Part shown: in pieces, positions 1-64,000 of the stretch
Position numbering within the stretch: position 1 is the stretch's first letter
How the letters are laid out: each line of letters starts with the position of its first letter
IMG/VR virus record: IMGVR_UViG_3300022932_000015
Coordinates: 1-64,000 of that record
Reading direction: 5' to 3' (one strand)
Origin: a virus
Length of the DNA: 64,000 bases
Position numbers and translations under genes: made by a program
The notes under the pieces: model-generated
Databases searched by the model: none
Told to the model about the DNA's origin: nothing
The model's input: only the letters and a program-made list of their open reading frames with translations

Positions 1-2
1 TT

Positions 3-266
3 AAAGGTTAGGCTATTGATTGGCATAATTATAAGTTAAATAATAACAACTATGATGTTGTTACATTTACTACTAGAGCTAATTCTGGATTACCAGAAGT
101 ATATGTTAACTATAAAGTTACAGATAATAATGGCAACACTCTTGATATGAGAACTTTACCATTAACTGAATACAAAACTATTACAGCAAACACTCTTTTA
201 AATTCTCCTGAATTCAGAGCTATTAATAAAGAGAAAGAAAATAAAGTAGATTTTAATACTAAATAA
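3..266 (+). CDS. C-terminal end of an upstream gene, with an in-frame TAG at 9-11
   Basis: The frame that ends in TAA at 264-266 stays open back to a TAG at 9-11 and continues to the window edge (AAA GGT TAG GCT ATT GAT TGG). The 84 codons after the TAG have normal phage composition and contain no ATG before about position 147, so a new gene starting after the TAG is unlikely. It ends 5 nt before the giant polymerase gene and reads the same way, so it is probably the last gene of the structural module. Function is unknown. The TAG may be read as an amino acid (TAG to Gln is known in some crAss-like phages) or may be a nonsense mutation. Confidence 0.55.
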
Positions 267-271
267 GGAAC

Positions 272-3200
272 ATGCCTGTAAATCCAAAAAAATTATCAAG
301 TCTTTCAGAGAGACTTGGAGAAACTTCTACTACTCTTACTACTGACTTATTAAAGAATAGATTAGCAGAATCTAATACTTATGTAGGGAACATTGCACCT
401 ACATACGGTGAATCTCAATATGATGAGAGTGCTCCAGTACCTTCAGTTTTAGAAGGAAGCTTAGAAGATTATAGAGGAGAAGTTCAAACTAGGTTGGATA
501 AGATGGCTAATGCTGTTCCTAGACTTTTATCAAAGGTAGGTACTGAAATAGCTAAGACTCCAGGATATGTGTATGCTTTAGGAGAATCAGGTTTAACTGA
601 CAAAACCTTAGCAGAATCTTTAGACAATGCATGGTTAAATAATTTAGACAAATTTGATCAATCTGTTAAAAAGCAATTTGAAATTTATAAACCTAAGTCT
701 GTAAGAGAAGGTAATATATGGGATAATTTAACTTCAACTTCTTTCTGGACAGATGAAGGTGTTGATGGAGCAGGATTTTTATTATCTATGATAGCTCCTG
801 GAGCTGCATTGAAAGCAACAGGCATTGCAGGCAAGCTAGCTAAGTTACCTGTACTAAGTAAAATAGGAGCTTCTAATATTGAATTAGGGCAAGCTACATT
901 ATTAAATACTTCATTAGAATCAGCAGCTGAAGCAAAAGGTATTGTTGATAACTTGAAAGAACAATTTAATGGATTATTAAATCCAGACTCCCCAACTTAT
1001 AATCCTATAAATCCTAAGACAGGTGAAACTTGGACTAAAGAAGAGGTGAATAATGCTATTGGCGAAGCTGGGGTTAGTACATTTCAAATGAATATGGGCT
1101 TATTATTAGTTCCAAATATCATTATGAATAAGAATCTACTAGGTAGATTTAATAATTCAAAAACTATACTCGATGAATTTAAAGATGCTACTGGTAAATT
1201 TGTTACTACAAACCCTATAGTTAAGAAATCTTTAGTAAAAGAATACTCAAAAGGTATTGGAGAAGCTGCATTATCAGAAGGATTTCTAGAGGAAGCTGGA
1301 CAAACAACTATAGAGAACTACAACAAAAAAGTAGCACTTAACCAAACTAATGGTGAAGTGTTAACAGGATTGGCTTCTGAGTATTTAGAAACATTAGCTT
1401 CAACAGAAGGGCAGAAAGCTATTTTGCTTGGTTCTGTGTTAGGTAGTTTAGGTGGAGCTACTGGTAAATCTAGACAATTAAAGCAAGATAATATAACAAG
1501 ATCTAAACTTACTGATCTTATTAATGATAACTTTGAAGGTTTTAGTGTTTCAATGGATAATATTATTGATAAAGATGAGCAGGGGAATGTCATTATAGAT
1601 CCTGAGACTAATAGCCCTAAGATAAATGTTAATGAAGCTACCAAAGTAGTTTCTAACCTAGTTAAAGAACAACAATCTACAAACCTTCAGGATCTAGAAG
1701 CTCTTAAAGGTAATAAAGATTTATATGATTACATTTTTAATCAACAACTATCCAGATTTGCTATACCTTATCTTCAACAAGAAGGTGGAGAGGAAATATT
1801 AAATCAACATATTGACAATCTATCTAAAGATTTAACAAAGGCCAATCAGAACAATTTTCAAGAGAATGAGTTCAAGGGACAAATTAAGTCTCAAATAAAG
1901 GATTTGAAATCTGTCTACACTGGATTAGTAGACACTATAAATAATTTACCATTAGAACAACTATCTAATAACTATGAGCTAGTTGGTAAATTTAGTGATA
2001 AATTGCTAAATACTGCTTACCAAGAATCAAGCAAACAATTATTTCTAACAAAAAAGATTAAGGAATTAAGTAATCAATTACTTTCTATAAGAGCTACAGC
2101 TCAAGAAAATGTATCTCAATTTAATATTGAAGCAGAAAAATTAACTAATCGTATAGAATCTCTGAATCAATCTTTAGAAATATCTAAAGAAAACTATAAT
2201 GCTATCTTTGATCCAGAACAACAAAAAGCTGCATTTGAAGACTTTAGTGTACAGGAAGAAGAAAATGAACCTGAAGTTAAACAAGAAGTTCCTATTCCAG
2301 AAACTAGTGAGCCAGTAGAAGAAACCCCTACGTATACTCAGAATTCAGAACTAGATAATGAAGTTAAGCAAGCTAAAACCAAAGAGGATTTAGATAGTAT
2401 ATTTGATAAATACTTTGATGAAACAAATGGTGAAGAATTAGAAAATATATTAACATCAAGAAATAAAGTAATAGATGAGCAAAATTCCCACTTAGTTGGA
2501 GTAGATCAGGTTAATAGTGTTATAGAAAGTCTTAACAAAGAAGATCATGAAGCAGAGTTAAGAGATATAAAATCTAATCTTGAATCAATAAAAAATTTAA
2601 CTTCTTATGATAATTATGACACTTCCTTCAAACAAACCTTAGAGGATACTTTAGGAAGAGTAAATAACGTATTAGATGATGTTGTTAGTGAAGATGATAA
2701 CATAGTTAATGAAGCTTCTAATAATACAATATCTTTAATTATACAAAACCAGGATATTGAAAGTACTAATCCATTAGGATTACAAGATTCTATACAGAAT
2801 GTAAAATCATTTAGTACTAAAGTTTACAATACAGTCATGATGAAACTTTTTGAATCTAAATATTCAAAAGGAAAAGGATTACAGTTTGTAAAAAATAATG
2901 AGGGAGAAGCTGTTAAAACAAGTACTACAATTAGTATGGTAGTTAACAATCCTAACATTGTTAAAAAAGGAGATGTCATAAGTTTTGAAATAACTACTCT
3001 TGAAGGAGATCAGAATTTAGATAATGAAGCAAATATTGCTATCTCTAAAGAGATAATTAATAGAGATACAGATGATCTATACTCAGTAGCAGATAAGGAA
3101 TTTGGGAAATATTATAGAGAATCTATAGCAATTAGACACAAAGACTCTAATGAAATCATAGGATTTGTTGCTTTGCCTCATGCTTTATCTGAAGTATCAG

Positions 3201-6200
3201 AAGATACTATAGAATCAAAGCAAGCTAGATTGGATATTAGAAATCAATTAATAGCTCAGAGGAAAAGAATAATAGATTTACTAAATAATAATGAGGTAGT
3301 TGAAACTACTATATTTGATAAAGGACCAGGAAAATTATTACTAAAATCAGATAAGGATGGTATCCCAATCATGAGTTCTATTATATCTAGAAATCAGGAT
3401 TTAATAGATGGTAGAGATATATATGTAGTTGACAAAGGTTATGATCTATCTGGTAATATAGAAGGCTTTGGTATCCCTAACAAAGAAGATTTTGTAAAAG
3501 CTTCTGATAGGTTAGCTATTAATGAATTGTTTAGTAAATTATCTGGAAGAACTTTTTCTGATACATCTGGTAATAATAAAGGTAGAGTATTTAAAGCAGT
3601 AAAAAACTCTAATAATACTTGGTCTCTAATTCCTGTTTATGCTACCTCTATTGGAGCAGAAAAGGCAGAGAAGATTATTAAAAAATTAAAAACCTTTGTT
3701 TCACAAGTTGGAGGAGTATACACACCAAACTTAAAAGCTATCTACAGTGAGTTAGGTAAAGATGTTTATATTACTAATACTGATAAGAGAGGTGTCTTAA
3801 AAATAGACAATTTTAAAATTAATGGTAAACAGTGGGGTGCATTGTTTAACAATCCTAGTTTTGAAAAAGAATTATTAGACAACATTAGTAAAGCTAAAAA
3901 TAATATTATTACTCAATTATTGAATACTGATAATGGTATAAAGGATATTTTAGAGACTAATGCTTACCAAGAAGATGGAGAATATTTTGTACAGCCATAT
4001 ATTGAATTTACAGGTATCCAAACTACTAATGTAGTAGAGACTCAAGAAATAATTGAGGAAAAACCTATTAATAGTACTGAAAAATTATCTAATGATAAAT
4101 TAGATTTGCCTGAAGATGTATTAGGACTTGATATTTTAGATGAAGAAGTATTTACATCTAAATCAACTAAAGGAAAATTAAATAGAAAAAATATAACTGA
4201 ATTTCTAGAAACAAATCTTCCTGGTATTACCTTAGCTGATCAAGACTTAGTATCACAAGTTAAACCATATGTAAAAGATGCTGTAGGTATGTTTTATAGA
4301 AGTACTATTTATTTATTTAAGGATAGTACTAATAACACTGCTTACCATGAAGCTTTTCATGGAGTTTTCAGAAATATACTTTCGGTAGATGAAAGATCTG
4401 CTGTAATACATCAAGCTAAAGCTTACTATTCAGCTCCATCTATTGAAGAGTTGAATAATCTTAGTTATACAATAACTCCTGAAACTAGAGCTAAATTAAC
4501 AGAAAAGCAGTTAACTGATGCTTTAAAACAACTTTACTATGAAGAGAAGTTAGCAGACTCATTTGCTGACTATACAGAATTAGTACAGGAAAAAACTCTA
4601 GGGGATAAAATAAAAGATTTCTTTAGAAAATTATTCAGAATATTTAACCTGTTTAAAAGATATAATGAAGATCAAATAACTTCATTGTTTGATAGTATTA
4701 ATACTGGTAAATATTCTGAGAGATCTAAGACTACACAGTTTGATAGAGCTATAACAAGTGAACTATTAAATCCTGCTTATAAAAAACCTGATAACATTCC
4801 TATCTCTGAATTTTTAGATAGAAGTAAATCTATTGAAGATGTATTCTACTATAGACTTAATCAACAGTTAGAATTAGGTCTTACAATGGAGAAAATAAGA
4901 ATTGGTGATATTTTTAATAGCATTAGACAAGACTATAGATCTAAAGCTATAGAATTTAACAAAGTGGGGGAAAAGTACAAATCTGCAGTAAGTACTAATG
5001 TATATAACAACTGGGATAGCTATGTTGAACAAGTTATAGCTAATTTACAGAAAAGGAAGATTAAAATAAAAGTTAAAGATAATAATGAGATAGAGAGTCT
5101 AGACACCAATGGTATACCAGATACAACTAATAATGTTGAAAATATGGATATTGAAAATGTTGAGGTTGGTATAAATAAATCTTATGGTCAAGAAATGACA
5201 GCTATTTCTGGAATTAGATCTGCAGGAGACAAGCTTAAATTGTTTCTTTCTGCTCTACCAATATTAGAAGACAATAGAATTAAAACAGATGCTTATGGTT
5301 TTGAACAATTCTATGATTATGAAAGAATATATTATCAGCTAGAAATTTACTTACTTGAAAAACCAACGTTTGAAGAGCAGTATGATGAAATAAAATATCT
5401 GGCTACTTATAAGCCTGAGATGTATCAAGTATTAAAAGCTTTGGATACTTTAAAAGGTGAAAGTGGAGAGCAGATAAAGAAACAATTTAGAACTAACTTC
5501 TATAAACAACAATTAAAATTTAAATTAGTATTGTTTGAAAAAAGTAGAGCTGACGGAAAATATAGTTTCAAGATAGTTGATTCTAATAGGAAAGATATAA
5601 AAAGATCTATTACTAGTGATTGGACAAATAATTTGATAGACCCATCTAGAACTAAAGAGAATCTTGTTAGATTTGAAAATTCAGAATATAAATTAGATCA
5701 AGATAAAATAAAGAAATTAGTAACTGAGTTTGAGAATACAGCTTTGACTGAAGACTATGCTTTTAACACATTATACAGATTAGGTATTGAATTTAAAAGA
5801 GAAGATTTTTCTAAAGTATATAAATCAAATGAGGGAATAATCTCAACTAATATAAAAAATTACTTAAACTCTTTAGCTTCAAAAGAAGTTACTAGAAAAG
5901 GTAGAGAAGCATTTGAATGGTTTGTTAACCAGCAAGTAGTATTTAACCAAAGTTTATTTACACAATCATTTAACAATACTGAAAATTCGATTGTATATTC
6001 AATACAGAATAACAGTTTCTCTAGTAGATTAGTAAATAAATTAACTAAGGGGAATAATAGTGGATTCATTAATGATCTAAAGAGAGATCCTATTTATAAG
6101 TACTTAAGTATGCTTGAAGCTCCTTACATAGCTAAGAGCTTAAGAACTTTTGCTATAGATGGTTTAAAAGATGGCGTTGGTGAAAATATAGGCAAAAAAT

Positions 6201-9200
6201 ATAGAAGCATACATCCAGATGATTATACAGCTATGGCTATTGCAGCTTATCTTAATGAATCAGGAAATCAATCTACTCAAGGATTAAGTACTGCAATTTA
6301 CACACCTATAGTACCTTCTGAGAAAACTCAAGCATTCCTAAACCAAGGACCTAAATACTTAGGATTCATAATTAATGAAAATGGAGTATTAGAAGAGACT
6401 TCTGATACACAAAGATTTAATAAGATCTTCTGGTTAGAAGCAGATAGAATAAAAAGAGCAAATAAAGATAGAGATTTATATAATTCTGAAACAGAATTGA
6501 TTAATCAAGGTAGATTAGATAAAAGAACTTTTAATCCTAATCCAAATTATCATGGTAAAAATTTTAATGGTAATGCTTACAAATTCAGTATATTAAATTA
6601 TTCTAAGGCTTTAGATCCGAAAGGAGATTTATATAATGCAATATTTAATGAATTCAATAATTCTGAATTGGATGCTTCTCAGTTTTTTGGAGATTCTAGA
6701 AAATTTGTAAAAGAAATAAATGCTGAAATACTTACAATACTAAATAACAAATATAAAAACCAACTAGATAGTCTTATTGATTCTGGTATAATAAAAACTT
6801 CTTCAGAAGGATTGTTAACTTCTAATGTAATAGATCTAGCTTCTTATAATCCTCTTCAGCAAATAAGTGAAGATTCTAAATTAAAAAATCTAGTTGCAGA
6901 ATTCACACTAAACACTAGTTTGTTTAATATAGAATACTCATTGTTAATGAATGGGGATCCTGCTTATTACAAGGACAAGAGTGATTGGGCTAAAAGGTTT
7001 TATCAATCACAAGCTGAAACTAGTAGCTATGACTCTAGTGATTTTGAAGATGGTAGGATACAAATAATGGCTTTCAATGATATTGAAGAGTCTTTAAATA
7101 AAGATTCTTATAATGATATTATTGAAATGACCAAAGATTTGCCTAATAATGCTACTACTAAATCTATTCTAGACTCTGATTATTCAGAATCTAATAGTAT
7201 TAATGTAGCTGATGCCCAGTTTTATGTCAGTGATGATTTATATGCAAAGTTATTGAAATCTCAAGGTAAGACTACGTTTGAAATATCAAAAGCTTTAGCA
7301 ATAGGTAATGGTAGTACTCAGGGTATTAATTCTAGAGATTATCATCAACAATTATCTATTCTTAAAACATTCACTTATGGAGTTCAATGGAATGACAATA
7401 CAGCTAGATATGAACCTATACAGATTAAGTGTGCCGTATTACCACTTACACCATCATTAGTAGCAGACAATCCTTTATTAAAAAAGAGTTTGGATAGGAT
7501 GAAAGCTAATCCAGATGGTCCACAAGCAATGGCATTTAAATCTACTTTCAAAGCTTTACAACCAAGCTATCAAAATATTGAGGATGTAGAGAATTTTGAT
7601 ATAAGCAAGGTTGTTAATTTAGAGGTTGAGAATATGGGTCTTCAAGTTGATAATCCTAACCATGGGTTAGACGGAGAGAATAGTTCAACTAGACAATTAA
7701 AAATGTTATTCTATGGTATGTTAGATAATGAAACTTCTTATAATGGAGTTTTAGGAAAAGATATTAAGTATGAGTTACAACAATTAGAGTCTAAGAATAA
7801 CTTAGAGTCTTTAAATAAATTACTAGATCTTTTTAACAGAAAAGATGAAAGATTACTTAGAATGATTCAAGAAGCAGCTACTAAGAGAAATGCTACTTCA
7901 ATTGTTCAGAAGGTATTTGATATTGATCCAAATACTGGTGATTTTAGATACCCTCTTGATACTCTACCAACTAGACAAACTATAGAATTACTTTCAAGTA
8001 TATTCACTAAGAATGTAGTTTTACAAGAATTTAGAGGTGGTGCTATGGTTCAAGCCTCAGCTTTAGGTTTTCAATTCAAATCTGAATTTAGTAATCTTGA
8101 GGAACAACAAGCATTGGTAGAAGGAACTAAGGAGTTATCTGATATACAAACAAGTTTAAAATGGATAAGGAAGGAAGATGATACTAAAATAGATTATATT
8201 GAAGTAGCTCTTCCATATTACTATTCTGATTTTTTAGATAATAACGGTCAATTTAAAAAAGATATTCCTGAGGAATTATTAAGGATAATTGGTTATAGGA
8301 TTCCTACAGAAGGAGCTCACTCAATGTTACCACTTAAGGTAGTAAAATTCTTACCTAAAGAATATGGTAATGTCATTTTGTTACCTTATGAAATTACCAA
8401 GCAGATGGGAGCTGACTTTGACTTTGATAAGATTTATTTCTTATCAAGAGAATATTATATGAAAGGTAAAGCTTTAGAAGTATATAAATATTCTACAAAC
8501 CCAGAAAATACTGATTTAAGATATGAACAATATATTAACAGTGTATTAAATGAGAACAAGGAAGCTTTAAAAGTTAAGAGAGATGCTAGAGAAGATGCTA
8601 AAGCAGTTAATAAATTAGCTAGAGAAGCTGGAGAAGAGGAATATAAGTATACATTCCAAGATGATATTAATCTATTAGTAGATGAAGGATATATTATTTC
8701 TAGAGAAGATTTTAACAATCTTGGTATTGAAGACCAATTAACTAAAGAAGCTAGGAATAATAGAATCTTAGATTTATATACAGCTGTGTTGAGAGATGTT
8801 AATACATTAAACTCACTTATTGCTCCTTCTGGTCCTGGAGATATCTCATTAGTTTATAATGAGGTAGCTAAATATAAAACCAAAGAAACTCAAGATTATT
8901 TTAGTTTCTTAGGACAATTAGGAATTAAAAAATTATTTGATGACATTATAGGTTTAAAAGGTCAATCAGCACTAAAAGTTACAGGACACTCATTTGTTAG
9001 TTTAGGAAACTTAATAGCAAATGAAAATCCATTTTCTTATAGAGAAGGTGAGAATGTAACTAGTGTTTCTAGCCTGTCTCAGACAGAAAGTAGACAAGGT
9101 AATAAAATAGTTGAAGAATTATCTTCTATGATGGCTGCTATTTTAGATGCCGTTAAAACACCAACAATGCTACCATACTTAAATATATCTTCAAAAACTA

Positions 9201-11080
9201 TTAATATATGGTCTACAATAGTTAGATTTGGTATGGGGACTAAAGTAGCTTCAGAATTCACTGCACAGGAATCTGTAGGTATAATATCAGAAAGATTGAT
9301 GTCTAATGATAAACAAATAAAAGATGGTAATCAATTTAATAACAAAGTAGTAGATGAAGTATTTGATTTATACAAATCTAAATTCTTAGCTATTTATAAT
9401 AATTATGATCCAGGAGACATATCATTACAATTATTTGGTAGATCTTTTAGTGATACTAAAACCTTAAATAATTTATTAAATTCTACCGTAGTTGATTTGG
9501 ATAAATTAACTATTTATACAGGTAAATCTGAAGATGTAGTTAGAAAAGAATTAAAGGATGAGAAGCTATTATTAGATTTTTATCTTACTCAAATGAATGT
9601 AGTTAAATCCTTCCAGAACCTTGAAAGCTTATCTAAGAAATTACAGCAAGTTGACAGTATATTTGGATTGAATAAAGAGGTTGGCCCTACTTTTGAAACA
9701 ACTAATGGTAAACAAGAGGTAATAAGTGAAGTTAATACCTATGAGGCAGATGAGGATGGATCTGGAGTATTTATAGGTATCCAGGATCTTCTTCAGGAAC
9801 CTATTATTAACTCATACATTAATATCAATACTGAATTCTTTAATCAACTAAACGACAGGTTTGGGTTTGCGAATGAATACTATAATTCAATAAAAAGATA
9901 TATTGCAAAAAATCTAAATGTTAAAAATGATAGAGGATTAACAGGATTAAAGCCTAAGGATAGAGACTCAATTAATTCATTTATAACAACATATTTAGAT
10001 GCATATTCAACAATGGCTGATAGCTATAATACTTCATCTGATGAATCAGGCTTCACTGATACTGAGTTAGTAGATGAAATCACCAAATTGAAATCTCCAA
10101 AATTTGATGAAAAATATGAATGGAAGATATTTGGTGGTAAAACTATTAAACAATCTACAAAAAGAATGTTTGAAGAGTCTTCTTTAATGCAACATCTTAA
10201 AACTAGAATTCTAGATAATTCTAATATAAAGGTAATATCTCTAAAAGGTAATAGACTTGAATTGTCTCAAAAAGAAAAGATTATTGCTGATATTAACAAA
10301 CTCTATAAAAACCCAAACAGTAAAGGCTTAATAGAAGGTTTAGTAAATCATAGTTTTAAATATTCAGGCTTTTATACAGGACTAGATAGCTATCATAGTT
10401 TAATTGATCCTGAGATTTTACAAGAAATGGGATTTGTTAAGAATAGACAGATATTAAAAGAAATTATCAATTCAAATAGTGATAATACAATTAAAAGTGA
10501 TATATTTGTAGGTAGATTAATTGATCAACTTATCAGAAATAATGTGAAGCTAACAAAAACATTTGACTTGGATTTAGTAAAAGGAGATTCTTTGTTTATT
10601 AAAACAAGCGATGGATTCAGAGTAAATTATGAAACTACACATCCTAGGAGTACTGAGTTATTTAAATTAGATGATAATGGAGAATATATTTTAAATGAAT
10701 ATATTAGAATATATTTAGATGATAAAGCACAAGGATTTAAAGGTAGTAAATTGTTTAAGCTAGAAGGTAATGTTTATAAAGAAACTAGTAAGTTGGGAAT
10801 ACCAGGACATTTGGTTGAGATAAATCCATTCTTTGATTTACAAAAATCAACCTATCAACCAAATAACTATACTAAGTTTGGTACAGTAGTTAAAGAATTA
10901 ACTCCATCAGAAGAACAAGTAGTAGAAGGAGAGAACAATGAAGCTAATGAAATTAAAGATGAGTATAGTAGCATGACTTCTGATGATATGGATATATTAA
11001 ACCAACAATCATCAGACATAATTAATCCAGATAATATTACTCCTGATGAGGAGTTACCAGATAATATAAAACCTTGTTAA
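272..11080 (+). CDS. Giant virion RNA polymerase polyprotein with zinc-peptidase motif
   Basis: A 3,602-residue protein, the size and position expected for the giant virion protein of crAss-like phages. Residues near 2715-2719 read DFDFD, preceded by GA and followed by KIYF. This fits the DxDxD catalytic motif of the crAss-type DNA-dependent RNA polymerase, which is related to eukaryotic RNAi polymerases. Near residue 1357 an HEAFH motif (HExxH zincin), with a downstream acidic helix (EEKLADSFADY), suggests a metallopeptidase that may process the polyprotein. The N-terminal third holds a Gly/Ala-rich hydrophobic stretch (about residues 165-200) and long coiled-coil, Glu-rich parts. In relatives this protein is packaged and ejected with the DNA to transcribe early genes. 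Both motifs are seen; the division of labour along the chain is inferred. Confidence 0.85.
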   Translation: MPVNPKKLSSLSERLGETSTTLTTDLLKNRLAESNTYVGNIAPTYGESQYDESAPVPSVLEGSLEDYRGEVQTRLDKMANAVPRLLSKVGTEIAKTPGYVYALGESGLTDKTLAESLDNAWLNNLDKFDQSVKKQFEIYKPKSVREGNIWDNLTSTSFWTDEGVDGAGFLLSMIAPGAALKATGIAGKLAKLPVLSKIGASNIELGQATLLNTSLESAAEAKGIVDNLKEQFNGLLNPDSPTYNPINPKTGETWTKEEVNNAIGEAGVSTFQMNMGLLLVPNIIMNKNLLGRFNNSKTILDEFKDATGKFVTTNPIVKKSLVKEYSKGIGEAALSEGFLEEAGQTTIENYNKKVALNQTNGEVLTGLASEYLETLASTEGQKAILLGSVLGSLGGATGKSRQLKQDNITRSKLTDLINDNFEGFSVSMDNIIDKDEQGNVIIDPETNSPKINVNEATKVVSNLVKEQQSTNLQDLEALKGNKDLYDYIFNQQLSRFAIPYLQQEGGEEILNQHIDNLSKDLTKANQNNFQENEFKGQIKSQIKDLKSVYTGLVDTINNLPLEQLSNNYELVGKFSDKLLNTAYQESSKQLFLTKKIKELSNQLLSIRATAQENVSQFNIEAEKLTNRIESLNQSLEISKENYNAIFDPEQQKAAFEDFSVQEEENEPEVKQEVPIPETSEPVEETPTYTQNSELDNEVKQAKTKEDLDSIFDKYFDETNGEELENILTSRNKVIDEQNSHLVGVDQVNSVIESLNKEDHEAELRDIKSNLESIKNLTSYDNYDTSFKQTLEDTLGRVNNVLDDVVSEDDNIVNEASNNTISLIIQNQDIESTNPLGLQDSIQNVKSFSTKVYNTVMMKLFESKYSKGKGLQFVKNNEGEAVKTSTTISMVVNNPNIVKKGDVISFEITTLEGDQNLDNEANIAISKEIINRDTDDLYSVADKEFGKYYRESIAIRHKDSNEIIGFVALPHALSEVSEDTIESKQARLDIRNQLIAQRKRIIDLLNNNEVVETTIFDKGPGKLLLKSDKDGIPIMSSIISRNQDLIDGRDIYVVDKGYDLSGNIEGFGIPNKEDFVKASDRLAINELFSKLSGRTFSDTSGNNKGRVFKAVKNSNNTWSLIPVYATSIGAEKAEKIIKKLKTFVSQVGGVYTPNLKAIYSELGKDVYITNTDKRGVLKIDNFKINGKQWGALFNNPSFEKELLDNISKAKNNIITQLLNTDNGIKDILETNAYQEDGEYFVQPYIEFTGIQTTNVVETQEIIEEKPINSTEKLSNDKLDLPEDVLGLDILDEEVFTSKSTKGKLNRKNITEFLETNLPGITLADQDLVSQVKPYVKDAVGMFYRSTIYLFKDSTNNTAYHEAFHGVFRNILSVDERSAVIHQAKAYYSAPSIEELNNLSYTITPETRAKLTEKQLTDALKQLYYEEKLADSFADYTELVQEKTLGDKIKDFFRKLFRIFNLFKRYNEDQITSLFDSINTGKYSERSKTTQFDRAITSELLNPAYKKPDNIPISEFLDRSKSIEDVFYYRLNQQLELGLTMEKIRIGDIFNSIRQDYRSKAIEFNKVGEKYKSAVSTNVYNNWDSYVEQVIANLQKRKIKIKVKDNNEIESLDTNGIPDTTNNVENMDIENVEVGINKSYGQEMTAISGIRSAGDKLKLFLSALPILEDNRIKTDAYGFEQFYDYERIYYQLEIYLLEKPTFEEQYDEIKYLATYKPEMYQVLKALDTLKGESGEQIKKQFRTNFYKQQLKFKLVLFEKSRADGKYSFKIVDSNRKDIKRSITSDWTNNLIDPSRTKENLVRFENSEYKLDQDKIKKLVTEFENTALTEDYAFNTLYRLGIEFKREDFSKVYKSNEGIISTNIKNYLNSLASKEVTRKGREAFEWFVNQQVVFNQSLFTQSFNNTENSIVYSIQNNSFSSRLVNKLTKGNNSGFINDLKRDPIYKYLSMLEAPYIAKSLRTFAIDGLKDGVGENIGKKYRSIHPDDYTAMAIAAYLNESGNQSTQGLSTAIYTPIVPSEKTQAFLNQGPKYLGFIINENGVLEETSDTQRFNKIFWLEADRIKRANKDRDLYNSETELINQGRLDKRTFNPNPNYHGKNFNGNAYKFSILNYSKALDPKGDLYNAIFNEFNNSELDASQFFGDSRKFVKEINAEILTILNNKYKNQLDSLIDSGIIKTSSEGLLTSNVIDLASYNPLQQISEDSKLKNLVAEFTLNTSLFNIEYSLLMNGDPAYYKDKSDWAKRFYQSQAETSSYDSSDFEDGRIQIMAFNDIEESLNKDSYNDIIEMTKDLPNNATTKSILDSDYSESNSINVADAQFYVSDDLYAKLLKSQGKTTFEISKALAIGNGSTQGINSRDYHQQLSILKTFTYGVQWNDNTARYEPIQIKCAVLPLTPSLVADNPLLKKSLDRMKANPDGPQAMAFKSTFKALQPSYQNIEDVENFDISKVVNLEVENMGLQVDNPNHGLDGENSSTRQLKMLFYGMLDNETSYNGVLGKDIKYELQQLESKNNLESLNKLLDLFNRKDERLLRMIQEAATKRNATSIVQKVFDIDPNTGDFRYPLDTLPTRQTIELLSSIFTKNVVLQEFRGGAMVQASALGFQFKSEFSNLEEQQALVEGTKELSDIQTSLKWIRKEDDTKIDYIEVALPYYYSDFLDNNGQFKKDIPEELLRIIGYRIPTEGAHSMLPLKVVKFLPKEYGNVILLPYEITKQMGADFDFDKIYFLSREYYMKGKALEVYKYSTNPENTDLRYEQYINSVLNENKEALKVKRDAREDAKAVNKLAREAGEEEYKYTFQDDINLLVDEGYIISREDFNNLGIEDQLTKEARNNRILDLYTAVLRDVNTLNSLIAPSGPGDISLVYNEVAKYKTKETQDYFSFLGQLGIKKLFDDIIGLKGQSALKVTGHSFVSLGNLIANENPFSYREGENVTSVSSLSQTESRQGNKIVEELSSMMAAILDAVKTPTMLPYLNISSKTINIWSTIVRFGMGTKVASEFTAQESVGIISERLMSNDKQIKDGNQFNNKVVDEVFDLYKSKFLAIYNNYDPGDISLQLFGRSFSDTKTLNNLLNSTVVDLDKLTIYTGKSEDVVRKELKDEKLLLDFYLTQMNVVKSFQNLESLSKKLQQVDSIFGLNKEVGPTFETTNGKQEVISEVNTYEADEDGSGVFIGIQDLLQEPIINSYININTEFFNQLNDRFGFANEYYNSIKRYIAKNLNVKNDRGLTGLKPKDRDSINSFITTYLDAYSTMADSYNTSSDESGFTDTELVDEITKLKSPKFDEKYEWKIFGGKTIKQSTKRMFEESSLMQHLKTRILDNSNIKVISLKGNRLELSQKEKIIADINKLYKNPNSKGLIEGLVNHSFKYSGFYTGLDSYHSLIDPEILQEMGFVKNRQILKEIINSNSDNTIKSDIFVGRLIDQLIRNNVKLTKTFDLDLVKGDSLFIKTSDGFRVNYETTHPRSTELFKLDDNGEYILNEYIRIYLDDKAQGFKGSKLFKLEGNVYKETSKLGIPGHLVEINPFFDLQKSTYQPNNYTKFGTVVKELTPSEEQVVEGENNEANEIKDEYSSMTSDDMDILNQQSSDIINPDNITPDEELPDNIKPC

Positions 11081-11081
11081 T

Positions 11082-14000
11082 ATGAGTTGTAGACAACATT
11101 TCACTAATCAAATAATTCTAGATATAAAGGATACTATAGGAGTTGGTAGAACCTCAGCTAAAGAATTGAAGTCATTAAAGATTCTATTACCAGTAGGTGG
11201 AATTAATAATGCAAATGAAAAGCTAGCTTCTAAAGCAAATACTTACAAATGGGGCCAGTCTATTCAGAAAACTATTAATAGTAAATACAATTCTAAAGTA
11301 TACGGTAATCTTATAGATTTAGATAATAACTCTAATCCCTATGGAACTATACTTAATATTACTATACCATCAAAGCTTATAGATGGTTATGAAAAGAAGT
11401 ATAATCAAACTGGATTAGCTCAAATTTCTAATACTGAAAATCCTGTTAATGAAAAGTTAAACGAAAGATTATCTTCAATCATAGAGGGGTTAGGAGTAAA
11501 AGTCGAATTCTTGGATAACTTTGATAAGTCAGACATAATAGGGTTATGGAATCCTATTAATAACCTAATACAAGTATCTAAAGACAAACAAGATGAGTCT
11601 ACACTTTCTGAGGAGGTGAGCCATGCTATAATTGATGGTCTTCCAAATGATCCTGCAGTTATAAACTTGATAAAAAATATAAATAAGCTAGGTTATAAGA
11701 CTATTTTAGCAGAGGAGAGTAGTGAATATGAAGAGTTATACAACAATGATATAAATCTCTTAAATAAAGAAGCTGCAGGTAAATTATTAAGTATAGCCCT
11801 AAGAGACAACTTTGAAAGTAATTCACCAGAAGTCTCTAAATTTTATAAGATATGTAAGATGATCTTTAACAAGATTAAACTCTTATTTAGATCAATATCT
11901 TCTGAAACTGTTGATTCTATACAAAAAGAGGTAGATGAAGTAACTAATAAAATTGCAAAATCGTTTTTATCTGATGAAATTAAAGAGCTAGACTTTAGCT
12001 ATGAAACTGAAAAAGCTATTTTATTTCAAGTAAAAGGAGAACCAAAATTACAAAAGAAAGATAAATATATTCAACAGATAGTTGAGTTGAAAAGAAGTAT
12101 TGCTAGGAACGAAAAGTCTCTAAACAATATTGATAAAAAATCAGTAGCTTTTGCTCAACTAGAAGAGAAAATTAATTTAATGAAAATTGCCTTACAGGAT
12201 TATTTATTAAATAGTAAAGAAGATTCATTAAGACAAACTGCATTATATCAACTTCAATTGATAAAAGGATTAATAGATGCATATGATTCAGGTCATAAAC
12301 CATCTACTAATGATATAAAAATAGCCTATGATACCTTACAATCTTTAAAGGATATTGTAGGTCTAGAGACTTACGTATTCAAAGCTACAGAAGATCCTGA
12401 ATTAGATGCTAAAAAGTTACTGGATTCTGTATCAGATATTCAAAGAGAATATGCTGTAAAAATAATTCAAGAACACTCTAATGAAGAAGTAAAGCCTACT
12501 GCAGAAGATATAGACGAACAAACTACAGACATAAATAAATTTACAATGGGTTTTGGTACGTTGACCAATCTGACGAATTACATTGCCAGAACTATAGGTA
12601 GTTTAATTAAAGCAGCTCAAATTAGAGTTTCTAAGAAACAAGGAGCTTTATATGAGGAGATTAGAAAAAATGTAGATAATCTTAAAAAGTGGGGTAAAAG
12701 AAACAATGTCCAAGATAAGGACTTGTACAACATTTTTCTACAAAATAATAGAGGAACTACAGTTTTAGTTAGAGAATATACTGAAGAATTTTATGAAGAT
12801 CTATATAAAGGATTTAAAAATAATAATTGGAAAACTTTAGCAACTAGAAATTCAGATGGTACTTATATACCATTGAACTTAAAAAAATATGAAAACCCTA
12901 ACTATAAAAAGATACAAGGAGATAAGGATTTAAAAGCATTCTATGAATTCTATCAGAAGACTATGTCTGAATCAATTGATAGACTTCCAACACATCTCTT
13001 AAAAGGTATGGGAGGAAGTTATAAAAATGGATTTGTAGCTAATATAGGTAGAGATGATTTACAACATTTACTAAATGCTTCAACATTCTTTGGTAAAGCT
13101 AAACAGTTATTCTCTAATATCACAAACATAAGAGTAAGAGAAGTATATAATGACGATTTTATTAGAGATGAGATACTTTCTAAAGATGAAATTCCTGTAA
13201 AATATCTAAAGAAGATAGCTTCTGAGGATAAGTCTAATGACTTAGGAGAAGCTTTATATAAATTCGGAGCCTTTACAATTAGTCATGAAGAGTTAACAGA
13301 AGTATTACCACAAGCAAGATTGCTTGAGAATCAATTATTAGCTAAAAAAAGTCTTGTTAAAGCTTCTAATCCTACTGAAACTGTAAATACAGAAGACAGT
13401 AACTTAGCCAAAATAGTTAAGAAGACTATTGAGATGCAGTTACTTGGTAAAACAAAAGAAGATCAAGGTAAGATCACTATTGGAGATATATATGATGAGA
13501 GTGGGGAAGTAATAGGTAAGAAGCATATTGCTGCTTCTAATATTGCTGATTTTGGATTGAAATACAACAGTTTACTTAGGATTGGATTTAACCCATTCAA
13601 TGCTATAACTAACGTTGTTATTGGTGAGGTTAGTACAGCAATGGAAGCTATAGGAGGTAGATATTTCAATAAGAAAGATCTAACTGATGCTACAGGTATA
13701 TTTTTCAAAGAAATAAACAACAAAGAATCTAAGTTAAAGAAATTATTAGAAGTATTTAATCCACTTCAAGAGTTAGAAGATTATGATTATGCTAAAAATG
13801 TTAGTATAAAATCTAATATTGAAGAGAAGATAAAAAGCTTTCTATATACTCCTCAGAAAACAGGAGAGTTATTTTTACAGAGCAGATCTATGATTGCGAT
13901 GCTAAAACACAAGAAATTTAAAGTTGGAGAAGCAGAAGTCAGTTTTTGGGATATATTAGATGATAACGGTGAGTTAAAAAAAGAATATGAATCCTTAATG

Positions 14001-14720
14001 ACAAAGGAAGAATTAGATAATCTTATTACTTCATTTTCAGCTAAAATTCAAGGAGTTAATTCAAAGATGCATGGTAGGTATTCTCAGAGAGATGCAGCTA
14101 TTATTAATCAGAATATTCTTTGGAGAATGGCTTTCCAATTTAAAAAATGGATTCCAGCAGCAATAGAGACTAGATTTGGAAGTAAACAATTTGATAATAT
14201 AACTCAGGATGTTCAAGAAGGAAGATGGAATACAATGGTTAAACTTCTGTTAAACTATAAAGATACATATTCAAGGTTGCAGAGAGGTGAATTAGAAGAA
14301 TATGAAATTTATAATTTCAAAAAGAGTAGCACTGAATTAGTAATTCTTATTGCAACAATAGTTTTATACTATGGATTAAAATGGGATGATGATGAAGAAA
14401 GAAAGAATGATCCTTGGTATAAATTTACTATGGATCAGTTAGATAAAGTTTCTGGAGATTTATTATTCTTATCAAATCCTAAAAATGTAACTAAATTAAC
14501 TAAGTCTCCATTTGCTATTACTAAACTAGCAGATCAAATATTAGACTTAGGATCTTCTTTACCAACTTTATTAGGTTATGGAGAAATGGATTATCAATCT
14601 GGTCCTAATAAAGGACATAACAAAGTTGTAACAAACATAATTGGATTAACTCCTGGTGTAAAACCATTTGGAGAAGTTGCTAAAATGTTTAATGAACAAA
14701 AATATAGAGAATATCACTAA
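11082..14720 (+). CDS. Second giant virion protein (1,212 aa), probable ejected capsid/tail cargo
   Basis: It starts 1 nt after the polymerase gene stops, so the two are translationally coupled. Near residue 177 there is a zincin-like stretch (LSEEVSHAI) in which the first His of HExxH is replaced by Glu, followed about 55 residues on by LNKEAAGKLLS. This looks like a degenerate copy of the peptidase module of the preceding protein. The middle is a long charged helical region. Near the C terminus a hydrophobic segment (TELVILIATIVLYYGL) could cross a membrane. Crass-like phages carry several such giant proteins that are packaged and ejected with the polymerase; that role is inferred from context and size. 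Confidence 0.65.
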   Translation: MSCRQHFTNQIILDIKDTIGVGRTSAKELKSLKILLPVGGINNANEKLASKANTYKWGQSIQKTINSKYNSKVYGNLIDLDNNSNPYGTILNITIPSKLIDGYEKKYNQTGLAQISNTENPVNEKLNERLSSIIEGLGVKVEFLDNFDKSDIIGLWNPINNLIQVSKDKQDESTLSEEVSHAIIDGLPNDPAVINLIKNINKLGYKTILAEESSEYEELYNNDINLLNKEAAGKLLSIALRDNFESNSPEVSKFYKICKMIFNKIKLLFRSISSETVDSIQKEVDEVTNKIAKSFLSDEIKELDFSYETEKAILFQVKGEPKLQKKDKYIQQIVELKRSIARNEKSLNNIDKKSVAFAQLEEKINLMKIALQDYLLNSKEDSLRQTALYQLQLIKGLIDAYDSGHKPSTNDIKIAYDTLQSLKDIVGLETYVFKATEDPELDAKKLLDSVSDIQREYAVKIIQEHSNEEVKPTAEDIDEQTTDINKFTMGFGTLTNLTNYIARTIGSLIKAAQIRVSKKQGALYEEIRKNVDNLKKWGKRNNVQDKDLYNIFLQNNRGTTVLVREYTEEFYEDLYKGFKNNNWKTLATRNSDGTYIPLNLKKYENPNYKKIQGDKDLKAFYEFYQKTMSESIDRLPTHLLKGMGGSYKNGFVANIGRDDLQHLLNASTFFGKAKQLFSNITNIRVREVYNDDFIRDEILSKDEIPVKYLKKIASEDKSNDLGEALYKFGAFTISHEELTEVLPQARLLENQLLAKKSLVKASNPTETVNTEDSNLAKIVKKTIEMQLLGKTKEDQGKITIGDIYDESGEVIGKKHIAASNIADFGLKYNSLLRIGFNPFNAITNVVIGEVSTAMEAIGGRYFNKKDLTDATGIFFKEINNKESKLKKLLEVFNPLQELEDYDYAKNVSIKSNIEEKIKSFLYTPQKTGELFLQSRSMIAMLKHKKFKVGEAEVSFWDILDDNGELKKEYESLMTKEELDNLITSFSAKIQGVNSKMHGRYSQRDAAIINQNILWRMAFQFKKWIPAAIETRFGSKQFDNITQDVQEGRWNTMVKLLLNYKDTYSRLQRGELEEYEIYNFKKSSTELVILIATIVLYYGLKWDDDEERKNDPWYKFTMDQLDKVSGDLLFLSNPKNVTKLTKSPFAITKLADQILDLGSSLPTLLGYGEMDYQSGPNKGHNKVVTNIIGLTPGVKPFGEVAKMFNEQKYREYH

Positions 14721-14727
14721 AATATAA

Positions 14728-14762
14728 AAAACAGAAGATGCTTATTTAACATCTTCTGTTTT
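14728..14762. terminator. Bidirectional terminator between converging blocks
   Basis: A perfect 13-bp stem (14728-14740 with 14750-14762) with a 9-nt loop, A-rich on one side and T-rich on the other, so it ends in a U-run on either strand. It sits exactly where the rightward giant genes meet the leftward block. Its right arm lies within the last codons of the leftward 14742 gene. Confidence 0.85.
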
Positions 14763-14951
14763 AATTATTTCACCACTTTCTTCAAATACAGAAAGTTCAG
14801 TATACTCACTAGATCTACCATACCTCATTAAGTGGGTAGTTCCACCAGTAACACCTACAGTGTTGCATTTACAATACTTAACAGTATCATCATTAGATTC
14901 TAATATTTGCTTACACTTATTACATTGAATTTTGTTTACTAATATTTCCAT
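14742..14951 (-). CDS. Small zinc-ribbon protein
   Basis: About 69 residues from the second ATG (14951); a first ATG at 14963 would overlap the stop of the glycosylase gene. A CxxC pair (CNKC) and a CKC motif about 16 residues later suggest a zinc ribbon, followed by GGTTHLMR and an acidic tail. Small phage proteins with this plan (two Cys pairs, then a GGT segment) are common in phages of Firmicutes and Bacteroidota and have no assigned role. It is the last gene of the leftward block. Confidence 0.6.
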   Translation of the reverse strand: MEILVNKIQCNKCKQILESNDDTVKYCKCNTVGVTGGTTHLMRYGRSSEYTELSVFEESGEIIKTEDVK

Positions 14952-14956
14952 AATAT

Positions 14957-15583
14957 TTACCAATTTATTTTTACTTCCAGTAATTTGTTGGCTTCATTAA
15001 AACAATCTCTATAATTCCAAGTTCTTTTCTGATAACTTGCAGCTACAGGATGTTCACATTCTAAAATTTTGCTATTTTTTATAATAGCTTTAAAGCTTTG
15101 AGCATCTTTTCCCCATAACATAAATATTATACCTTTCTTATCAAGCTCTTCAATAGTTCTAACTATAAAGCTTTCCCACCCCATTCCTCTATGACTACCA
15201 CTTTTTCCTGAATCTACTGTTAAAACAGAATTGAGAAGCATAACACCCTGTTCTGTCCAAGGAGTTAAGTTAGTCTTAAGATCTTTTCCTAAGGCTTCTC
15301 TAAGTTTAACAATTGTAGGAGTAACTTTCCCTGAAGTAGAGAAAGCTAAACCATGAGCTTCACTAGGATTTATATATGGATCTTGTCCTATAATACAAAT
15401 CTTAACCCTACTATAAGGAGTAAATTTATAAGCGTTAAACACGTCAGTACTTGCTGGATAAACAGTATTCTTAGTTCTTCTTTCTTGAATAAAAGCACTT
15501 AACTTTGACATATAAGGTTTAGTGAATTCATCTTTTAAAATAGAATACCATTCCTTACCTAAATATTCGCTTAGTCTATTCAT
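14957..15583 (-). CDS. ung: Uracil-DNA glycosylase, family 1
   Basis: A 208-residue protein with the family 1 signature GQDPY (Asp68 would activate water, Tyr70 would exclude thymine), LLNSVLTV around Asn118 (uracil recognition) and a late HP motif (His178), where the canonical HPSPLS is changed to HPVAAS. It removes uracil from DNA to start base excision repair, or keeps phage DNA free of uracil. Length is normal for the family. It ends beside the zinc-ribbon gene and begins 2 nt from the phosphatase gene upstream, so it is part of the same leftward operon. Confidence 0.92.
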   Translation of the reverse strand: MNRLSEYLGKEWYSILKDEFTKPYMSKLSAFIQERRTKNTVYPASTDVFNAYKFTPYSRVKICIIGQDPYINPSEAHGLAFSTSGKVTPTIVKLREALGKDLKTNLTPWTEQGVMLLNSVLTVDSGKSGSHRGMGWESFIVRTIEELDKKGIIFMLWGKDAQSFKAIIKNSKILECEHPVAASYQKRTWNYRDCFNEANKLLEVKINW

Positions 15584-15585
15584 AA

Positions 15586-16215
15586 TTAGTTTGTTTTCTC
15601 ATTGTGATGGTCAACTATTTTGACAGGAATTTTGGACATTATCTGCATAATCTCATCTATATGATAAGGAAATAAATTATTAGTATCAACTCCAACATCC
15701 ATAGATCTACCTAATCCTGGTAGTGTATTATGAGAATGACCATATAGATGTATAATACCATGGTGAGATTGATTCCAAACTCTATGACTATAGTGTGATA
15801 AAAAGAACTTCTGTTTACCTACAACTCCAAATTTTCTATCAACATTAACAGAAATTTGTTTCACATAATTACAACTTGCAAATAATCCTCTATAAGGACT
15901 ATCAGAAGGCTCAATATGTTGATCGTGATTACCAAATATCAAATGAATTTCTCTACAGTTTATTTGATCTCTAAATCTTTTAATGTTCTCATGTCCTCCA
16001 AAAGACCAATCTCCTAAGTGATATAAAATATCATCAGATTTAACTACACTATTTATACTCTTTAATAAGGCATAGTTGTGTTCCTCTAGAGTGTCAAAAT
16101 CTCTAGTACTTTGATGAGATCCAGTAAGATCCCATCCAGAAGTACCTCTAACTATATTCTTATGTCCAAAATGGGTATCACTAGTGAACCATATATTTCT
16201 TTTGGTCTGATCCAT
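15586..16215 (-). CDS. Calcineurin-like metallophosphatase
   Basis: A 209-residue protein with the metal-binding series of this fold: SDTHFGH near the N terminus, GDW, GNHD and a C-terminal YGHSH. The set is intact, so an active two-metal phosphoesterase is likely. Proteins of this type act on cyclic phosphates, nucleotides or phosphate ends of RNA. Its neighbours upstream are an RlaP-like nucleotidyltransferase, a polynucleotide kinase and an RNA ligase, so RNA end processing is a reasonable guess. It overlaps the upstream gene by 35 nt. Confidence 0.85.
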   Translation of the reverse strand: MDQTKRNIWFTSDTHFGHKNIVRGTSGWDLTGSHQSTRDFDTLEEHNYALLKSINSVVKSDDILYHLGDWSFGGHENIKRFRDQINCREIHLIFGNHDQHIEPSDSPYRGLFASCNYVKQISVNVDRKFGVVGKQKFFLSHYSHRVWNQSHHGIIHLYGHSHNTLPGLGRSMDVGVDTNNLFPYHIDEIMQIMSKIPVKIVDHHNEKTN

Positions 16216-17263
16216 AATAATCTTGTCTAATTTTAATTAATAGTTTCATAAAAAATCCTCTTTCTACCTTATCAGGTAAATCAGAGGAATTAAATTCTCT
16301 GTACAAATCATCAATCAACAAAGTAGCTTTGTCTAATAACTTCTGTAAATCATGTTTACCTTTTCTTATTTCTATAAGAAATTCAGCATTTGGTCTTCTT
16401 ACATTTATTGTTTTCTGCTTTGCAATTTCTATACCAGTTTCTAGTAACCTATAGCAGTGAAGTAAATTTTTACCATCAATCTTTTGACCATGGTCTTCAA
16501 CATCAATATATCTTTGTACATTTCTGTTCTTTAACCAGTCACTATACTCTCTATAATCCTTACAATGTTTAATGTAACCATCTTTATTATAAGATATTAC
16601 AGTAGAATTTAAAGTCTGATCTTTTGGAATAGAACTAAGTCTCAAGTCATTGCTAGTTTCTTCATGATTAATTATACCATGATATCCTAATGTACCATTA
16701 GAAGGATATATGAAATAAAGATCTCTAGCATTGTTTATTACAGATACTCCATAGTATTCTTGCTTTTGGCTATGAAAATCTCTTTGAGTTAGTAACCATT
16801 CCTTCAATGGTTTAGTACCAAGTAAAGTTATTACATAACAAAAATCTAAAGGAGTCTTTCTAATCATATTAGATGTCTCCCAATTCATTTTCTTATTTAA
16901 TCCTTTAGCTTTTTCTATCTGAGCATATGCATAACCTCCAAAAGAATGTTTACATGATTTTGATAAAAACTTATCTCTTTCTTTCAAAAGTAAATCAAAT
17001 ACAGGAGCTTTGAAAATAATACAGTCTTCAGGAGAATATAATATTTCAAGCATTGTTGGATTTCCTGTACAACACAAATCAATAAATCTTCTAAGTTCAT
17101 AGTAACATTCATCTTTATTTACAGAATACTGCTCTTGATAACCATTTACAATAACATCTTCTGGATCTTGTAGATAAACACCTTTGAAATCTTCATCAGA
17201 ACCTTCTATATTTGTACCATAAGCATGAGAACCAACTCTAACCTTGAATATTATATCCTTCAT
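16181..17263 (-). CDS. RlaP-like nucleotidyltransferase (RNA repair family)
   Basis: A 360-residue protein that opens with the polymerase-beta type signature GSHAYGTNIEGSDEDFKG (residues about 11-28), where the GS pair and the spaced Asp/Glu residues bind metal and nucleotide. The remainder matches the layout of the RlaP family (DNA polymerase beta superfamily, linked to RNA repair), including a conserved ML/EILYSPED stretch. In bacteria, rlaP-type genes sit with RNA ligases and kinases. Here they are separated only by a 109-residue gene. The exact reaction is not established for this family. Confidence 0.8.
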   Translation of the reverse strand: MKDIIFKVRVGSHAYGTNIEGSDEDFKGVYLQDPEDVIVNGYQEQYSVNKDECYYELRRFIDLCCTGNPTMLEILYSPEDCIIFKAPVFDLLLKERDKFLSKSCKHSFGGYAYAQIEKAKGLNKKMNWETSNMIRKTPLDFCYVITLLGTKPLKEWLLTQRDFHSQKQEYYGVSVINNARDLYFIYPSNGTLGYHGIINHEETSNDLRLSSIPKDQTLNSTVISYNKDGYIKHCKDYREYSDWLKNRNVQRYIDVEDHGQKIDGKNLLHCYRLLETGIEIAKQKTINVRRPNAEFLIEIRKGKHDLQKLLDKATLLIDDLYREFNSSDLPDKVERGFFMKLLIKIRQDYYGSDQKKYMVH

Positions 17264-17267
17264 CTTT

Positions 17268-17597
17268 TTAAAGTTCTAAATGATTTCTAACCTTATTGTC
17301 TATTTTCATTATATCCTCTACAGATATATTATAATGATTCTCTAATTCCTTCTTAAAATTATAGTAAGTATCACCAGTGATTAATTTTAAATCATGCCCA
17401 TGATCTCCATTATCAAATGGACTAGGGCAACTACATCCAGAATCACTATCATAATAAAGATCACCCGTATCTAACTTCTCCCAAATACAAAATATATCAA
17501 ATTCATAAGAACCTGCAGTATCTATATATTCAAATATCTGTAATCCACATTTCTCAGGACTATAATATGGATTATCATCAAACTTTAAATTTGTCAT
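17268..17597 (-). CDS. Conserved phage protein with SGCSCPSPF motif
   Basis: A 109-residue acidic protein containing YDSDSGCSCPSPFDN, a motif I know from uncharacterised proteins of actinophages and other phages. No enzymatic fold can be named. It lies inside the RNA-repair cassette and overlaps the kinase gene by 20 nt, so it is co-translated with it; whether it works with the repair enzymes is unknown. Confidence 0.7.
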   Translation of the reverse strand: MTNLKFDDNPYYSPEKCGLQIFEYIDTAGSYEFDIFCIWEKLDTGDLYYDSDSGCSCPSPFDNGDHGHDLKLITGDTYYNFKKELENHYNISVEDIMKIDNKVRNHLEL

Positions 17598-18057
17598 ATT
17601 TACTTTTATTAATTTTATTATAATTTTTATACATTTGGTTCATAATTCTAATTGGAATCCATTTACCAGTTTTAAAGTATCTAACTACATTTCTATAGTG
17701 AGCCTTTGATAAGGATATATCAAAAAATTTAATTTTGATATTAACGCCAATACGCTCATATCTGTTTATAATTTCATCAATATATTTCTCTTTGCAATGT
17801 GTATTATCTAAAATGATTTTACAGACCGCTTTTCTATTTAGAAGATTATTTACTCTATCACTAAATTTTCTAGTAACAAAATCTTCACTTGCTTTAGTAT
17901 ATTGATTTTTACCATACTTTTCTCTTATTCTATCTCTAGAAACAGAAGAAATACATTGACAAAGAAGACTTAATTGTTGTTTAGCTGTATACGTTGACTT
18001 ACCACTACAAGGTATGCCGACTAATATTATCAATTCTTTAGTATATCTAATTCCCAT
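17578..18057 (-). CDS. Polynucleotide kinase (P-loop kinase domain)
   Basis: A 159-residue kinase with Walker A at about residues 14-22 (VGIPCSGKST), followed by the SRDxxR stretch (SRDRIREKYG) typical of T4 Pnk-like kinases and an LDNT segment. It would phosphorylate 5'-OH ends of RNA or DNA. The C-terminal phosphatase domain of T4 Pnkp is absent; the nearby stand-alone phosphatase could supply it. It starts 11 nt downstream of the RNA ligase gene, in line with a kinase-ligase repair pair. Confidence 0.85.
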   Translation of the reverse strand: MGIRYTKELIILVGIPCSGKSTYTAKQQLSLLCQCISSVSRDRIREKYGKNQYTKASEDFVTRKFSDRVNNLLNRKAVCKIILDNTHCKEKYIDEIINRYERIGVNIKIKFFDISLSKAHYRNVVRYFKTGKWIPIRIMNQMYKNYNKINKSKYDKFKV

Positions 18058-18068
18058 AAATAAATGTT

Positions 18069-19199
18069 TTAATGGCTATCAGTAGTTCCATGTTTTTCAC
18101 CATAAACAAGATAGTCTGGATTTATAACTTTCGAGATTTTTCTTCTATCTCCAGTTGCAGATTTTACTACTATACCTTCATGTGGCACTTTACTACCTTG
18201 AATAAATTGATCAAATACTAATCCATCTTGAATTTCTTTAGACCATCGGCCCATGTATAAATACTCTACTGTATCACAAATATTTAGATTTGAGTTTAAG
18301 TAGTGAAACTCATGATCAGCACAATACTCTCCATCAATTTGAATATCAAAGGACTTTAATACATATTCATGAGGAGAGCCATAATCATAGTTCTTTTGGA
18401 TTCCTTTACCAAAAATCTCTCCATAAAGTATTACTCCCTTACCTAAGGTAGATGGACTAAAGTTAGATCTAACAAATTTCCAGAGTCTATGCTTAATATA
18501 ATATTTCTCAGCTACAGTAGCCCAAACATCAGTATCGTAAAATCCTTGAGAATCAGAACCTTTTTCAACATTATGAGATCCATAAACGTATTCATAAGCT
18601 ATCCAAGTATTACCAAAGAACTTTCTAATTCTATCTAGTATAGACATTCTATGTTTTTTAACAATCCCATATCTAGCATTAGTCCCATGAATTTTACGAG
18701 TAATTACTACATCATCACCATCAGCAAACATGTTAGGAACATTCTTTTGATTTGGAAACTTATAATATATCTCAAAAGCAGGATTGCCTTTATATTTTCT
18801 AGTTTTACCACTAGCTAATTGAATATTTCTTACAGGTGGTTCATATTTAAAGATACCTAATGTAGGCATCCAGTCAGATCCTTCTTTAACTAATTTAGGA
18901 CTTCCAAAAACATCATTTAGAGGAATTAGTATACATTCACTGTACACTCCTCTAAGCTTCACAGTTCTCACTCTTGACTTATTTCTTAGATAAGATATAA
19001 CACCCCATTTAGTAGCTAAGTCTTCAGGTATTACTGCATCTGTTGTTATGCATAAAATTAAATCCCCTTCCTTATGTATTCCTTTTTGGACTACTGAAGT
19101 CCACCCATTAACTGTACAAAGCTCTATTTTGTCAGCTCCCTCTATGGGTTCAATCTTATTAATTTTGTTTATAAAACAAACTGAGTCTAAATTTTCCAT
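18069..19199 (-). CDS. RNA ligase, DraRnl (Rnl5)-like with N-terminal OB domain
   Basis: A 376-residue protein. The first ~120 residues resemble an OB-fold module with VGGKLRG-like elements (VKLRGVYSECIL). The ligase domain carries motif I KIHGTN (Lys169 would be adenylated), motif IIIa (VILYGEIFG, about 256-264), motif IV EGIVVKS (341-347) and motif V with KVINPDYLV. An N-terminal OB domain before the nucleotidyltransferase domain is the plan of Deinococcus DraRnl rather than T4 Rnl1 or Rnl2. It would seal RNA nicks using ATP. It is the first gene downstream of tRNA-Met. Confidence 0.88.
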   Translation of the reverse strand: MENLDSVCFINKINKIEPIEGADKIELCTVNGWTSVVQKGIHKEGDLILCITTDAVIPEDLATKWGVISYLRNKSRVRTVKLRGVYSECILIPLNDVFGSPKLVKEGSDWMPTLGIFKYEPPVRNIQLASGKTRKYKGNPAFEIYYKFPNQKNVPNMFADGDDVVITRKIHGTNARYGIVKKHRMSILDRIRKFFGNTWIAYEYVYGSHNVEKGSDSQGFYDTDVWATVAEKYYIKHRLWKFVRSNFSPSTLGKGVILYGEIFGKGIQKNYDYGSPHEYVLKSFDIQIDGEYCADHEFHYLNSNLNICDTVEYLYMGRWSKEIQDGLVFDQFIQGSKVPHEGIVVKSATGDRRKISKVINPDYLVYGEKHGTTDSH

Positions 19200-19230
19200 T
19201 TATTATGTTTAATATTTATATTTAGTTAGT

Positions 19231-19301
19231 GTTCCCTACAGGATCTGAACCTGTGACCTTCACGTTATGAGCGTGTTGCTCTACCACTGAGCTAAGAGAA
19301 C
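19231..19301 (-). tRNA. tRNA-Met (anticodon CAT)
   Basis: The complement folds as a cloverleaf: acceptor GTTCTCT with AGGGAAC, D-arm GCTC/GAGC, anticodon loop CTCATAA on a CACG/CGTG stem (outermost pair A-A mismatched) and T-arm ACAGG/CCTGT with loop TTCAGAT. CCA is not encoded. Anticodon CAT could serve Met, or Ile if lysidinylated. The roughly 180 nt between the tRNA and the next gene show nothing I can name. Confidence 0.9.
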
Positions 19302-19481
19302 AAAAGAAACCAGACGACTTTAGCTTTCTGGATTAATATAAGCATTGGGCTGAACCATCTTATATAGCTACCTATAATTAGCATATGACACATATAGGGT
19401 ACTCAACTTTCATTTAATCTACTGGTGAGTATAACATCTCCATTCAATTAAAGAGGAAGAAGTTGGTGCAATAAGATATTC

Positions 19482-19724
19482 CTATACTAGAATAGTAGTT
19501 TCTTTGCGTATAAATTTTCTTGCAGAGTTGTTTAAAAAAGATGTTAAACAGTTCGCCCTTTCTACTAAATCAAATTTTTCTGCAATTGTTAATCCACTTA
19601 AATCCTCTGGAGTAGCGGTTTTATATTTTTCGGTATCAAGTTTTATATTAGAATTACCAAGTCTAGAGTAAGATTTAGACTCACTGTCCCAAACTGATTC
19701 AAATTCAATTATTAAATTTTTCAT
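19482..19724 (-). CDS. Hypothetical protein, 80 aa
   Basis: Not recognised. A small protein with a beta-rich N terminus (LIIEFESVWD) and a helical centre (SGLTIAEKFDLVERAN). It ends with TAG; reading through would add only about 12 residues, so TAG is probably a true stop here. Confidence 0.5.
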   Translation of the reverse strand: MKNLIIEFESVWDSESKSYSRLGNSNIKLDTEKYKTATPEDLSGLTIAEKFDLVERANCLTSFLNNSARKFIRKETTILV

Positions 19725-19796
19725 ATTTTTTTAAGTTTAATTTAATTATAAAATCTAGATTTTTAAAGAGCTTCTTGATTAGTAAACTCATCCTTA

Positions 19797-20003
19797 CTAC
19801 TCAACTCTTGAAACTTTAACTCCTTTTATGCCATTTTCTTCTATATTAGAAGTACTGAAAGTCTTATTTCTATTAACATTTTTAGACTTTTGCATACTTA
19901 ATATATCACACAAATCTTTTACAGTTTTATTTGGTATAAAGAAACTTTCATCAACTTTAAGATCTGTAATTGGACATTTGAAAGATCCTCTTCTAGCTCG
20001 CAT
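19797..20003 (-). CDS. Small conserved phage protein (ESFFIP motif)
   Basis: A 68-residue basic protein with CPITDLKVDESFFIPNK followed by a helix and a C-terminal GIKGVKVSRVE. This plan (an 'I..L.vGESFF.P' start and a 'G.RV.R' end) recurs in small uncharacterised phage proteins. Its start codon lies within the last codons of the NAMPT gene in another frame, so translation is probably coupled. Confidence 0.65.
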   Translation of the reverse strand: MRARRGSFKCPITDLKVDESFFIPNKTVKDLCDILSMQKSKNVNRNKTFSTSNIEENGIKGVKVSRVE

Positions 20004-21582
20004 ATCTATTTAACTTTGTTCTAATTTGATCTAAAGTAGTTTCTCTAACTAATTTTCCATCTTTGAATACAGTAGTTAATAATTGTATCATATTACCTTT
20101 TCCAGATTCTTGTTCCCAAGTACATTGATCCACTACACCAATAGCATCTTTAATTACATTATTAGTGTTTTGCCAACCCTGTGTTACTACTAATAATCCT
20201 TTTTTAGATTTCTTAGTACCATCATCAGTAATAGGATCTTTAAAGATTTCTTTCCATTCTCCATTTACTTCACCTCCAGTAGCTTTCATTGCAAACCCAA
20301 AAGTATCTCTAGTATTGTATTGATAAGTATAACTTCCTATACCTAATACTATATTAGTACTAGCAAAACCTTTAGCTTTTAATCTTTCACAGATTTGAAT
20401 AGCTCTTTCTGTAGTAATAGAATCACCATAGATGGCTCCAATACGAGAATCTAGTACTTTGTATCCTTGTGTATTGACAGTACCACCAAAAATATCCCAA
20501 AGAAGTTCTATAACTCCATGCCTACTTTCATATGTCAAATCCTTACCAGTCTCCTTGTCTCTATAATTAAAACCTTTATCTTCTGGTCTAATTATTTCAA
20601 GCTCATCTAGCTCATAACCACATATAATCCTTATAGGATCTCCAGAATCAGGTCTAATTACTAACTTACCATCTCTAGCCAATATTTGCTCTTTAATTTG
20701 AGGTAAGAAGTCACCTATAACTTTCCATAAATTCCAAGTATCAGATACCACAGATAGTATACCTTTTGGATATAAATCTAATAATCTTTTAAAGGTTTCT
20801 ATTTCAGATTCCTTCTCACCCATACACATAACAGAATGTTCAGTAGCAGGGACACTAGCTCCAATTAATCCTTCAGCTTTATAACTAGATTCAAGTTTAT
20901 AAATAGCAGGAATAGTATCAGTCCCAGTAAAGGATAATAAATGTCCCATCCCACTAAGAATAGCTGATTCAGGGCTAGACATACCACGCATACTAAAATC
21001 ATGACCTTGCCATTGAACACCTTCAGTACTTCCTGTAGTTTCAATTGCATACTTTTCAAGTATTTTCTTATATTCATAGGCTATTGTTGCTGATGTTACA
21101 GGTTGCCATAACATACAACTAATTAAGGTTTCTAAATAATTAACTAACCATGCGAAATCTGCATGGGTATTAGTAATTGTTAACATAGGAACTCCAATTG
21201 GACATAAAGTACCTTCTTCTAGAGCTTTAATTTCAATAGGTAAGTAACCCAAATCCCATAAAGCTTCAATATGAGTGGTATCTACATCACAGTGTCTTTT
21301 ATATTCAGTAATTACTCTTTGTTTAGTATCATCTAAAATAAAATCTTTGCCTATCTCCTCAAGTTTCTTTCTGTTTCCTAATGAAAAGTAAAAAAACTCT
21401 TTATTAAATTTATCAATTAAATATTCTAAAATGAAATGCTGTATACCAAATACAACTACTTCATCTATACCTGCAATTCTAGATTTACGAGGAGTAAAGT
21501 TAGAATATAGTTTTGTCATACCTTCAGGATACATCCTAGTATGATGAATTTTGTAGCTATCTACAAGTAGTAATGGATTCAT
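19993..21582 (-). CDS. nadV: Nicotinamide phosphoribosyltransferase
   Basis: A 529-residue protein matching NAMPT along its length: DSYKIHHTRMYPEG at the N terminus, GTDT (about 219-223, including the Asp that selects nicotinamide over nicotinate), SVPATEHS (His249 equals the phosphorylated His of the human enzyme), SVVSDTWNLW and VIRPDSGDP (309-316). It would join nicotinamide to PRPP, giving NMN. A Prs-like gene lies 2.5 kb upstream in the same strand block. No NMN adenylyltransferase is visible, so it could alternatively be of the Namat type of phage NAD-restoring pathways. It ends in TAG. Confidence 0.9.
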   Translation of the reverse strand: MNPLLLVDSYKIHHTRMYPEGMTKLYSNFTPRKSRIAGIDEVVVFGIQHFILEYLIDKFNKEFFYFSLGNRKKLEEIGKDFILDDTKQRVITEYKRHCDVDTTHIEALWDLGYLPIEIKALEEGTLCPIGVPMLTITNTHADFAWLVNYLETLISCMLWQPVTSATIAYEYKKILEKYAIETTGSTEGVQWQGHDFSMRGMSSPESAILSGMGHLLSFTGTDTIPAIYKLESSYKAEGLIGASVPATEHSVMCMGEKESEIETFKRLLDLYPKGILSVVSDTWNLWKVIGDFLPQIKEQILARDGKLVIRPDSGDPIRIICGYELDELEIIRPEDKGFNYRDKETGKDLTYESRHGVIELLWDIFGGTVNTQGYKVLDSRIGAIYGDSITTERAIQICERLKAKGFASTNIVLGIGSYTYQYNTRDTFGFAMKATGGEVNGEWKEIFKDPITDDGTKKSKKGLLVVTQGWQNTNNVIKDAIGVVDQCTWEQESGKGNMIQLLTTVFKDGKLVRETTLDQIRTKLNRYAS

Positions 21583-21833
21583 TATTCTGATAGTATTAGA
21601 TTTAATTTATTTGCTACTTTAGTATTATGATTAATTACATCATTTAACTTGGATTTCTCAATTTCTAATTTAGTAATCTGCTCATTTCTAACATTTACAG
21701 CTTCTTTAGCCTGATTATTAACCTCTGATAATTCGTTAATGGTTCTGGTAAATACATCTATTATAGATGCACTTTTGTCACAGATAGATTTAACATCATT
21801 AAACCCTACTGCTTTTTTAATTTGTTGTAGCAT
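21582..21833 (-). CDS. Coiled-coil protein, 83 aa
   Basis: Not recognised. Residues about 30-80 form heptads rich in Glu, Lys, Asn and Leu, consistent with a coiled coil. The gene shares its last base with the first base of the NAMPT gene region, so the two are adjacent and probably co-translated. Confidence 0.55.
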   Translation of the reverse strand: MLQQIKKAVGFNDVKSICDKSASIIDVFTRTINELSEVNNQAKEAVNVRNEQITKLEIEKSKLNDVINHNTKVANKLNLILSE

Positions 21834-21836
21834 ATT

Positions 21837-22220
21837 TTAGTTTTTTAAATAATAATAAGTTATAAATAATTGTATATAATGTAGTACCTGATCAAATCCT
21901 ATAGATACAAAGAAATTATGTACTTTTCCTTCTGACCATAATTTAGTATTTAATCTACTAGTAAAATAATCAGTTAAAGTATGAGCTAAAAAAGTTATTA
22001 CAGGAAACCACATTAATGATGGTCCTATATGACAGATATTATTATAATCCATCAATCCCATAAAACTAATAGGAATGCACCAAGTCAAACTATAGATTCC
22101 TGTATGAGATAGTAAATCTATCCAATTATTACTTTTTCCCTTAGCTTGCTTATCTGTTTGTAATACAAAATCTGCTATCCAATGTATTATTATTATTGTA
22201 AATATTTCTATTAATGTCAT
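21837..22220 (-). CDS. DUF3307-type membrane protein
   Basis: A 127-residue protein with about four hydrophobic segments, starting with IFTIIIIHWIADFVLQTDKQAK and followed by LLSHTGIYSLTW and a His/Asp pair in FLAHTLTDYF. The 'H..aDF.lQtd..a..K' pattern is that of DUF3307 membrane proteins, found in phages and Bacteroidota. Function is unknown; it would sit in the inner membrane. Confidence 0.75.
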   Translation of the reverse strand: MTLIEIFTIIIIHWIADFVLQTDKQAKGKSNNWIDLLSHTGIYSLTWCIPISFMGLMDYNNICHIGPSLMWFPVITFLAHTLTDYFTSRLNTKLWSEGKVHNFFVSIGFDQVLHYIQLFITYYYLKN

Positions 22221-22222
22221 AA

Positions 22223-23278
22223 TTATTTGTCTAATCTTATACCAACCATAACAGGAAATCTAGGGATACCATCATCCGTATATTCAAAGAATCTGAGTTC
22301 TGCAGTTTTGTTAATATAATTTTGTTTGTTTGTTAAAAACTCTTCTCTTTCTTCATGAGAATATTTCATACCAGAGCTAAACTTTTTACCATTTATTTCA
22401 AATATGGGTTGTCCCCAAGAAGGTCTTTGTTCTGATGGTATAATGTCTACTATAGAAAGAGCAATATCTTTAAAATCTTTATATTTCAAAAGATTACTAC
22501 TTCTACCATTGATCTTGTATCCATTGTCTCCCCATCTTATGATAGAACCTTCATATCCACCTGAAATATTCAAAGAATGAAACTCTTTAAGTTCTTCCTC
22601 ACTATTAATTTTGTAAGTAGAAACTTCACAACAAGTTTTTAATCCTTTTAGATATTTTCTAAAAGTTCTCAGATGAAATGCACTGTCTGTAATGATATCA
22701 TAAACATGAAACTTTATTAATTCTGAGGTATTTTCTCTCAACTTTTTAATCAATTTCATATTCTCTTGAAAAGTAAGACCATGAGCATATAGTTCACCAT
22801 CTAGAATAATATATTCTTTTATTGAAGATAAATCATTCATAATATGTTGCATATTTTCAATAAGTTTACCATCTCTACTAATTAGAGTAACAGTACCAGA
22901 TTTAATATGTGCTAGACACCTCATTCCATCTAATTTAGGTTGAATATAAGCATTAGACCAATCTATCTTCTTACATTCAGAATGATAATCTTTAGCTAAC
23001 ATTGGTAATATAGTATTATCTTTTTCTAGATCTTCTAACGTCAGGCAATAACCTTCAGTTAACTTATCAGCAATTTTGCTATTCATTTCAGATATAGCTT
23101 GCTCTTGTGGAGTAGTCACATTACTTCTACCTACATTTTTAGCCTTACAAGTTTTTCTATGTTCTACAGGACTTTCCGTACCTACAATACCAGATGCTTG
23201 TACTAATTCTGAACCTTCCACGGATATTTTAAGATATCTTATTTTACCTTTAGTATCCTTTTTATAAAGTATTTGCAT
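22223..23278 (-). CDS. ATP-dependent DNA ligase with N-terminal WGR-like region
   Basis: A 351-residue ligase. Motif I is KLDGMR (Lys115 adenylated), followed by ILDGELYAHG (motif III area), YEGSIIRW (motif IV) and LLKYKDF (motif V). The first ~70 residues resemble a WGR-like module seen before ligase domains in some phages (LYKKDTKGKIRYLKI). It would seal nicks during phage DNA replication and repair. Confidence 0.88.
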   Translation of the reverse strand: MQILYKKDTKGKIRYLKISVEGSELVQASGIVGTESPVEHRKTCKAKNVGRSNVTTPQEQAISEMNSKIADKLTEGYCLTLEDLEKDNTILPMLAKDYHSECKKIDWSNAYIQPKLDGMRCLAHIKSGTVTLISRDGKLIENMQHIMNDLSSIKEYIILDGELYAHGLTFQENMKLIKKLRENTSELIKFHVYDIITDSAFHLRTFRKYLKGLKTCCEVSTYKINSEEELKEFHSLNISGGYEGSIIRWGDNGYKINGRSSNLLKYKDFKDIALSIVDIIPSEQRPSWGQPIFEINGKKFSSGMKYSHEEREEFLTNKQNYINKTAELRFFEYTDDGIPRFPVMVGIRLDK

Positions 23279-23280
23279 AA

Positions 23281-23538
23281 TTAAGTTGTATAGGGTTCAT
23301 TAATCACTTCATAAGTATCTTCAAATATATCTTTTCTAACTAACCACTTATCTTCATGATTACCAAAAACAATATAATGTTTTCCGTATTCTCCATATAA
23401 TAGTTTACCTTCTAATGTTTGAATAAAGGGAGTATTCTTTTCTCCAAATTCATCATTAGTTGGAACTAATCCATCTTCATCCCCTGGTTCAAATAATTTG
23501 AACTTTACAGGAATTGGTTTTTTAATTGCTGATTGCAT
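23281..23538 (-). CDS. Hypothetical protein, 85 aa
   Basis: Not recognised. Beta-rich, with a segment KHYIVFGNHEDKWLVRKDIF resembling a small DNA- or ligand-binding module of phage proteins. It is adjacent to the DNA ligase gene (2 nt) and overlaps the homing nuclease gene by 17 nt, which suggests the nuclease gene inserted at its 5' end. Confidence 0.55.
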   Translation of the reverse strand: MQSAIKKPIPVKFKLFEPGDEDGLVPTNDEFGEKNTPFIQTLEGKLLYGEYGKHYIVFGNHEDKWLVRKDIFEDTYEVINEPYTT

Positions 23539-24049
23539 TTCTTTTAAATATTAATTTTTTATAGGTTTTTCTTTTACCTAATACTACAGCAGATACATTT
23601 CTAAAATCATACTCTTTATCTTTCATATCCTTATTACCAAATAGCTCATCTATTTGTTTATTAGTAGAATCAAAAACTAAAATAGAAGATTTGAATCTAC
23701 AAGATTCTTTTCCTATTTTAGTTTTCTTTAATCCTGTTATATGAGCATGTAATTGGTTTTCAGAATTTGTATTCCATTCAAGATTCCAATCATTGTTGTT
23801 AAGTTTATTACCATCTTTGTGATTAACTTGAGGTTTATTTTCAGGATTGTCAATAAAATGAATGGCTACTAACCTATGAATTCTAAAACTTAATTTTTGA
23901 TCTTTATAAGATAATCTAATTCTAGGATACCCTCTTTTATCTAAACCAAATTTTAGAATGTTTCCTGTAATATGATTTTTTACTTTTCCCTCATTTGATA
24001 TTTGATAATTATTACCAAAAATACCATTTATATTTTTCCATTGTTCCAT
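23522..24049 (-). CDS. NUMOD4/HNH homing-type endonuclease
   Basis: A 175-residue protein starting with a NUMOD4 motif (EQWKNINGIFGNNYQISNEG), followed by an HNH core (HRLVAIHFI, then VNHKDGNKLNNNDWNLEW). Such free-standing nucleases cut related phage genomes lacking the gene and spread by recombination. The C-terminal ~45 residues may bind DNA. Confidence 0.88.
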   Translation of the reverse strand: MEQWKNINGIFGNNYQISNEGKVKNHITGNILKFGLDKRGYPRIRLSYKDQKLSFRIHRLVAIHFIDNPENKPQVNHKDGNKLNNNDWNLEWNTNSENQLHAHITGLKKTKIGKESCRFKSSILVFDSTNKQIDELFGNKDMKDKEYDFRNVSAVVLGKRKTYKKLIFKRNAISN

Positions 24050-24091
24050 ATTACAAATGTATATAAAAATGATGATATAATCTAATATTTA

Positions 24092-25000
24092 TCAAAATAT
24101 ATTTAATTGATATACCTTAGGTATATTATGTTCTTTTACAGAATTTGTAGTATAAATTGCATCAAACCATTTTAAAGCGTTATGCAAACCCACTGTTTGA
24201 ATAGAATGAGTAACAATTAGATATTTTTTACCTTTATGGTCAACATCATTAAAAACTGCAGATATATTAATAAAAGTTTTACCATAATCAAATATGTCAT
24301 CCACTATTATAATATCCTTATTTAAATCAATAGATTCGATATTAGGAACTACACATTTAGTTAACTTTCCATCTTCATCTCTTTCTTTACTACAAGTAAT
24401 AATATCCCCTTTATAACCAATTTGTTCAGCTAATTTATAGATTTTATGACTAGCCCCAGCATCAGGAGATACTAATATACAATTATCCAATCCTTTATAA
24501 TACCCCTTTTCATGGTATCCCAAATCATGTGTAGCCCAACTAAATAATTTTATATTAGATTCTTTGCTAAAATTATTTAAACAAGCTTCTAAAACATGAG
24601 AATGTGGATCAAGTACTGTAACTGATTCAAAGTTAAGACTATTAATAACAGGACAAATAACATCTTTTAGATAATTACAAGAACCTTGTTCAAATTGCCT
24701 ATCTGATCTAGACCCTAAGAAGTAGGGAATATACAAGGTTATTTCTTTTATACCAATATTCCTTAGTGCTTTAGTGGAGCAAATAAGTAATTCTACATCT
24801 TGAAAATTATTTAATCTAGATTTTATATGAACTTGATACAGATTTCCATAATTCAAACTCCTTAAAGTCCCATTATTTACTCTAATTGTTTCATATAGAA
24901 ACCCTTCATCAATAGTAATATTTTGCTGTCCATCTGGAAACTTACTTATTTTATATTTTATTTCTGATTTTTCTAGATCTACTAGATTTAATATTTTCAT
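24092..25000 (-). CDS. Ribose-phosphate pyrophosphokinase-like enzyme
   Basis: A 302-residue protein of the Prs family: FPDGQ (21-25), PYFLGSRSDR (91-100, the ATP region), DPHSH (130-134) and the PRPP loop VDDIFDYGKTF (232-242), where the usual TAGT is replaced by YGKT. It would make PRPP from ribose 5-phosphate and ATP, which NAMPT uses. The divergent loop leaves open an Adps-like activity that pyrophosphorylates ADP-ribose, as in the phage NARP1 pathway. It overlaps the next gene by 4 nt. Confidence 0.82.
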   Translation of the reverse strand: MKILNLVDLEKSEIKYKISKFPDGQQNITIDEGFLYETIRVNNGTLRSLNYGNLYQVHIKSRLNNFQDVELLICSTKALRNIGIKEITLYIPYFLGSRSDRQFEQGSCNYLKDVICPVINSLNFESVTVLDPHSHVLEACLNNFSKESNIKLFSWATHDLGYHEKGYYKGLDNCILVSPDAGASHKIYKLAEQIGYKGDIITCSKERDEDGKLTKCVVPNIESIDLNKDIIIVDDIFDYGKTFINISAVFNDVDHKGKKYLIVTHSIQTVGLHNALKWFDAIYTTNSVKEHNIPKVYQLNIF

Positions 25001-25671
25001 AATTCAATTATTATTCCCTTACTTGTCAATCCAAATTCAAACTTTCTATCTGTAACAGAAGATACATTATGAAATTTAGTTCTAAGATCATGCAAAGTAC
25101 GTGTTCCTTTATTAAAACAATCCATAAAATTATGAATATGCCCAAAAATATGATGCTTTGGTCTTACTCTATAAACATGGTTAAGTAATTCTTTATCTCC
25201 ACAATATTCTAATTTGTCATCTCTATCTCTTGATAAATCTAATATACCTTGAGGTGGACCGTGAGTTACAAGAATATCAGTATTTTCTGGTATTTGTTGC
25301 CATAGAGGATCTAATCTACCTTTTTTCTTCATAAAAGACCAAGTACCAAATATAGGAGTATAAGGACTACCAAATATATTTATTCCTTCTATAACAACAG
25401 ACTCATGTTCTAAATATACAATACTTTTAAAATTTTCTTTAGGTCTTACTAATCTCGCTTCAATACTAGTATCATGATTACCTGCAATTAGAACTTTATA
25501 TTTTACATTAAGATCATCATACCATGATAGAAAATCTACAGCTTCTTGTTGATTAAACATTGGATTTTGAATATTACTAAAGTCTCCTGCATGAATTATC
25601 ATATCAATTCCAGAAAAATCCTTTAATTCCTTATGGAATCCATGCGTATCACTAATTGCTAATATCTTCAT
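24997..25671 (-). CDS. Calcineurin-like metallophosphoesterase
   Basis: A 224-residue protein with SDTHGF, HAGDF, AGNHD, THGPP and FGHIH in order, the complete metal-site series of this fold. The 'LVTHGPPQG' element is typical of the MPPED-like branch. Substrate unknown. It sits next to the Prs-like gene with a 4-nt overlap. Confidence 0.85.
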   Translation of the reverse strand: MKILAISDTHGFHKELKDFSGIDMIIHAGDFSNIQNPMFNQQEAVDFLSWYDDLNVKYKVLIAGNHDTSIEARLVRPKENFKSIVYLEHESVVIEGINIFGSPYTPIFGTWSFMKKKGRLDPLWQQIPENTDILVTHGPPQGILDLSRDRDDKLEYCGDKELLNHVYRVRPKHHIFGHIHNFMDCFNKGTRTLHDLRTKFHNVSSVTDRKFEFGLTSKGIIIEL

Positions 25672-25678
25672 AATAGTG

Positions 25679-25933
25679 TTATTTAAATCTCGTTGAATTA
25701 CACCAGTGTGTAGTTAAAGGTAACCTTTCTCTACATTTGTAGCATTCTACATAACCAATTAGTAAAGGCAATCCTACATTATAATGTTTTTGCCCACATC
25801 CACAAATAATTATTTCCTTTAGGGTGTAGGTGGTATCTAATTTCAATTCAGGTCCTATTTCATTAACAGGAAATGGTTTATCATTGATACAGATTATTTC
25901 TGTACCAATTTCAGGTATATTTTGTTCTTCCAT
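25679..25933 (-). CDS. Small Cys-rich protein
   Basis: An 84-residue protein with CGCG, ECYKC and a C-terminal HWC, suggesting one zinc site. The N-terminal half is beta-like (TEIICINDKPFPVNEIG). Phage proteins with the plan 'vi.cin....p......L..g..Y.v......' are common and uncharacterised. Confidence 0.6.
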   Translation of the reverse strand: MEEQNIPEIGTEIICINDKPFPVNEIGPELKLDTTYTLKEIIICGCGQKHYNVGLPLLIGYVECYKCRERLPLTTHWCNSTRFK

Positions 25934-25941
25934 AATATATT

Positions 25942-26661
25942 TTAAGCTTGTTTAATTTCTCTAGTTTCTAAATTCATTATAGTTAATAAATCTCCCTTAC
26001 CACAGCCAGTATCAAGATTTGTTATATTGGCTACTTTCAATGGTACAGAATATCCAAAATGTGTTGTAGGAGTATGTCCTATAAATATCTCCTTAAAGTT
26101 ATTTTTATTTTTAAAAGGATGAGATTCTTTAGTCTTCATATATTCCCAACCCATAGCTGCTTGTAATAGATCTCTATCCCAAAGTAAATCATTTACTTCT
26201 TGATCTTGTATCAAATGATGTCTATTAAAACCACCATGTACAAAACAATTATTATTCTCATCTATATAATAATTCAATTGGTTATTAAAGAAGTCTATAT
26301 GACTCTGAGTTACATCACTTATAAAAAAGTCTGTTGTTCCATCTTCTATGTTATAAGATCTAGTTGGAATACAATGCTGAATATAAGATTCTAAAGTTTC
26401 TCTACCACCTTGATTAAATAATATATTAGGTTTATTAAGAGTAATTGAATCCCACCAAGTTTTATCGTGATTTCCTTTTATAGAAACTAAATTCTTTATT
26501 TGTAGTAATTCCTCAACTACTAAATAACTATCTGGACCACGATCTACTACATCTCCTAATTGTATTAATTTGTCATTATTATAGTCAAAATTAACTTGTT
26601 GAAGACAGCTCATCAACTTATCATACATCGCATGAATGTCACCCATTACAAAAGTTCTCAT
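25942..26661 (-). CDS. Serine/threonine phosphatase-like metallophosphatase
   Basis: A 239-residue protein with MGDIHAMYDKL, GDVVDRGPDS and KGNHDKTWW, followed by FVHGGF and IGHTPT, the lambda-phosphatase/PP1 type series. It could dephosphorylate host proteins or act as a 2',3'-cyclic phosphatase. All metal ligands are present. A nested inverted repeat lies just upstream of its start. Confidence 0.87.
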   Translation of the reverse strand: MRTFVMGDIHAMYDKLMSCLQQVNFDYNNDKLIQLGDVVDRGPDSYLVVEELLQIKNLVSIKGNHDKTWWDSITLNKPNILFNQGGRETLESYIQHCIPTRSYNIEDGTTDFFISDVTQSHIDFFNNQLNYYIDENNNCFVHGGFNRHHLIQDQEVNDLLWDRDLLQAAMGWEYMKTKESHPFKNKNNFKEIFIGHTPTTHFGYSVPLKVANITNLDTGCGKGDLLTIMNLETREIKQA

Positions 26662-26678
26662 ATGTTTTAATTTAAAGA

Positions 26679-26754
26679 ACTACGAAGCTCCTCTATACTG
26701 TTAAAAATTCAATCAAAATTTTATAGTTTAAGTATAGTGGTTTTACTTCGTAGT
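26679..26754. repeat. Nested inverted repeat / structured RNA candidate
   Basis: Outer arms of 9 bp (26679-26687 with 26746-26754, ACTACGAAG/CTTCGTAGT) enclose inner arms of 7 bp (26693-26699 with 26731-26737). It lies between the endonuclease VII-like gene and the start of the phosphatase gene, so it may be a leader structure, an attenuator, or a terminator. No long U-run follows directly. Confidence 0.6.
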
Positions 26755-26773
26755 CTATTTTTATAAATTGATT

Positions 26774-27217
26774 TTAATTACTAAGATATATTATCATAGC
26801 CTGTAAAGTATGTACATTATCTTTAATTTTGCCTAAAGCAAGATTACAGTCATCACATAAAATACCTCTAACTTTATTAGAAATGTGACAATGATCAACA
26901 ACAAGTTTTGTAGTTGAGAAACATGTTTTACAAGTATAATTTTGTTCTTTTAATATTCTATTGTAATCATCTAATGTAATGCCATATTTATACATAAGAT
27001 TTCTACTTTTACCCGAAATTAAATAATTTCGTTTAGCAGAGTCTCTAGCCTGCTTTCTAACTCTATCTAAATTTTCATTTCTATAAATGTATTTTACATT
27101 ATTTGTGCAAGTTTTGCATCTTCTAGTATAACCAGAATCATAATCTTTACTCTTTTCAAACTCATTTAAATTCTTTTCACTTTTACAGATTCTACATATT
27201 TGTTTTTGCATATACAA
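26774..27217 (-). CDS. Endonuclease VII-like HNH nuclease
   Basis: A 147-residue protein with CRICK and CKTC Cys pairs near the N terminus, then YGITLDDYNRILKEQ, CKTC, LVVDHCHISNKVRGILC and CNLALG. This is the recombination endonuclease VII layout (treble-clef zinc fold, DHCH active site). It may act as a resolvase or, given its stand-alone position, as a homing-type nuclease. Confidence 0.87.
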   Translation of the reverse strand: MYMQKQICRICKSEKNLNEFEKSKDYDSGYTRRCKTCTNNVKYIYRNENLDRVRKQARDSAKRNYLISGKSRNLMYKYGITLDDYNRILKEQNYTCKTCFSTTKLVVDHCHISNKVRGILCDDCNLALGKIKDNVHTLQAMIIYLSN

Positions 27218-27242
27218 ATTTAAGAAAATATTAGAGTAAAAC

Positions 27243-28115
27243 CTATAATGACATTAACTTTACTATAGGTGTAGTTCCAGAATCTAATACTAAACCTAAG
27301 CTAATTATAGGCTTACTAGTAAATGATTTACCATAATCAAATGCATATTCATGTCTATCTGCTCCCCAACCAACTTGTAGTCCAAATATTGCATCTTTCT
27401 CAGATACTGACCATTGTACAAAAGTTTTACTATGAAAATGCCCTTGACAAGTAGAGATTCTAGACTCCTTAGCTACTTTGAAAGCATCTCCAACACTACC
27501 ATGTTTATATAATACATTATGGAATGTATGTTCAAGTTTAAATTCCCAAGTCTTAGGAGCATTAATAACATCACCAAATCCTTTTATAAAATGCTTAGAT
27601 AATCCTATAGTTTTAGCCTTACGTTGAATTAGTAAGTCATGATTCCCCATTAAACTAATAGCTTTAGGGAAAGCTCTAAACCATTCTTCTAGTTGGATTC
27701 TAGCAGCACTTAACTCAGCCCCAACAGACATACCATCTACATCTTTTTCATGGTAAGACCAAGCATGACCATCAACAATATCTCCTGCAAATATAACTGT
27801 ACCACAATCATATTTCTCTTGTTGTTCCTTACAAAAATCTAATACTCCTTCTTTAATAAATGGAGCATGTAAATCTGGTAAAAATATAACATTATTAGGA
27901 TTTAATTGTTTCTTAATGATACTAGATTTAGTAATTTTGGTATCTTCTTGATGAATTTTATAATCAATATTAGCTTCTACTAATGCTTTTCTATAGTCGT
28001 TAACTTTAGCAGAAAATTTATTTTCAAAGGCTAGATTTACTGCAGACTTCTTTAAATACCCTGGTTTACTAAGTAACCAATCATATATCTTTTTTTGCTT
28101 CTTTGTTAGCTTCAT
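27243..28115 (-). CDS. Metallophosphatase with N-terminal helical domain
   Basis: A 290-residue protein. The first ~70 residues are basic and look like a helix-turn-helix (KKQKKIYDWLLSKPGYLKKS). The phosphatase domain has LPDLHAPF, AGDIVDG, MGNHDLL and CQGHFH. The combination suggests a nucleic acid-linked phosphoesterase. It is one of four phosphatases of this fold in 13 kb and overlaps the next gene by 35 nt. Confidence 0.82.
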   Translation of the reverse strand: MKLTKKQKKIYDWLLSKPGYLKKSAVNLAFENKFSAKVNDYRKALVEANIDYKIHQEDTKITKSSIIKKQLNPNNVIFLPDLHAPFIKEGVLDFCKEQQEKYDCGTVIFAGDIVDGHAWSYHEKDVDGMSVGAELSAARIQLEEWFRAFPKAISLMGNHDLLIQRKAKTIGLSKHFIKGFGDVINAPKTWEFKLEHTFHNVLYKHGSVGDAFKVAKESRISTCQGHFHSKTFVQWSVSEKDAIFGLQVGWGADRHEYAFDYGKSFTSKPIISLGLVLDSGTTPIVKLMSL

Positions 28116-28488
28116 TTTTGGATTTTAGATTAAAATAATAATTTGCTTCTAAGCCATTATTTTTCTCATTAATCATACATCCTTGTATTCCAAATATTAT
28201 TGCACTTAAATGATCCTCAGATCTATCTCCATCTAGATAAGCAGCAAGATGCCTGTCAACAGACTCCAAATATTGCTCCGTAGGCATACCCTTCTCCCAA
28301 TTACTGGGACCATAATTCCTGGCTCCTAAATTCATATGATAGCCAAATCTAATTCTTGTGTATCCTTTCATATCATGTATAAAAGGCTTGTTAGTATTTG
28401 AATCTCGTTGTGCACCAGATTCAAATACTCTATTTTTAATAGTATCAAGTCTGTCTTTAGCTTCTGTAATATCAGCTTTTTTGCCCAT
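28081..28488 (-). CDS. dATP/dGTP diphosphohydrolase-like protein (DUF5664)
   Basis: A 135-residue protein whose centre (RFGYHMNLGARNYGPSNWEKG), followed by HLAAYLDGDRSEDHLSAIIFG, matches the family annotated as N-terminal domain of dATP/dGTP diphosphohydrolase. Members are all-alpha and related in spirit to MazG-like nucleotide hydrolases. It may tune dNTP pools. Function is taken from family annotation only. Confidence 0.72.
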   Translation of the reverse strand: MGKKADITEAKDRLDTIKNRVFESGAQRDSNTNKPFIHDMKGYTRIRFGYHMNLGARNYGPSNWEKGMPTEQYLESVDRHLAAYLDGDRSEDHLSAIIFGIQGCMINEKNNGLEANYYFNLKSKNEANKEAKKDI

Positions 28489-29305
28489 GAACTTTAACTC
28501 TTTTATTTATTCTGTGAATTTCTTGAGTCAATTGATTTGTAGATTTTCCAACTTCCTTGGAGATGTATTTATAGGGGAATCCTTGTAAATATAAAGAATA
28601 TTGCTTTATCCACCTATCATCTTTAAATATCTCATCAAAGTTATCAACTTTAGATTTGATTAAGTCCTTATCAATGATAGGTTCAGCTTTTACTTCAGGT
28701 TTCTTATTAATTTTTTTTTTATTAACAATAAATATTCTCTCACTATCTGCGTTTTTCCTTATCTTATTTACAATAGAAGTAATGAAACTATAAGGAGCAT
28801 CAAACATATTACCTATTTCAGTCTTGCCATAACCTTCTATATATTTGGATATAGCCATTCTTTCAGAGAATCTTAACCCACGCATATAAAAATTATAGTC
28901 AGGATGGGTCGTTATATCCTCTATTGGAAATACTTTCATGTTTTCATAATTTTTACTTTCAAATAAATAGAAATCTTTTGCTGAATCATCAATTCTATTT
29001 AGCTGTCTGTTAACATTATTTCTTACCAACCTATTTCCACTACTGTAAGCCCAGAAAGTGCAATTTTTCATTCTTTGTATGAAATTACCATATTCTATAG
29101 GTTCATGTTCCTTGTTAAAATAGTGAGTATAAACAAAAAGGAATACATCTTGATAAAGGTCTTCAGCATCATGTTTATGTTTAAACCAATGACTAGAAGA
29201 CCTTTTTTGAGTAAGATTAATACAATACTCAAGTATAATTGGTTTTATCTTTAAGAAGTCATCAATTGTATAATTATTTAATGTTATATTTTTCAATGTA
29301 GTCAT
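28472..29305 (-). CDS. Sigma factor-like protein
   Basis: A 277-residue protein. HDAEDLYQDVFLFVYTHY (about 45-62) is like sigma-70 region 2 (the 'aeDl.QevFl....' motif). A middle segment (FSERMAISKYIEGYGKTEIGNMF) and a C-terminal segment (GFPYKYISKEVGKSTNQLTQ) each resemble helix-turn-helix. It could redirect host RNA polymerase to phage promoters; this is inferred from motif resemblance. Confidence 0.65.
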   Translation of the reverse strand: MTTLKNITLNNYTIDDFLKIKPIILEYCINLTQKRSSSHWFKHKHDAEDLYQDVFLFVYTHYFNKEHEPIEYGNFIQRMKNCTFWAYSSGNRLVRNNVNRQLNRIDDSAKDFYLFESKNYENMKVFPIEDITTHPDYNFYMRGLRFSERMAISKYIEGYGKTEIGNMFDAPYSFITSIVNKIRKNADSERIFIVNKKKINKKPEVKAEPIIDKDLIKSKVDNFDEIFKDDRWIKQYSLYLQGFPYKYISKEVGKSTNQLTQEIHRINKRVKVHGQKS

Positions 29306-29492
29306 CTAATGTTATTGTCAGTTCTAAATCATTTTTCGGTACTTCTTTAAAAAGCTCTTTAATCAAATCACAAAATGGTACTTTATCATTAGCAGTCCAT
29401 ATTCTATCTATTTTATTTAAAATTGGGAAGATTCTTTCTTTAGACGTTAATCCACTATCTAATACTTCCTTTATTCCATCTTTATTCTCCAT
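29274..29492 (-). CDS. Hypothetical protein, 72 aa
   Basis: Not recognised. Acidic, probably helical, with overlaps of 32 nt with the sigma-like gene and 1 nt with the upstream gene, so it is embedded in the operon. Confidence 0.55.
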   Translation of the reverse strand: MENKDGIKEVLDSGLTSKERIFPILNKIDRIWTANDKVPFCDLIKELFKEVPKNDLELTITLDDYIEKYNIK

Positions 29493-30133
29493 TATTGTAC
29501 AGTTATAGTTTCTAATTCATCTGAAGTATAAAAATGCTCATACATCTTTTTAGGTGCCTTATAAACTTCTTTAAATAGAGTATAATCCTCATCAAGATGA
29601 GCTGCCCATAATTTCCTCTTTTCATCAGTAGGATATAAACATTCATATATAGTAGGTAAAAAACTCGTAGGATCTAAAGTTTTTCTATAAGTTCTTACTA
29701 ATATTGATTTATAAGCTTCTGATGTCTGTGAATATTTACCTTCAATAAAAAGATCAAAGTCATCTTTAAAATGTTGAGGTAAAATATATATTAGTAAATA
29801 GTCATTAGTAATAACTATAGATTCAAAATTTTCATTTAAAAATTGAGAATCTACAAATTTTGATACACTTTGATCACAAAATTTATCATTTAGGACAACA
29901 ACTATTTTTATCTTTTCTTCATTAATAAAAAAATGAACATTAATCAGTAACTTTTCATGCAACTTTTCAATGTCCATTTCTGTAATACCTACTAAGGGTA
30001 ATAAAAACTTAGTAGATAGGGTATGGTTAATACTACCATCTTTATAATATCCGTTATTTTCTAACCATTGGATTCTATCCATATTTGTCTTATTATTAAG
30101 TATATTAATACTTTTAAGACATTTTTCCCACAT
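29492..30133 (-). CDS. Hypothetical protein, 213 aa
   Basis: Not recognised. Mixed alpha/beta; the N terminus (MDRIQWLENNGYYKDGSINHTLS) and aromatic C terminus (KAPKKMYEHFYTSDELET) show no catalytic motif. It lies between the FEN-like exonuclease (20-nt overlap) and small genes upstream of the sigma-like gene. Confidence 0.6.
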   Translation of the reverse strand: MWEKCLKSINILNNKTNMDRIQWLENNGYYKDGSINHTLSTKFLLPLVGITEMDIEKLHEKLLINVHFFINEEKIKIVVVLNDKFCDQSVSKFVDSQFLNENFESIVITNDYLLIYILPQHFKDDFDLFIEGKYSQTSEAYKSILVRTYRKTLDPTSFLPTIYECLYPTDEKRKLWAAHLDEDYTLFKEVYKAPKKMYEHFYTSDELETITVQ

Positions 30134-30905
30134 AATTTATAGGTTCTGGTATAACAAAACCTTCAGATTTATCTAATATTTTTAAACATTTATACATTTT
30201 TGTATACTCATCTAAGGCAATCTCAAAATCTTTATAATAATCATAATAGGCTTGTAGAACTTTAACATAATTAGGAACCCACAATTCTAAATCAGGAGCT
30301 AGGACATTCGGTTTAAAGAGCTGTTCAACATATTTTTCACCTTTGCCTTTTAATCCAATCAATCCATCTCCTGGTTGACCACATATCATATCAGACCAGA
30401 AAGCTGTATCTGCTTCACCAGTATTTACAGTTACCCATTCATTTTTCTTCCAATTGTAATGTGTACCTTCTAGAGACAATAAATCTTTATCAATTGCAGT
30501 AATAAAACTATCTTTTATATTTAATCTTGTGATATTGACAGCATCATCCACTTCCAAACCATTAACTTCCACAGCCTTCCACCGCTGAATCATAGATTGT
30601 TTAGTAAATTCCCAGAACTTAGGCTGCTTAGCATTTCTATTAGATTTATATAAAGGATTGATGGATAGTCTATTTATTATGGTATTCTTACCTTTTACAA
30701 AACCTATATAATCAGTAAATCCACCAGAAGACAAAATATTATCCATAAGAGAATCCAAAGAAGCTTCTATTTGTCTTTCTGACTTATCCTGATAAACAAA
30801 TTTATTATTCTCTCTGAGTGGATTTCCATTAGCATCTAATACTTTATTTGGATGGAAAGCTATATAAGCTATACTATCACAATCTATAATAGCTATCTTA
30901 CCCAT
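30114..30905 (-). CDS. 5'-3' exonuclease (FEN-like)
   Basis: A 263-residue protein with acidic metal-site residues of the PIN/FEN fold: IIDCDSIAY (Asp near residue 8), EVDDAV, ITAIDKDLL, and a helix-hairpin-helix-like GQPGDGLIGLKGKGEK. It would remove RNA primers or flaps, complementing the phage DNA polymerase, which has only a 3'-5' exonuclease. Confidence 0.82.
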   Translation of the reverse strand: MGKIAIIDCDSIAYIAFHPNKVLDANGNPLRENNKFVYQDKSERQIEASLDSLMDNILSSGGFTDYIGFVKGKNTIINRLSINPLYKSNRNAKQPKFWEFTKQSMIQRWKAVEVNGLEVDDAVNITRLNIKDSFITAIDKDLLSLEGTHYNWKKNEWVTVNTGEADTAFWSDMICGQPGDGLIGLKGKGEKYVEQLFKPNVLAPDLELWVPNYVKVLQAYYDYYKDFEIALDEYTKMYKCLKILDKSEGFVIPEPINYVGKMS

Positions 30906-31068
30906 TTTTACTAATAAATTTAATTAAATCTTCAATATTTTTACTCTTTATGACGTCTTCACTACTAAGAGTACCATTAAGATACTCTGTAGATTTATCT
31001 CTTTTTACTGCATTCCAATAGCCTGTATGAGGATTAAAATGCAAATAATAACTATATAAGTTTTCCAT
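30898..31068 (-). CDS. Hypothetical protein, 56 aa
   Basis: Short frame from ATG at 31068 to TAA at 30898-30900; its end overlaps the exonuclease start (ATGGGTAA). It begins MENLYSYYLHFNPHTGYWNA and resembles small 'FNpytg.W.a..R' phage proteins. The tight packing between neighbours supports it being real. Confidence 0.6.
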   Translation of the reverse strand: MENLYSYYLHFNPHTGYWNAVKRDKSTEYLNGTLSSEDVIKSKNIEDLIKFISKNG

Positions 31069-31069
31069 G

Positions 31070-31516
31070 TTATTTAAATTGTTTCAATTTATAGATATAA
31101 TTTGTATCAGAAGCATATTTAACATCAACTAAAAACTTATAATAATCCCCTCCTTTATAATTTATATTTTGAAAGTGAGCATAATGAATTAAAGATTCTC
31201 TCCAATTAGCATAATGTCTAATACTATTACCTTTCATAAAACCAAAGAGATTATTGTGATTTCTAAAAGCTGAAGAGGTATAATTACCAGTTTCCAATTT
31301 AGATTGTGCTATTACAATGTTAGGACATTCTATTTCTAGTATATCCATCAACTTATTAAAGTTATCTTCATTGAATTCTTCTAGACAAAGAGTATCTTTT
31401 TTATTAATTTTATTATCTTTGGGAGGGGTACTATTGAAACAAGCTACCAACACCCAAGCATAAAATACAGATATAGCCAATCCAAAACATGCTACTATTA
31501 AAATATTTTTATTCAT
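31070..31516 (-). CDS. Membrane-anchored glucosaminidase-like lysin
   Basis: A 148-residue protein. Residues about 5-27 form a hydrophobic signal anchor. The rest matches the glucosaminidase (FlgJ/Bax-like) fold: IAQSKLETGNYTS with Glu75 as likely catalytic acid, then NNLFGFMKG and HYANWRESL. Placing it in the periplasm, it would cut peptidoglycan for lysis or local remodelling. It overlaps the next gene by 8 nt. Confidence 0.8.
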   Translation of the reverse strand: MNKNILIVACFGLAISVFYAWVLVACFNSTPPKDNKINKKDTLCLEEFNEDNFNKLMDILEIECPNIVIAQSKLETGNYTSSAFRNHNNLFGFMKGNSIRHYANWRESLIHYAHFQNINYKGGDYYKFLVDVKYASDTNYIYKLKQFK

Positions 31517-31793
31517 CTTTCTTTTCTTTAGGTAATTCTATTAAACTTAATGCTTTGAGAATACCACTTTCTAAGGCAGCTTCGTAACTTCCATAATTTA
31601 CCTCATCTATGTAGATTTCTTGAATATAAAATCTAAAGATCTTAGTAGACTGAAAGTTTACAACAAATAGGTTTATTTTAAAGATTTCTCTTAAAGCTTT
31701 TTGTACTAATCCTTGAGAAACATTATCAAATAATTCAAAACCCTTCTCAACAGCAAGTTTGTACGTTTCAGGCTTTATTAATTCCTCTGTCAT
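31509..31793 (-). CDS. Hypothetical protein, 94 aa
   Basis: Not recognised. Alpha/beta, ending in a charged tail. It is located between the glucosaminidase-like gene and a coiled-coil gene (1-nt spacing) in a tight operon. Confidence 0.55.
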   Translation of the reverse strand: MTEELIKPETYKLAVEKGFELFDNVSQGLVQKALREIFKINLFVVNFQSTKIFRFYIQEIYIDEVNYGSYEAALESGILKALSLIELPKEKKDE

Positions 31794-31794
31794 A

Positions 31795-32217
31795 TTATTC
31801 TTTATCAGGTTCAGATGATACAGACTTTAAACTAGCATAGTATTCTGTTTCCAATTGATTAATATTTCCAATTTTATTAAATACTTTATTAGCGGCTTCA
31901 GTGAATTCTTTCATCTTAGATTCAGAAAGTTTCTTTAATTCTTCTTCCTTTGCCTTAATTTCTCTTTTAAGAAGAACGTGTTTGTCTAATAATGAAATTA
32001 AATCTGCTTTAATTTCTTTTTCAATGCTTTCTTTTTTTTCTTTCAATAATCCTGTAACTATACTAGCTACAACATCTTTTTTAACTTTCTTTATAGGAAA
32101 TAAGTTTTCTTCTCCTCCAACAATTGCAACCAATTTTTTAATAGTTGTATCATAGTTTTTAACTACCTTATCTTCACCACCTTTATTTTCTACCGTATTT
32201 TCTGTTTGATTTTCCAT
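31795..32217 (-). CDS. Coiled-coil protein, 140 aa
   Basis: Not recognised. Residues about 60-115 are rich in Lys/Glu/Leu with heptad spacing, forming a coiled coil. The N terminus is acidic and probably disordered. Confidence 0.55.
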   Translation of the reverse strand: MENQTENTVENKGGEDKVVKNYDTTIKKLVAIVGGEENLFPIKKVKKDVVASIVTGLLKEKKESIEKEIKADLISLLDKHVLLKREIKAKEEELKKLSESKMKEFTEAANKVFNKIGNINQLETEYYASLKSVSSEPDKE

Positions 32218-32218
32218 A

Positions 32219-32599
32219 TTAAAATTTTATATTTTCTATTGTTTTAAAATTAATTGTATTTATTGATAGGTTTGAGAGTATTGTTAACTTAAGTGATGTG
32301 AAATCTATTTTACTAAAGTAATTTTCAAAGATTTCAATGGTACCATCATTATCGTAGTAGTTATTGGTAGTAATACTGTTGATTTGTCCATCAACTATTT
32401 GTATTCTAAGCGCTTTTAAAAGCATTTTTTGTTGTCTCCAATTTCCAGCATACCCCTTAAGTCTGTTAAATAAAACTCCTCTAACTTCGGTTTCAGTTAC
32501 TAAAAAATCTCTTTTAGCTTCAGTCCACCTATATAAGACTTCATTACATTCTTTTATGATGGTCTCTATCATAAATTTACTGATTTGTTGATGGTCCAT
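32219..32599 (-). CDS. Hypothetical protein, 126 aa
   Basis: Not recognised. An N-terminal helical half (IIKECNEVLYRWTEAKRD) and a C-terminal Asn/Ile-rich half. It overlaps the PD-(D/E)XK nuclease gene by 23 nt. Confidence 0.55.
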   Translation of the reverse strand: MDHQQISKFMIETIIKECNEVLYRWTEAKRDFLVTETEVRGVLFNRLKGYAGNWRQQKMLLKALRIQIVDGQINSITTNNYYDNDGTIEIFENYFSKIDFTSLKLTILSNLSINTINFKTIENIKF

Positions 32600-33107
32600 A
32601 GTATTTGCTTTTTATCATTTCTACGCATTTTAAGACATTTTTTTGATCATTAGGTTCAAAGAAATCTACTACAAATCCATTTTTAGTAAGATATTGTTTA
32701 AACATCTTCCTTTTGATTGGATAAGAGTCATTTCCCCAACCTTTACATTCAATAATCCAGCCTGTTTTGGTTTTTTTATCAACACAAACAAAATCAGGTG
32801 TATAAGTCATAGGTCTAATTTTATTAGTTACTTCTCCTAAAACTACCTGTTTTTTCTTAGTATCTTTTACAGTTTTAAGATGAGCTTCAACAGCAACTCC
32901 AGAGAAAACAAAAGCTTCTATTAGAGTTATTGTCCAAGACTCTCTACCAAAATCATGAATATTGTTAGATTTCAAAGCTTTATATGTAAATAATTCAAGA
33001 TTTGAATCAAAGCTCAAGCCATCAAACATTGATTTTTTAGCATTTTTGACTTTGGAACCATCCATAGTCTTTATAACCTTTTTTCTAATTATCCTCTTTT
33101 TCTTCAC
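32577..33107 (-). CDS. PD-(D/E)XK nuclease (DUF1064 / endonuclease I-like)
   Basis: A 176-residue protein with the active-site series Glu38 (SNLELFTYKAL), Asp105 (YTPDFVCVD) and ExK at 120-122 (IIECKGW). This is the order in small phage nucleases of the DUF1064/T7 endonuclease I type, which may act as Holliday junction resolvases. Its neighbours are primase, SSB and recombination genes, in line with such a role. Confidence 0.82.
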   Translation of the reverse strand: MKKKRIIRKKVIKTMDGSKVKNAKKSMFDGLSFDSNLELFTYKALKSNNIHDFGRESWTITLIEAFVFSGVAVEAHLKTVKDTKKKQVVLGEVTNKIRPMTYTPDFVCVDKKTKTGWIIECKGWGNDSYPIKRKMFKQYLTKNGFVVDFFEPNDQKNVLKCVEMIKSKYYGPSTNQ

Positions 33108-33516
33108 GAGCTTTAATTTTAAGTATATTGTTAAATTTAGTAATATACTTAAATCCCAACATGTAGAAATCTATTGTACTATCTACTAATATAGAGTAGG
33201 CATTTGTCTGTACATTAATTTCATTGACATCTTCTTGATTATTCTCAAAGTGTATATCAATGTTTAGATCTTTTATTGTTTGAATTTTATCAACTATCGT
33301 ACCTACAATTATAGTATGTCCTGCATCTAAATTATATTGTTTAGCAATTGCATTAATATAGACACTACTACTATTTGCAGTAATAAGATATAATTCTATA
33401 TTAAACTTTTCGCAAGTCTCACAGGGATCATCATATGATAATCTTTTTAGAAAGTCTCTAAATTCCTGTCTATTATAGCTTTTAGTTGGTTCAAAACTAA
33501 CTTTTAATTTCTCCAT
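33085..33516 (-). CDS. HAD-like protein lacking the nucleophile
   Basis: About 143 residues from ATG at 33516 (a longer start would run deep into the upstream gene). The layout follows phage HAD phosphatases: a strand at the N terminus, IELYLITANSS in place of 'evwivTsR', and DKIQTIKDLNIDIHFENN in place of the 'K...l.....i.FDDd' element. The expected DxDxT nucleophile motif reads SFEPTKS, so the first Asp is gone. Either a non-catalytic relative or a very distant fold. Confidence 0.5.
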   Translation of the reverse strand: MEKLKVSFEPTKSYNRQEFRDFLKRLSYDDPCETCEKFNIELYLITANSSSVYINAIAKQYNLDAGHTIIVGTIVDKIQTIKDLNIDIHFENNQEDVNEINVQTNAYSILVDSTIDFYMLGFKYITKFNNILKIKAREEKEDN

Positions 33517-33964
33517 TATTTCTATATTTAAATAATAATCCACTACTATTGGACTCTGCTGCTTTATTAACACTCTTAGTTAATTGACTGTATATTGTCC
33601 CTTTAGGGATATTACATAAATTACTAGCAATATTTAATCCATTAAAAGAAGCTACTAACTCATTGTCTAGGTTATAAACGTCTATTACAGTATTTGAAGG
33701 TTTTAGGAAAGGATTTCCTATTCTTTTTTTAATGTCTCTAATACCTTCTCTTCCTATTCTTGCTTTTGTTAGAAACGTATTATCAGGTAATACTATATAA
33801 TCTTTTCTGTAAATTTTTTCTTTAGTATAAGATATAAATAAAGGACGTTTACCCTTTATATGTGAAAAGTATTTACCTAATACTTCTGCATTACTATCAT
33901 ATACTTTTATAAATTTACCAGAACTATCGTATTGGTAACATTTTTGTTTTGGTCTTCCACTCAT
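33497..33964 (-). CDS. NUMOD1-type DNA-binding protein
   Basis: A 155-residue basic protein with two copies of a NUMOD1-like element (CYQYDSSGKFIKVYDSNAEV near the start, and VIDVYNLDNELVASF with GLNIASNLCNIPKGTI later). NUMOD1 modules normally bind DNA in homing endonucleases. No nuclease domain is visible, so it is a nuclease remnant or a free-standing DNA-binding protein. It overlaps the primase gene by 4 nt. Confidence 0.65.
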   Translation of the reverse strand: MSGRPKQKCYQYDSSGKFIKVYDSNAEVLGKYFSHIKGKRPLFISYTKEKIYRKDYIVLPDNTFLTKARIGREGIRDIKKRIGNPFLKPSNTVIDVYNLDNELVASFNGLNIASNLCNIPKGTIYSQLTKSVNKAAESNSSGLLFKYRNNGEIKS

Positions 33965-34956
33965 ATTTTCTGTTTTAAATATTGTTCAACTTTTTCAATA
34001 CCTTCATTCTTTATTTTGTCACTAAGATCTTTAGCTTCATCAATATAGAAATAGTCTATATTAAAGTTTTCCACCATATTCTTAGTAGCATTTTTACCTT
34101 CATCATCATTATCAAAATTACAAATTACTTTCTTAAATCTACATTTAAGTTCATTAAAAATTTCTATGTCTAATTTATTACTTTCTGCTTGTAAAGCTAC
34201 TGCATTATAACCTAGAGTATAATAACACATTACATCCTTTAGTGCTTTTGTTATTATTAACAAATCTCCAGTATCAGGAAGTTGGCTAAATCCTTGGAGA
34301 GTTCTACTATCAACATTGCTAAACCATCTAGGATTAGGTTTTATAGTCAAAGGCATATATATTTTATATAGCCCTGATTTAAACTCATAAGCATAAATTG
34401 GGTTTGCTCTTGAATACTCTAGTACATAGTGTGTGTTGCCTTTGTTTATAAAAACATGAGTACAGCTATGTACATTATATTTGTTTAAGGTTTCAAAATC
34501 TATTCCATATTGATTCCAATATTCAAAATCAGCTAAAGTGAAATTTTTAGTAACTATATTTATATTAGTCAGTTTCTTTACATACTTTGGTCTTTCAGCT
34601 TCTAATGCATTTGATATTAGAAGTTTTGGATCCATGTTAAGTCTTATCTTTTTTAAGCCAAAGTCATTAGCTACAATATTTAATACTTCATGCATACTAT
34701 TGCATGAGTATTTGTATTTTACATAATCAAAAGGATGGAAATAATCTCCATTACCATAGTCTTTGTAATAAAGACCTCCTGAGGCACTTTGAAGTACTCT
34801 ACAGGAGGCTTTAGTATCATTATAAAACTCTGATAAAAATGATCTATCTATCTCTTCAAAATTAGAACAATACTTTTTAAATATATCGTAATCTGAAACT
34901 CTTAGCTTAATTTCATCTAGCGTTATAGGAATATAAGCATCACTAAAATTAAACAT
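33961..34956 (-). CDS. DNA primase, TOPRIM type
   Basis: A 331-residue protein. The N-terminal part resembles the DnaG zinc-domain region (YYKDYGNGDYFHPFDYVK) without clear Cys ligands. The TOPRIM domain is seen in LLIITKALKDVMCYYTLGY, with the metal-binding acidic pair in CNFDNDDEGKN. It would lay RNA primers for phage replication. It lies with SSB, Sak4-like and DnaB-like genes. Confidence 0.85.
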   Translation of the reverse strand: MFNFSDAYIPITLDEIKLRVSDYDIFKKYCSNFEEIDRSFLSEFYNDTKASCRVLQSASGGLYYKDYGNGDYFHPFDYVKYKYSCNSMHEVLNIVANDFGLKKIRLNMDPKLLISNALEAERPKYVKKLTNINIVTKNFTLADFEYWNQYGIDFETLNKYNVHSCTHVFINKGNTHYVLEYSRANPIYAYEFKSGLYKIYMPLTIKPNPRWFSNVDSRTLQGFSQLPDTGDLLIITKALKDVMCYYTLGYNAVALQAESNKLDIEIFNELKCRFKKVICNFDNDDEGKNATKNMVENFNIDYFYIDEAKDLSDKIKNEGIEKVEQYLKQKI

Positions 34957-34975
34957 AGATAGATATTAGTTAGTC

Positions 34976-35539
34976 CTAGAATGGTAATCCAGATCCAGTA
35001 TTAGCAGTTGCTACTGGTAGTCTTTTTATATTTTTTTCAGGACTGAAATATAATTTAGTTTCATTTGAAGGTACTTTTACTGATTCAGCAAAAACACCTA
35101 GACCAAAAGTACTAACAATATATCTGTTTCCAGAAGTTGCTAATTTCTCTTCTCCAACAACTTTCAATTTAAATTCTCTACCAACGCAAAGAGCTGATAA
35201 TTTAGCTGCTAAATCTTCAGCAGATTTTGCTTCTGGGATTTTAGCTTTTGCAGCAGCCTCTTCTAAGGAATGAGAAGCAGCTACTATTGCTAAAATAGCA
35301 TTTCTACTCATTTCCCAAGCAGTTTTCTGACTTCCAGCGCTTAATACTGTGTTTAAATAATAGCGATTAGATAATTTGTATCCATTATCATCTATTACAG
35401 TAAACTCAATAAAAGGAGTTTGTTTTAATTCACTTAAACCATTAGTAACTGATTCTATTTTTACATTATGAATTCCTGGTTGGATTGTTGGGGTCGAGCC
35501 TCCTTTATTAATTTCTGCGTCATTAAAATTAAATTCCAT
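34976..35539 (-). CDS. Single-stranded DNA-binding-like protein
   Basis: A 187-residue protein with beta-rich, OB-like segments (GIHNVKIESVTN, PFIEFTVIDDNGYKLSNRYYL, FKLKVVGEEKL) and a short C-terminal aromatic/hydrophobic end (GSGLPF) like the protein-docking tails of SSBs. Position in the replication block supports this; the fold is inferred. Confidence 0.7.
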   Translation of the reverse strand: MEFNFNDAEINKGGSTPTIQPGIHNVKIESVTNGLSELKQTPFIEFTVIDDNGYKLSNRYYLNTVLSAGSQKTAWEMSRNAILAIVAASHSLEEAAAKAKIPEAKSAEDLAAKLSALCVGREFKLKVVGEEKLATSGNRYIVSTFGLGVFAESVKVPSNETKLYFSPEKNIKRLPVATANTGSGLPF

Positions 35540-35608
35540 GATTTACTTTTAGTTGTTATTAATTAATATCTTTTAGATACTTGTTTTTATAGATACATTT
35601 TTAAGACA

Positions 35609-36250
35609 TTATTTAACAAATTCTAGTATTTTATCAAAAATAAATTTATTGTCATTATCTATTGTTTGTACATCTTCACCGAAGATGTCTGGTGGACATT
35701 TAGCAGAAGTTCCTTCTCCTACTAAGCTATAATAATATTCAGGTTTCCCCTTATCATTAAACTTTTTGTCACCATATAATACTATGGTAAACTCTTTTTC
35801 ACACGTTGATTCAAATTCTTTTCCTTTTACCTTCAATCTTTTTTCCATATTTCCTTCTATTCCTAAGATCTCATAATGTCCAGTAACAAAAACTTCTTTT
35901 TGTATACCTTTAACATATTGAAAAAATCTCCCAACTTCTTCATTATACATATTCCATATATCAAATCCTTTTTTACTCCTACGACACTCCGCCAACAAAA
36001 GATCAATATATGCACTAAAACTATCAATAATTATACAATCTATTTCAGTATTTTTTGCATATTCTGCCATGCAGTCTAAGACCTCAATATAGCTATTGGG
36101 TCTCTTATGATATTTAAATTTATTTTTAAAAGGTAGAGGCTTATTCTCGACATTAATAAATCCTGTAGTATCAGGATTCATATTTCTATTTGAATAAGTT
36201 TTACCACTTCCAGATTGAGATATCTCTAAAATCTTATAATAATCTCTCAT
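35609..36250 (-). CDS. Sak4-like RecA-fold ATPase
   Basis: A 213-residue protein with Walker A SQSGSGKTYS (about 11-20) near the N terminus and a Walker B-like strand CIIIDSFSAY. Length and layout match the AAA_24/Sak4 recombinases, which promote single-strand annealing or strand exchange together with SSB; the SSB gene is next to it. Confidence 0.78.
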   Translation of the reverse strand: MRDYYKILEISQSGSGKTYSNRNMNPDTTGFINVENKPLPFKNKFKYHKRPNSYIEVLDCMAEYAKNTEIDCIIIDSFSAYIDLLLAECRRSKKGFDIWNMYNEEVGRFFQYVKGIQKEVFVTGHYEILGIEGNMEKRLKVKGKEFESTCEKEFTIVLYGDKKFNDKGKPEYYYSLVGEGTSAKCPPDIFGEDVQTIDNDNKFIFDKILEFVK

Positions 36251-36251
36251 A

Positions 36252-37313
36252 TTAGATTTTTAAGGAATTGAATGTTTGTTCATTCATTTCATTAGGTAAA
36301 GGCAGTTCCTCAAAGTAACCTGCTTGAGGCTTAAATAACAATCCAATAGCAATATTATCTCTAGATAATCTATTTTTTATAATTTTTAACATTCTAAATG
36401 ATCCTTTTAAATTAAAAGGAAATCCTTCAACATTAATATTATAACCAATACAAGTATCCATGTCCATCTTATAGGCATTCATGAGTCCTAATACAATATC
36501 AGCATCTTGATATGGAGTAGTAGAGTCTTTGAAATCAGTTTGTTGAGGAGATATATCTACACCCTTAAACTTCTGTCTTTCAACACTACTTAATCCTTGA
36601 TTAAACTGCTGAAGATCAAAATGAGTCATACCAAACATATTACGTGTACTAACTTGGTATTCAGAGTATTTATCAAGGTTCTGCTTTAAATCAAAACCTC
36701 TTTCTCTTTTCAAAAGGGCAATATGGTCAGTAATTGTAATGTTGTATTCTTCAGTGTTATGAGGTTTAAACCTAACGATTCTCTGCTTAGAATGCCCATT
36801 CTCATCTACATAAGTCTCATATTCAAATTCCCCTCTCTGGGACATAAAATCCCACCATTCTTTATAATTTCCTGTAGGATTTGAGGACTCCCATCTCCAC
36901 ATAATCTTAGAAAAAATAGCTTCAAGATCTGCTTGCTCACTTTCAACCAATTTTTCTTCATCAGAATTCATCCTTTCATCACCTAATCCCATTATCCTTT
37001 CTGGAGGAATAATGATATCATATTTATTGTAAATTATCTGAGACATCCAATTAGCCTTCTTTACTTCTTCTCTTATTTCATAGGAGTAGTAAAAAATATT
37101 AATTGGTATACCCTTTGCTTTTGCATCTTGTATAGCATTTAATATAATAAAATCCACAAATGTTGTTTTAGCAGCACCTGACATTCCACCTATTAAATAT
37201 ATACATGCCTTTTGAGTATAGAATAGATACTTATTTATTCTATTTAACCCATTTCTCAAGCCTTGATATTTACCTTCTAATCCTTCCTTTATTCTATTCT
37301 TAAATTGTGTCAA
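36252..37313 (-). CDS. DnaB-like replicative helicase
   Basis: A 353-residue P-loop ATPase. Walker A is GGMSGAAKTTF (about 42-52). NIFYYSYE is like the 'vl.fSlEm' segment of DnaB, and FGMTHFDLQQFN resembles the 'l.v..v.qLnR' motif. The N-terminal DnaB domain is missing, as in many phage helicases. It would unwind the fork ahead of polymerase and primase. Confidence 0.78.
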   Translation of the reverse strand: MTQFKNRIKEGLEGKYQGLRNGLNRINKYLFYTQKACIYLIGGMSGAAKTTFVDFIILNAIQDAKAKGIPINIFYYSYEIREEVKKANWMSQIIYNKYDIIIPPERIMGLGDERMNSDEEKLVESEQADLEAIFSKIMWRWESSNPTGNYKEWWDFMSQRGEFEYETYVDENGHSKQRIVRFKPHNTEEYNITITDHIALLKRERGFDLKQNLDKYSEYQVSTRNMFGMTHFDLQQFNQGLSSVERQKFKGVDISPQQTDFKDSTTPYQDADIVLGLMNAYKMDMDTCIGYNINVEGFPFNLKGSFRMLKIIKNRLSRDNIAIGLLFKPQAGYFEELPLPNEMNEQTFNSLKI

Positions 37314-37914
37314 AGTTAGTTTTTGTAACTACTGTTAGATCTATATTTTCATTAGCTTCATCTAAATACTGTTCCCAGTTTCTTTGTTGTAAAAAAGTAG
37401 CAAATGCGGCTAAAAAAGGTAAGTCATTTGCTTTCTGTTTCTCTAAATAATATAGTTTAACACATCTTATAATTTTAGTATGTAATTCTAAATTTATAAT
37501 ACCATTTTTAATAATAGTAGATTTATAGAGCTTAATACATCTTTGTAAATCTCCATGTAATCTTCTAATACCCCCAGTCTTTGTAGGAACTTTGGAAGGA
37601 TAAGTATTTTTCAATTCAGAAAATAATTCATTAAATTCTACATTGTTATTTCTTATTACATCAAATAGAGAATTTCCTAATGGCGTTAATTTTATAGAGT
37701 CAAAGCTAATATCTATTATATTATCTACAATGATAAATCCTTTCTCATGTAATTTTGAAAAGATACCTGTCTCTATTCTTCCACAATTACTTGTATATTC
37801 CACTATTAATCTTTCTTTATTTTCATGTAGACAAGCTAATACAAAAAATTCTTCCAGTTTTAGCTTATGTTTAATCGCTATCTCAAAATCAATATTTAAT
37901 TTAAAATCTTCCAT
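37300..37914 (-). CDS. Hypothetical protein with winged-helix-like centre, 204 aa
   Basis: Not recognised. FSKLHEKGFIIVDN, followed by ISFDSIKLTPLG, resembles a winged-helix wing. It lies between the DnaB-like helicase (14-nt overlap) and the SF2 helicase (stop/start TAGATG), so a helper role such as helicase loading is possible but unproven. Confidence 0.55.
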   Translation of the reverse strand: MEDFKLNIDFEIAIKHKLKLEEFFVLACLHENKERLIVEYTSNCGRIETGIFSKLHEKGFIIVDNIIDISFDSIKLTPLGNSLFDVIRNNNVEFNELFSELKNTYPSKVPTKTGGIRRLHGDLQRCIKLYKSTIIKNGIINLELHTKIIRCVKLYYLEKQKANDLPFLAAFATFLQQRNWEQYLDEANENIDLTVVTKTNFDTI

Positions 37915-38997
37915 CTAATTTAGATAAGATATTTTTGTCTGATCAAAGCCCTCTAAAGCAGATTTAACCCATTGTTCGTCTATAGTGTTTTCATAACATA
38001 ATATATGAATAGTTGAACTATCATCAACACCAAGTCTTAAAAATCTTCCTATTTTTTGAGAACTTTGAACTTCATTACTATAAGCATGTAAGATTATGCC
38101 AACTCTTAAATTAGGTATATTAACTCCTTCATTTAATTGTTGAACAGTAGCTAACGTGTTTATAGCATCATCTTTAAACAGCTGTAGATTTCCTAAGGAA
38201 TCCTTGTTTTTTGAATGATAAGTATGATAACTTAATCTATCTGCCTGATCTTGAGTATTTGCAAATATTAGACACTTATCAGTTATCTGAGCAAGTAACT
38301 TTAAAGTCTTTAATTCCTTTGACCTAAAAGATTGAAGATTTTTCATTCTCATGATTCTCATCATCCTCAGTTCTACTGCAGTCTTTGCTTTTTCTACTCT
38401 TGAACACCAATAATCATAAGTACTCTTCTCTGAAGTATACCATACCTTATTATTCTTTTCCACTTTTATAGTTTTTTCAGCATTTAAAGGTAGATAATGA
38501 ACAATCATTTTATAATCATTCAAGATCTTGTCAGCAATTGCAGTATCAGTTTTATACTCATAAATTATTGGACAATATGTACTGATCATAATACCCTTCT
38601 GAGATTTCATAGATTTAGGTGGTGTACCTGTCAATCCCAATATTTTGCCCGAATATTTATTTAAAGACTGTTGATGAGAAAACAACAAATTATGCACCTC
38701 ATCAAAATAAATAATATCATATTGACTTAAGTCTTCTTTGTTAAGAGAACGGTAAGTACAATATGATATATTCTCGTTCAAATATTCAACTTTATAGTTT
38801 ATTATTTCATGTTTCCAAGCTTCAAAAATAGATAGGACTTTACCAACTACTAGATATTTAGCATCCTTTCTATAGTTATTAATCATATGTTTAATTCCTA
38901 ACAAAGTTTTACCAGTACCCATTGAAGAAGCAACTGTAGCTCTATGTAAAGGATCTAATAAGCCTAATATCTCATCCTGAATACTATCTTTAGTCAT
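37915..38997 (-). CDS. SF2 helicase
   Basis: A 360-residue helicase: Walker A SMGTGKT (25-31), DEVH box YFDEVHN (97-103), LGLTGTPPK (motif III, about 120-128) and late motif KIGRFLRLG (motif VI). Compact like the UvsW/phage DEAD-type enzymes that remodel forks and recombination intermediates. It ends with TAG, followed directly by the ATG of the next gene. Confidence 0.87.
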   Translation of the reverse strand: MTKDSIQDEILGLLDPLHRATVASSMGTGKTLLGIKHMINNYRKDAKYLVVGKVLSIFEAWKHEIINYKVEYLNENISYCTYRSLNKEDLSQYDIIYFDEVHNLLFSHQQSLNKYSGKILGLTGTPPKSMKSQKGIMISTYCPIIYEYKTDTAIADKILNDYKMIVHYLPLNAEKTIKVEKNNKVWYTSEKSTYDYWCSRVEKAKTAVELRMMRIMRMKNLQSFRSKELKTLKLLAQITDKCLIFANTQDQADRLSYHTYHSKNKDSLGNLQLFKDDAINTLATVQQLNEGVNIPNLRVGIILHAYSNEVQSSQKIGRFLRLGVDDSSTIHILCYENTIDEQWVKSALEGFDQTKISYLN

Positions 38998-39005
38998 AAT
39001 TTGTA

Positions 39006-39440
39006 CTATTTTACTTTTAAAAATAAATTATTTAACCAGTTATTTAAAACATCTGACGTAGGGTTAATAAGATGAATATATTTCCTAATATCGTTGTCAA
39101 GATACCATTTAACATATCCTTTACTAGTTCTTAGATCTATTCCTAATCCTGAAGCTTTATTCATTAACACTTCTGTTCCTGTATAATATAGCCATATATG
39201 TCTACCATTATTTTTAGTTGGATATCCAAAATGAGTTTTAAGCTCTTCACTAATATTGCTAGGAATATTACTAAATCCATCTATCTCACCATGTTTATCA
39301 ATATCCAATATAACATATGGATCATGGGGACAGATTGCCAGTCCATATCCTTCAGGAACATCTCCTTCAAAATATATCTCATCTGGAACCATACTCCATT
39401 TAACAGTAGGTTTTTTGTCTCTTAACAAAAAAGATTTCAT
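39006..39440 (-). CDS. Small PriPol-like (primase-polymerase) domain protein
   Basis: A 144-residue protein with VILDIDKHGEID (about 46-57), like the catalytic DxD of bifunctional primase-polymerases, followed by NGRHIWLYY, like the 'gg.H.y' element, and LGIDLRTSKGYV, like the 'giDir...g.v' element. The C-terminal part of a typical Prim-Pol is short here. It would be a second primase type beside the TOPRIM primase. Confidence 0.75.
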   Translation of the reverse strand: MKSFLLRDKKPTVKWSMVPDEIYFEGDVPEGYGLAICPHDPYVILDIDKHGEIDGFSNIPSNISEELKTHFGYPTKNNGRHIWLYYTGTEVLMNKASGLGIDLRTSKGYVKWYLDNDIRKYIHLINPTSDVLNNWLNNLFLKVK

Positions 39441-39691
39441 TAGAATATATATGCTTTTTTTGCTGCTGCAGTAGTCCAGAACTTCTTATATTTTCTATCT
39501 TCACAATATCTATATAATCTATCTATTTCCTGTCCTAAAAATGAATCGTTAACTATTTCTTTAGACAATTCTTCTTTTAATTTATCTTTACTCAATCCTA
39601 AATGTTGAGCATATCCAATTAGGATCACAATTGATGAGTTTCTTTCACCTTCTTCAAAAGTTATATTATTATCTTCTATGAATTTTCTCAT
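39440..39691 (-). CDS. Hypothetical protein, 83 aa
   Basis: Not recognised. All-helical by composition, with an aromatic and basic C terminus. The stop of this gene overlaps the start of the PriPol-like gene by 1 nt. Confidence 0.55.
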   Translation of the reverse strand: MRKFIEDNNITFEEGERNSSIVILIGYAQHLGLSKDKLKEELSKEIVNDSFLGQEIDRLYRYCEDRKYKKFWTTAAAKKAYIF

Positions 39692-39693
39692 GT

Positions 39694-39876
39694 TTAAATA
39701 TTTGAATATGGGTTAGCTAAAATCCATTGGTTTAATTCTTCTCTAGAACTAAACCCTAAACCCTGAAAATCTCCTTGACCTACTTTACTCCAGGTCTCTT
39801 TATTATTAAGGAGATTATTCTTAGGATCACTTTTCATATTCCGCAACTCATTTAATAAGTTATCAATTTCACTCAT
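39694..39876 (-). CDS. Hypothetical protein, 60 aa
   Basis: Not recognised. Acidic N-terminal helix followed by a loop region. Tight packing on both sides (2-nt gap and 1-nt overlap) supports it. Confidence 0.5.
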   Translation of the reverse strand: MSEIDNLLNELRNMKSDPKNNLLNNKETWSKVGQGDFQGLGFSSREELNQWILANPYSNI

Positions 39877-40613
39877 TATATTAATGTTTTTAATGTTAAC
39901 AATTCTTCAGGTGTTATTTTTTGGTCTCTCTTCCAAACTTGAAGTATTTTTAGTACTACTTCAAATTGCTCAATAGTATCATTAAAAAACTTACTACCCT
40001 TTTCTGTCTTATAATAATTTTCAGTCTTAATTATCTCTTCAATAATTTCAATATACTTATCTGTAACAGAAGATAAATTATATCCTCTGCCAGTATATTT
40101 AATAACTCTTTCAAACTGTCTGAGTAGTCTTTTTGTACTCCAGAAATCTGCCTTATAAAAGTAAGGATTCCACTTGTTCCAAGTTCCTTCTAAATCGGAA
40201 GTCTCTCTTAGAGAAAGTACTTTACCTGTTTTAATATCATAAGCAGTAGTTATAATGTCTAAGTCAAAGTTAGAAATTACATCAAAACAGTTCTTTTGGT
40301 ACTGTTTAAATATAACATTTACATCAACTAATAGATTATATTTAAATTTAATTGTGATTAATCCTAATTGTTCTAAAGAGGATCTATCGCTATTAATATA
40401 ATCTTCAAATTTATGTTTCTCTAAAGGATCTAGAATGGTAAACATTAGATTATAATGCATGAAAAAAAGTATCTTGTTAAAGCTACTCTTATCATATACA
40501 AATAAATCAATGTCCTGCCCCTCAAAATAATCTAATAAACAACTTCCTGTAATACAACCATTTATTTCTTGTTTCTTTAAAAGAGTTATTGCATTATTTA
40601 TTTGTTCTTTCAT
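39876..40613 (-). CDS. Nucleotidyltransferase-fold protein
   Basis: A 245-residue protein with GSCLLDYFEGQDIDLFVYD (about 22-40), the GS...DxD signature of polymerase-beta nucleotidyltransferases, and a second acidic strand LLVDVNVIF. The C-terminal half is helical. It could modify RNA, DNA or protein with nucleotides; the target is unknown. Confidence 0.75.
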   Translation of the reverse strand: MKEQINNAITLLKKQEINGCITGSCLLDYFEGQDIDLFVYDKSSFNKILFFMHYNLMFTILDPLEKHKFEDYINSDRSSLEQLGLITIKFKYNLLVDVNVIFKQYQKNCFDVISNFDLDIITTAYDIKTGKVLSLRETSDLEGTWNKWNPYFYKADFWSTKRLLRQFERVIKYTGRGYNLSSVTDKYIEIIEEIIKTENYYKTEKGSKFFNDTIEQFEVVLKILQVWKRDQKITPEELLTLKTLI

Positions 40614-40653
40614 TTAGTTTTTTTAAAATATTTAATAACTTATAGTATACCCG

Positions 40654-40718
40654 CAGTCTACACCTGAATATCAGGACTGTACTACCTATTTAATCCCTCG
40701 GATAGGGGAATTATTAAA
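40654..40718 (-). terminator. Hairpin cluster after the 163-aa gene
   Basis: The interval between the 163-aa gene and the nucleotidyltransferase gene holds a short hairpin (CCTGA/TCAGG, about 40663-40675) and a second imperfect stem (40691-40698 with 40704-40713). Probably a terminator and leader structure. Confidence 0.4.
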
Positions 40719-40724
40719 TTGTTT

Positions 40725-41216
40725 TTATTTTAGTTTTTCAGCATTGATTTTAACAGCAGCTAAAATAGTTTCAACACTATAAATAGCATCTAACTTCACT
40801 AAAGCTTCTGAGAAATAATCACCTACATTTTCAATGGCATCAATTATATCAAATTGATTCATTAATTTATTGATTTTTTCAATTTCACCTTTGTTATCTT
40901 CAAATTTTACATAATCTAAAGCAAATTGAACTAATTCATCATTAATTTTACTTGTAGGTTTTTCAGGTACTTTAACATACTCTTTTACATTCTTAGCATT
41001 AATTCCAGCTAATACAGAAGCCTTGATTTCTTCTAAATTATCTATTTTCTCACATTTAAATGTTTTATCTTTGATAGCTTCCGCCAACTTTACAACATAT
41101 TCTGCTGATTTCTGTTGTTGTACAAACTCTCCATGATATACAGGTTTTTTAGTTGCTTTACTAATTAAGTAACCTGCAGGATTTAATTCTAATTCTGTTG
41201 CTTTTAAAAATTCCAT
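40725..41216 (-). CDS. Hypothetical protein, 163 aa
   Basis: Not recognised. The N terminus contains GYLISKATKKPVYHGEF, which resembles the DRATKLPIY segment of the 57708 gene; the two may share a short module. The remainder is helical. It is the last gene of the MoxR/VWA group before a hairpin. Confidence 0.55.
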   Translation of the reverse strand: MEFLKATELELNPAGYLISKATKKPVYHGEFVQQQKSAEYVVKLAEAIKDKTFKCEKIDNLEEIKASVLAGINAKNVKEYVKVPEKPTSKINDELVQFALDYVKFEDNKGEIEKINKLMNQFDIIDAIENVGDYFSEALVKLDAIYSVETILAAVKINAEKLK

Positions 41217-41249
41217 TTGTTTTTCGGTTTTTTGGTTTATATTTGATTT

Positions 41250-42188
41250 TTATGTATTTATTGTATTTATCCAGTCTTTTACCTTATGTGTCTCCTTAGG
41301 ATCAAAACATCTAGCATAACCTGTGATATTATCACTAGTTTTCTGGGTATGTAAAGAGTATAATGTTTCCACTTTAAAGTTACATAATTTGTCTTCTTTC
41401 TCTACTCCAGGACTATCATCATCTCCAAAAGATATAACTGTATTGTATTCTTTATACTTGCCAATTATTTCTTTGAACATTATGCTTTCATTTGAATATC
41501 CAGATAATCTTGCTATTTCTATTATATCAGAAGTAGGTACATCCTCATAATCTATAAGTACACTCTTACCACTAGTTATTAAGATATCAGCAAAGAATTT
41601 CTTTGACATTAATTTTGCTAAATTGGTAATAGATACTACTATAGATTTTGGTATAGAACCAGAAACATCTAATATCAACAAATTTTTCATGTTGTGTTTG
41701 ACATTACCATATCCAATATTTAATCCTAACTGTTTGTTAAAGGCTAATGGATCAAATTGGACTTCATCAATGATATTGGTTTGTATAGCAGATTTTAAAT
41801 CTTCTAGCCATTTTGGCAATATTTTAAGATCTGATAATTTATCAAAATCTACAAAATACTGGTCTTCAACAAACTCATCCATTGTTATTTCAGGCCTATC
41901 TCCTCCCCCTTCACCATAAATACCACCTGAATGTAATTTATAATTTTTGATACCATTAATATTGTATCCTATACGCTTAAGACAATCTAACCACTTTACT
42001 GGAATACCAGTCCTCTGGCACGATTTATATAAAATTTGGAATTCTAAGAATATAGTAATAAAACTTAATTCTGATTTGGTACCTATAATATAAGGTAGTC
42101 CTTTTGGAAGTTTTTCAAAATCTTCCTTATCTTCAACTAAGAATATCGGAGGTAACTCGACTTTTCTGCTTATAATTTTTGTTATCAT
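41250..42188 (-). CDS. VWA-domain protein (metallopeptidase-like, DUF2201 type)
   Basis: A 312-residue protein. LLILDVSGSIPKS (about 171-182) is a MIDAS motif (DxSGS, 174-178), and a Gly-rich loop GGIYGEGGGDRPE precedes it. These proteins usually pair with a MoxR AAA+ ATPase; that gene overlaps this one by 56 nt upstream. The pair may act as a chaperone that assembles or remodels a complex. Confidence 0.8.
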   Translation of the reverse strand: MITKIISRKVELPPIFLVEDKEDFEKLPKGLPYIIGTKSELSFITIFLEFQILYKSCQRTGIPVKWLDCLKRIGYNINGIKNYKLHSGGIYGEGGGDRPEITMDEFVEDQYFVDFDKLSDLKILPKWLEDLKSAIQTNIIDEVQFDPLAFNKQLGLNIGYGNVKHNMKNLLILDVSGSIPKSIVVSITNLAKLMSKKFFADILITSGKSVLIDYEDVPTSDIIEIARLSGYSNESIMFKEIIGKYKEYNTVISFGDDDSPGVEKEDKLCNFKVETLYSLHTQKTSDNITGYARCFDPKETHKVKDWINTINT

Positions 42189-43194
42189 CTTTTATGATTA
42201 ATTTTAATAGACTTAAATATGGAACTTCTTCTCCTTTTTTGATGTTTAATTGTAATATATCCATTGGAGCTTTTATTTCTTTACTAAGATAAGGCATAAG
42301 CAGATCACTATAAGGACTTTCCAAGTCACAACCTATTTGATTTATTGCTTTTTCAATACTTCTTGGAGTTACAAAATCCCATTCATTTTGTTCAAACTTT
42401 TCTTTAGTTATTAATAAAGACAGATTATTTGAAATTGATTCAGGCATTCCATATCTATTTTTTAATAGTTTCTGAAACTCAGTACTGTTGAATTTTAAAT
42501 CATATCTGATAAACCTTTCTTTGATCTGTGGAGTTAAATTAATTAGTCCTTGAGGATTAGAAGCAGCAACAATCATAACATCAGCCAATCTTTTACCAGA
42601 AGGTAACATTCTATCTTCTAATAAATTTAACACAGCATCTAAAGTTTGTTTTAATGTTCCATTGAACACTTCATCAAAGAATAGTACATCTCCATCATTT
42701 AAGGAATTCAGCTCATGACTATCATATACAACTAACTTCCCAGTATTTACATCTGGCATTACCATTCCAACTACTTCGTTAGGCATTCTTTGACTCAAAG
42801 TTATCTTCACTATTTTAACATTTTTGTCCTCCACAAATTTCTTGATTATTGTAGTCTTTCCTATTCCAGGATTTGACATAAATAATGGGACTGTTTTTCT
42901 CCTTAGTATAGGATTATCATATGTTTTATTCAAAACATCAAGCATTAATTCTTCCATTCCTTTGTTTTCTTGTTTTATTTTAATATTCTTTGAAATAGCC
43001 CATTCGTGAAACGTAAATATTTTATAACTTTCACTAATATAAAAGTCTATTGCACTATACCCTGATCCAGCTAGATTTATACATGATCTTTCCTTATAAA
43101 CTTCCTAGGAAGCATTGTCATACCATGTAGATCCTAGTATTTCTGAAACTTTATCCCACTCTTCTTGTGTTTCGCATTTTACTACTTCATTCAT
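42133..43194 (-). CDS. MoxR-type AAA+ ATPase, possibly extended through an in-frame TAG
   Basis: From ATG at 42957 there are 274 residues: Walker A NPGIGKTT (29-36), Walker B VLFFDEVFNG (91-100), sensor-like MIVAASNPQG. This is the MoxR family, partner of the VWA gene downstream. The same frame stays open upstream to an ATG at 43194, interrupted by one TAG at 43105-43107. The upstream part looks coding: SCINLAGSGYSAIDFY, followed by YKIFTFHEW, is a recurring phage module. The extension may be read through, or be a separate, broken small gene. Confidence 0.72.
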
Positions 43195-43509
43195 TTATCT
43201 TACACCTATTCTGGTTAAAAAATCTACTAAATAACTAAGATCCTCATCACTATAGTCAGGTTCTTTTATTTTTGTTACATTATATGGTTTGCCAATTCTA
43301 TCATATTCAAATACTTCATTATTTGTAGCATATCTCCAATTATTTTCATTATTCCAGCTAATTTGTGGAAAACCATTAGTACTACTACCTGCTATGTCTA
43401 ACAAAGGTCTAATATGACTAAAATCTTCACGTTGTTTGTATACATAATTCCTTTTAAAATTAATTGATTCGTCATTCAGTACGACTATATATTCATTTTT
43501 CTTAAACAT
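43195..43509 (-). CDS. Hypothetical protein, 104 aa
   Basis: Not recognised. Rich in Asn and Tyr with SYLVDFLTRIGVR at the C terminus. It ends directly beside the start of the frame carrying the in-frame TAG and lies just downstream of the DNA polymerase gene. Confidence 0.55.
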   Translation of the reverse strand: MFKKNEYIVVLNDESINFKRNYVYKQREDFSHIRPLLDIAGSSTNGFPQISWNNENNWRYATNNEVFEYDRIGKPYNVTKIKEPDYSDEDLSYLVDFLTRIGVR

Positions 43510-43515
43510 TATTTT

Positions 43516-45411
43516 TTATTTAGTCCATGAGTCACTTATTGTTATATCACTTAATACTGGTACATTTGTTATAATTTCTCTACCAGCTGATTCCATTATT
43601 TCCTTTTGTATTTTAGCCCATTCATCAACATAGGATTCTTCAACCTCACAATCTATTTGATCATGTACAGTCATGACTATAAATACTTTATCTTGTAATC
43701 TGTTAGCTTTAATATAATCTCTTAGTAATACTAAAGCTCTCTTGGTCATCTGACCTCCACTAGCTTGGATTGGGGTATTCATTGAAGCTCTTTCAATAAC
43801 TCCTATTTCCTTAAAATCCATATCTTGCTTTACAGGTTTCCAATTTGGGAAGTATCTAATGATCTTATATGGAGCAAAACTCCTTATATAACCCTTTTCT
43901 ACACCATAATTCTTACATGATACTAAAAAACTGTTAAGCTTAGCTGTAGCCTTAAAATAGTTCTTAATAATCATATCAGCAGCATCTATACTAATAGATA
44001 AGGTATCAGCGAGCTTATACTTGGACATACCATAGACTAAGCCAAAGTTTACAGTTTTAGCAGCATCTCTATAGCTTTTACCTCTAAGATAGTCTGGTTT
44101 ATTTCTAACTTCTTCTAATGATACATTGAATACCATTGAGGCTACATTAGAATGTAAATCCTCTCCTTTATTAAATGCATCTACCCAAAGAGGTTCCTCA
44201 CTACCAAAAGCCGTGAGTCTTAACTCTTGTCCAGAAAAATCGCAGCTTACCATTTTAAATCCTGATCTAGGCACAAAGCAATTTCTATATTCTATTTTAG
44301 CTGGAATATTCTGCATATTAGGAGTTTTATCTCTTTTACTACCAGAGCTAACTCTTGTAGTGTCTAATATCTGCCAAAAACTAGTATGAATCCTATTTGT
44401 TGTAGGATTTATATATTTTAGAAATTTTCTGCCATAAGTTGTAACAAGTTTTGCTTGTTTCTTATAATCTATGAATTTTTTGATTAGAGGATAATCATTT
44501 TGATATTTAGTCAAAAATCTCTCATTAGTACTATCCAAATCCAATCCTAAGTCTTTGAATACTTTATTCATCTGAGTAGGACTGGACCACTTTATATCAA
44601 CATTTCTACTATGCTCAAAACCTTCTTCAAATCCAGCAAATAAATTACCTTGGACCTTGGTCTTAATATACTTATCTAGACTAGGAATACTTCTAATAAA
44701 ATCATCTAATTCTTCCTCATATTGTATGGTATTTAAATTGGCTTTTTCTGCTAATTCTAGCCAAGCTTCTGAATTAAAACCCATACCATTGTATTCAATG
44801 TCACCTAGAGCTAGACATGCTTTGAATTCGTTATCTACCCATTCTTCAATATCTAAAGATTGTATTAAAGCATATTGTTTCGTCCTAATTTCTGTAAGAC
44901 ACTCAACATCCCCTATACCATAGACTATTTGCTGTTCTGTAAAGGGATTACCATTTAAACTAGTAAACTGATTTCTAACAGATTTATCAAGTTTATGATC
45001 CGTGTATTTTTCTGCTAGTTTATCTAGAGATAGTCCTCTATTCTCTAGCCCATTAGTAATACAACATTCTGCTAATAGTGTATCATAGATGTTATCAAGC
45101 TCAATTCCATGGAACTTTAAAAATTTGTAATCAAATTTTAAGTTTTGACCAACCACTAGTTTTTTGCTCAATATAGATTTAAGAGGTAATATATCAACAC
45201 TTCTTACATCAAATACATAAGAAACATTCTCATGATTCAATTGAAGCATGACTATACGATTTTTAAAGTCAAAGAATCCTTCAGTCTCAGTATCAAGATT
45301 TACATAAGATACATTTTGTAGCCAATTTAGACATTCATCTATACTACTAATAGTATAAAGTGAACTTTTAATAAGTTCTGCATTTCCCACAAAATATACT
45401 TTGCTTTCCAT
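43516..45411 (-). CDS. polA: DNA polymerase, family A
   Basis: A 631-residue polymerase with an N-terminal 3'-5' exonuclease (VNLDTETEGF, Asp40 and Glu42) and a polymerase domain: motif A CDFSGQELR (about 388-397), motif B KTVNFGLVYG (about 452-461) and motif C VHDQIDCE (about 584-591). Motif C has Gln where HDE is usual. No 5'-3' exonuclease domain; the FEN-like gene at 30114 may replace it. It is the replicative polymerase of this phage; some crAss-like phages use family B instead. Confidence 0.93.
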   Translation of the reverse strand: MESKVYFVGNAELIKSSLYTISSIDECLNWLQNVSYVNLDTETEGFFDFKNRIVMLQLNHENVSYVFDVRSVDILPLKSILSKKLVVGQNLKFDYKFLKFHGIELDNIYDTLLAECCITNGLENRGLSLDKLAEKYTDHKLDKSVRNQFTSLNGNPFTEQQIVYGIGDVECLTEIRTKQYALIQSLDIEEWVDNEFKACLALGDIEYNGMGFNSEAWLELAEKANLNTIQYEEELDDFIRSIPSLDKYIKTKVQGNLFAGFEEGFEHSRNVDIKWSSPTQMNKVFKDLGLDLDSTNERFLTKYQNDYPLIKKFIDYKKQAKLVTTYGRKFLKYINPTTNRIHTSFWQILDTTRVSSGSKRDKTPNMQNIPAKIEYRNCFVPRSGFKMVSCDFSGQELRLTAFGSEEPLWVDAFNKGEDLHSNVASMVFNVSLEEVRNKPDYLRGKSYRDAAKTVNFGLVYGMSKYKLADTLSISIDAADMIIKNYFKATAKLNSFLVSCKNYGVEKGYIRSFAPYKIIRYFPNWKPVKQDMDFKEIGVIERASMNTPIQASGGQMTKRALVLLRDYIKANRLQDKVFIVMTVHDQIDCEVEESYVDEWAKIQKEIMESAGREIITNVPVLSDITISDSWTK

Positions 45412-45648
45412 CTACTCTTTTGTTTCAAATTCTATCAACAGATCAGTGTAGCCTTGCATTAACAGATTCTGGAATAAAATATCCAAAAACTGTTCACCAC
45501 ATTGAACGTTAACATTTATTATTACTGTATCCTTTTCTTTATTATACTTTCCTATTGGATTACTCTCTACTATTCCAATTAAATATTCTTTATAAGGATC
45601 AAATCTAGAGTTTATATTCTGTAATATTTTAATGTTTGAATTTCTCAA
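45412..45648 (-). CDS. Hypothetical protein, 78 aa
   Basis: Not recognised. Beta strands (TVIINVNVQCGEQFL) and a helical end. It stops with TAG directly followed by the ATG of polA, so translation is probably coupled. Confidence 0.55.
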   Translation of the reverse strand: MRNSNIKILQNINSRFDPYKEYLIGIVESNPIGKYNKEKDTVIINVNVQCGEQFLDILFQNLLMQGYTDLLIEFETKE

Positions 45649-45661
45649 TTTATTTCTAATA

Positions 45662-45690
45662 AAAAATCCCAGAAATTTTCCAGGATTTTT
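45662..45690 (-). terminator. Rho-independent terminator
   Basis: An 8-bp stem (AAAAATCC/GGATTTTT, 45662-45669 with 45683-45690) ends in a U-run on the minus strand. It separates the 45713 operon from the polymerase operon. Confidence 0.7.
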
Positions 45691-45712
45691 GTTATTATTG
45701 CTTTTTGTTGTA

Positions 45713-46561
45713 TTAATTAAATTTTTGATTTACAACTAATTCATCACTTGCTTCTTGCCCCCAAGCTGTTACTACTAAGTAATGTTTTTTATTTTCGTAA
45801 AATACTGGAAATAATACAACAGGATCAGGAATATGGATTTTAGATATTTTAACACCTTCAACTTCATATCCTTCCATGTTAAAATCTTTAACTGGGGCTG
45901 CTATTTCTAAAGGAGATTTATCATATATTTCATTTATATAATAACTATGAGTGTGATAATTATTTTTACTTCTTTCAATAGATATTTCTTTACTAGTATT
46001 AAATAAATATAACTTTCTAGAAATGCTATTATTTGTTATTCTATTTCTCCCATATAAAGATATTACCTCTTCTTTATGATAATAACAAGCATCTTCTTCA
46101 TCTACTTTAAAATTACTAATATCTTTAAGATTTTTATCAGGTACAGTACCCTCATATCTATCTACTGGACCATATACCAAATTATATTTATTACATATTT
46201 TGATTACTGATTCCTCAGTTATAAATTTGTACAATGGATACTTTTGAGTAAAATAATTAATAGCCCTGTTTAGTTCTTTTTTAGATTTATTTTCGTTATT
46301 AATAGTATTTAATCTTTGAATTTCTAAATCTGCATCTTTACATTCTTTTGTATTAGTAAATCCCAAATCTCTTAATTTTTTAGATTTATCTATTAAATCT
46401 TGTAATTCAGTTTCATTAGATTTTAATATTTTGGATTCTGCTAATAACTTATCAACTTCAGAATTAAAAGATTCATGAATCTCATCAATTATTTCATTGA
46501 TCGTTTTGTTTTTAGTTATTACTTTATCCTCTTTTACCTGTTTTTCAAAAATTTTCCACAT
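45713..46561 (-). CDS. Hypothetical coiled-coil protein, about 282 aa
   Basis: Not recognised. The ATG at 46561 (MWKIFEKQ) is preferred, because an earlier ATG at 46615 would overlap the upstream gene. Residues about 20-120 form a coiled coil rich in Lys, Glu and Asn; the C-terminal part is beta-rich with HIPDPVVLFPVFYENKKHYLVV. The C terminus may be a globular enzyme-like domain of the kind found in Bacteroidota. Confidence 0.6.
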   Translation of the reverse strand: MWKIFEKQVKEDKVITKNKTINEIIDEIHESFNSEVDKLLAESKILKSNETELQDLIDKSKKLRDLGFTNTKECKDADLEIQRLNTINNENKSKKELNRAINYFTQKYPLYKFITEESVIKICNKYNLVYGPVDRYEGTVPDKNLKDISNFKVDEEDACYYHKEEVISLYGRNRITNNSISRKLYLFNTSKEISIERSKNNYHTHSYYINEIYDKSPLEIAAPVKDFNMEGYEVEGVKISKIHIPDPVVLFPVFYENKKHYLVVTAWGQEASDELVVNQKFN

Positions 46562-46583
46562 AATTTGCTTTTTTAAATCCACA

Positions 46584-46973
46584 TTAACTTGTCTGATACT
46601 TATCATTATCATCACCTAAAAAATATCTAGCTCCCTTGGGTATTACCATTTTTACTACCCTAAGTTCCGATACCTTACTACGAATTCTGAGGTATTCAGC
46701 AGCATCCTTAGTGATAAAAGCATGCAATCCGTCGTTTATATTAATCTTATAAACTCCCCACCAAAATGAATGCACCCCTATATCAAATGGCTTTTTCTTG
46801 TTAGTTTGGTAATATAAGAATCCCTTGTGATATTTGAAACCTTGATAGGGAGACTTATTATCCTTGTCTAAGACTTTATATACAACTCTATCTCTTCCAG
46901 CTATTTTTGGATTTTTAGTATATTCAATAGCTGTACTTTCATTGTTAAATTCTTTATCTACTGTTAAACACAT
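46584..46973 (-). CDS. Hypothetical protein, 129 aa
   Basis: Not recognised. Contains VHSFWWGVYKI, DGLHAFITKDAA, and a C-terminal VVKMVIPKGARYFLGDD, a recurrent 'g.hafl..e.A.......v.ecviPkGa.Y..G' arrangement of uncharacterised phage proteins (DUF7666-like). Confidence 0.6.
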   Translation of the reverse strand: MCLTVDKEFNNESTAIEYTKNPKIAGRDRVVYKVLDKDNKSPYQGFKYHKGFLYYQTNKKKPFDIGVHSFWWGVYKININDGLHAFITKDAAEYLRIRSKVSELRVVKMVIPKGARYFLGDDNDKYQTS

Positions 46974-47220
46974 ATTTTTGTTTTTTATTATTTCTTTTTA
47001 TATCTGCTATTACTTTTTCCATAAACACTATTGCTTTTTGATTTCTTTCTTCAATAGATATTTTATTAAAGTATAATATGTCTGAAATACCCTCTACTAT
47101 AGACTCAGCAGATATTTCATTTATAGGATTTTTAATCCTACTATTACCCATTTCACAAAGAGGACAGTCTATCATACTCTCATTTGGGTGTTTAGCACAT
47201 GCTCCGTACTTAATCTGCAT
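46954..47220 (-). CDS. Small Cys-containing protein, 88 aa
   Basis: Not recognised. ACAKHPNESMIDCPLCEMG near the N terminus may bind zinc; the rest is a helix. Confidence 0.5.
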   Translation of the reverse strand: MQIKYGACAKHPNESMIDCPLCEMGNSRIKNPINEISAESIVEGISDILYFNKISIEERNQKAIVFMEKVIADIKRNNKKQKYVFNSR

Positions 47221-47221
47221 T

Positions 47222-47695
47222 TTATTTTATTTTTTCGATTAGTAAATATTCTCCAACGTGTTCTTCTGCTTGTTGCCATTTATTCATATCTAATTGATAT
47301 AGTTCTTCACTATTACCACTATATTCGTATAAGGGTCTAGTAGGGTATGAATATGGATTTATAATAAAACACTCTTTAGAAGTTAATAGGCTATCCCATG
47401 AATCCATAAGATCGTGTAATAAATATTCATTAAAATGATAATGAAAGTAGGTGTTAGAATTATAAATTATTTTAGGCTGTTTTACAATCATTTTAACCTC
47501 TTCTTCTGTTGCTTGGGAGGCGAGGCAGATGATTTCAAAGTCGAAAGGAATATCAATTGCTTCGTACGGATCATACTCATTTTCTGTTATGCGGTACATA
47601 AGAATACCATTAGCAATACCTTCGAATTTTTGAAATCCATTTGAACCTCTTGGCACCTTAAGTGCGTATACTGTTTCTGTTAGTTGTTTAAGCAT
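47222..47695 (-). CDS. Hypothetical protein, 157 aa
   Basis: Not recognised. A mixed alpha/beta protein with YALKVPRGSNGFQKFEG near the start and a C-terminal NKWQQAEEHVGEYLLIEK. Small proteins of this sort are common in gut phages. Confidence 0.55.
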   Translation of the reverse strand: MLKQLTETVYALKVPRGSNGFQKFEGIANGILMYRITENEYDPYEAIDIPFDFEIICLASQATEEEVKMIVKQPKIIYNSNTYFHYHFNEYLLHDLMDSWDSLLTSKECFIINPYSYPTRPLYEYSGNSEELYQLDMNKWQQAEEHVGEYLLIEKIK

Positions 47696-47697
47696 GG

Positions 47698-47964
47698 TTA
47701 AATATTATTAAGAATTTCATCAATAAAATTAGAAGACATTTCATCTTGCTCTTTTGAGGCTCTATGAGTAATATCAAATGCAATTACTTTATTAGACTTC
47801 TTTTGATTAATGAAATCTTCTAACTTTTGATAGCTATCTGAATTTGCATAGAGATTGATATGGGTATCGTTTCTCCAATCATTGTCAATTTTTAATTTAA
47901 CAATAAATCTGTGTGTAAACCCATCAAATTCTTTTTTAGAATATTTTGTTTCTGTATTACTCAT
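47698..47964 (-). CDS. Hypothetical protein, 88 aa
   Basis: Not recognised. FRHRFIVKLKI-like strand and a helical end; acidic C terminus. Confidence 0.5.
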   Translation of the reverse strand: MSNTETKYSKKEFDGFTHRFIVKLKIDNDWRNDTHINLYANSDSYQKLEDFINQKKSNKVIAFDITHRASKEQDEMSSNFIDEILNNI

Positions 47965-48009
47965 ATCTATTTATTTTTAATTAGTTAATCTAACACTATT
48001 GAAAGGGGG

Positions 48010-48444
48010 TTATATCAGTTTAAATGCTTCTTCTATTGCTTTGTTAAAAGCTTCATAATAGTCTTTATGATAACCTACATTAGCCCTTCCAAATATATTT
48101 AACTCAAATTTATCTTCTGTTATCAAATCACCGTGTCCGCTGAATAAAAGTTCTTTTTCTATTTTTCTAATTGGGTCAACATGAATAAAAATATTGTGTT
48201 CATTCCTAAACCAGTCTATCAACTCCTGAAATGAAGGCGCGCAAACTGAATTTTTATAATCAGAATTTTTTCCAAGCCTTCCTATGTCGTCAAAATTGTC
48301 AGATAAATCATCTGTTGTAAAAAAGAAGTTATTGGAAGGATTTTCATACTCAGGTTTACCAATATGGCAGAATAAACAAGGTTCATTAAATCTTTTTTCT
48401 TTTGCTATTACAGCTAATTCGTATGATATAAATAAATGTTTCAT
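48010..48444 (-). CDS. Conserved gut-phage protein (WFR...HNI motif), 144 aa
   Basis: Contains SFQELIDWFRNEHNIFIHVD and a C-terminal YYEAFNKAIEEAFKLI. The pattern 'p.y.ql..WfrekhgI.I.v......y......eAl..ai..aL.lI' recurs in Bacteroidota phage and prophage proteins. Function unknown. Confidence 0.65.
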   Translation of the reverse strand: MKHLFISYELAVIAKEKRFNEPCLFCHIGKPEYENPSNNFFFTTDDLSDNFDDIGRLGKNSDYKNSVCAPSFQELIDWFRNEHNIFIHVDPIRKIEKELLFSGHGDLITEDKFELNIFGRANVGYHKDYYEAFNKAIEEAFKLI

Positions 48445-48454
48445 GTATTTGGTT

Positions 48455-48616
48455 TTAGTGATTGGATGGTTTAAATAGTAGATATAGAATTACTTTAGTT
48501 AATACGCTTGATAAAAATATAGCGAATACTACTTTAATTGGTAGAAAAAATACACATGCAAAACAACCTATAAATGTTGCTGCTATTTCTGTTAATAGTT
48601 TATTTACTCCTTTCAT
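48455..48616 (-). CDS. Small membrane protein, 53 aa
   Basis: Short frame from ATG at 48616 to TAA at 48455-48457, overlapping the end of the upstream gene by 17 nt. It has two hydrophobic segments (AATFIGCFACVFFLPIKVVF and LTKVILYLLF). Plausible inner-membrane protein. Confidence 0.5.
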   Translation of the reverse strand: MKGVNKLLTEIAATFIGCFACVFFLPIKVVFAIFLSSVLTKVILYLLFKPSNH

Positions 48617-48836
48617 AAGCTGCAATTAATTCTTCGTTATTTAATTCATCTAAAACTAAGATGTTCTGTTTATCTCTCCATTCAAGGAATTTTATAAGCT
48701 CCTCGGTATATTCCTTCCCTGCATTTAATTCAGAGCATTCTCTTAGTAAATTATAAAAACTTTCTTCAATCTTTTTAGTATTACTATTATAATACTCTAG
48801 ACCTCTACTATTAAATAACTCTTGTTTTGTCTTCAT
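48600..48836 (-). CDS. Hypothetical protein, 78 aa
   Basis: Not recognised. Helical, acidic, with Glu/Leu-rich C terminus. Overlaps its neighbours at both ends (TAATG junction upstream). Confidence 0.5.
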   Translation of the reverse strand: MKTKQELFNSRGLEYYNSNTKKIEESFYNLLRECSELNAGKEYTEELIKFLEWRDKQNILVLDELNNEELIAAYERSK

Positions 48837-49009
48837 TACTTCGTTGCTTTATCTATTGGGTTAGACAATACATCCCACAAGTCTGGATATTGTTTCAATA
48901 CTCCTCTCTGAGCTAATAAATTTCTTGCTTCTATTAAACCATTTAGCATGGCTTCTGCAGCATCAAATAATTTTATTTTATTCTTTTCTTCTATTAATTT
49001 ATCTTCCAT
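48836..49009 (-). CDS. Hypothetical protein, 57 aa
   Basis: Short frame from ATG at 49009 to TAA at 48836-48838; stop and next start overlap by one base. A helical start (KNKIKLFDAAEAMLNGLIEA), then KQYPDLWDVL. The tight coupling supports it. Confidence 0.55.
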   Translation of the reverse strand: MEDKLIEEKNKIKLFDAAEAMLNGLIEARNLLAQRGVLKQYPDLWDVLSNPIDKATK

Positions 49010-49038
49010 GAATTATTATTTATAATGGTTATTAAAAA

Positions 49039-49074
49039 TAATGGGACTATATCCTTTTAGACATAATCCCATTA
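49039..49074 (-). terminator. Hairpin after the 49077 gene
   Basis: An 8-bp inverted repeat (TAATGGGA/TCCCATTA) with a 20-nt loop just after the stop of the 53-aa gene. Likely a terminator or mRNA 3' end. Confidence 0.5.
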
Positions 49075-49076
49075 CA

Positions 49077-49238
49077 TTATCTAATTACTGTTACGCTATG
49101 GTACTTGCCTCCTGATAAATCATGTGCTATATCTTTGGCAACTTTATCTACTTTACCTAAATTTTCTTTAAAGAAGGTATCAGGTAAGTTGATCACCTGT
49201 TTGTTTTTACGTGTTTCGTCAAAATAAATTGTTAACAT
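49077..49238 (-). CDS. Hypothetical protein, 53 aa
   Basis: Short frame from ATG at 49238 to TAA at 49077-49079. MLTIYFDETRKNKQVINLP opens it and GGKYHSVTVIR closes it; it overlaps the upstream gene by 7 nt. Probably a real small protein. Confidence 0.5.
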   Translation of the reverse strand: MLTIYFDETRKNKQVINLPDTFFKENLGKVDKVAKDIAHDLSGGKYHSVTVIR

Positions 49239-49585
49239 ACATTCAAAGTTTTTAGTTGTTGTTTTTCTGTATTTAGTTTTGCTTTTACAATTAGGACTAT
49301 TAGTTCATCAAAGAACTTCTCAGCTCGTTGTAATCTTCTAATATTTATTATATCATCAAATTTACAAATATCATAATCTCTCCATCTCAATATTGAATTT
49401 ACTGCTTCAATATAAGTCTGCTTGGTATAGCCATTTAGAGATCCATTAGGATACTTATTTATGAACTTAATAATACTTTCTAATTGGTAATTAGATAATC
49501 TACCCAAACAAGTGGGTTTTCCTTTCCAGAAATATAGCATATTGCAATATTTATCTACCTCTGGATTTATTATGTCTTTAATCAT
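49232..49585 (-). CDS. Hypothetical protein, 117 aa
   Basis: Not recognised. Helical and basic, with LGRLSNYQLESIIKFINKYP. It lies 1.4 kb downstream of the DGR. A length near that of DGR accessory proteins (Avd) is noted, but the sequence does not resemble Avd to me. Confidence 0.5.
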   Translation of the reverse strand: MIKDIINPEVDKYCNMLYFWKGKPTCLGRLSNYQLESIIKFINKYPNGSLNGYTKQTYIEAVNSILRWRDYDICKFDDIINIRRLQRAEKFFDELIVLIVKAKLNTEKQQLKTLNVC

Positions 49586-49633
49586 ATTTATTTGGTTTAG
49601 AGTTAATAGATTTATATAAAAACTTAGTTGACT

Positions 49634-49804
49634 CTACCTTCCAAATAATTTTCTTTTTAGAGATAAAATTTGATCTTGTACCTTATTAAATTTGATTTCA
49701 TTGAACATAGTTGGTACTGCTAGTTTTCTAGAGTTTCCATAAAATTCTGCCCAGCAGATAAGTTCGTCTAACTTTTGTGCATTGTTTTTTATTCCGTTTT
49801 CCAT
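49634..49804 (-). CDS. Hypothetical protein, 56 aa
   Basis: Start chosen at ATG 49804 (MENGIKNNAQ); a longer frame to 49975 reads through sequence that looks non-coding (49805-49967). The product is basic and helical. Function unknown. Confidence 0.5.
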   Translation of the reverse strand: MENGIKNNAQKLDELICWAEFYGNSRKLAVPTMFNEIKFNKVQDQILSLKRKLFGR

Positions 49805-49967
49805 GTATTTGTTTTTAATTGTTAGAAGTAAAATTGAAATTATACCAAGCTCTATACTGTTAGTCTTTAATAGGGCTGGGATGTGACACCTATTGATATA
49901 ATTTACTCTGGGACGAACCTTTCGATTCTCTAGATCCACCAATCTATTTTTAAAGAATAGATAAACT

Positions 49968-50453
49968 TTAACCAATCTTCTTTTTCTTTCTAATGTCAGA
50001 GATAACTTGTCTTCTTACATTGTATAATTCACATATAGACTTTATAGTCTTGTGTGGATTGTTTTCAATATCTTTCAAGACTTTTTCTATCAATTCAGTA
50101 GAATACTTTTTGTTTACTGGAATATTACCCTTCTTGAATTTGTATGATTCCATATTCATAAGTGGTAGTCTGCCTTTTTTGTAGGCATCTTTCATGTTAT
50201 CAGAATGTGTACCTAAAAATAGATGTTTAGGATTAACACATAAAGGATTATCACATTTATGACAGACAAATACATTTGAATCATTTATTTCACCATACTT
50301 AAGTATATATGATAATCTGTGACTATCAATTATTCTTTTCTGATATCTTATAACTCCATAATTACCTCTCATTCCTGCTTTCCATTCCCAACAATCTTCA
50401 TCATTATTAGTTACTCTTACTTTACTCCAGAATCTTTCGATTATAGTACTCAT
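49968..50453 (-). CDS. HNH endonuclease (homing type)
   Basis: A protein of about 161 residues from ATG at 50453 (MSTIIERFWSKV), the usual start of this family. Core: CWEWKAGMRGNYGVIR, SHRLSYILKYG, VFVCHKCDNPLCVNPKHLFLG and a C-terminal helix-turn-helix-like tail (TIKSICELYNVRRQVISDI). An upstream ATG at 50507 would add 18 residues and is less likely. It sits between non-coding fragments just downstream of the DGR. Confidence 0.85.
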   Translation of the reverse strand: MSTIIERFWSKVRVTNNDEDCWEWKAGMRGNYGVIRYQKRIIDSHRLSYILKYGEINDSNVFVCHKCDNPLCVNPKHLFLGTHSDNMKDAYKKGRLPLMNMESYKFKKGNIPVNKKYSTELIEKVLKDIENNPHKTIKSICELYNVRRQVISDIRKKKKIG

Positions 50454-50632
50454 TTGTTTTAATTTGTGGAGCTGGACAGGTACGATCTGTCGTGTTCCAT
50501 AATTCATTATTAATTTTCTACAAGTTTAGCATATCTTTTTCTCCTAATGCAGGATATTTGATTCTTAATCAAAAAAGCAACACATTGGCTAGTTATAGTC
50601 TTCCTATGTGTGAAGTGGTTGACTTTCCAATA

Positions 50633-50800
50633 TTAGGCTGCTAACTCTAATTCTGCAATTGGGGCAGATGTCAATTTAATGACTTTTGCTGAAGCGCTTT
50701 TTACAACTGCAAGAACATCAGCGATGCCTCCTACTTCGTTGGTTATTACAACATTGTCCGTTAGAACTTGAAACCATAGATTAAAGTGATAGATAACATC
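50633..50800 (-). pseudogene. Coding-like fragment without start codon
   Basis: A 55-codon open frame bounded upstream by TAG TGA, with no ATG. It encodes segments such as VVITNEVGGIADVLAVVKSA and SAPIAELELAA, with higher GC than the surroundings. It looks like the C-terminal end of an otherwise lost gene. The flanking 50508-50632 and 50801-50964 hold nothing I can name. Confidence 0.4.
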
Positions 50801-50964
50801 TCACTACTTGCTTATCAATAAATTATTACAGAGTCTATAGCCAACTCTCAGCCCCAATTCTTTATACTTTACTTTAATCCCTTTTTACAATTAAGATACT
50901 AAGGATTGTTTAAAGAATTTATTTTTTACTATGTTAGTATAGTTAATATTATGTGTATTAAAAT

Positions 50965-51027
50965 ATAAGTAACTTGACTATTAGAATTGTAGTTGTTGTA
51001 ATTCGAGTTGTTGAACACTAAACTACT
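50965..51027 (-). repeat. DGR template repeat 2 (TR2)
   Basis: 63 nt aligning without gaps to 51113-51175 with 15 mismatches. At every mismatch this copy has T on the plus strand, that is A on the coding strand. It is rich in AAY codons when read in the frame of the target. It starts 13 nt beyond the stop of target 2. This is the expected signature of a DGR template. Confidence 0.93.
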
Positions 51028-51040
51028 AGAAGTTATAATA

Positions 51041-51490
51041 TTAACGTTGAATGATTTTGTATAAATGAGCATAATTCTTACCTACAAAATCAGAGGTTTT
51101 CTGATCTTTGAAATAAGCAACCTGACCAATAGAACAGTAGCTGCTGTAATCCGAGCTGAGGAACACCAAACCACCTTTTTTATCATTCTCATGATAAGGA
51201 TACCATTTCTGTTGGTCATGATCAGTCCAATCTAAGATCCAATCTTCATTAAAGAATTTTTGTACTTGTTTTAATTGAGCAACTGCTACATGAAATTCTA
51301 TCTCTTCTGGTGTGAATAAATTAGAAAAGTGCTCTGATTTTACTTCATATTCTTTCAAAGCTCTACATATACTTGGATAATCAGCTCCTATTTTGAATAA
51401 ATCTGCGGGAGCATTTACTACCTTTTCTAGTTCCATTATTGTTGCTTTTAGCTCATTGATTTTTTCCTGAGCTTTCTTTTTATCTGTCAT
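51041..51490 (-). CDS. DGR target protein 2 (variable C-terminal region)
   Basis: A 149-residue protein. A helical N-terminal part is followed by KWYPYHENDKKGGLVF, a variable segment and FVGKNYAHLYK, a plan of Bacteroidota phage target proteins. Residues encoded by 51113-51175 differ from the template only where the template has A: for instance Asn codons become Leu, Ser, Asp, Cys and Ile. ATGA overlap with the reverse transcriptase gene couples the two. Ligand unknown. No signal peptide and not near tail genes. Confidence 0.88.
   Translation of the reverse strand: MTDKKKAQEKINELKATIMELEKVVNAPADLFKIGADYPSICRALKEYEVKSEHFSNLFTPEEIEFHVAVAQLKQVQKFFNEDWILDWTDHDQQKWYPYHENDKKGGLVFLSSDYSSYCSIGQVAYFKDQKTSDFVGKNYAHLYKIIQR
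51089..51105. repeat. Inverted repeat beyond VR2
   Basis: A 6-bp stem (ATCAGA/TCTGAT) with a 5-nt loop, 7 nt beyond the template-matching end of VR2 and inside the target gene. DGRs often have a hairpin just past the variable repeat that directs retrohoming. Confidence 0.5.
51113..51175 (-). repeat. DGR variable repeat 2 (VR2)
   Basis: Variable partner of TR2 inside target gene 2 (15 of 63 positions differ, all at template A on the coding strand). It encodes the residues from GGLVFL to VAY. Confidence 0.93.
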
Positions 51491-52434
51491 AAGTATTTAT
51501 TTTTTAAGTTTATACTATTACAATGAGATAACCATCCATTGTAGCTTGCTATTGATTTTTTATTATTATTTTTCCTGATCATTCTTATAAATCTTAGTTT
51601 TATACTCTTTCTCAGTAAAATATGTGTATGATAAGATTTATATCCAAGGAAATCTATTCCTCTAGATTTTACAGGAAATATTTGATAATTTGATTTTATT
51701 TTAAGTTTCAAATTTACATTTAGATATTGCTCTATCAAATGTAATATTCTGTGTAATTCTTGTTTATTGCTTCCCAATATAACTAAATCATCACAATATC
51801 TAAAATAGTATTTTACTTTTAAAGTTTCTTTAATCCAATGATCAAAATAGCTTAAATAAAAATTAGCAAAATATTGAGATAGATAATTTCCAATAGGTTG
51901 TCCTTTACAACTATCTATTATATTACTCAATAAACTCAGTAGATTTTTATCTTTAAATTTCTTGAGTAATAATTCTTTTAAAATATCGTTATCAATGTTT
52001 GGGTAGAACTTTTTGATATCTAATTTTAAGCAGTATTGAGTCTCCTCTTTGTTTTTTAATGCTTTATTTAGAGAATTTAGACCTTTGTGTATACCTCTAT
52101 TCTTTATACAGTTATAAGTATCTTTAGTAAATGTTGATACAAATATAGGTTCTAAAATATTCATTATAGCATGATGTACTATTCTATCTGGGTAATAGGG
52201 TAACTTATATATTTCCCTTTCTTTTGGATCAAAAATTGTGAATATTTTGTATTCTGACGTGTTATAGTTATTGTTTAATAGTATTTGATTTAAATTTAAT
52301 ATATTATTATCATAGTTCTTGTCAAATTCTATTACGTCTTTATTTTTAGATTTACCAATTCTAGCCTTTTTATCGGCTAGTATTAAATTATCTATATCAC
52401 AAATTTTATTATATAAGTTACCTATTCGTTTCAT
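51487..52434 (-). CDS. DGR reverse transcriptase
   Basis: A 315-residue reverse transcriptase: KLDIKKFYPNID (motif with Asp139), IGNYLSQ (181-187), the form seen in DGR enzymes in place of QGxxxSP, and YCDD (213-216) as the catalytic pair. It has no RNase H or maturase domain. It would copy TR RNA with errors at adenines and deliver the cDNA to the variable repeats. It lies between two target/template cassettes, 98 nt after TR1, and overlaps target 2 by 4 nt. No Avd-type accessory gene is evident. Confidence 0.95.
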   Translation of the reverse strand: MKRIGNLYNKICDIDNLILADKKARIGKSKNKDVIEFDKNYDNNILNLNQILLNNNYNTSEYKIFTIFDPKEREIYKLPYYPDRIVHHAIMNILEPIFVSTFTKDTYNCIKNRGIHKGLNSLNKALKNKEETQYCLKLDIKKFYPNIDNDILKELLLKKFKDKNLLSLLSNIIDSCKGQPIGNYLSQYFANFYLSYFDHWIKETLKVKYYFRYCDDLVILGSNKQELHRILHLIEQYLNVNLKLKIKSNYQIFPVKSRGIDFLGYKSYHTHILLRKSIKLRFIRMIRKNNNKKSIASYNGWLSHCNSINLKNKYL

Positions 52435-52532
52435 CTTATACTTCTTAAGTCTCTTTCAATAGTTTACTAAAGACTCTTTAAGTTTGTTATCTTTTACCCA
52501 GTGGTATGGTTAATACTAATTAGTCTAAAATA

Positions 52533-52592
52533 TAATAAGTAGAGTAGTTAGAATTGACATTATAGTTGTTCACGTTATTCAGTACCTAACTA
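52533..52592 (-). repeat. DGR template repeat 1 (TR1)
   Basis: 60 nt aligning to 52681-52740 (constant offset 148) with 15 mismatches, all at coding-strand A. Read in the target frame it contains many AAY codons and one TAG, at the codon that is TGG (Trp) in the variable copy. It begins 12 nt past the stop of target 1, the same arrangement as TR2. Confidence 0.93.
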
Positions 52593-52604
52593 AAACATTT
52601 AGTA

Positions 52605-52958
52605 TTAACCTAAATATGAATTGTATAATTTTATAAGCTCATTTGCCATCACTCTTGCTGTATCTTCTTTCTTATAATAGTAAGAAGCAGAGAAGTGAGA
52701 AGTGACACAATAGCTGTACACGCTACCCAGCACCCAACCATCTTCTTTAGAAAATCTAAAATATGGTAGATACTTATATTCATTACCATTGTTAAAGTCT
52801 GGTTCCCATATTTTGTCATCATTATCTAGATAGTTTTTTGCTTTGATTATCGTCTCTAAACTGTAAGATATCCAATCTTTCTTCCTTCTAAATTGATGTT
52901 CTACATATCTTTGATGACCAACTTTAAATAATATTTTCTCAGCTTCTTCTAAACTCAT
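52605..52958 (-). CDS. DGR target protein 1 (variable C-terminal region)
   Basis: A 117-residue protein. YKYLPYFRFSKEDGW is followed by the variable stretch and a C-terminal MANELIKLYNSYL, the same plan as target 2, and the two templates also resemble each other when translated. The cassettes thus look like diverged duplicates. Template Asn codons have become Gly, Ser, Tyr, Cys, Thr and His. A 6-bp hairpin (52669-52686) overlaps the end of the variable repeat. Confidence 0.88.
   Translation of the reverse strand: MSLEEAEKILFKVGHQRYVEHQFRRKKDWISYSLETIIKAKNYLDNDDKIWEPDFNNGNEYKYLPYFRFSKEDGWVLGSVYSYCVTSHFSASYYYKKEDTARVMANELIKLYNSYLG
52681..52740 (-). repeat. DGR variable repeat 1 (VR1)
   Basis: Variable partner of TR1 within target gene 1. 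All 15 differences from TR1 are at template adenines of the coding strand. Confidence 0.93.
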
Positions 52959-52963
52959 AATTA

Positions 52964-53359
52964 TTATTTTTCAGATTTTTCCTCTTTACTTAATTCTTTG
53001 ATTTGTTTATCTAAGAATGATGAGACTAACTCACTTGTTTGAGAAGGTATTTTACATATGCTTGTATCCTTTGATATCCAATCAATAGTCTTGCCCCCAG
53101 CTATAATTAATATTGCTTCATTTTTAGATGGTGTGAGAGTTATGCCTATTATTGCAATACCAATTAGAATAAATGCCCATATTATTTTCCATCTGTTCTT
53201 TCTAGTGTATATCTCATTATCATCTCCCTCTATATGATTTATAAACTTTATAAAGTAGAATAGTACCATCATTGCTATCCCTATAGTTAATATAGCATTG
53301 AACATTCCATTTAAAGAATCTAGCCTTGTTAGCCAATATAATTTCCAATATATATTCAT
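52964..53359 (-). CDS. Membrane protein with two hydrophobic segments, 131 aa
   Basis: Two likely transmembrane segments (MFNAILTIGIAMMVLFYFI and IIWAFILIGIAIIGITL) with charged residues between, then a soluble tail. It lies 5 nt upstream of DGR target 1, so it may belong to the same transcript. Function unknown. Confidence 0.65.
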   Translation of the reverse strand: MNIYWKLYWLTRLDSLNGMFNAILTIGIAMMVLFYFIKFINHIEGDDNEIYTRKNRWKIIWAFILIGIAIIGITLTPSKNEAILIIAGGKTIDWISKDTSICKIPSQTSELVSSFLDKQIKELSKEEKSEK

Positions 53360-53383
53360 ATTTTTATGTTTTAGTTGTTTTTA

Positions 53384-53572
53384 TTAATTTTCATTGTACA
53401 TTGATATATACTCTATTATTAAGGCTATCATTATCAGTGGTAATCCTAATACGCATATTGTTAACATTAACATCACGGAGTAAAATACATTAAAGTCTTC
53501 TAGTATATCGAAGACAAATAGTCCTAGTATAAAGAAATTTAATGCAAAGTAAATTGTTATCATTATTTCCAT
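53384..53572 (-). CDS. Small membrane protein, 62 aa
   Basis: Two hydrophobic segments (ITIYFALNFFILGLFVFDIL and VMLMLTICVLGLPLIMIALI) with a short linker. Probably inner membrane; function unknown. Confidence 0.6.
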   Translation of the reverse strand: MEIMITIYFALNFFILGLFVFDILEDFNVFYSVMLMLTICVLGLPLIMIALIIEYISMYNEN

Positions 53573-53604
53573 ATTTCATTTTTAAATTGTTATTAATGGT
53601 TATT

Positions 53605-53651
53605 ATAATAAACCCCTCTAGGAAACTGGAATAACCTAAAGGGTTTATTAT
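53605..53651. terminator. Hairpin between tRNA-Glu and membrane genes
   Basis: An 11-bp stem (53605-53615 with 53641-53651, ATAATAAACCC/GGGTTTATTAT) with inner pairing. A second short hairpin (about 53659-53680) lies closer to the tRNA. Probably terminates the tRNA transcript. Confidence 0.65.
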
Positions 53652-53690
53652 ACTGAAAGTAAGCTTAGATAAGCTTTACTTCTTTGTTGA

Positions 53691-53760
53691 TGCTCTACTA
53701 GGACTCGAACCTAGATTAATTCCCGAGAGGAATTCTCCTATCCAGTTAGAGGATAGAGCA
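53691..53760 (-). tRNA. tRNA-Glu (anticodon CTC)
   Basis: The complement folds with acceptor TGCTCTA/TAGAGCA, anticodon stem AATTC/GAATT around loop CTCTCGG (anticodon CTC) and T-arm CTAGG/CCTAG with loop TTCGAGT. The D-arm is compressed (no clear base 26). CCA is not encoded. It does not have a CTA anticodon, so it is not an amber suppressor. Confidence 0.8.
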
Positions 53761-53801
53761 CACATTACATGGCTATAATATTAATTAACTATCTAATTGA
53801 A

Positions 53802-54254
53802 TTATGCATTCAATTTAGCTTTTGAAGCTAAAGAACTAGATACAACTGGTTCTGAGATGCTATCATGTTTGATAAATACATCTTCTACATCTGCATCTTC
53901 AGTGTATTCTGTTTTGAAGTAGATTTGAGCTCCACCTTTTAAACACATACCACCATCTGGTCCTGCTTGTTTAGGTTTCATACCTAACTCTTGAGTTAAT
54001 GATTCAGTAGTTACAATTCTTCCAGGTAATTCTAATCCATCGTGGATCTCACCTAATTGAACTGCCTTCATTGCATCATCATAGTTTACTGTTTTTAAAG
54101 CAGATTTAACTTTTCCTCCTGCTACTGCTGATCCAAATGAGAATTTTCTTTCTTCAATGCGGATGTAACCATACTGTTTACCATCTTTACCTAATTCTGG
54201 ATTTTTTGTTACGATTACACCTGTTGTTGGGTTTGCTGTGATTCTTACTGACAT
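53802..54254 (-). CDS. Conserved beta-rich protein, 150 aa
   Basis: Starts SVRITANPTTGVIVTKN, then GKDGKQYGYIRIEE and LPGRIVTTESLT. I associate this plan with small conserved proteins of Bacteroidota phages and mobile elements, possibly nucleic acid-binding, but I cannot name it. It is a separate unit between the tRNA and a long-loop hairpin. Confidence 0.6.
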   Translation of the reverse strand: MSVRITANPTTGVIVTKNPELGKDGKQYGYIRIEERKFSFGSAVAGGKVKSALKTVNYDDAMKAVQLGEIHDGLELPGRIVTTESLTQELGMKPKQAGPDGGMCLKGGAQIYFKTEYTEDADVEDVFIKHDSISEPVVSSSLASKAKLNA

Positions 54255-54329
54255 GATTTCTTGTTTTTGATTGTTTATAAATTGTTTATTTGTTGTTTGA
54301 TATAATTATACTCCTATATCAAGAGTAAT

Positions 54330-54423
54330 AAAAATTAGCTAATATATCACGTAGATTGTTGGATGTGTTTAGATCTTATTATAAAGATGATTTGAACAAT
54401 TGTAATATATCTAGCTAATTTTT
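54330..54423 (-). terminator. Long-loop inverted repeat after the 54430 gene
   Basis: An 11-bp stem (AAAAATTAGCT/AGCTAATTTTT, 54330-54340 with 54413-54423) enclosing 72 nt, beginning 6 nt after the stop of the secreted-protein gene and ending in a U-run on the minus strand. Confidence 0.6.
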
Positions 54424-54429
54424 AAATGC

Positions 54430-54828
54430 TTATAGTAAATACTTTGTAAAAGTCTGGAGAGTATTATCATACTTTATTCCTCCTGCTATTACATTTCCTG
54501 GTTCGCTTAATTTTATACCTGATATTATATACCATTTATCTATTGGCGCATTCGTATCAATATATATTGTTTTAGATCTGTTTTTATAGCTAACTGTTAC
54601 TTCATATACAGAATTATACTCTAATACTGCTATGAAATTGTTGTTAATCATCATATTAGATGAACTATTATTAGTTTTGTTTACTATTAATAATTCAAAC
54701 TCTTCTGAGTCTATAAATTTATTATCCACTTTTATACTTAAGTCAAGTTTTATAGTTTGTCCTATACTATTGAAGGATAATGCTACTAATGTGATTATTA
54801 GCATTAATGAAGTCATCATTTTTTTCAT
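54430..54828 (-). CDS. Secreted protein with signal peptide, 132 aa
   Basis: MKKMMTSLMLIITLVALSF followed by a likely cut after NSIGQ marks a signal peptide. The mature part is beta-rich (FELLIVNKTNNSSSNMMINN and VTVSYKNRSKTIYID) like a small Ig-like fold. Periplasmic or surface location; function unknown. Confidence 0.65.
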   Translation of the reverse strand: MKKMMTSLMLIITLVALSFNSIGQTIKLDLSIKVDNKFIDSEEFELLIVNKTNNSSSNMMINNNFIAVLEYNSVYEVTVSYKNRSKTIYIDTNAPIDKWYIISGIKLSEPGNVIAGGIKYDNTLQTFTKYLL

Positions 54829-54983
54829 TGGTTATTGTTTGTTTATGAGTTGTTAATTGAAGATTGCTAGGTGAATGTACATGTTTTGTGCTAATGTATG
54901 CTGTATCCATGACATTGAGTACCTTTCACTTGGTGTTCTGTCTAATGCGTTCATGGGTTTATTGTTTAATTGTTGTTTGAAAA

Positions 54984-55050
54984 CCTATTATATACCCATA
55001 AACATTAAAGAATTTCATTTCTAATGATTTACAATGGAATATATAATAGG
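54984..55050 (-). terminator. Long-loop inverted repeat after the 55058 gene
   Basis: An 11-bp stem (CCTATTATATA/TATATAATAGG) enclosing 45 nt and starting 7 nt past the stop codon. Confidence 0.6.
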
Positions 55051-55057
55051 CACTATT

Positions 55058-55390
55058 TTAGTTTAGATATACTTTCCTAGAAGATTTTATTGTTCTATCT
55101 AGTGTATATACATTGTTGTTTTCATATTTCTTTAAAGCCGTAATTAGATTATGATTGAATCTTAATACATCTCTTCTTAGATGTTCTTCTTTGGCTTCAT
55201 TCTCTAATCTTTTAGTTCTTGTAAATTCTACGTACTCTAATCTGTTTAGAGTTTGGCTAATTTCTTCACCTTTGTAGTTCTTTGCTTTTACTACTTCGTA
55301 TTGCACATCTTTGTTTTTCTCTGATCCATGTACTGGAACTATTGATGTACCTAGAAATATTGTTGTTGCTATGAATTTATGTTTTCTCAT
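55058..55390 (-). CDS. Secreted protein, 110 aa
   Basis: The N terminus (KHKFIATTIFLGTSIVPVHG) is a signal peptide; the mature part is helical and charged, with a Lys/Arg-rich C terminus. Function unknown. Confidence 0.55.
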   Translation of the reverse strand: MRKHKFIATTIFLGTSIVPVHGSEKNKDVQYEVVKAKNYKGEEISQTLNRLEYVEFTRTKRLENEAKEEHLRRDVLRFNHNLITALKKYENNNVYTLDRTIKSSRKVYLN

Positions 55391-55421
55391 ATTATTTATA
55401 TTAGTTATGTATTTGAAAAGT

Positions 55422-55459
55422 AGCTCTAACTACTTGTTGATTAGACTTTCGTTAGAGCT
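55422..55459 (-). terminator. Inverted repeat in the 55391-55573 gap
   Basis: A 9-bp stem (AGCTCTAAC/GTTAGAGCT) with a 20-nt loop, downstream of the 36-aa gene. Confidence 0.45.
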
Positions 55460-55573
55460 TGAAACTTTTATAAATCTTTAGTTTGGACTTACTGGTGCAA
55501 AGAATTATAGAACCACCTCACGTATAGTATTCTTGTCTAATTATCACATCAGATTCAAACCTAACTATCTTCT

Positions 55574-55684
55574 TTATAGTCCCATTGGAATATTTGATCC
55601 AACTACTAATATGCTTGTCATTTCTCCTGTTTGAGGATGTTGTACAATTTCATTGTATTTTACTACATTGTTTAAGGCTTTCAT
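55574..55684 (-). CDS. Short protein, 36 aa
   Basis: ATG at 55684 to TAA at 55574-55576. It encodes MKALNNVVKYNEIVQHPQTG, then a hydrophobic end (ILVVGSNIPMGL). Small size makes it tentative. It lies in the array of separate small genes. Confidence 0.4.
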   Translation of the reverse strand: MKALNNVVKYNEIVQHPQTGEMTSILVVGSNIPMGL

Positions 55685-55690
55685 AAGACA

Positions 55691-56177
55691 TTGTTTTAGA
55701 TTGTTTATATTTGTTGAATTGTATTGTTTATCTCTGGTTTTTACACTGATACCTCATTTGGCCTGGTCGCTGTTTTTATTGATCGAGTATTAGTGTCATC
55801 AAATCTACTTAACCCCTTATATGTTTGAATATTTGCAGTAGTTGAAAGTTAAGTTGCTACCTTTGAAGTAGCGAGATATTGATTATTATTTAATAAGTGT
55901 GCTGAATACTTGTTTTTACACTATTAACGACTTCTTATTAAATTTTTTTTAATGTTATTACCTGTCCGATTTCTAAGCGGAATAAAAAGATATAACCAAT
56001 CACCTCCATGTTAAGATTTAATACCGTCAAACGGAACACTTTGGAGCATTTTAAATTGAAATTATATCTATTATCTTTACACAGAACAACGACTACTTAG
56101 ATTAGTCTATAAGATACAAGATTTTATTCTTATACAATTTATATTTATTACTGTTCTGCTTCAAGCAGGTAAATGTG
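55691..56177. other. Non-coding interval with several hairpins
   Basis: No convincing gene. Short inverted repeats are visible: one around 55743-55796 (ACACTGATACCTC with GAGTATTAGTGT, using one G-U pair on the plus strand), one near 55853-55872 (GCTAC/GTAGC) and one at 56151-56173 (CTGCTTcAAGCAG) just past the stop of the lipoprotein gene. It could hold untranslated RNAs. Confidence 0.4.
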
Positions 56178-56483
56178 TTATATATTATCTCTTAGTATTA
56201 AGAGTTCAATATCACAATATTTTGAGCATTCACCTACAAATCTTTTGTTATCATATATTTTAATAGTATCTATGTGAATATCTAATTGATAATCTCTTAG
56301 ATGTACAAAATCTTTATGATGACTGAAATTTACTCTGAATGTATCATCTTGTAATTTACAATTGAATACATCTGATGAATCAGAATATCTAAATTCTTCT
56401 GGAAGATCTAATATTGGTTGTTTTGGTTGTTGTTTACAACTAACTAGTATTGTAATTAGGAGTAATGTTAATATTGTTTTCAT
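56178..56483 (-). CDS. Small lipoprotein, 101 aa
   Basis: A signal peptide with lipobox (LLLITILVSC) predicts lipid attachment at Cys16. The rest is acidic with short beta strands. Such small phage lipoproteins can block entry of related phages at the envelope; that role is only a possibility here. Confidence 0.65.
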   Translation of the reverse strand: MKTILTLLLITILVSCKQQPKQPILDLPEEFRYSDSSDVFNCKLQDDTFRVNFSHHKDFVHLRDYQLDIHIDTIKIYDNKRFVGECSKYCDIELLILRDNI

Positions 56484-56525
56484 AGTTTTATAGTATTATT
56501 GATTAATAATTCATTTATGATTTGA

Positions 56526-56687
56526 TCAAGGACAGTATAATAGAGTTATTATAGTAGATATTATTGCTTTAATTGTTAGTAATATTCTTGTTTTTTTATC
56601 AAACGATTCATAGAGCTCTATTAGTTTTATTCTATTTGGCCAATCTGTCATTATTGAAAATAGAAACATTATTGTTAATGTTATCAT
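56526..56687 (-). CDS. Small membrane protein, 53 aa
   Basis: ATG at 56687 to TGA at 56526-56528. Two hydrophobic segments (ITLTIMFLFSIM and AIISTIITLLYC) flank a charged loop. Tentative. Confidence 0.45.
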   Translation of the reverse strand: MITLTIMFLFSIMTDWPNRIKLIELYESFDKKTRILLTIKAIISTIITLLYCP

Positions 56688-56838
56688 CTTATTTGATTTA
56701 GCTATATTATTATTAGTGAATTGTAATATTGTGATTGTTGTTAAAGTGATGATTTGCTGGGTGTGAGTACAGTGCCAATCAATTGAACACTTAAATTACC
56801 AATCAAATCACTCTAAACTAATTAATTAGACTAATAGT

Positions 56839-56859
56839 CTCCTACCAATTTAGTAGGAG
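56839..56859 (-). terminator. Compact hairpin after the 56872 gene
   Basis: A 7-bp stem (CTCCTAC/GTAGGAG) with a 7-nt loop and further pairing outside it (CTAATAG/CTATTAATAG), 12 nt past the stop. Confidence 0.6.
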
Positions 56860-56871
56860 CTATTAATAGTG

Positions 56872-57039
56872 TTAAGATAAATAGATTATAGCATCACCTT
56901 CAAGTTTAATCCAAAGACTGTGTAATTCTTTTAATGGAAATAGAGTATATTTAGGGTCAGATGGTGTTTCATCATTAGTAAATCCTATTAAATAATGTCT
57001 ATCTCCAGCTTCTGTGTGTAATAAGATTGCATATTTCAT
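56872..57039 (-). CDS. Small protein, 55 aa
   Basis: ATG at 57039 to TAA at 56872-56874. Begins MKYAILLHTEAGDRHYLIGF and ends WIKLEGDAIIYLS. Composition and flanking hairpins on both sides support it. Function unknown. Confidence 0.6.
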   Translation of the reverse strand: MKYAILLHTEAGDRHYLIGFTNDETPSDPKYTLFPLKELHSLWIKLEGDAIIYLS

Positions 57040-57077
57040 GGTAGTTTATGTTTAATAGTTAATAATAGGTTAGTTAC

Positions 57078-57126
57078 AAAATCCCCAAGCCAGTATCACA
57101 AAAGTTACTCTGGTCATGGGGATTTT
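57078..57126 (-). terminator. Terminator after the 57144 lipoprotein gene
   Basis: A 10-bp stem (AAAATCCCCA/TGGGGATTTT) plus inner CCAG/CTGG pairing. The U-run on the minus strand fits a terminator. Confidence 0.7.
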
Positions 57127-57143
57127 TTCTGCAATCGTTCACT

Positions 57144-57590
57144 TTACAGCTTTTTTAAGTGTATTAGTTTACCACTTTTAGTCTTTATTATAGTCTCATT
57201 ATTACTTGCAGAGTAATTAAAAGACAGATATAGCTCTTTTCTATATACACTATCAATTATATCTAGTGATGTATTTACATACTCTAGTTTATATTTTAAT
57301 GTATCTTTTATTGAGCTATATGGATTGTGGTAAAATCCTTTGAATTTGTATTCAAATTTTGCGTCAGCCATTATTGTATCTGTTACTCCAGCTGGATTAT
57401 ATATAAATTGATATATCCCCTCAAGGCAAGCTCCATACTCTCCACATTTTGAGATTGGTTTCTCTATTTGTGGTGTATTTGGTTCTTCAATAGGCTTAAT
57501 TTCTTTTTTCTTGCAGCTAATCATTGTACATAACATCATTAATATTATACAGCTTATGATTAGGTTTAGTATTAACAATAGTTTTTTCAT
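57144..57590 (-). CDS. Lipoprotein, 148 aa
   Basis: A long hydrophobic signal ends in a lipobox-like CTMISC, followed by KKKEIKPIEEPN. The mature part is beta-rich (YKLEYVNTSLDIIDSVYRKE, YLSFNYSASNNETI). Outer-membrane or periplasmic lipoprotein; function unknown. Confidence 0.65.
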   Translation of the reverse strand: MKKLLLILNLIISCIILMMLCTMISCKKKEIKPIEEPNTPQIEKPISKCGEYGACLEGIYQFIYNPAGVTDTIMADAKFEYKFKGFYHNPYSSIKDTLKYKLEYVNTSLDIIDSVYRKELYLSFNYSASNNETIIKTKSGKLIHLKKL

Positions 57591-57608
57591 GATTTCTAGT
57601 TTTTAAGA

Positions 57609-57688
57609 AGCTTATTATTCTATCATATGTGTATGGAAACAAATTGGCATATTAGTCTCTGGACTTCACATGAGTTGAATAATAAGCT
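57609..57688 (-). terminator. Long-loop inverted repeat after the 57708 gene
   Basis: A 12-bp perfect stem (AGCTTATTATTC/GAATAATAAGCT) enclosing 56 nt. Confidence 0.6.
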
Positions 57689-57707
57689 ATATTTTATTAA
57701 GAGTAGT

Positions 57708-57974
57708 CTAATATTGTGTATCTGCTAATTGGAGTGATTTTAGGGAAGATTGAATACCTGCAGTTTTGACTGCAAATAAAACTGTTTTTATTTCACTAAT
57801 TAATTGATTATCAGCAATTTTATTGTTTGATACATTATTTATCTCTCTTTTTGTCATTCCAAATAACTCTTTGTAGATATTATTTATCCTATGTTCTACA
57901 GGTTTTGTATAAATAGGTAATTTAGTAGCTCTATCAATAATAGGCTTACCATTTTTAGATAATAATTGACTCAT
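57708..57974 (-). CDS. Hypothetical protein, 88 aa
   Basis: Not recognised. GKPIIDRATKLPIYTKPVEH near the start resembles the 163-aa gene at 40725; the rest is helical with an Asn-rich loop. Confidence 0.6.
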   Translation of the reverse strand: MSQLLSKNGKPIIDRATKLPIYTKPVEHRINNIYKELFGMTKREINNVSNNKIADNQLISEIKTVLFAVKTAGIQSSLKSLQLADTQY

Positions 57975-58003
57975 GTTTTCCAGTTTTAGTTGATTAATAA
58001 GTA

Positions 58004-58075
58004 ATTAGCTACTAACAATATACTACTATATGTAAAAGAGATATGATAGAGCGTAGTATGTTGAGAGTAGCTAAT
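58004..58075 (-). terminator. Long-loop inverted repeat after the 58083 gene
   Basis: A 10-bp stem (ATTAGCTACT/AGTAGCTAAT) with further internal pairing (ATACTAC/GTAGTAT), enclosing about 52 nt. Confidence 0.6.
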
Positions 58076-58082
58076 GTGTGAG

Positions 58083-58283
58083 TTATAGAATAGAGAACTC
58101 CAAGAATATTGTATCACCAGTGTAATGAGCTTTAAGTAAATCAGGATGTAGTTGATCTTTACTAATTGCTTCATAGTCCTCAGGTAGGATAATTACTGGT
58201 ATATCTTGGACTTTAGTTTGTTGTATAGCCCAACATGTGAATGCTATACAGAATATCAGGAATAGGCAGATTATAGTTTTCAT
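58083..58283 (-). CDS. Small signal-anchored protein, 66 aa
   Basis: A hydrophobic start (IICLFLIFCIAFTCWAI) is followed by a short soluble part (VQDIPVIILPEDYEAISKDQ). Single-pass membrane or exported protein; function unknown. Confidence 0.55.
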   Translation of the reverse strand: MKTIICLFLIFCIAFTCWAIQQTKVQDIPVIILPEDYEAISKDQLHPDLLKAHYTGDTIFLEFSIL

Positions 58284-58310
58284 AATATTAGTATTAATGT
58301 GTTAATAATA

Positions 58311-58372
58311 ACTCCTAACCTGCTAGTTTGCACTCACTCCTCAGAGAGGAAACAAGCATATTGGTTAGGAGT
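58311..58372 (-). terminator. Long-loop inverted repeat after the 58379 gene
   Basis: A 10-bp perfect stem (ACTCCTAACC/GGTTAGGAGT) enclosing 42 nt, starting 6 nt past the stop codon. Confidence 0.65.
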
Positions 58373-58378
58373 ATGTGA

Positions 58379-58645
58379 TTAAGCTAGGTGTAACCATTTA
58401 CCCATGAATACTTCACCAGATTGAGGATTAATCATCTCATGGTCTTGTACTTTGTATAATGGGAATAGCTCTGATTCTTGTATCTTAGTGCCAACATCTA
58501 CTTGCTTAGAGCCAGAGATATAGTAGGTTTCTTTCTTTACTTTGTCTCCAAAGATAGCACTTTTAATGATAGTCTCTGCTTGTAATTTAGTTACAAATCC
58601 TCCTTTGCTGTTAGGATTAGATTGAGTTGCCACAAATGTTTTCAT
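58379..58645 (-). CDS. Conserved small protein, 88 aa
   Basis: Beta-rich protein, MKTFVATQSNPNSKGGFVTK at the N terminus and GEVFMGKWLHLA at the C terminus. Not recognised. It is the first gene of the leftward block, beside the strand switch. Confidence 0.6.
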   Translation of the reverse strand: MKTFVATQSNPNSKGGFVTKLQAETIIKSAIFGDKVKKETYYISGSKQVDVGTKIQESELFPLYKVQDHEMINPQSGEVFMGKWLHLA

Positions 58646-58762
58646 AATTTCCAGTTATTAATACGTTGTATAGGAAACCATTTTCCTACAAAGTTTAGTA
58701 GGGGTAGTGTTTATTGGAGTGTTCTGAATAAACATATTCACAAAAAATTTTTAAAAAATTTA

Positions 58763-58794
58763 TTTGGTAGTTATATTATTAATGGCTACTTTTG
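58763..58794 (+). promoter_or_regulatory. Bacteroidota-type promoter for the rightward cluster
   Basis: TTTG at 58763-58766, 20 nt, then TACTTTTG at 58787-58794, matching the -33 TTG / -7 TAnnTTTG pattern. Transcription would start near 58800, about 38 nt before the first rightward gene, at the strand switch. Confidence 0.75.
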
Positions 58795-58837
58795 CTAGTA
58801 TAAAAATATAACAAAATTTTACTTAATAAAACAACCA

Positions 58838-59158
58838 ATGGAAAGAGAAGAAGCAATTGCTTTAGAAACAAAGCTTAGAAACAAGTTAAATGATATTGCC
58901 TATACATATTATAAAGAACCAAAGGATGAGGGTGTAGTAATACTAAGCTCTCTGTACCAAGAAGCTTTAAAACATTGTATGACAAGTTATACTATAGTAG
59001 GAGAAACTCTAGTAAAAGATAGTCCAAATAGTTCAGACAAAAGTATAGCTACATATACTGGGTTAAATGGATGTAAGTATATTTTGATCTTCACAGACAC
59101 TAAAGATACTGATAAATTTAAAGTATACATGAATCTTGATATAGATAAAAATGGCTAG
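58838..59158 (+). CDS. Hypothetical protein, 106 aa
   Basis: Not recognised. A helical N terminus (REEAIALETKLRNKLNDIAY) is followed by beta strands. First gene after the promoter; overlaps the next gene by 8 nt. Confidence 0.6.
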   Translation: MEREEAIALETKLRNKLNDIAYTYYKEPKDEGVVILSSLYQEALKHCMTSYTIVGETLVKDSPNSSDKSIATYTGLNGCKYILIFTDTKDTDKFKVYMNLDIDKNG

Positions 59159-59321
59159 TACATCAGAATACGAACAACATCAATTTTTTAAAATGTCTAA
59201 ACAAGAAATCAGAATTAAGGAATTGGTAAATCTTTTAAAGATAAATGCTAGAAGAACAGATAATACTAAAAAGACTATTAATATTGTAATAGAATTAATG
59301 AATTTATATTATGAAAAATAA
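59151..59321 (+). CDS. Small helical protein, 56 aa
   Basis: ATG at 59151 to TAA at 59319-59321, overlapping both neighbours. Helical and basic (KQEIRIKELVNLLKINARRT). Continuous tight packing supports it. Confidence 0.55.
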   Translation: MASTSEYEQHQFFKMSKQEIRIKELVNLLKINARRTDNTKKTINIVIELMNLYYEK

Positions 59322-59757
59322 ATATTATACACCAGAATTAGAAGAATTTCATATAGGATTTGAATATGAAGTCTTAATGGTATTAGATCAAGATACTTGG
59401 GATAATACAAAAATAAGCAAAGAAGGATTTAATCAGAACTTTGATAGAATCTTAAATCATCCAGAACAATGTAGAGTTAAATATCTAGATAAAGAAGATA
59501 TTGAAAGCTTTGGTTTCAGGAGAAATGGCAGATCAATAGATGATTGGTATTATCTAAACAAAACAGTAGAAAGAGCTTTATCAGCTCATAGAGATTACAG
59601 TATATCTATACAACATGATTTTGATACAAATCAAGGAATAGTAATTAGAGGTTTTGAATGGGAGGATTTAAAAGGAACAGAAGAAACGTTATATAGAGGA
59701 ACTTGCAAGAATAAATCAGAATTTAAAAAACTAATGAAACAACTAAACATATGCTAA
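59311..59757 (+). CDS. Conserved protein (EEFHIGFEYE motif), 148 aa
   Basis: Begins YYTPELEEFHIGFEYEVL and has an internal IVIRGFEWEDLKGTEET. The 'peieEFhvGFeyE' start recurs in proteins of gut phages and Bacteroidota; function unknown. Confidence 0.7.
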   Translation: MKNKYYTPELEEFHIGFEYEVLMVLDQDTWDNTKISKEGFNQNFDRILNHPEQCRVKYLDKEDIESFGFRRNGRSIDDWYYLNKTVERALSAHRDYSISIQHDFDTNQGIVIRGFEWEDLKGTEETLYRGTCKNKSEFKKLMKQLNIC

Positions 59758-59999
59758 CAAAACAAATCCTATATGATTTAGGGTGGGTAGAACATTCTGA
59801 TAGTTCAAAAGGACATCTTAATACTATTTATTTTCTAAATGAGTATGTATTAGATGTAATTCCAGAACCTACTTTAAATAGTAAAGAGTATATAATTAGG
59901 TTATCAAGAAAAGAAGATTATAATAATGCTTTCTATAAGGAATTATTTACAGATAAAGACACATTAGAATACACAATGAAACAATTAAATATAATATAA
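59751..59999 (+). CDS. Hypothetical protein, 82 aa
   Basis: Not recognised. LTKQILYDLGWVEHSDSSKG is followed by beta strands and a C-terminal TMKQLNII, echoing the end of the previous protein (MKQLNIC). Possibly paralogous or a recurring tail module. Overlaps by 7 nt and 1 nt with its neighbours. Confidence 0.6.
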   Translation: MLTKQILYDLGWVEHSDSSKGHLNTIYFLNEYVLDVIPEPTLNSKEYIIRLSRKEDYNNAFYKELFTDKDTLEYTMKQLNII

Positions 60000-60211
60000 T
60001 GAACACTTATTCAAAGAATTTCAAAGATTACCAAATTAAGTATGTGACTTATGAAGATGGTAAAAAAGTAATACACCTAAAAATGGGTGTAAAGAAAAGA
60101 TGGTATGGAGATCATTTGAATTATGATAGTATGAGTCAGATAATCAATATAGATACAATCTTCAAGCTAAATGAAGCTCATAAAAGATTAAAAAAAGAAG
60201 AAGAATACTAG
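59999..60211 (+). CDS. Hypothetical protein, 70 aa
   Basis: Not recognised. Basic, with a strand-rich N terminus (YQIKYVTYEDGKKVIHLKM). Last gene of the first rightward cluster. Confidence 0.55.
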   Translation: MNTYSKNFKDYQIKYVTYEDGKKVIHLKMGVKKRWYGDHLNYDSMSQIINIDTIFKLNEAHKRLKKEEEY

Positions 60212-60231
60212 GTTTTCTAAGAAAAAATGCT

Positions 60232-60239
60232 TATATTTG
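60232..60239 (+). promoter_or_regulatory. Possible -7 element ahead of the structured interval
   Basis: TATATTTG matches TAnnTTTG. No clean TTG lies 20 nt upstream, so this promoter is weaker or activator-dependent. Confidence 0.45.
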
Positions 60240-60244
60240 TATAG

Positions 60245-60560
60245 TACACCTGTGGTTAACACAGACCACCCACGAGGGACTTAGTTAAATAGTGGGTTAG
60301 AAGTTGGATAATAGTCTGCAGACTTGAAATAATAGTCAAACATAGCTGGATGAAGTTTCTCCGATAGTGTAAAAAGGTTCTTTATAGAGGGATTAATACA
60401 TTGGGAACATGAGCTACAAGGTAGGCTTTTGAATTGACAAGACAAAGTTTCCATTAGGGCTAAATACTGGTATTATGAAATCTAAGAACTAATCCAAAAA
60501 GACGAGTCTAACTCTGAAGGGGAAAACTATGTTTAATTATAATCAACTTAGTTATATAAT
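60245..60560 (+). ncRNA. Candidate structured non-coding RNA
   Basis: About 315 nt without a gene, richer in GC than its surroundings, following a -7 element. Hairpins: CTGTG/CACAG (60250-60264), ACCCAC/GTGGGT (60268-60297) and a 12-nt palindrome AGTCTGCAGACT (60313-60324). I do not match it to a known RNA family. It could be a regulatory RNA or a long leader. Confidence 0.4.
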
Positions 60561-60564
60561 AAAT

Positions 60565-60595
60565 TTGGTTATTATAACAAATGTTGTTATATTTG
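60565..60595 (+). promoter_or_regulatory. Bacteroidota-type promoter before the packaging cluster
   Basis: TTG at 60565-60567, 20 nt, then TATATTTG at 60588-60595. The expected start lies at about 60600, right at the ATG at 60599, so the message could be nearly leaderless. Confidence 0.7.
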
Positions 60596-60598
60596 TAT

Positions 60599-60922
60599 AT
60601 GGACACATTGAACATAAACATACCCTCTAAAAACATTACACGTTCTATCCTAGAATTATTGAATCCTTATTTAGGATACCTTACTCCCGTAGAGCTATCT
60701 CTTGTAGACTTAATTATAAGCAATAATATATCTAAAATAGATAGTACAACAAGAGCTAAGATTAGAGGATTGTCTAATTTAGACAAATACACATTTAACA
60801 ACTATATCAAAAAGTTAAAAGATAAACAAGTATTGTTATTAAAAGATAATATCTTACTTATGAATCCAAAGATAGTAGGAATGACTAAGTCTAAATCTAT
60901 TAATGTAAGTTTCTATGAGTAG
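60599..60922 (+). CDS. Winged-helix-like protein, about 107 aa
   Basis: Start at ATG 60599 (MDTLNINIPS); a start at 60581 would overlap the -7 element. YLTPVELSLVDLIISNN, NLDKYTFNNYIKKLKDKQVL and a following strand pair look like a winged helix-turn-helix. Probably a DNA-binding regulator or small packaging factor at the head of the cluster that leads to TerL. Ends in TAG. Confidence 0.6.
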   Translation: MDTLNINIPSKNITRSILELLNPYLGYLTPVELSLVDLIISNNISKIDSTTRAKIRGLSNLDKYTFNNYIKKLKDKQVLLLKDNILLMNPKIVGMTKSKSINVSFYE

Positions 60923-61142
60923 TAGCAAATTGTATGATGAGATTATTAATATTCTTTATGAAAAGTTTAAAGACTTTAGAATCTCTAAAGCTGAGATAGA
61001 AAGAATGGTGGATTCTCAGTTTAAAGTAGCTAGAGAGAGTATAGGAAAGAAACAAGCAGAAGTAACCATGTTTCCATATTTAGGAAAAGTAGTACCAACT
61101 AAAGCACACCAAAGATATGTCAATAGTAAACAAAAGTCTTGA
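60915..61142 (+). CDS. Hypothetical protein, 75 aa
   Basis: Not recognised. Helical N terminus (ILYEKFKDFRISKAEIERMV) resembling small crAss-like proteins that precede packaging genes; ends in a basic tail. Overlaps both neighbours. Confidence 0.6.
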   Translation: MSSSKLYDEIINILYEKFKDFRISKAEIERMVDSQFKVARESIGKKQAEVTMFPYLGKVVPTKAHQRYVNSKQKS

Positions 61143-61326
61143 GATCATAAACGGATGGGGAAATTATATATTTCCTAGTAGTGAAGTTGAAGAGCTAGCT
61201 AAAAAGAGAGCTGAGATATGTGGTCCTTGTGAAAACAATGTAGATGGAAAATGTGCTATTTGCCACTGTCCATTAGTAGCTAAGACTAGAAGTACAATAT
61301 CTAATTGTCCAATACAACTATGGTAG
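61117..61326 (+). CDS. Cys-rich zinc-binding protein, 69 aa
   Basis: CGPCENNVDGKCAICHCPL, followed by NCPIQLW, gives six to seven Cys, a zinc-finger-like arrangement known from small phage and Bacteroidota proteins. Two consecutive TAG codons end it. Confidence 0.7.
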   Translation: MSIVNKSLEIINGWGNYIFPSSEVEELAKKRAEICGPCENNVDGKCAICHCPLVAKTRSTISNCPIQLW

Positions 61327-61589
61327 TAGAGTTTGAAGTTATAAATAGCTATCCAGTGTTGGATAAGGGAGTTAGTTGTGCTAGATACATTCCTAGGAGA
61401 ACTACTCAAAAGAAACTGTTTACCATAGAGAATATGGAGGTAGAGGAGTATAGTGATTTCAATGGTAGAGTTTGTTCTAGGTATTGTACAACTAAGTATG
61501 GTACAGATTATTACAGACTCAATATCCCATATGAGACTATGAAGACCAAATATTTTATGCCAATAGAAGTAAAAGGATTAGGAAAATAA
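61320..61589 (+). CDS. Hypothetical protein, 89 aa
   Basis: ATG at 61320 preferred over a TTG at 61305. Strand-rich, with VSCARYIPRRTTQKKLFTIE. Not recognised. Confidence 0.55.
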   Translation: MVVEFEVINSYPVLDKGVSCARYIPRRTTQKKLFTIENMEVEEYSDFNGRVCSRYCTTKYGTDYYRLNIPYETMKTKYFMPIEVKGLGK

Positions 61590-61990
61590 TGCAAAAAGAA
61601 ATACTAATACCTATATATGGATGCTCAGTATTTGTCCAAGTAACTAATGATATATTAGCTGCTAACAAATATTTAAAGTTACACTATGGTATTAGTGAAG
61701 ATCTTTCAGATTGTAGAGGAATAGTTTTTAACCAAATATCACCTGTCTATAAAGCTAGGATATTTGTTATGCTAATACAATACAATGAGAATAAAAAGGA
61801 GTATTGGGATACCATAGGACATGAGATGATGCATTTAACTCAAGACATTCTTGAATCAAGACAAATATATTTTAAAAGGAAAGATTCTAATGAATCATAT
61901 GCTTACATACAAGGCCATCTAATGGCAGATACATATGATTTATTTGACAAAGCGTATAACAAATATAAACGATTAAAAACTAAAAATTAA
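61589..61990 (+). CDS. Putative zincin metalloprotease, 133 aa
   Basis: YWDTIGHEMMHLTQDIL contains HExxH (His78, Glu79, His82). A later Glu-containing helix could hold the third ligand. It could process virion or host proteins. It lies among the genes before TerL. Confidence 0.6.
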   Translation: MQKEILIPIYGCSVFVQVTNDILAANKYLKLHYGISEDLSDCRGIVFNQISPVYKARIFVMLIQYNENKKEYWDTIGHEMMHLTQDILESRQIYFKRKDSNESYAYIQGHLMADTYDLFDKAYNKYKRLKTKN

Positions 61991-61995
61991 AAACT

Positions 61996-62262
61996 ATGGA
62001 AGAAAAAATCAAAAATCTTAGTGAATTAGAAATAATCAATAACAAAATTAGTGAAATAAACAAAGTACTTGGTCTTTTGAATACTAAATTGTTAAATAAT
62101 TTAAATACATTAAGAGGAGAAACTATAGATAAAAAGGAAGTTAACAATCCAAAGTCAGAGCCTAATGGTTTAATTGAAAAGTTAAATTGTGAAGTATCTT
62201 GCATAGAAAATAGACTGGGTGATCTTGAATTAATGTTAATTGATTTAGCTCATTACATTTAA
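61996..62262 (+). CDS. Coiled-coil protein, 88 aa
   Basis: Lys/Glu/Asn/Leu-rich heptads cover most of the chain (IINNKISEINKVLGLLNTKL). It may oligomerise; function unknown. Confidence 0.6.
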   Translation: MEEKIKNLSELEIINNKISEINKVLGLLNTKLLNNLNTLRGETIDKKEVNNPKSEPNGLIEKLNCEVSCIENRLGDLELMLIDLAHYI

Positions 62263-62268
62263 GATATT

Positions 62269-62832
62269 GTGGTAAAGATAGTAGATCTCAAAGATAATAA
62301 GGTTATCATAGCTCCTGAATGCTTACTAATAGATCCATTCAAATCTATTTGGGAAGCTGATAAGACTGTGGAGAAGATAGAAGCTACTAAAGTAATAAAG
62401 TACTTATGGTTCTTTATTGACTTTGGTAGTCCATATTTTATGTATCAAGAGGAACAAAGGCATGATTTAATTCTGGAATACGTTTTAGGTGACAAAAACT
62501 TTAAACAACCAAAGAACTTAGAATCTATAATTAAATCATATCTAGATGCTAATCCTAGACCAGCTGTAGAGATGTTATCTTCTGCAGTTGAAGTTGTCCA
62601 TAAGATGAAAGATTTTTTTAAGTCAGTAGACTTTACAGCAACTCAAACCAATAAAATGGGAGTAGAGGAATTTACTTATGATATTGATAGAATAACTAAA
62701 GCTATCATGATGATGCCTAAGCTGATAGACTCACTTAATCAAGCCACAGAGTTAGCCAAGAAAGAACAAGCAGGAACCTCTAAGGTCAGAGGTAATGCAC
62801 AAACAAGTATGTTAGAAGATAATAAATTATAA
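62269..62832 (+). CDS. Conserved protein upstream of TerL, 187 aa (candidate small terminase)
   Basis: Begins with GTG (MVKIVDLKDNKVIIAPECLL). Helical in the C-terminal half (AIMMMPKLIDSLNQATELAK). Gene order, two genes before TerL, suggests a packaging partner such as a small terminase; sequence evidence for this is not decisive. Confidence 0.5.
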   Translation: MVKIVDLKDNKVIIAPECLLIDPFKSIWEADKTVEKIEATKVIKYLWFFIDFGSPYFMYQEEQRHDLILEYVLGDKNFKQPKNLESIIKSYLDANPRPAVEMLSSAVEVVHKMKDFFKSVDFTATQTNKMGVEEFTYDIDRITKAIMMMPKLIDSLNQATELAKKEQAGTSKVRGNAQTSMLEDNKL

Positions 62833-62833
62833 T

Positions 62834-63136
62834 ATGGACCACACAACTGAGACACATTATTCAAAAATAATATTAAACAACTCCAAAGAAGTAAAAGGAG
62901 ATTTTAAGAGATCTATACTAACTATAGTACCATTGGATTCTACAATTAAAGAATTTAAACTACATGGGATTGATACATGGATATTAGAAGACGAGTACAA
63001 ATCTCTTGAAGAGAATAATATTGATATTAATAATATAAGAGTGATGGCTTACGTTGAAGGAAGATATTCTCCTTATAATAAAGAAGGTAATAATATCCTA
63101 TCTGCTGATGCTTACCAATTACATATTATCTATTAG
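62834..63136 (+). CDS. Hypothetical protein, 100 aa
   Basis: Not recognised. Strand-rich with TIVPLDSTIKEFKLHGIDTW. One nt after the previous gene. Ends in TAG, 2 nt before the terminase ATG. Confidence 0.55.
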   Translation: MDHTTETHYSKIILNNSKEVKGDFKRSILTIVPLDSTIKEFKLHGIDTWILEDEYKSLEENNIDINNIRVMAYVEGRYSPYNKEGNNILSADAYQLHIIY

Positions 63137-63138
63137 AG

Positions 63139-64000
63139 ATGGTAGGAAAAGATAATCCATATATACCACCAGTAGATAGATTTACTCACTCTAGTGAGTT
63201 TAACTATCTAGCTAGGTTATTTACAGAGAATAAAAGCTACTGTAATATACCTGTAGGTACTTTTCAACATCTAGAGTTCTGGAGAGATGTTAAGGAAAAG
63301 TGTATAAATGGTATGACTAATAGTGTTGGAATCAATATTACAGGTCCTCATTTCTTTTATCTAAATTTTTGTAGAATATTAGGAGAAAACCCACTTACTG
63401 GAAGGAAGACTAAAATATTTCCTAAGTTTGTAGATATTGATTATGAATACTTCCACATGATTAACTATTGTAGAAACAATGGTAAGAATCTAGTAGCAGT
63501 AAAAGGTAGGAGGGGAGGTTGGTCTTATAAGGGAGCATCAGTAGCTAGTCATGAATTTACATTCTACCCTGAATCTAAGAACGTAATTGGTGCATTCTTT
63601 GGGAACTATAGTCAGAATACTATGGATTTCTGTTTAGACAATTTGAACTGGTTAGCAGAAAATACACCATTTGGACATATTAGAAATCCCAATCTTAGAG
63701 ATTCAGTAATGTCTAAATATGAAAAAAATATTAATGGAGCTAAAATATGGGCTGGTTATCATTCATCTATAGAATCCTATAGTTTCAAAGATAGACCAGG
63801 GGCTGTTGTAGGTAAGTCTGCAAGTTGGTTATTGTTAGATGAAGCTGGTTTGTTTCCAAATATTACAGAGGCTTGGGGATACACAGAACCTCTAATTAAG
63901 GATGGTAGTAATGCTACAGGAAATGCTATTATCTACGGATCCTCAGGAGACATGGATTCTGGTAGTAGGTATTTCTATGAAATGTTTACAGATCCTAGAA
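63139..64000 (+). CDS. terL: Terminase large subunit (partial)
   Basis: The frame runs off the window (287 codons seen). The N-terminal ATPase domain has a P-loop-like GRRGGWSYKGAS (about 123-134), in place of GxxxxGK[ST], and Walker B WLLLDEAGLF (Asp234/Glu235). Upstream IPVGTFQHLEFW resembles the adenine-binding region of crAss-like terminases. It would drive DNA packaging into proheads. The nuclease domain lies outside the window. Confidence 0.9.
   Translation, partial: MVGKDNPYIPPVDRFTHSSEFNYLARLFTENKSYCNIPVGTFQHLEFWRDVKEKCINGMTNSVGINITGPHFFYLNFCRILGENPLTGRKTKIFPKFVDIDYEYFHMINYCRNNGKNLVAVKGRRGGWSYKGASVASHEFTFYPESKNVIGAFFGNYSQNTMDFCLDNLNWLAENTPFGHIRNPNLRDSVMSKYEKNINGAKIWAGYHSSIESYSFKDRPGAVVGKSASWLLLDEAGLFPNITEAWGYTEPLIKDGSNATGNAIIYGSSGDMDSGSRYFYEMFTDPR

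Follow-up and report, generated by a model that had tools for sequence, protein, structure and literature searches.

Diversity-generating retroelements (DGRs) with several template repeats (TRs), DGRs of crAss-like phages and DGR targets outside structural proteins have each been reported before. The Zeta crAss-like phages Lera and ct1yV3 carry several TR-VR pairs (PMC12386605), the DGR of Quimbyvirus has a target outside the structural module (PMC8008677), and in the two-target DGRs with tentaclins a single TR serves both targets (PMC10743442). In BPP-1, recruitment of the RT-Avd complex and priming of cDNA synthesis have been attributed to the spacer (PMC12875486), for which reason the spacer behind each TR matters. 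A large survey found annotated VR regions to be systematically of C-type lectin type and mainly involved in attachment, and left uncharacterised VR domains open (PMC8144416); the family of the targets described here, phrog_11581, may already be represented there by one of the target clusters left without a name. In this study, we examined a viral locus in which one reverse transcriptase (RT) lies between two target-template cassettes. From its sequence, we read this element as a DGR in which both cassettes probably work, and give that reading a probability of roughly 0.8.

The stretch of DNA analysed, hereafter the window, comprises bases 1-64000 of the 94,209-base viral contig IMGVR_UViG_3300022932_000015. 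By its capsid, portal and terminase, the phage is a member of the Crassvirales: the major capsid protein matches PF23898 (E 8e-127) and is 35-39% identical to those of named crAss phages, and portal and terminase were assigned via PHROGs, the window contig being the one member of the dual-cassette group described below in which these hallmark genes were searched. The structural genes (terminase, portal, capsid) lie on the plus strand, and the minus strand carries DNA polymerase A, primase and other replication genes. The DGR sits within this minus-strand replication block, distant from the plus-strand terminase, portal and capsid. The first-pass annotation, made from the letters and their open reading frames, had put the targets in an early leftward region rather than among tail genes; their position outside the tail module stands, and gene content suggests that the region would be transcribed early. 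A tRNA-Glu gene (53689-53760) lies just upstream of the DGR, and a tRNA-Met gene (19229-19301) is found elsewhere on the minus strand. There is also a startless open stretch of 40-odd codons (50638-50770, minus strand), which lies between TR1 and an HNH endonuclease gene (49968-50507) and could represent an exon or a fragment of a gene.

All parts of the DGR are on the minus strand, where the order from 5′ to 3′ is target 2, TR2, RT, target 1 and TR1. Target 2 (52605..52958) is a phrog_11581-like small protein of 117 aa, with VR2 (52681..52740) starting at about residue 74, and is followed by TR2 (52533..52592) and the RT gene (51487..52434; 315 aa). Target 1 (51041..51490; 149 aa, likewise phrog_11581-like), whose ATG overlaps the RT stop, contains VR1 (51111..51174) and is followed by TR1 (50963..51026). 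Both VRs thus lie inside coding genes and both TRs past the stops of those genes, at gaps of 12 and 14 nt. The arrangement first proposed, with a single RT amid two targets and their two templates, is therefore borne out by coordinates and by TR-VR matching, including a separate template for each target, with the correction that the gaps had been given as 12-13 nt.

Both TR-VR pairs carry the signature of adenine-directed mutagenesis. Pair 1 aligns over 64 nt with 24 template adenines, and pair 2 over 60 nt with 22; each has 15 mismatches, all 15 of them at a template adenine (P = 8e-9 and P = 3e-9, respectively). The expectation of adenine-only differences was thus confirmed on alignment, with zero mismatches at non-adenine template positions in either pair. 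In both, the VR lies upstream of the TR at an offset of exactly 148 bp. In a search of the full 94,209-base contig on both strands, each TR matched only itself and its own VR, with no further VR of TR1 or TR2 elsewhere; neither VR can therefore be derived from the other TR, and the layout differs from one in which a single TR serves two targets. In the VR frame, AAY codons are abundant in both TRs, which is the usual DGR design for spreading amino acids without creating stops; TR2 in this frame contains a stop. The TR-VR alignments show no obvious GC-rich tract at the 3′ end.

The RT matches RVT_1 and PHROG 1423, and its motif IGNYLSQ, which is accompanied by YCDD, fits the DGR-lineage motif (I/V/L)GxxxSQ. 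It is 34% identical to the bRT of BPP-1, and its best sequence match among solved structures (PDB) is an RT of 328 residues (E 4e-47), which we took to be the BPP-1 enzyme because Brt is also 328 residues long by its record coordinates. By this identity, the PDB match and the motif, the window RT is placed with the DGR RTs. Searches of the window contig for Avd gave no bAvd or 23S_rRNA_IVP match, and the controls of that search likewise gave no signal. In a Bacteroidetes-type relative (L007), a gene of about 98 aa (phrog_19665; 8950-9243) overlaps the RT stop and has equivalents in 152 loci of this type. Such a gene after the RT is present in those 152 loci and absent from the dual-cassette group, and we consider it a candidate accessory factor.

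The TRs are embedded in a structured RNA. RNAalifold, run on 38 TR regions of relatives, gave a consensus in which the TR is enclosed by a stem of 12 bp and accompanied by a 3′ hairpin. In this stem 98.4% of cells are paired, and 97 cells are double-changed as against 29 in shuffles (0 of 500 shuffles as high); when one partner is slid, pairing falls to 31-42.3%. In the window, the stem closing TR2 is formed by GGTTAATACTAA (52599..52610), which overlaps the target 2 stop codon, and TTAGTATTAACC (52508..52519), with a shuffle frequency of 0.002; that closing TR1 is formed by GTTAATATTAT (51035..51045), overlapping the target 1 stop codon, and ATAATATTAAC (50942..50952), with a shuffle frequency of 0.024. 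The two stems are unlike in sequence and both are intact. Scanned in the same way, BPP-1 gave no significant TR-closing stem. A covariance model trained on relatives only, for which E-values are rough, ranked TR2 first in the 94-kb contig (whole module 52480..52623, E 2.5e-4) and TR1 second (50912..51059, E 0.003), the next hit having an E-value of 3.7. The TR1 module has the 3′ hairpin and an A-run, with no RT behind it. Between TR2 and the RT, the spacer RNA (52428..52511) resembles Rfam RT-17 at 35.6 bits (E 1.4e-4), below the gathering score of 40.4, and the spacer behind the TR of L007 passes that score at 44.9 bits; the TR1 spacer, searched with RT-17, gave no match. Aligned spacers have a TTAGTA-type motif in common. 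In a further dual-cassette locus, L080, an RT-17-like spacer stands behind both TRs and an RT behind only one of them. We infer that the duplicated unit is a complete template RNA gene.

The two targets belong together as well. A profile built from relatives outside the dual-cassette group recovered target 1 (E = 7e-19) and target 2 (E = 3e-11) and none of 100 shuffled decoys; the two are thus homologous, at a direct identity of only 17%. The likeness noticed at first between targets, and between templates, thus stands for the proteins; the templates are not alike by direct alignment, and what they have in common is their RNA architecture. With homologous targets and one RT, the idea of diverged duplicates sharing one enzyme has held up, and the duplication is old and common to a phage group rather than recent.

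Among target-family members, 89 of 94 belong to phrog_11581, a family for which Pfam and NCBIfam returned nothing consistent. Neither target has a direct homologue among annotated phages or a match to the PADLOC defence models, and a single-protein scan of genome collections returned one Chryseobacterium locus only. The structure model of target 1 (pLDDT 91, pTM 0.78) consists of helices and one beta-hairpin that holds the VR, with VR1 covering approximately residues 106-127, that is, the second hairpin strand and the following loop. Target 1 has no PDB sequence match, its best fold match in the PDB reaches only E 0.4, and a viral library returned unnamed phage proteins, several of them from crAss-like viruses. 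This fold, which is a prediction, is evidence against a C-type lectin. For target 2 the model was poor, its VR region too poor to interpret.

We examined 173 RT loci, some of which represent the same contig fetched twice. Most RT relatives from IMG/VR have at least two neighbouring small ORFs that match the target profile, and those of Bacteroidetes type have two tandem targets that normally share one TR beside the RT. Targets lie upstream of the RT only in 143 of the 173 loci. A target directly downstream is found in the window, L004, L066, L080 and L085, in all of which targets flank the RT on both sides; a second template is visible in three of these five (window, L080, L085), the contigs of L004 and L066 ending before a second TR could be read. 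RTs with a downstream target cluster together (93/93; 92% of bootstraps) in a tree with a long L085 branch and a bootstrap that had yet to converge fully. The dual-cassette layout, suspected from the outset to be unusual, is so in that it is confined to one RT group among the 173 loci, and less so in that multi-template DGRs of crAss-like phages were already on record (PMC12386605).

Genes next to the relatives' cassettes, in the loci checked, include an exonuclease, an Erf-like ssDNA annealing protein, a helicase and a DnaC-like loader, and L004 and L066 have replication genes similar to those of the window. Non-structural placement among recombination and replication genes therefore seems to be a trait of the family and not of this phage alone. 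Two other arrangements were seen. In L081 (4670-5179 and 6351-7875), one RT lies beside two different TR-VR pairs, one of which serves a long target and the other a phrog_11581-type target. In L016, two distant phrog_11581 targets (2334-2771 and 15075-15641) have VRs that match the TR beside the RT, which implies that a template can reach across about 9 kb.

Comparison of VRs between related genomes, which the first-pass annotation had suggested, revealed VR-specific variation. The alignment of L005 with L006 covers 2,662 bases and contains 11 differences, every one of them in the VR opposite a TR adenine; L115 and L114 have 12 differences, 9 of them in the VR at a TR adenine, and L138 and L153 have 13, with 12 such sites. 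Because VR sites opposite TR adenines account for nearly all differences within these near-identical pairs, the target family is actively diversifying. For the window phage, an exact TR pattern search of IMG/VR, which may omit near records, found no close relative. L084 and L085 are the same phage from different samples and are identical over 12 kb, VRs included, an identity that neither proves nor disproves activity. In L004, L066 and L080, the contig stops within or close to the VR or target region of one cassette, as would be expected if assembly breaks at variable sites, an observation that is only suggestive.

We propose that two template RNA modules, complete in themselves, share one RT, each module comprising a closing stem around the TR, then the 3′ hairpin, then an RT-17-like spacer that is clear for TR2 and weak for TR1. 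By analogy with BPP-1, the RT would read each TR, miscopying adenines, and the cDNA would take the place of the corresponding VR, which lies 148 bp upstream and ends the neighbouring target gene; this cDNA route and current activity in the window phage we infer. The surface so varied is predicted to be a beta-hairpin strand and loop, and the targets would most likely be early non-virion binding proteins with a varying partner inside the host cell. This role in infection is drawn from position and general DGR logic only. The further step of naming the partner as a defence or other host factor is, taken by itself, conceivable at somewhat under even odds. More tentative again, and on balance doubtful, is the broadest view, in which phrog_11581 would comprise widespread early intracellular phage proteins with a non-lectin VR scaffold, hypermutated to track changing host factors, and the crAss-like group would run two of them from two portable template RNAs with one RT.

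Three other explanations have to be weighed. The targets could be virion or host-attachment proteins, as most phage DGR targets are; surveys place most of them there (PMC8144416), and other crAss-like DGRs target tail genes. Nevertheless, the proteins of the window are short (117-149 aa) and have no lectin-tipped fibre architecture, they are encoded on the replication-gene strand, opposite the structural block, and those of the relatives lie in recombination and replication modules, so that we regard an attachment role as unlikely. Less probable still is that the TR2 cassette beside the RT alone is live and TR1-VR1 a disused duplicate. Such disuse would fit a TR1 spacer that RT-17 does not match and a covariance score lower than that of TR2; however, the absence of any non-adenine mismatch over 64 nt between TR1 and VR1 means that no drift has accumulated, the closing stem is intact even with a sequence different from that of TR2, and L080 and L085 likewise retain a second template. 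Finally, assembly might have duplicated a single cassette, given that repeats can cause misassembly and that the contigs of three relatives stop inside a cassette or close to one. This is practically excluded by the strong divergence between the two TRs and between the two targets, and the same layout is found again in independent phages.

What seems most worth following is the likely non-lectin scaffold, the placement of the target family in replication modules and the portability of the template RNA. A confident non-lectin model, together with placement among replication genes, challenges the picture of DGR VRs as lectins for attachment (PMC8144416). Complete stem-TR-stem-spacer modules are found repeatedly at a distance from the RT, which suggests that a DGR template RNA can function independently and bears on how DGRs gain targets.

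Set against known systems, the window element is like BPP-1 in its homologous RT (the 34% identity given above), its adenine-only TR-VR differences and a TR that lies next to the RT and has a structured spacer. It is unlike BPP-1 in having two TRs, two targets that are not tail proteins, short VRs of about 60 nt and no Avd recognised by a search whose controls were equally silent. Lera and ct1yV3 are also crAss-like phages with multiple TR-VR pairs, but have Avd, tail-fibre targets with lectin domains, and extra pairs with non-adenine changes (PMC12386605), whereas both pairs of the window are clean and its targets small non-structural proteins. In Quimbyvirus, unlike in the window, both targets are C-type lectins, one structural and the other in a defence-related island (PMC8008677). 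Tentaclin DGRs match the window in having two targets per RT, but both are C-type lectins and there is one TR. The Bacteroidetes-type phage DGRs (L005-L077), with RTs about 60-66% identical to that of the window, have in common with it the phrog_11581 targets, the TR stem and, in L007, the RT-17 spacer; they differ in having two tandem upstream targets, a single TR and the phrog_19665 gene of about 98 aa after the RT. The mechanism is thus a known one, present here in an uncommon variant that is set apart by its layout, the family of its target proteins and its matching template-RNA fold.
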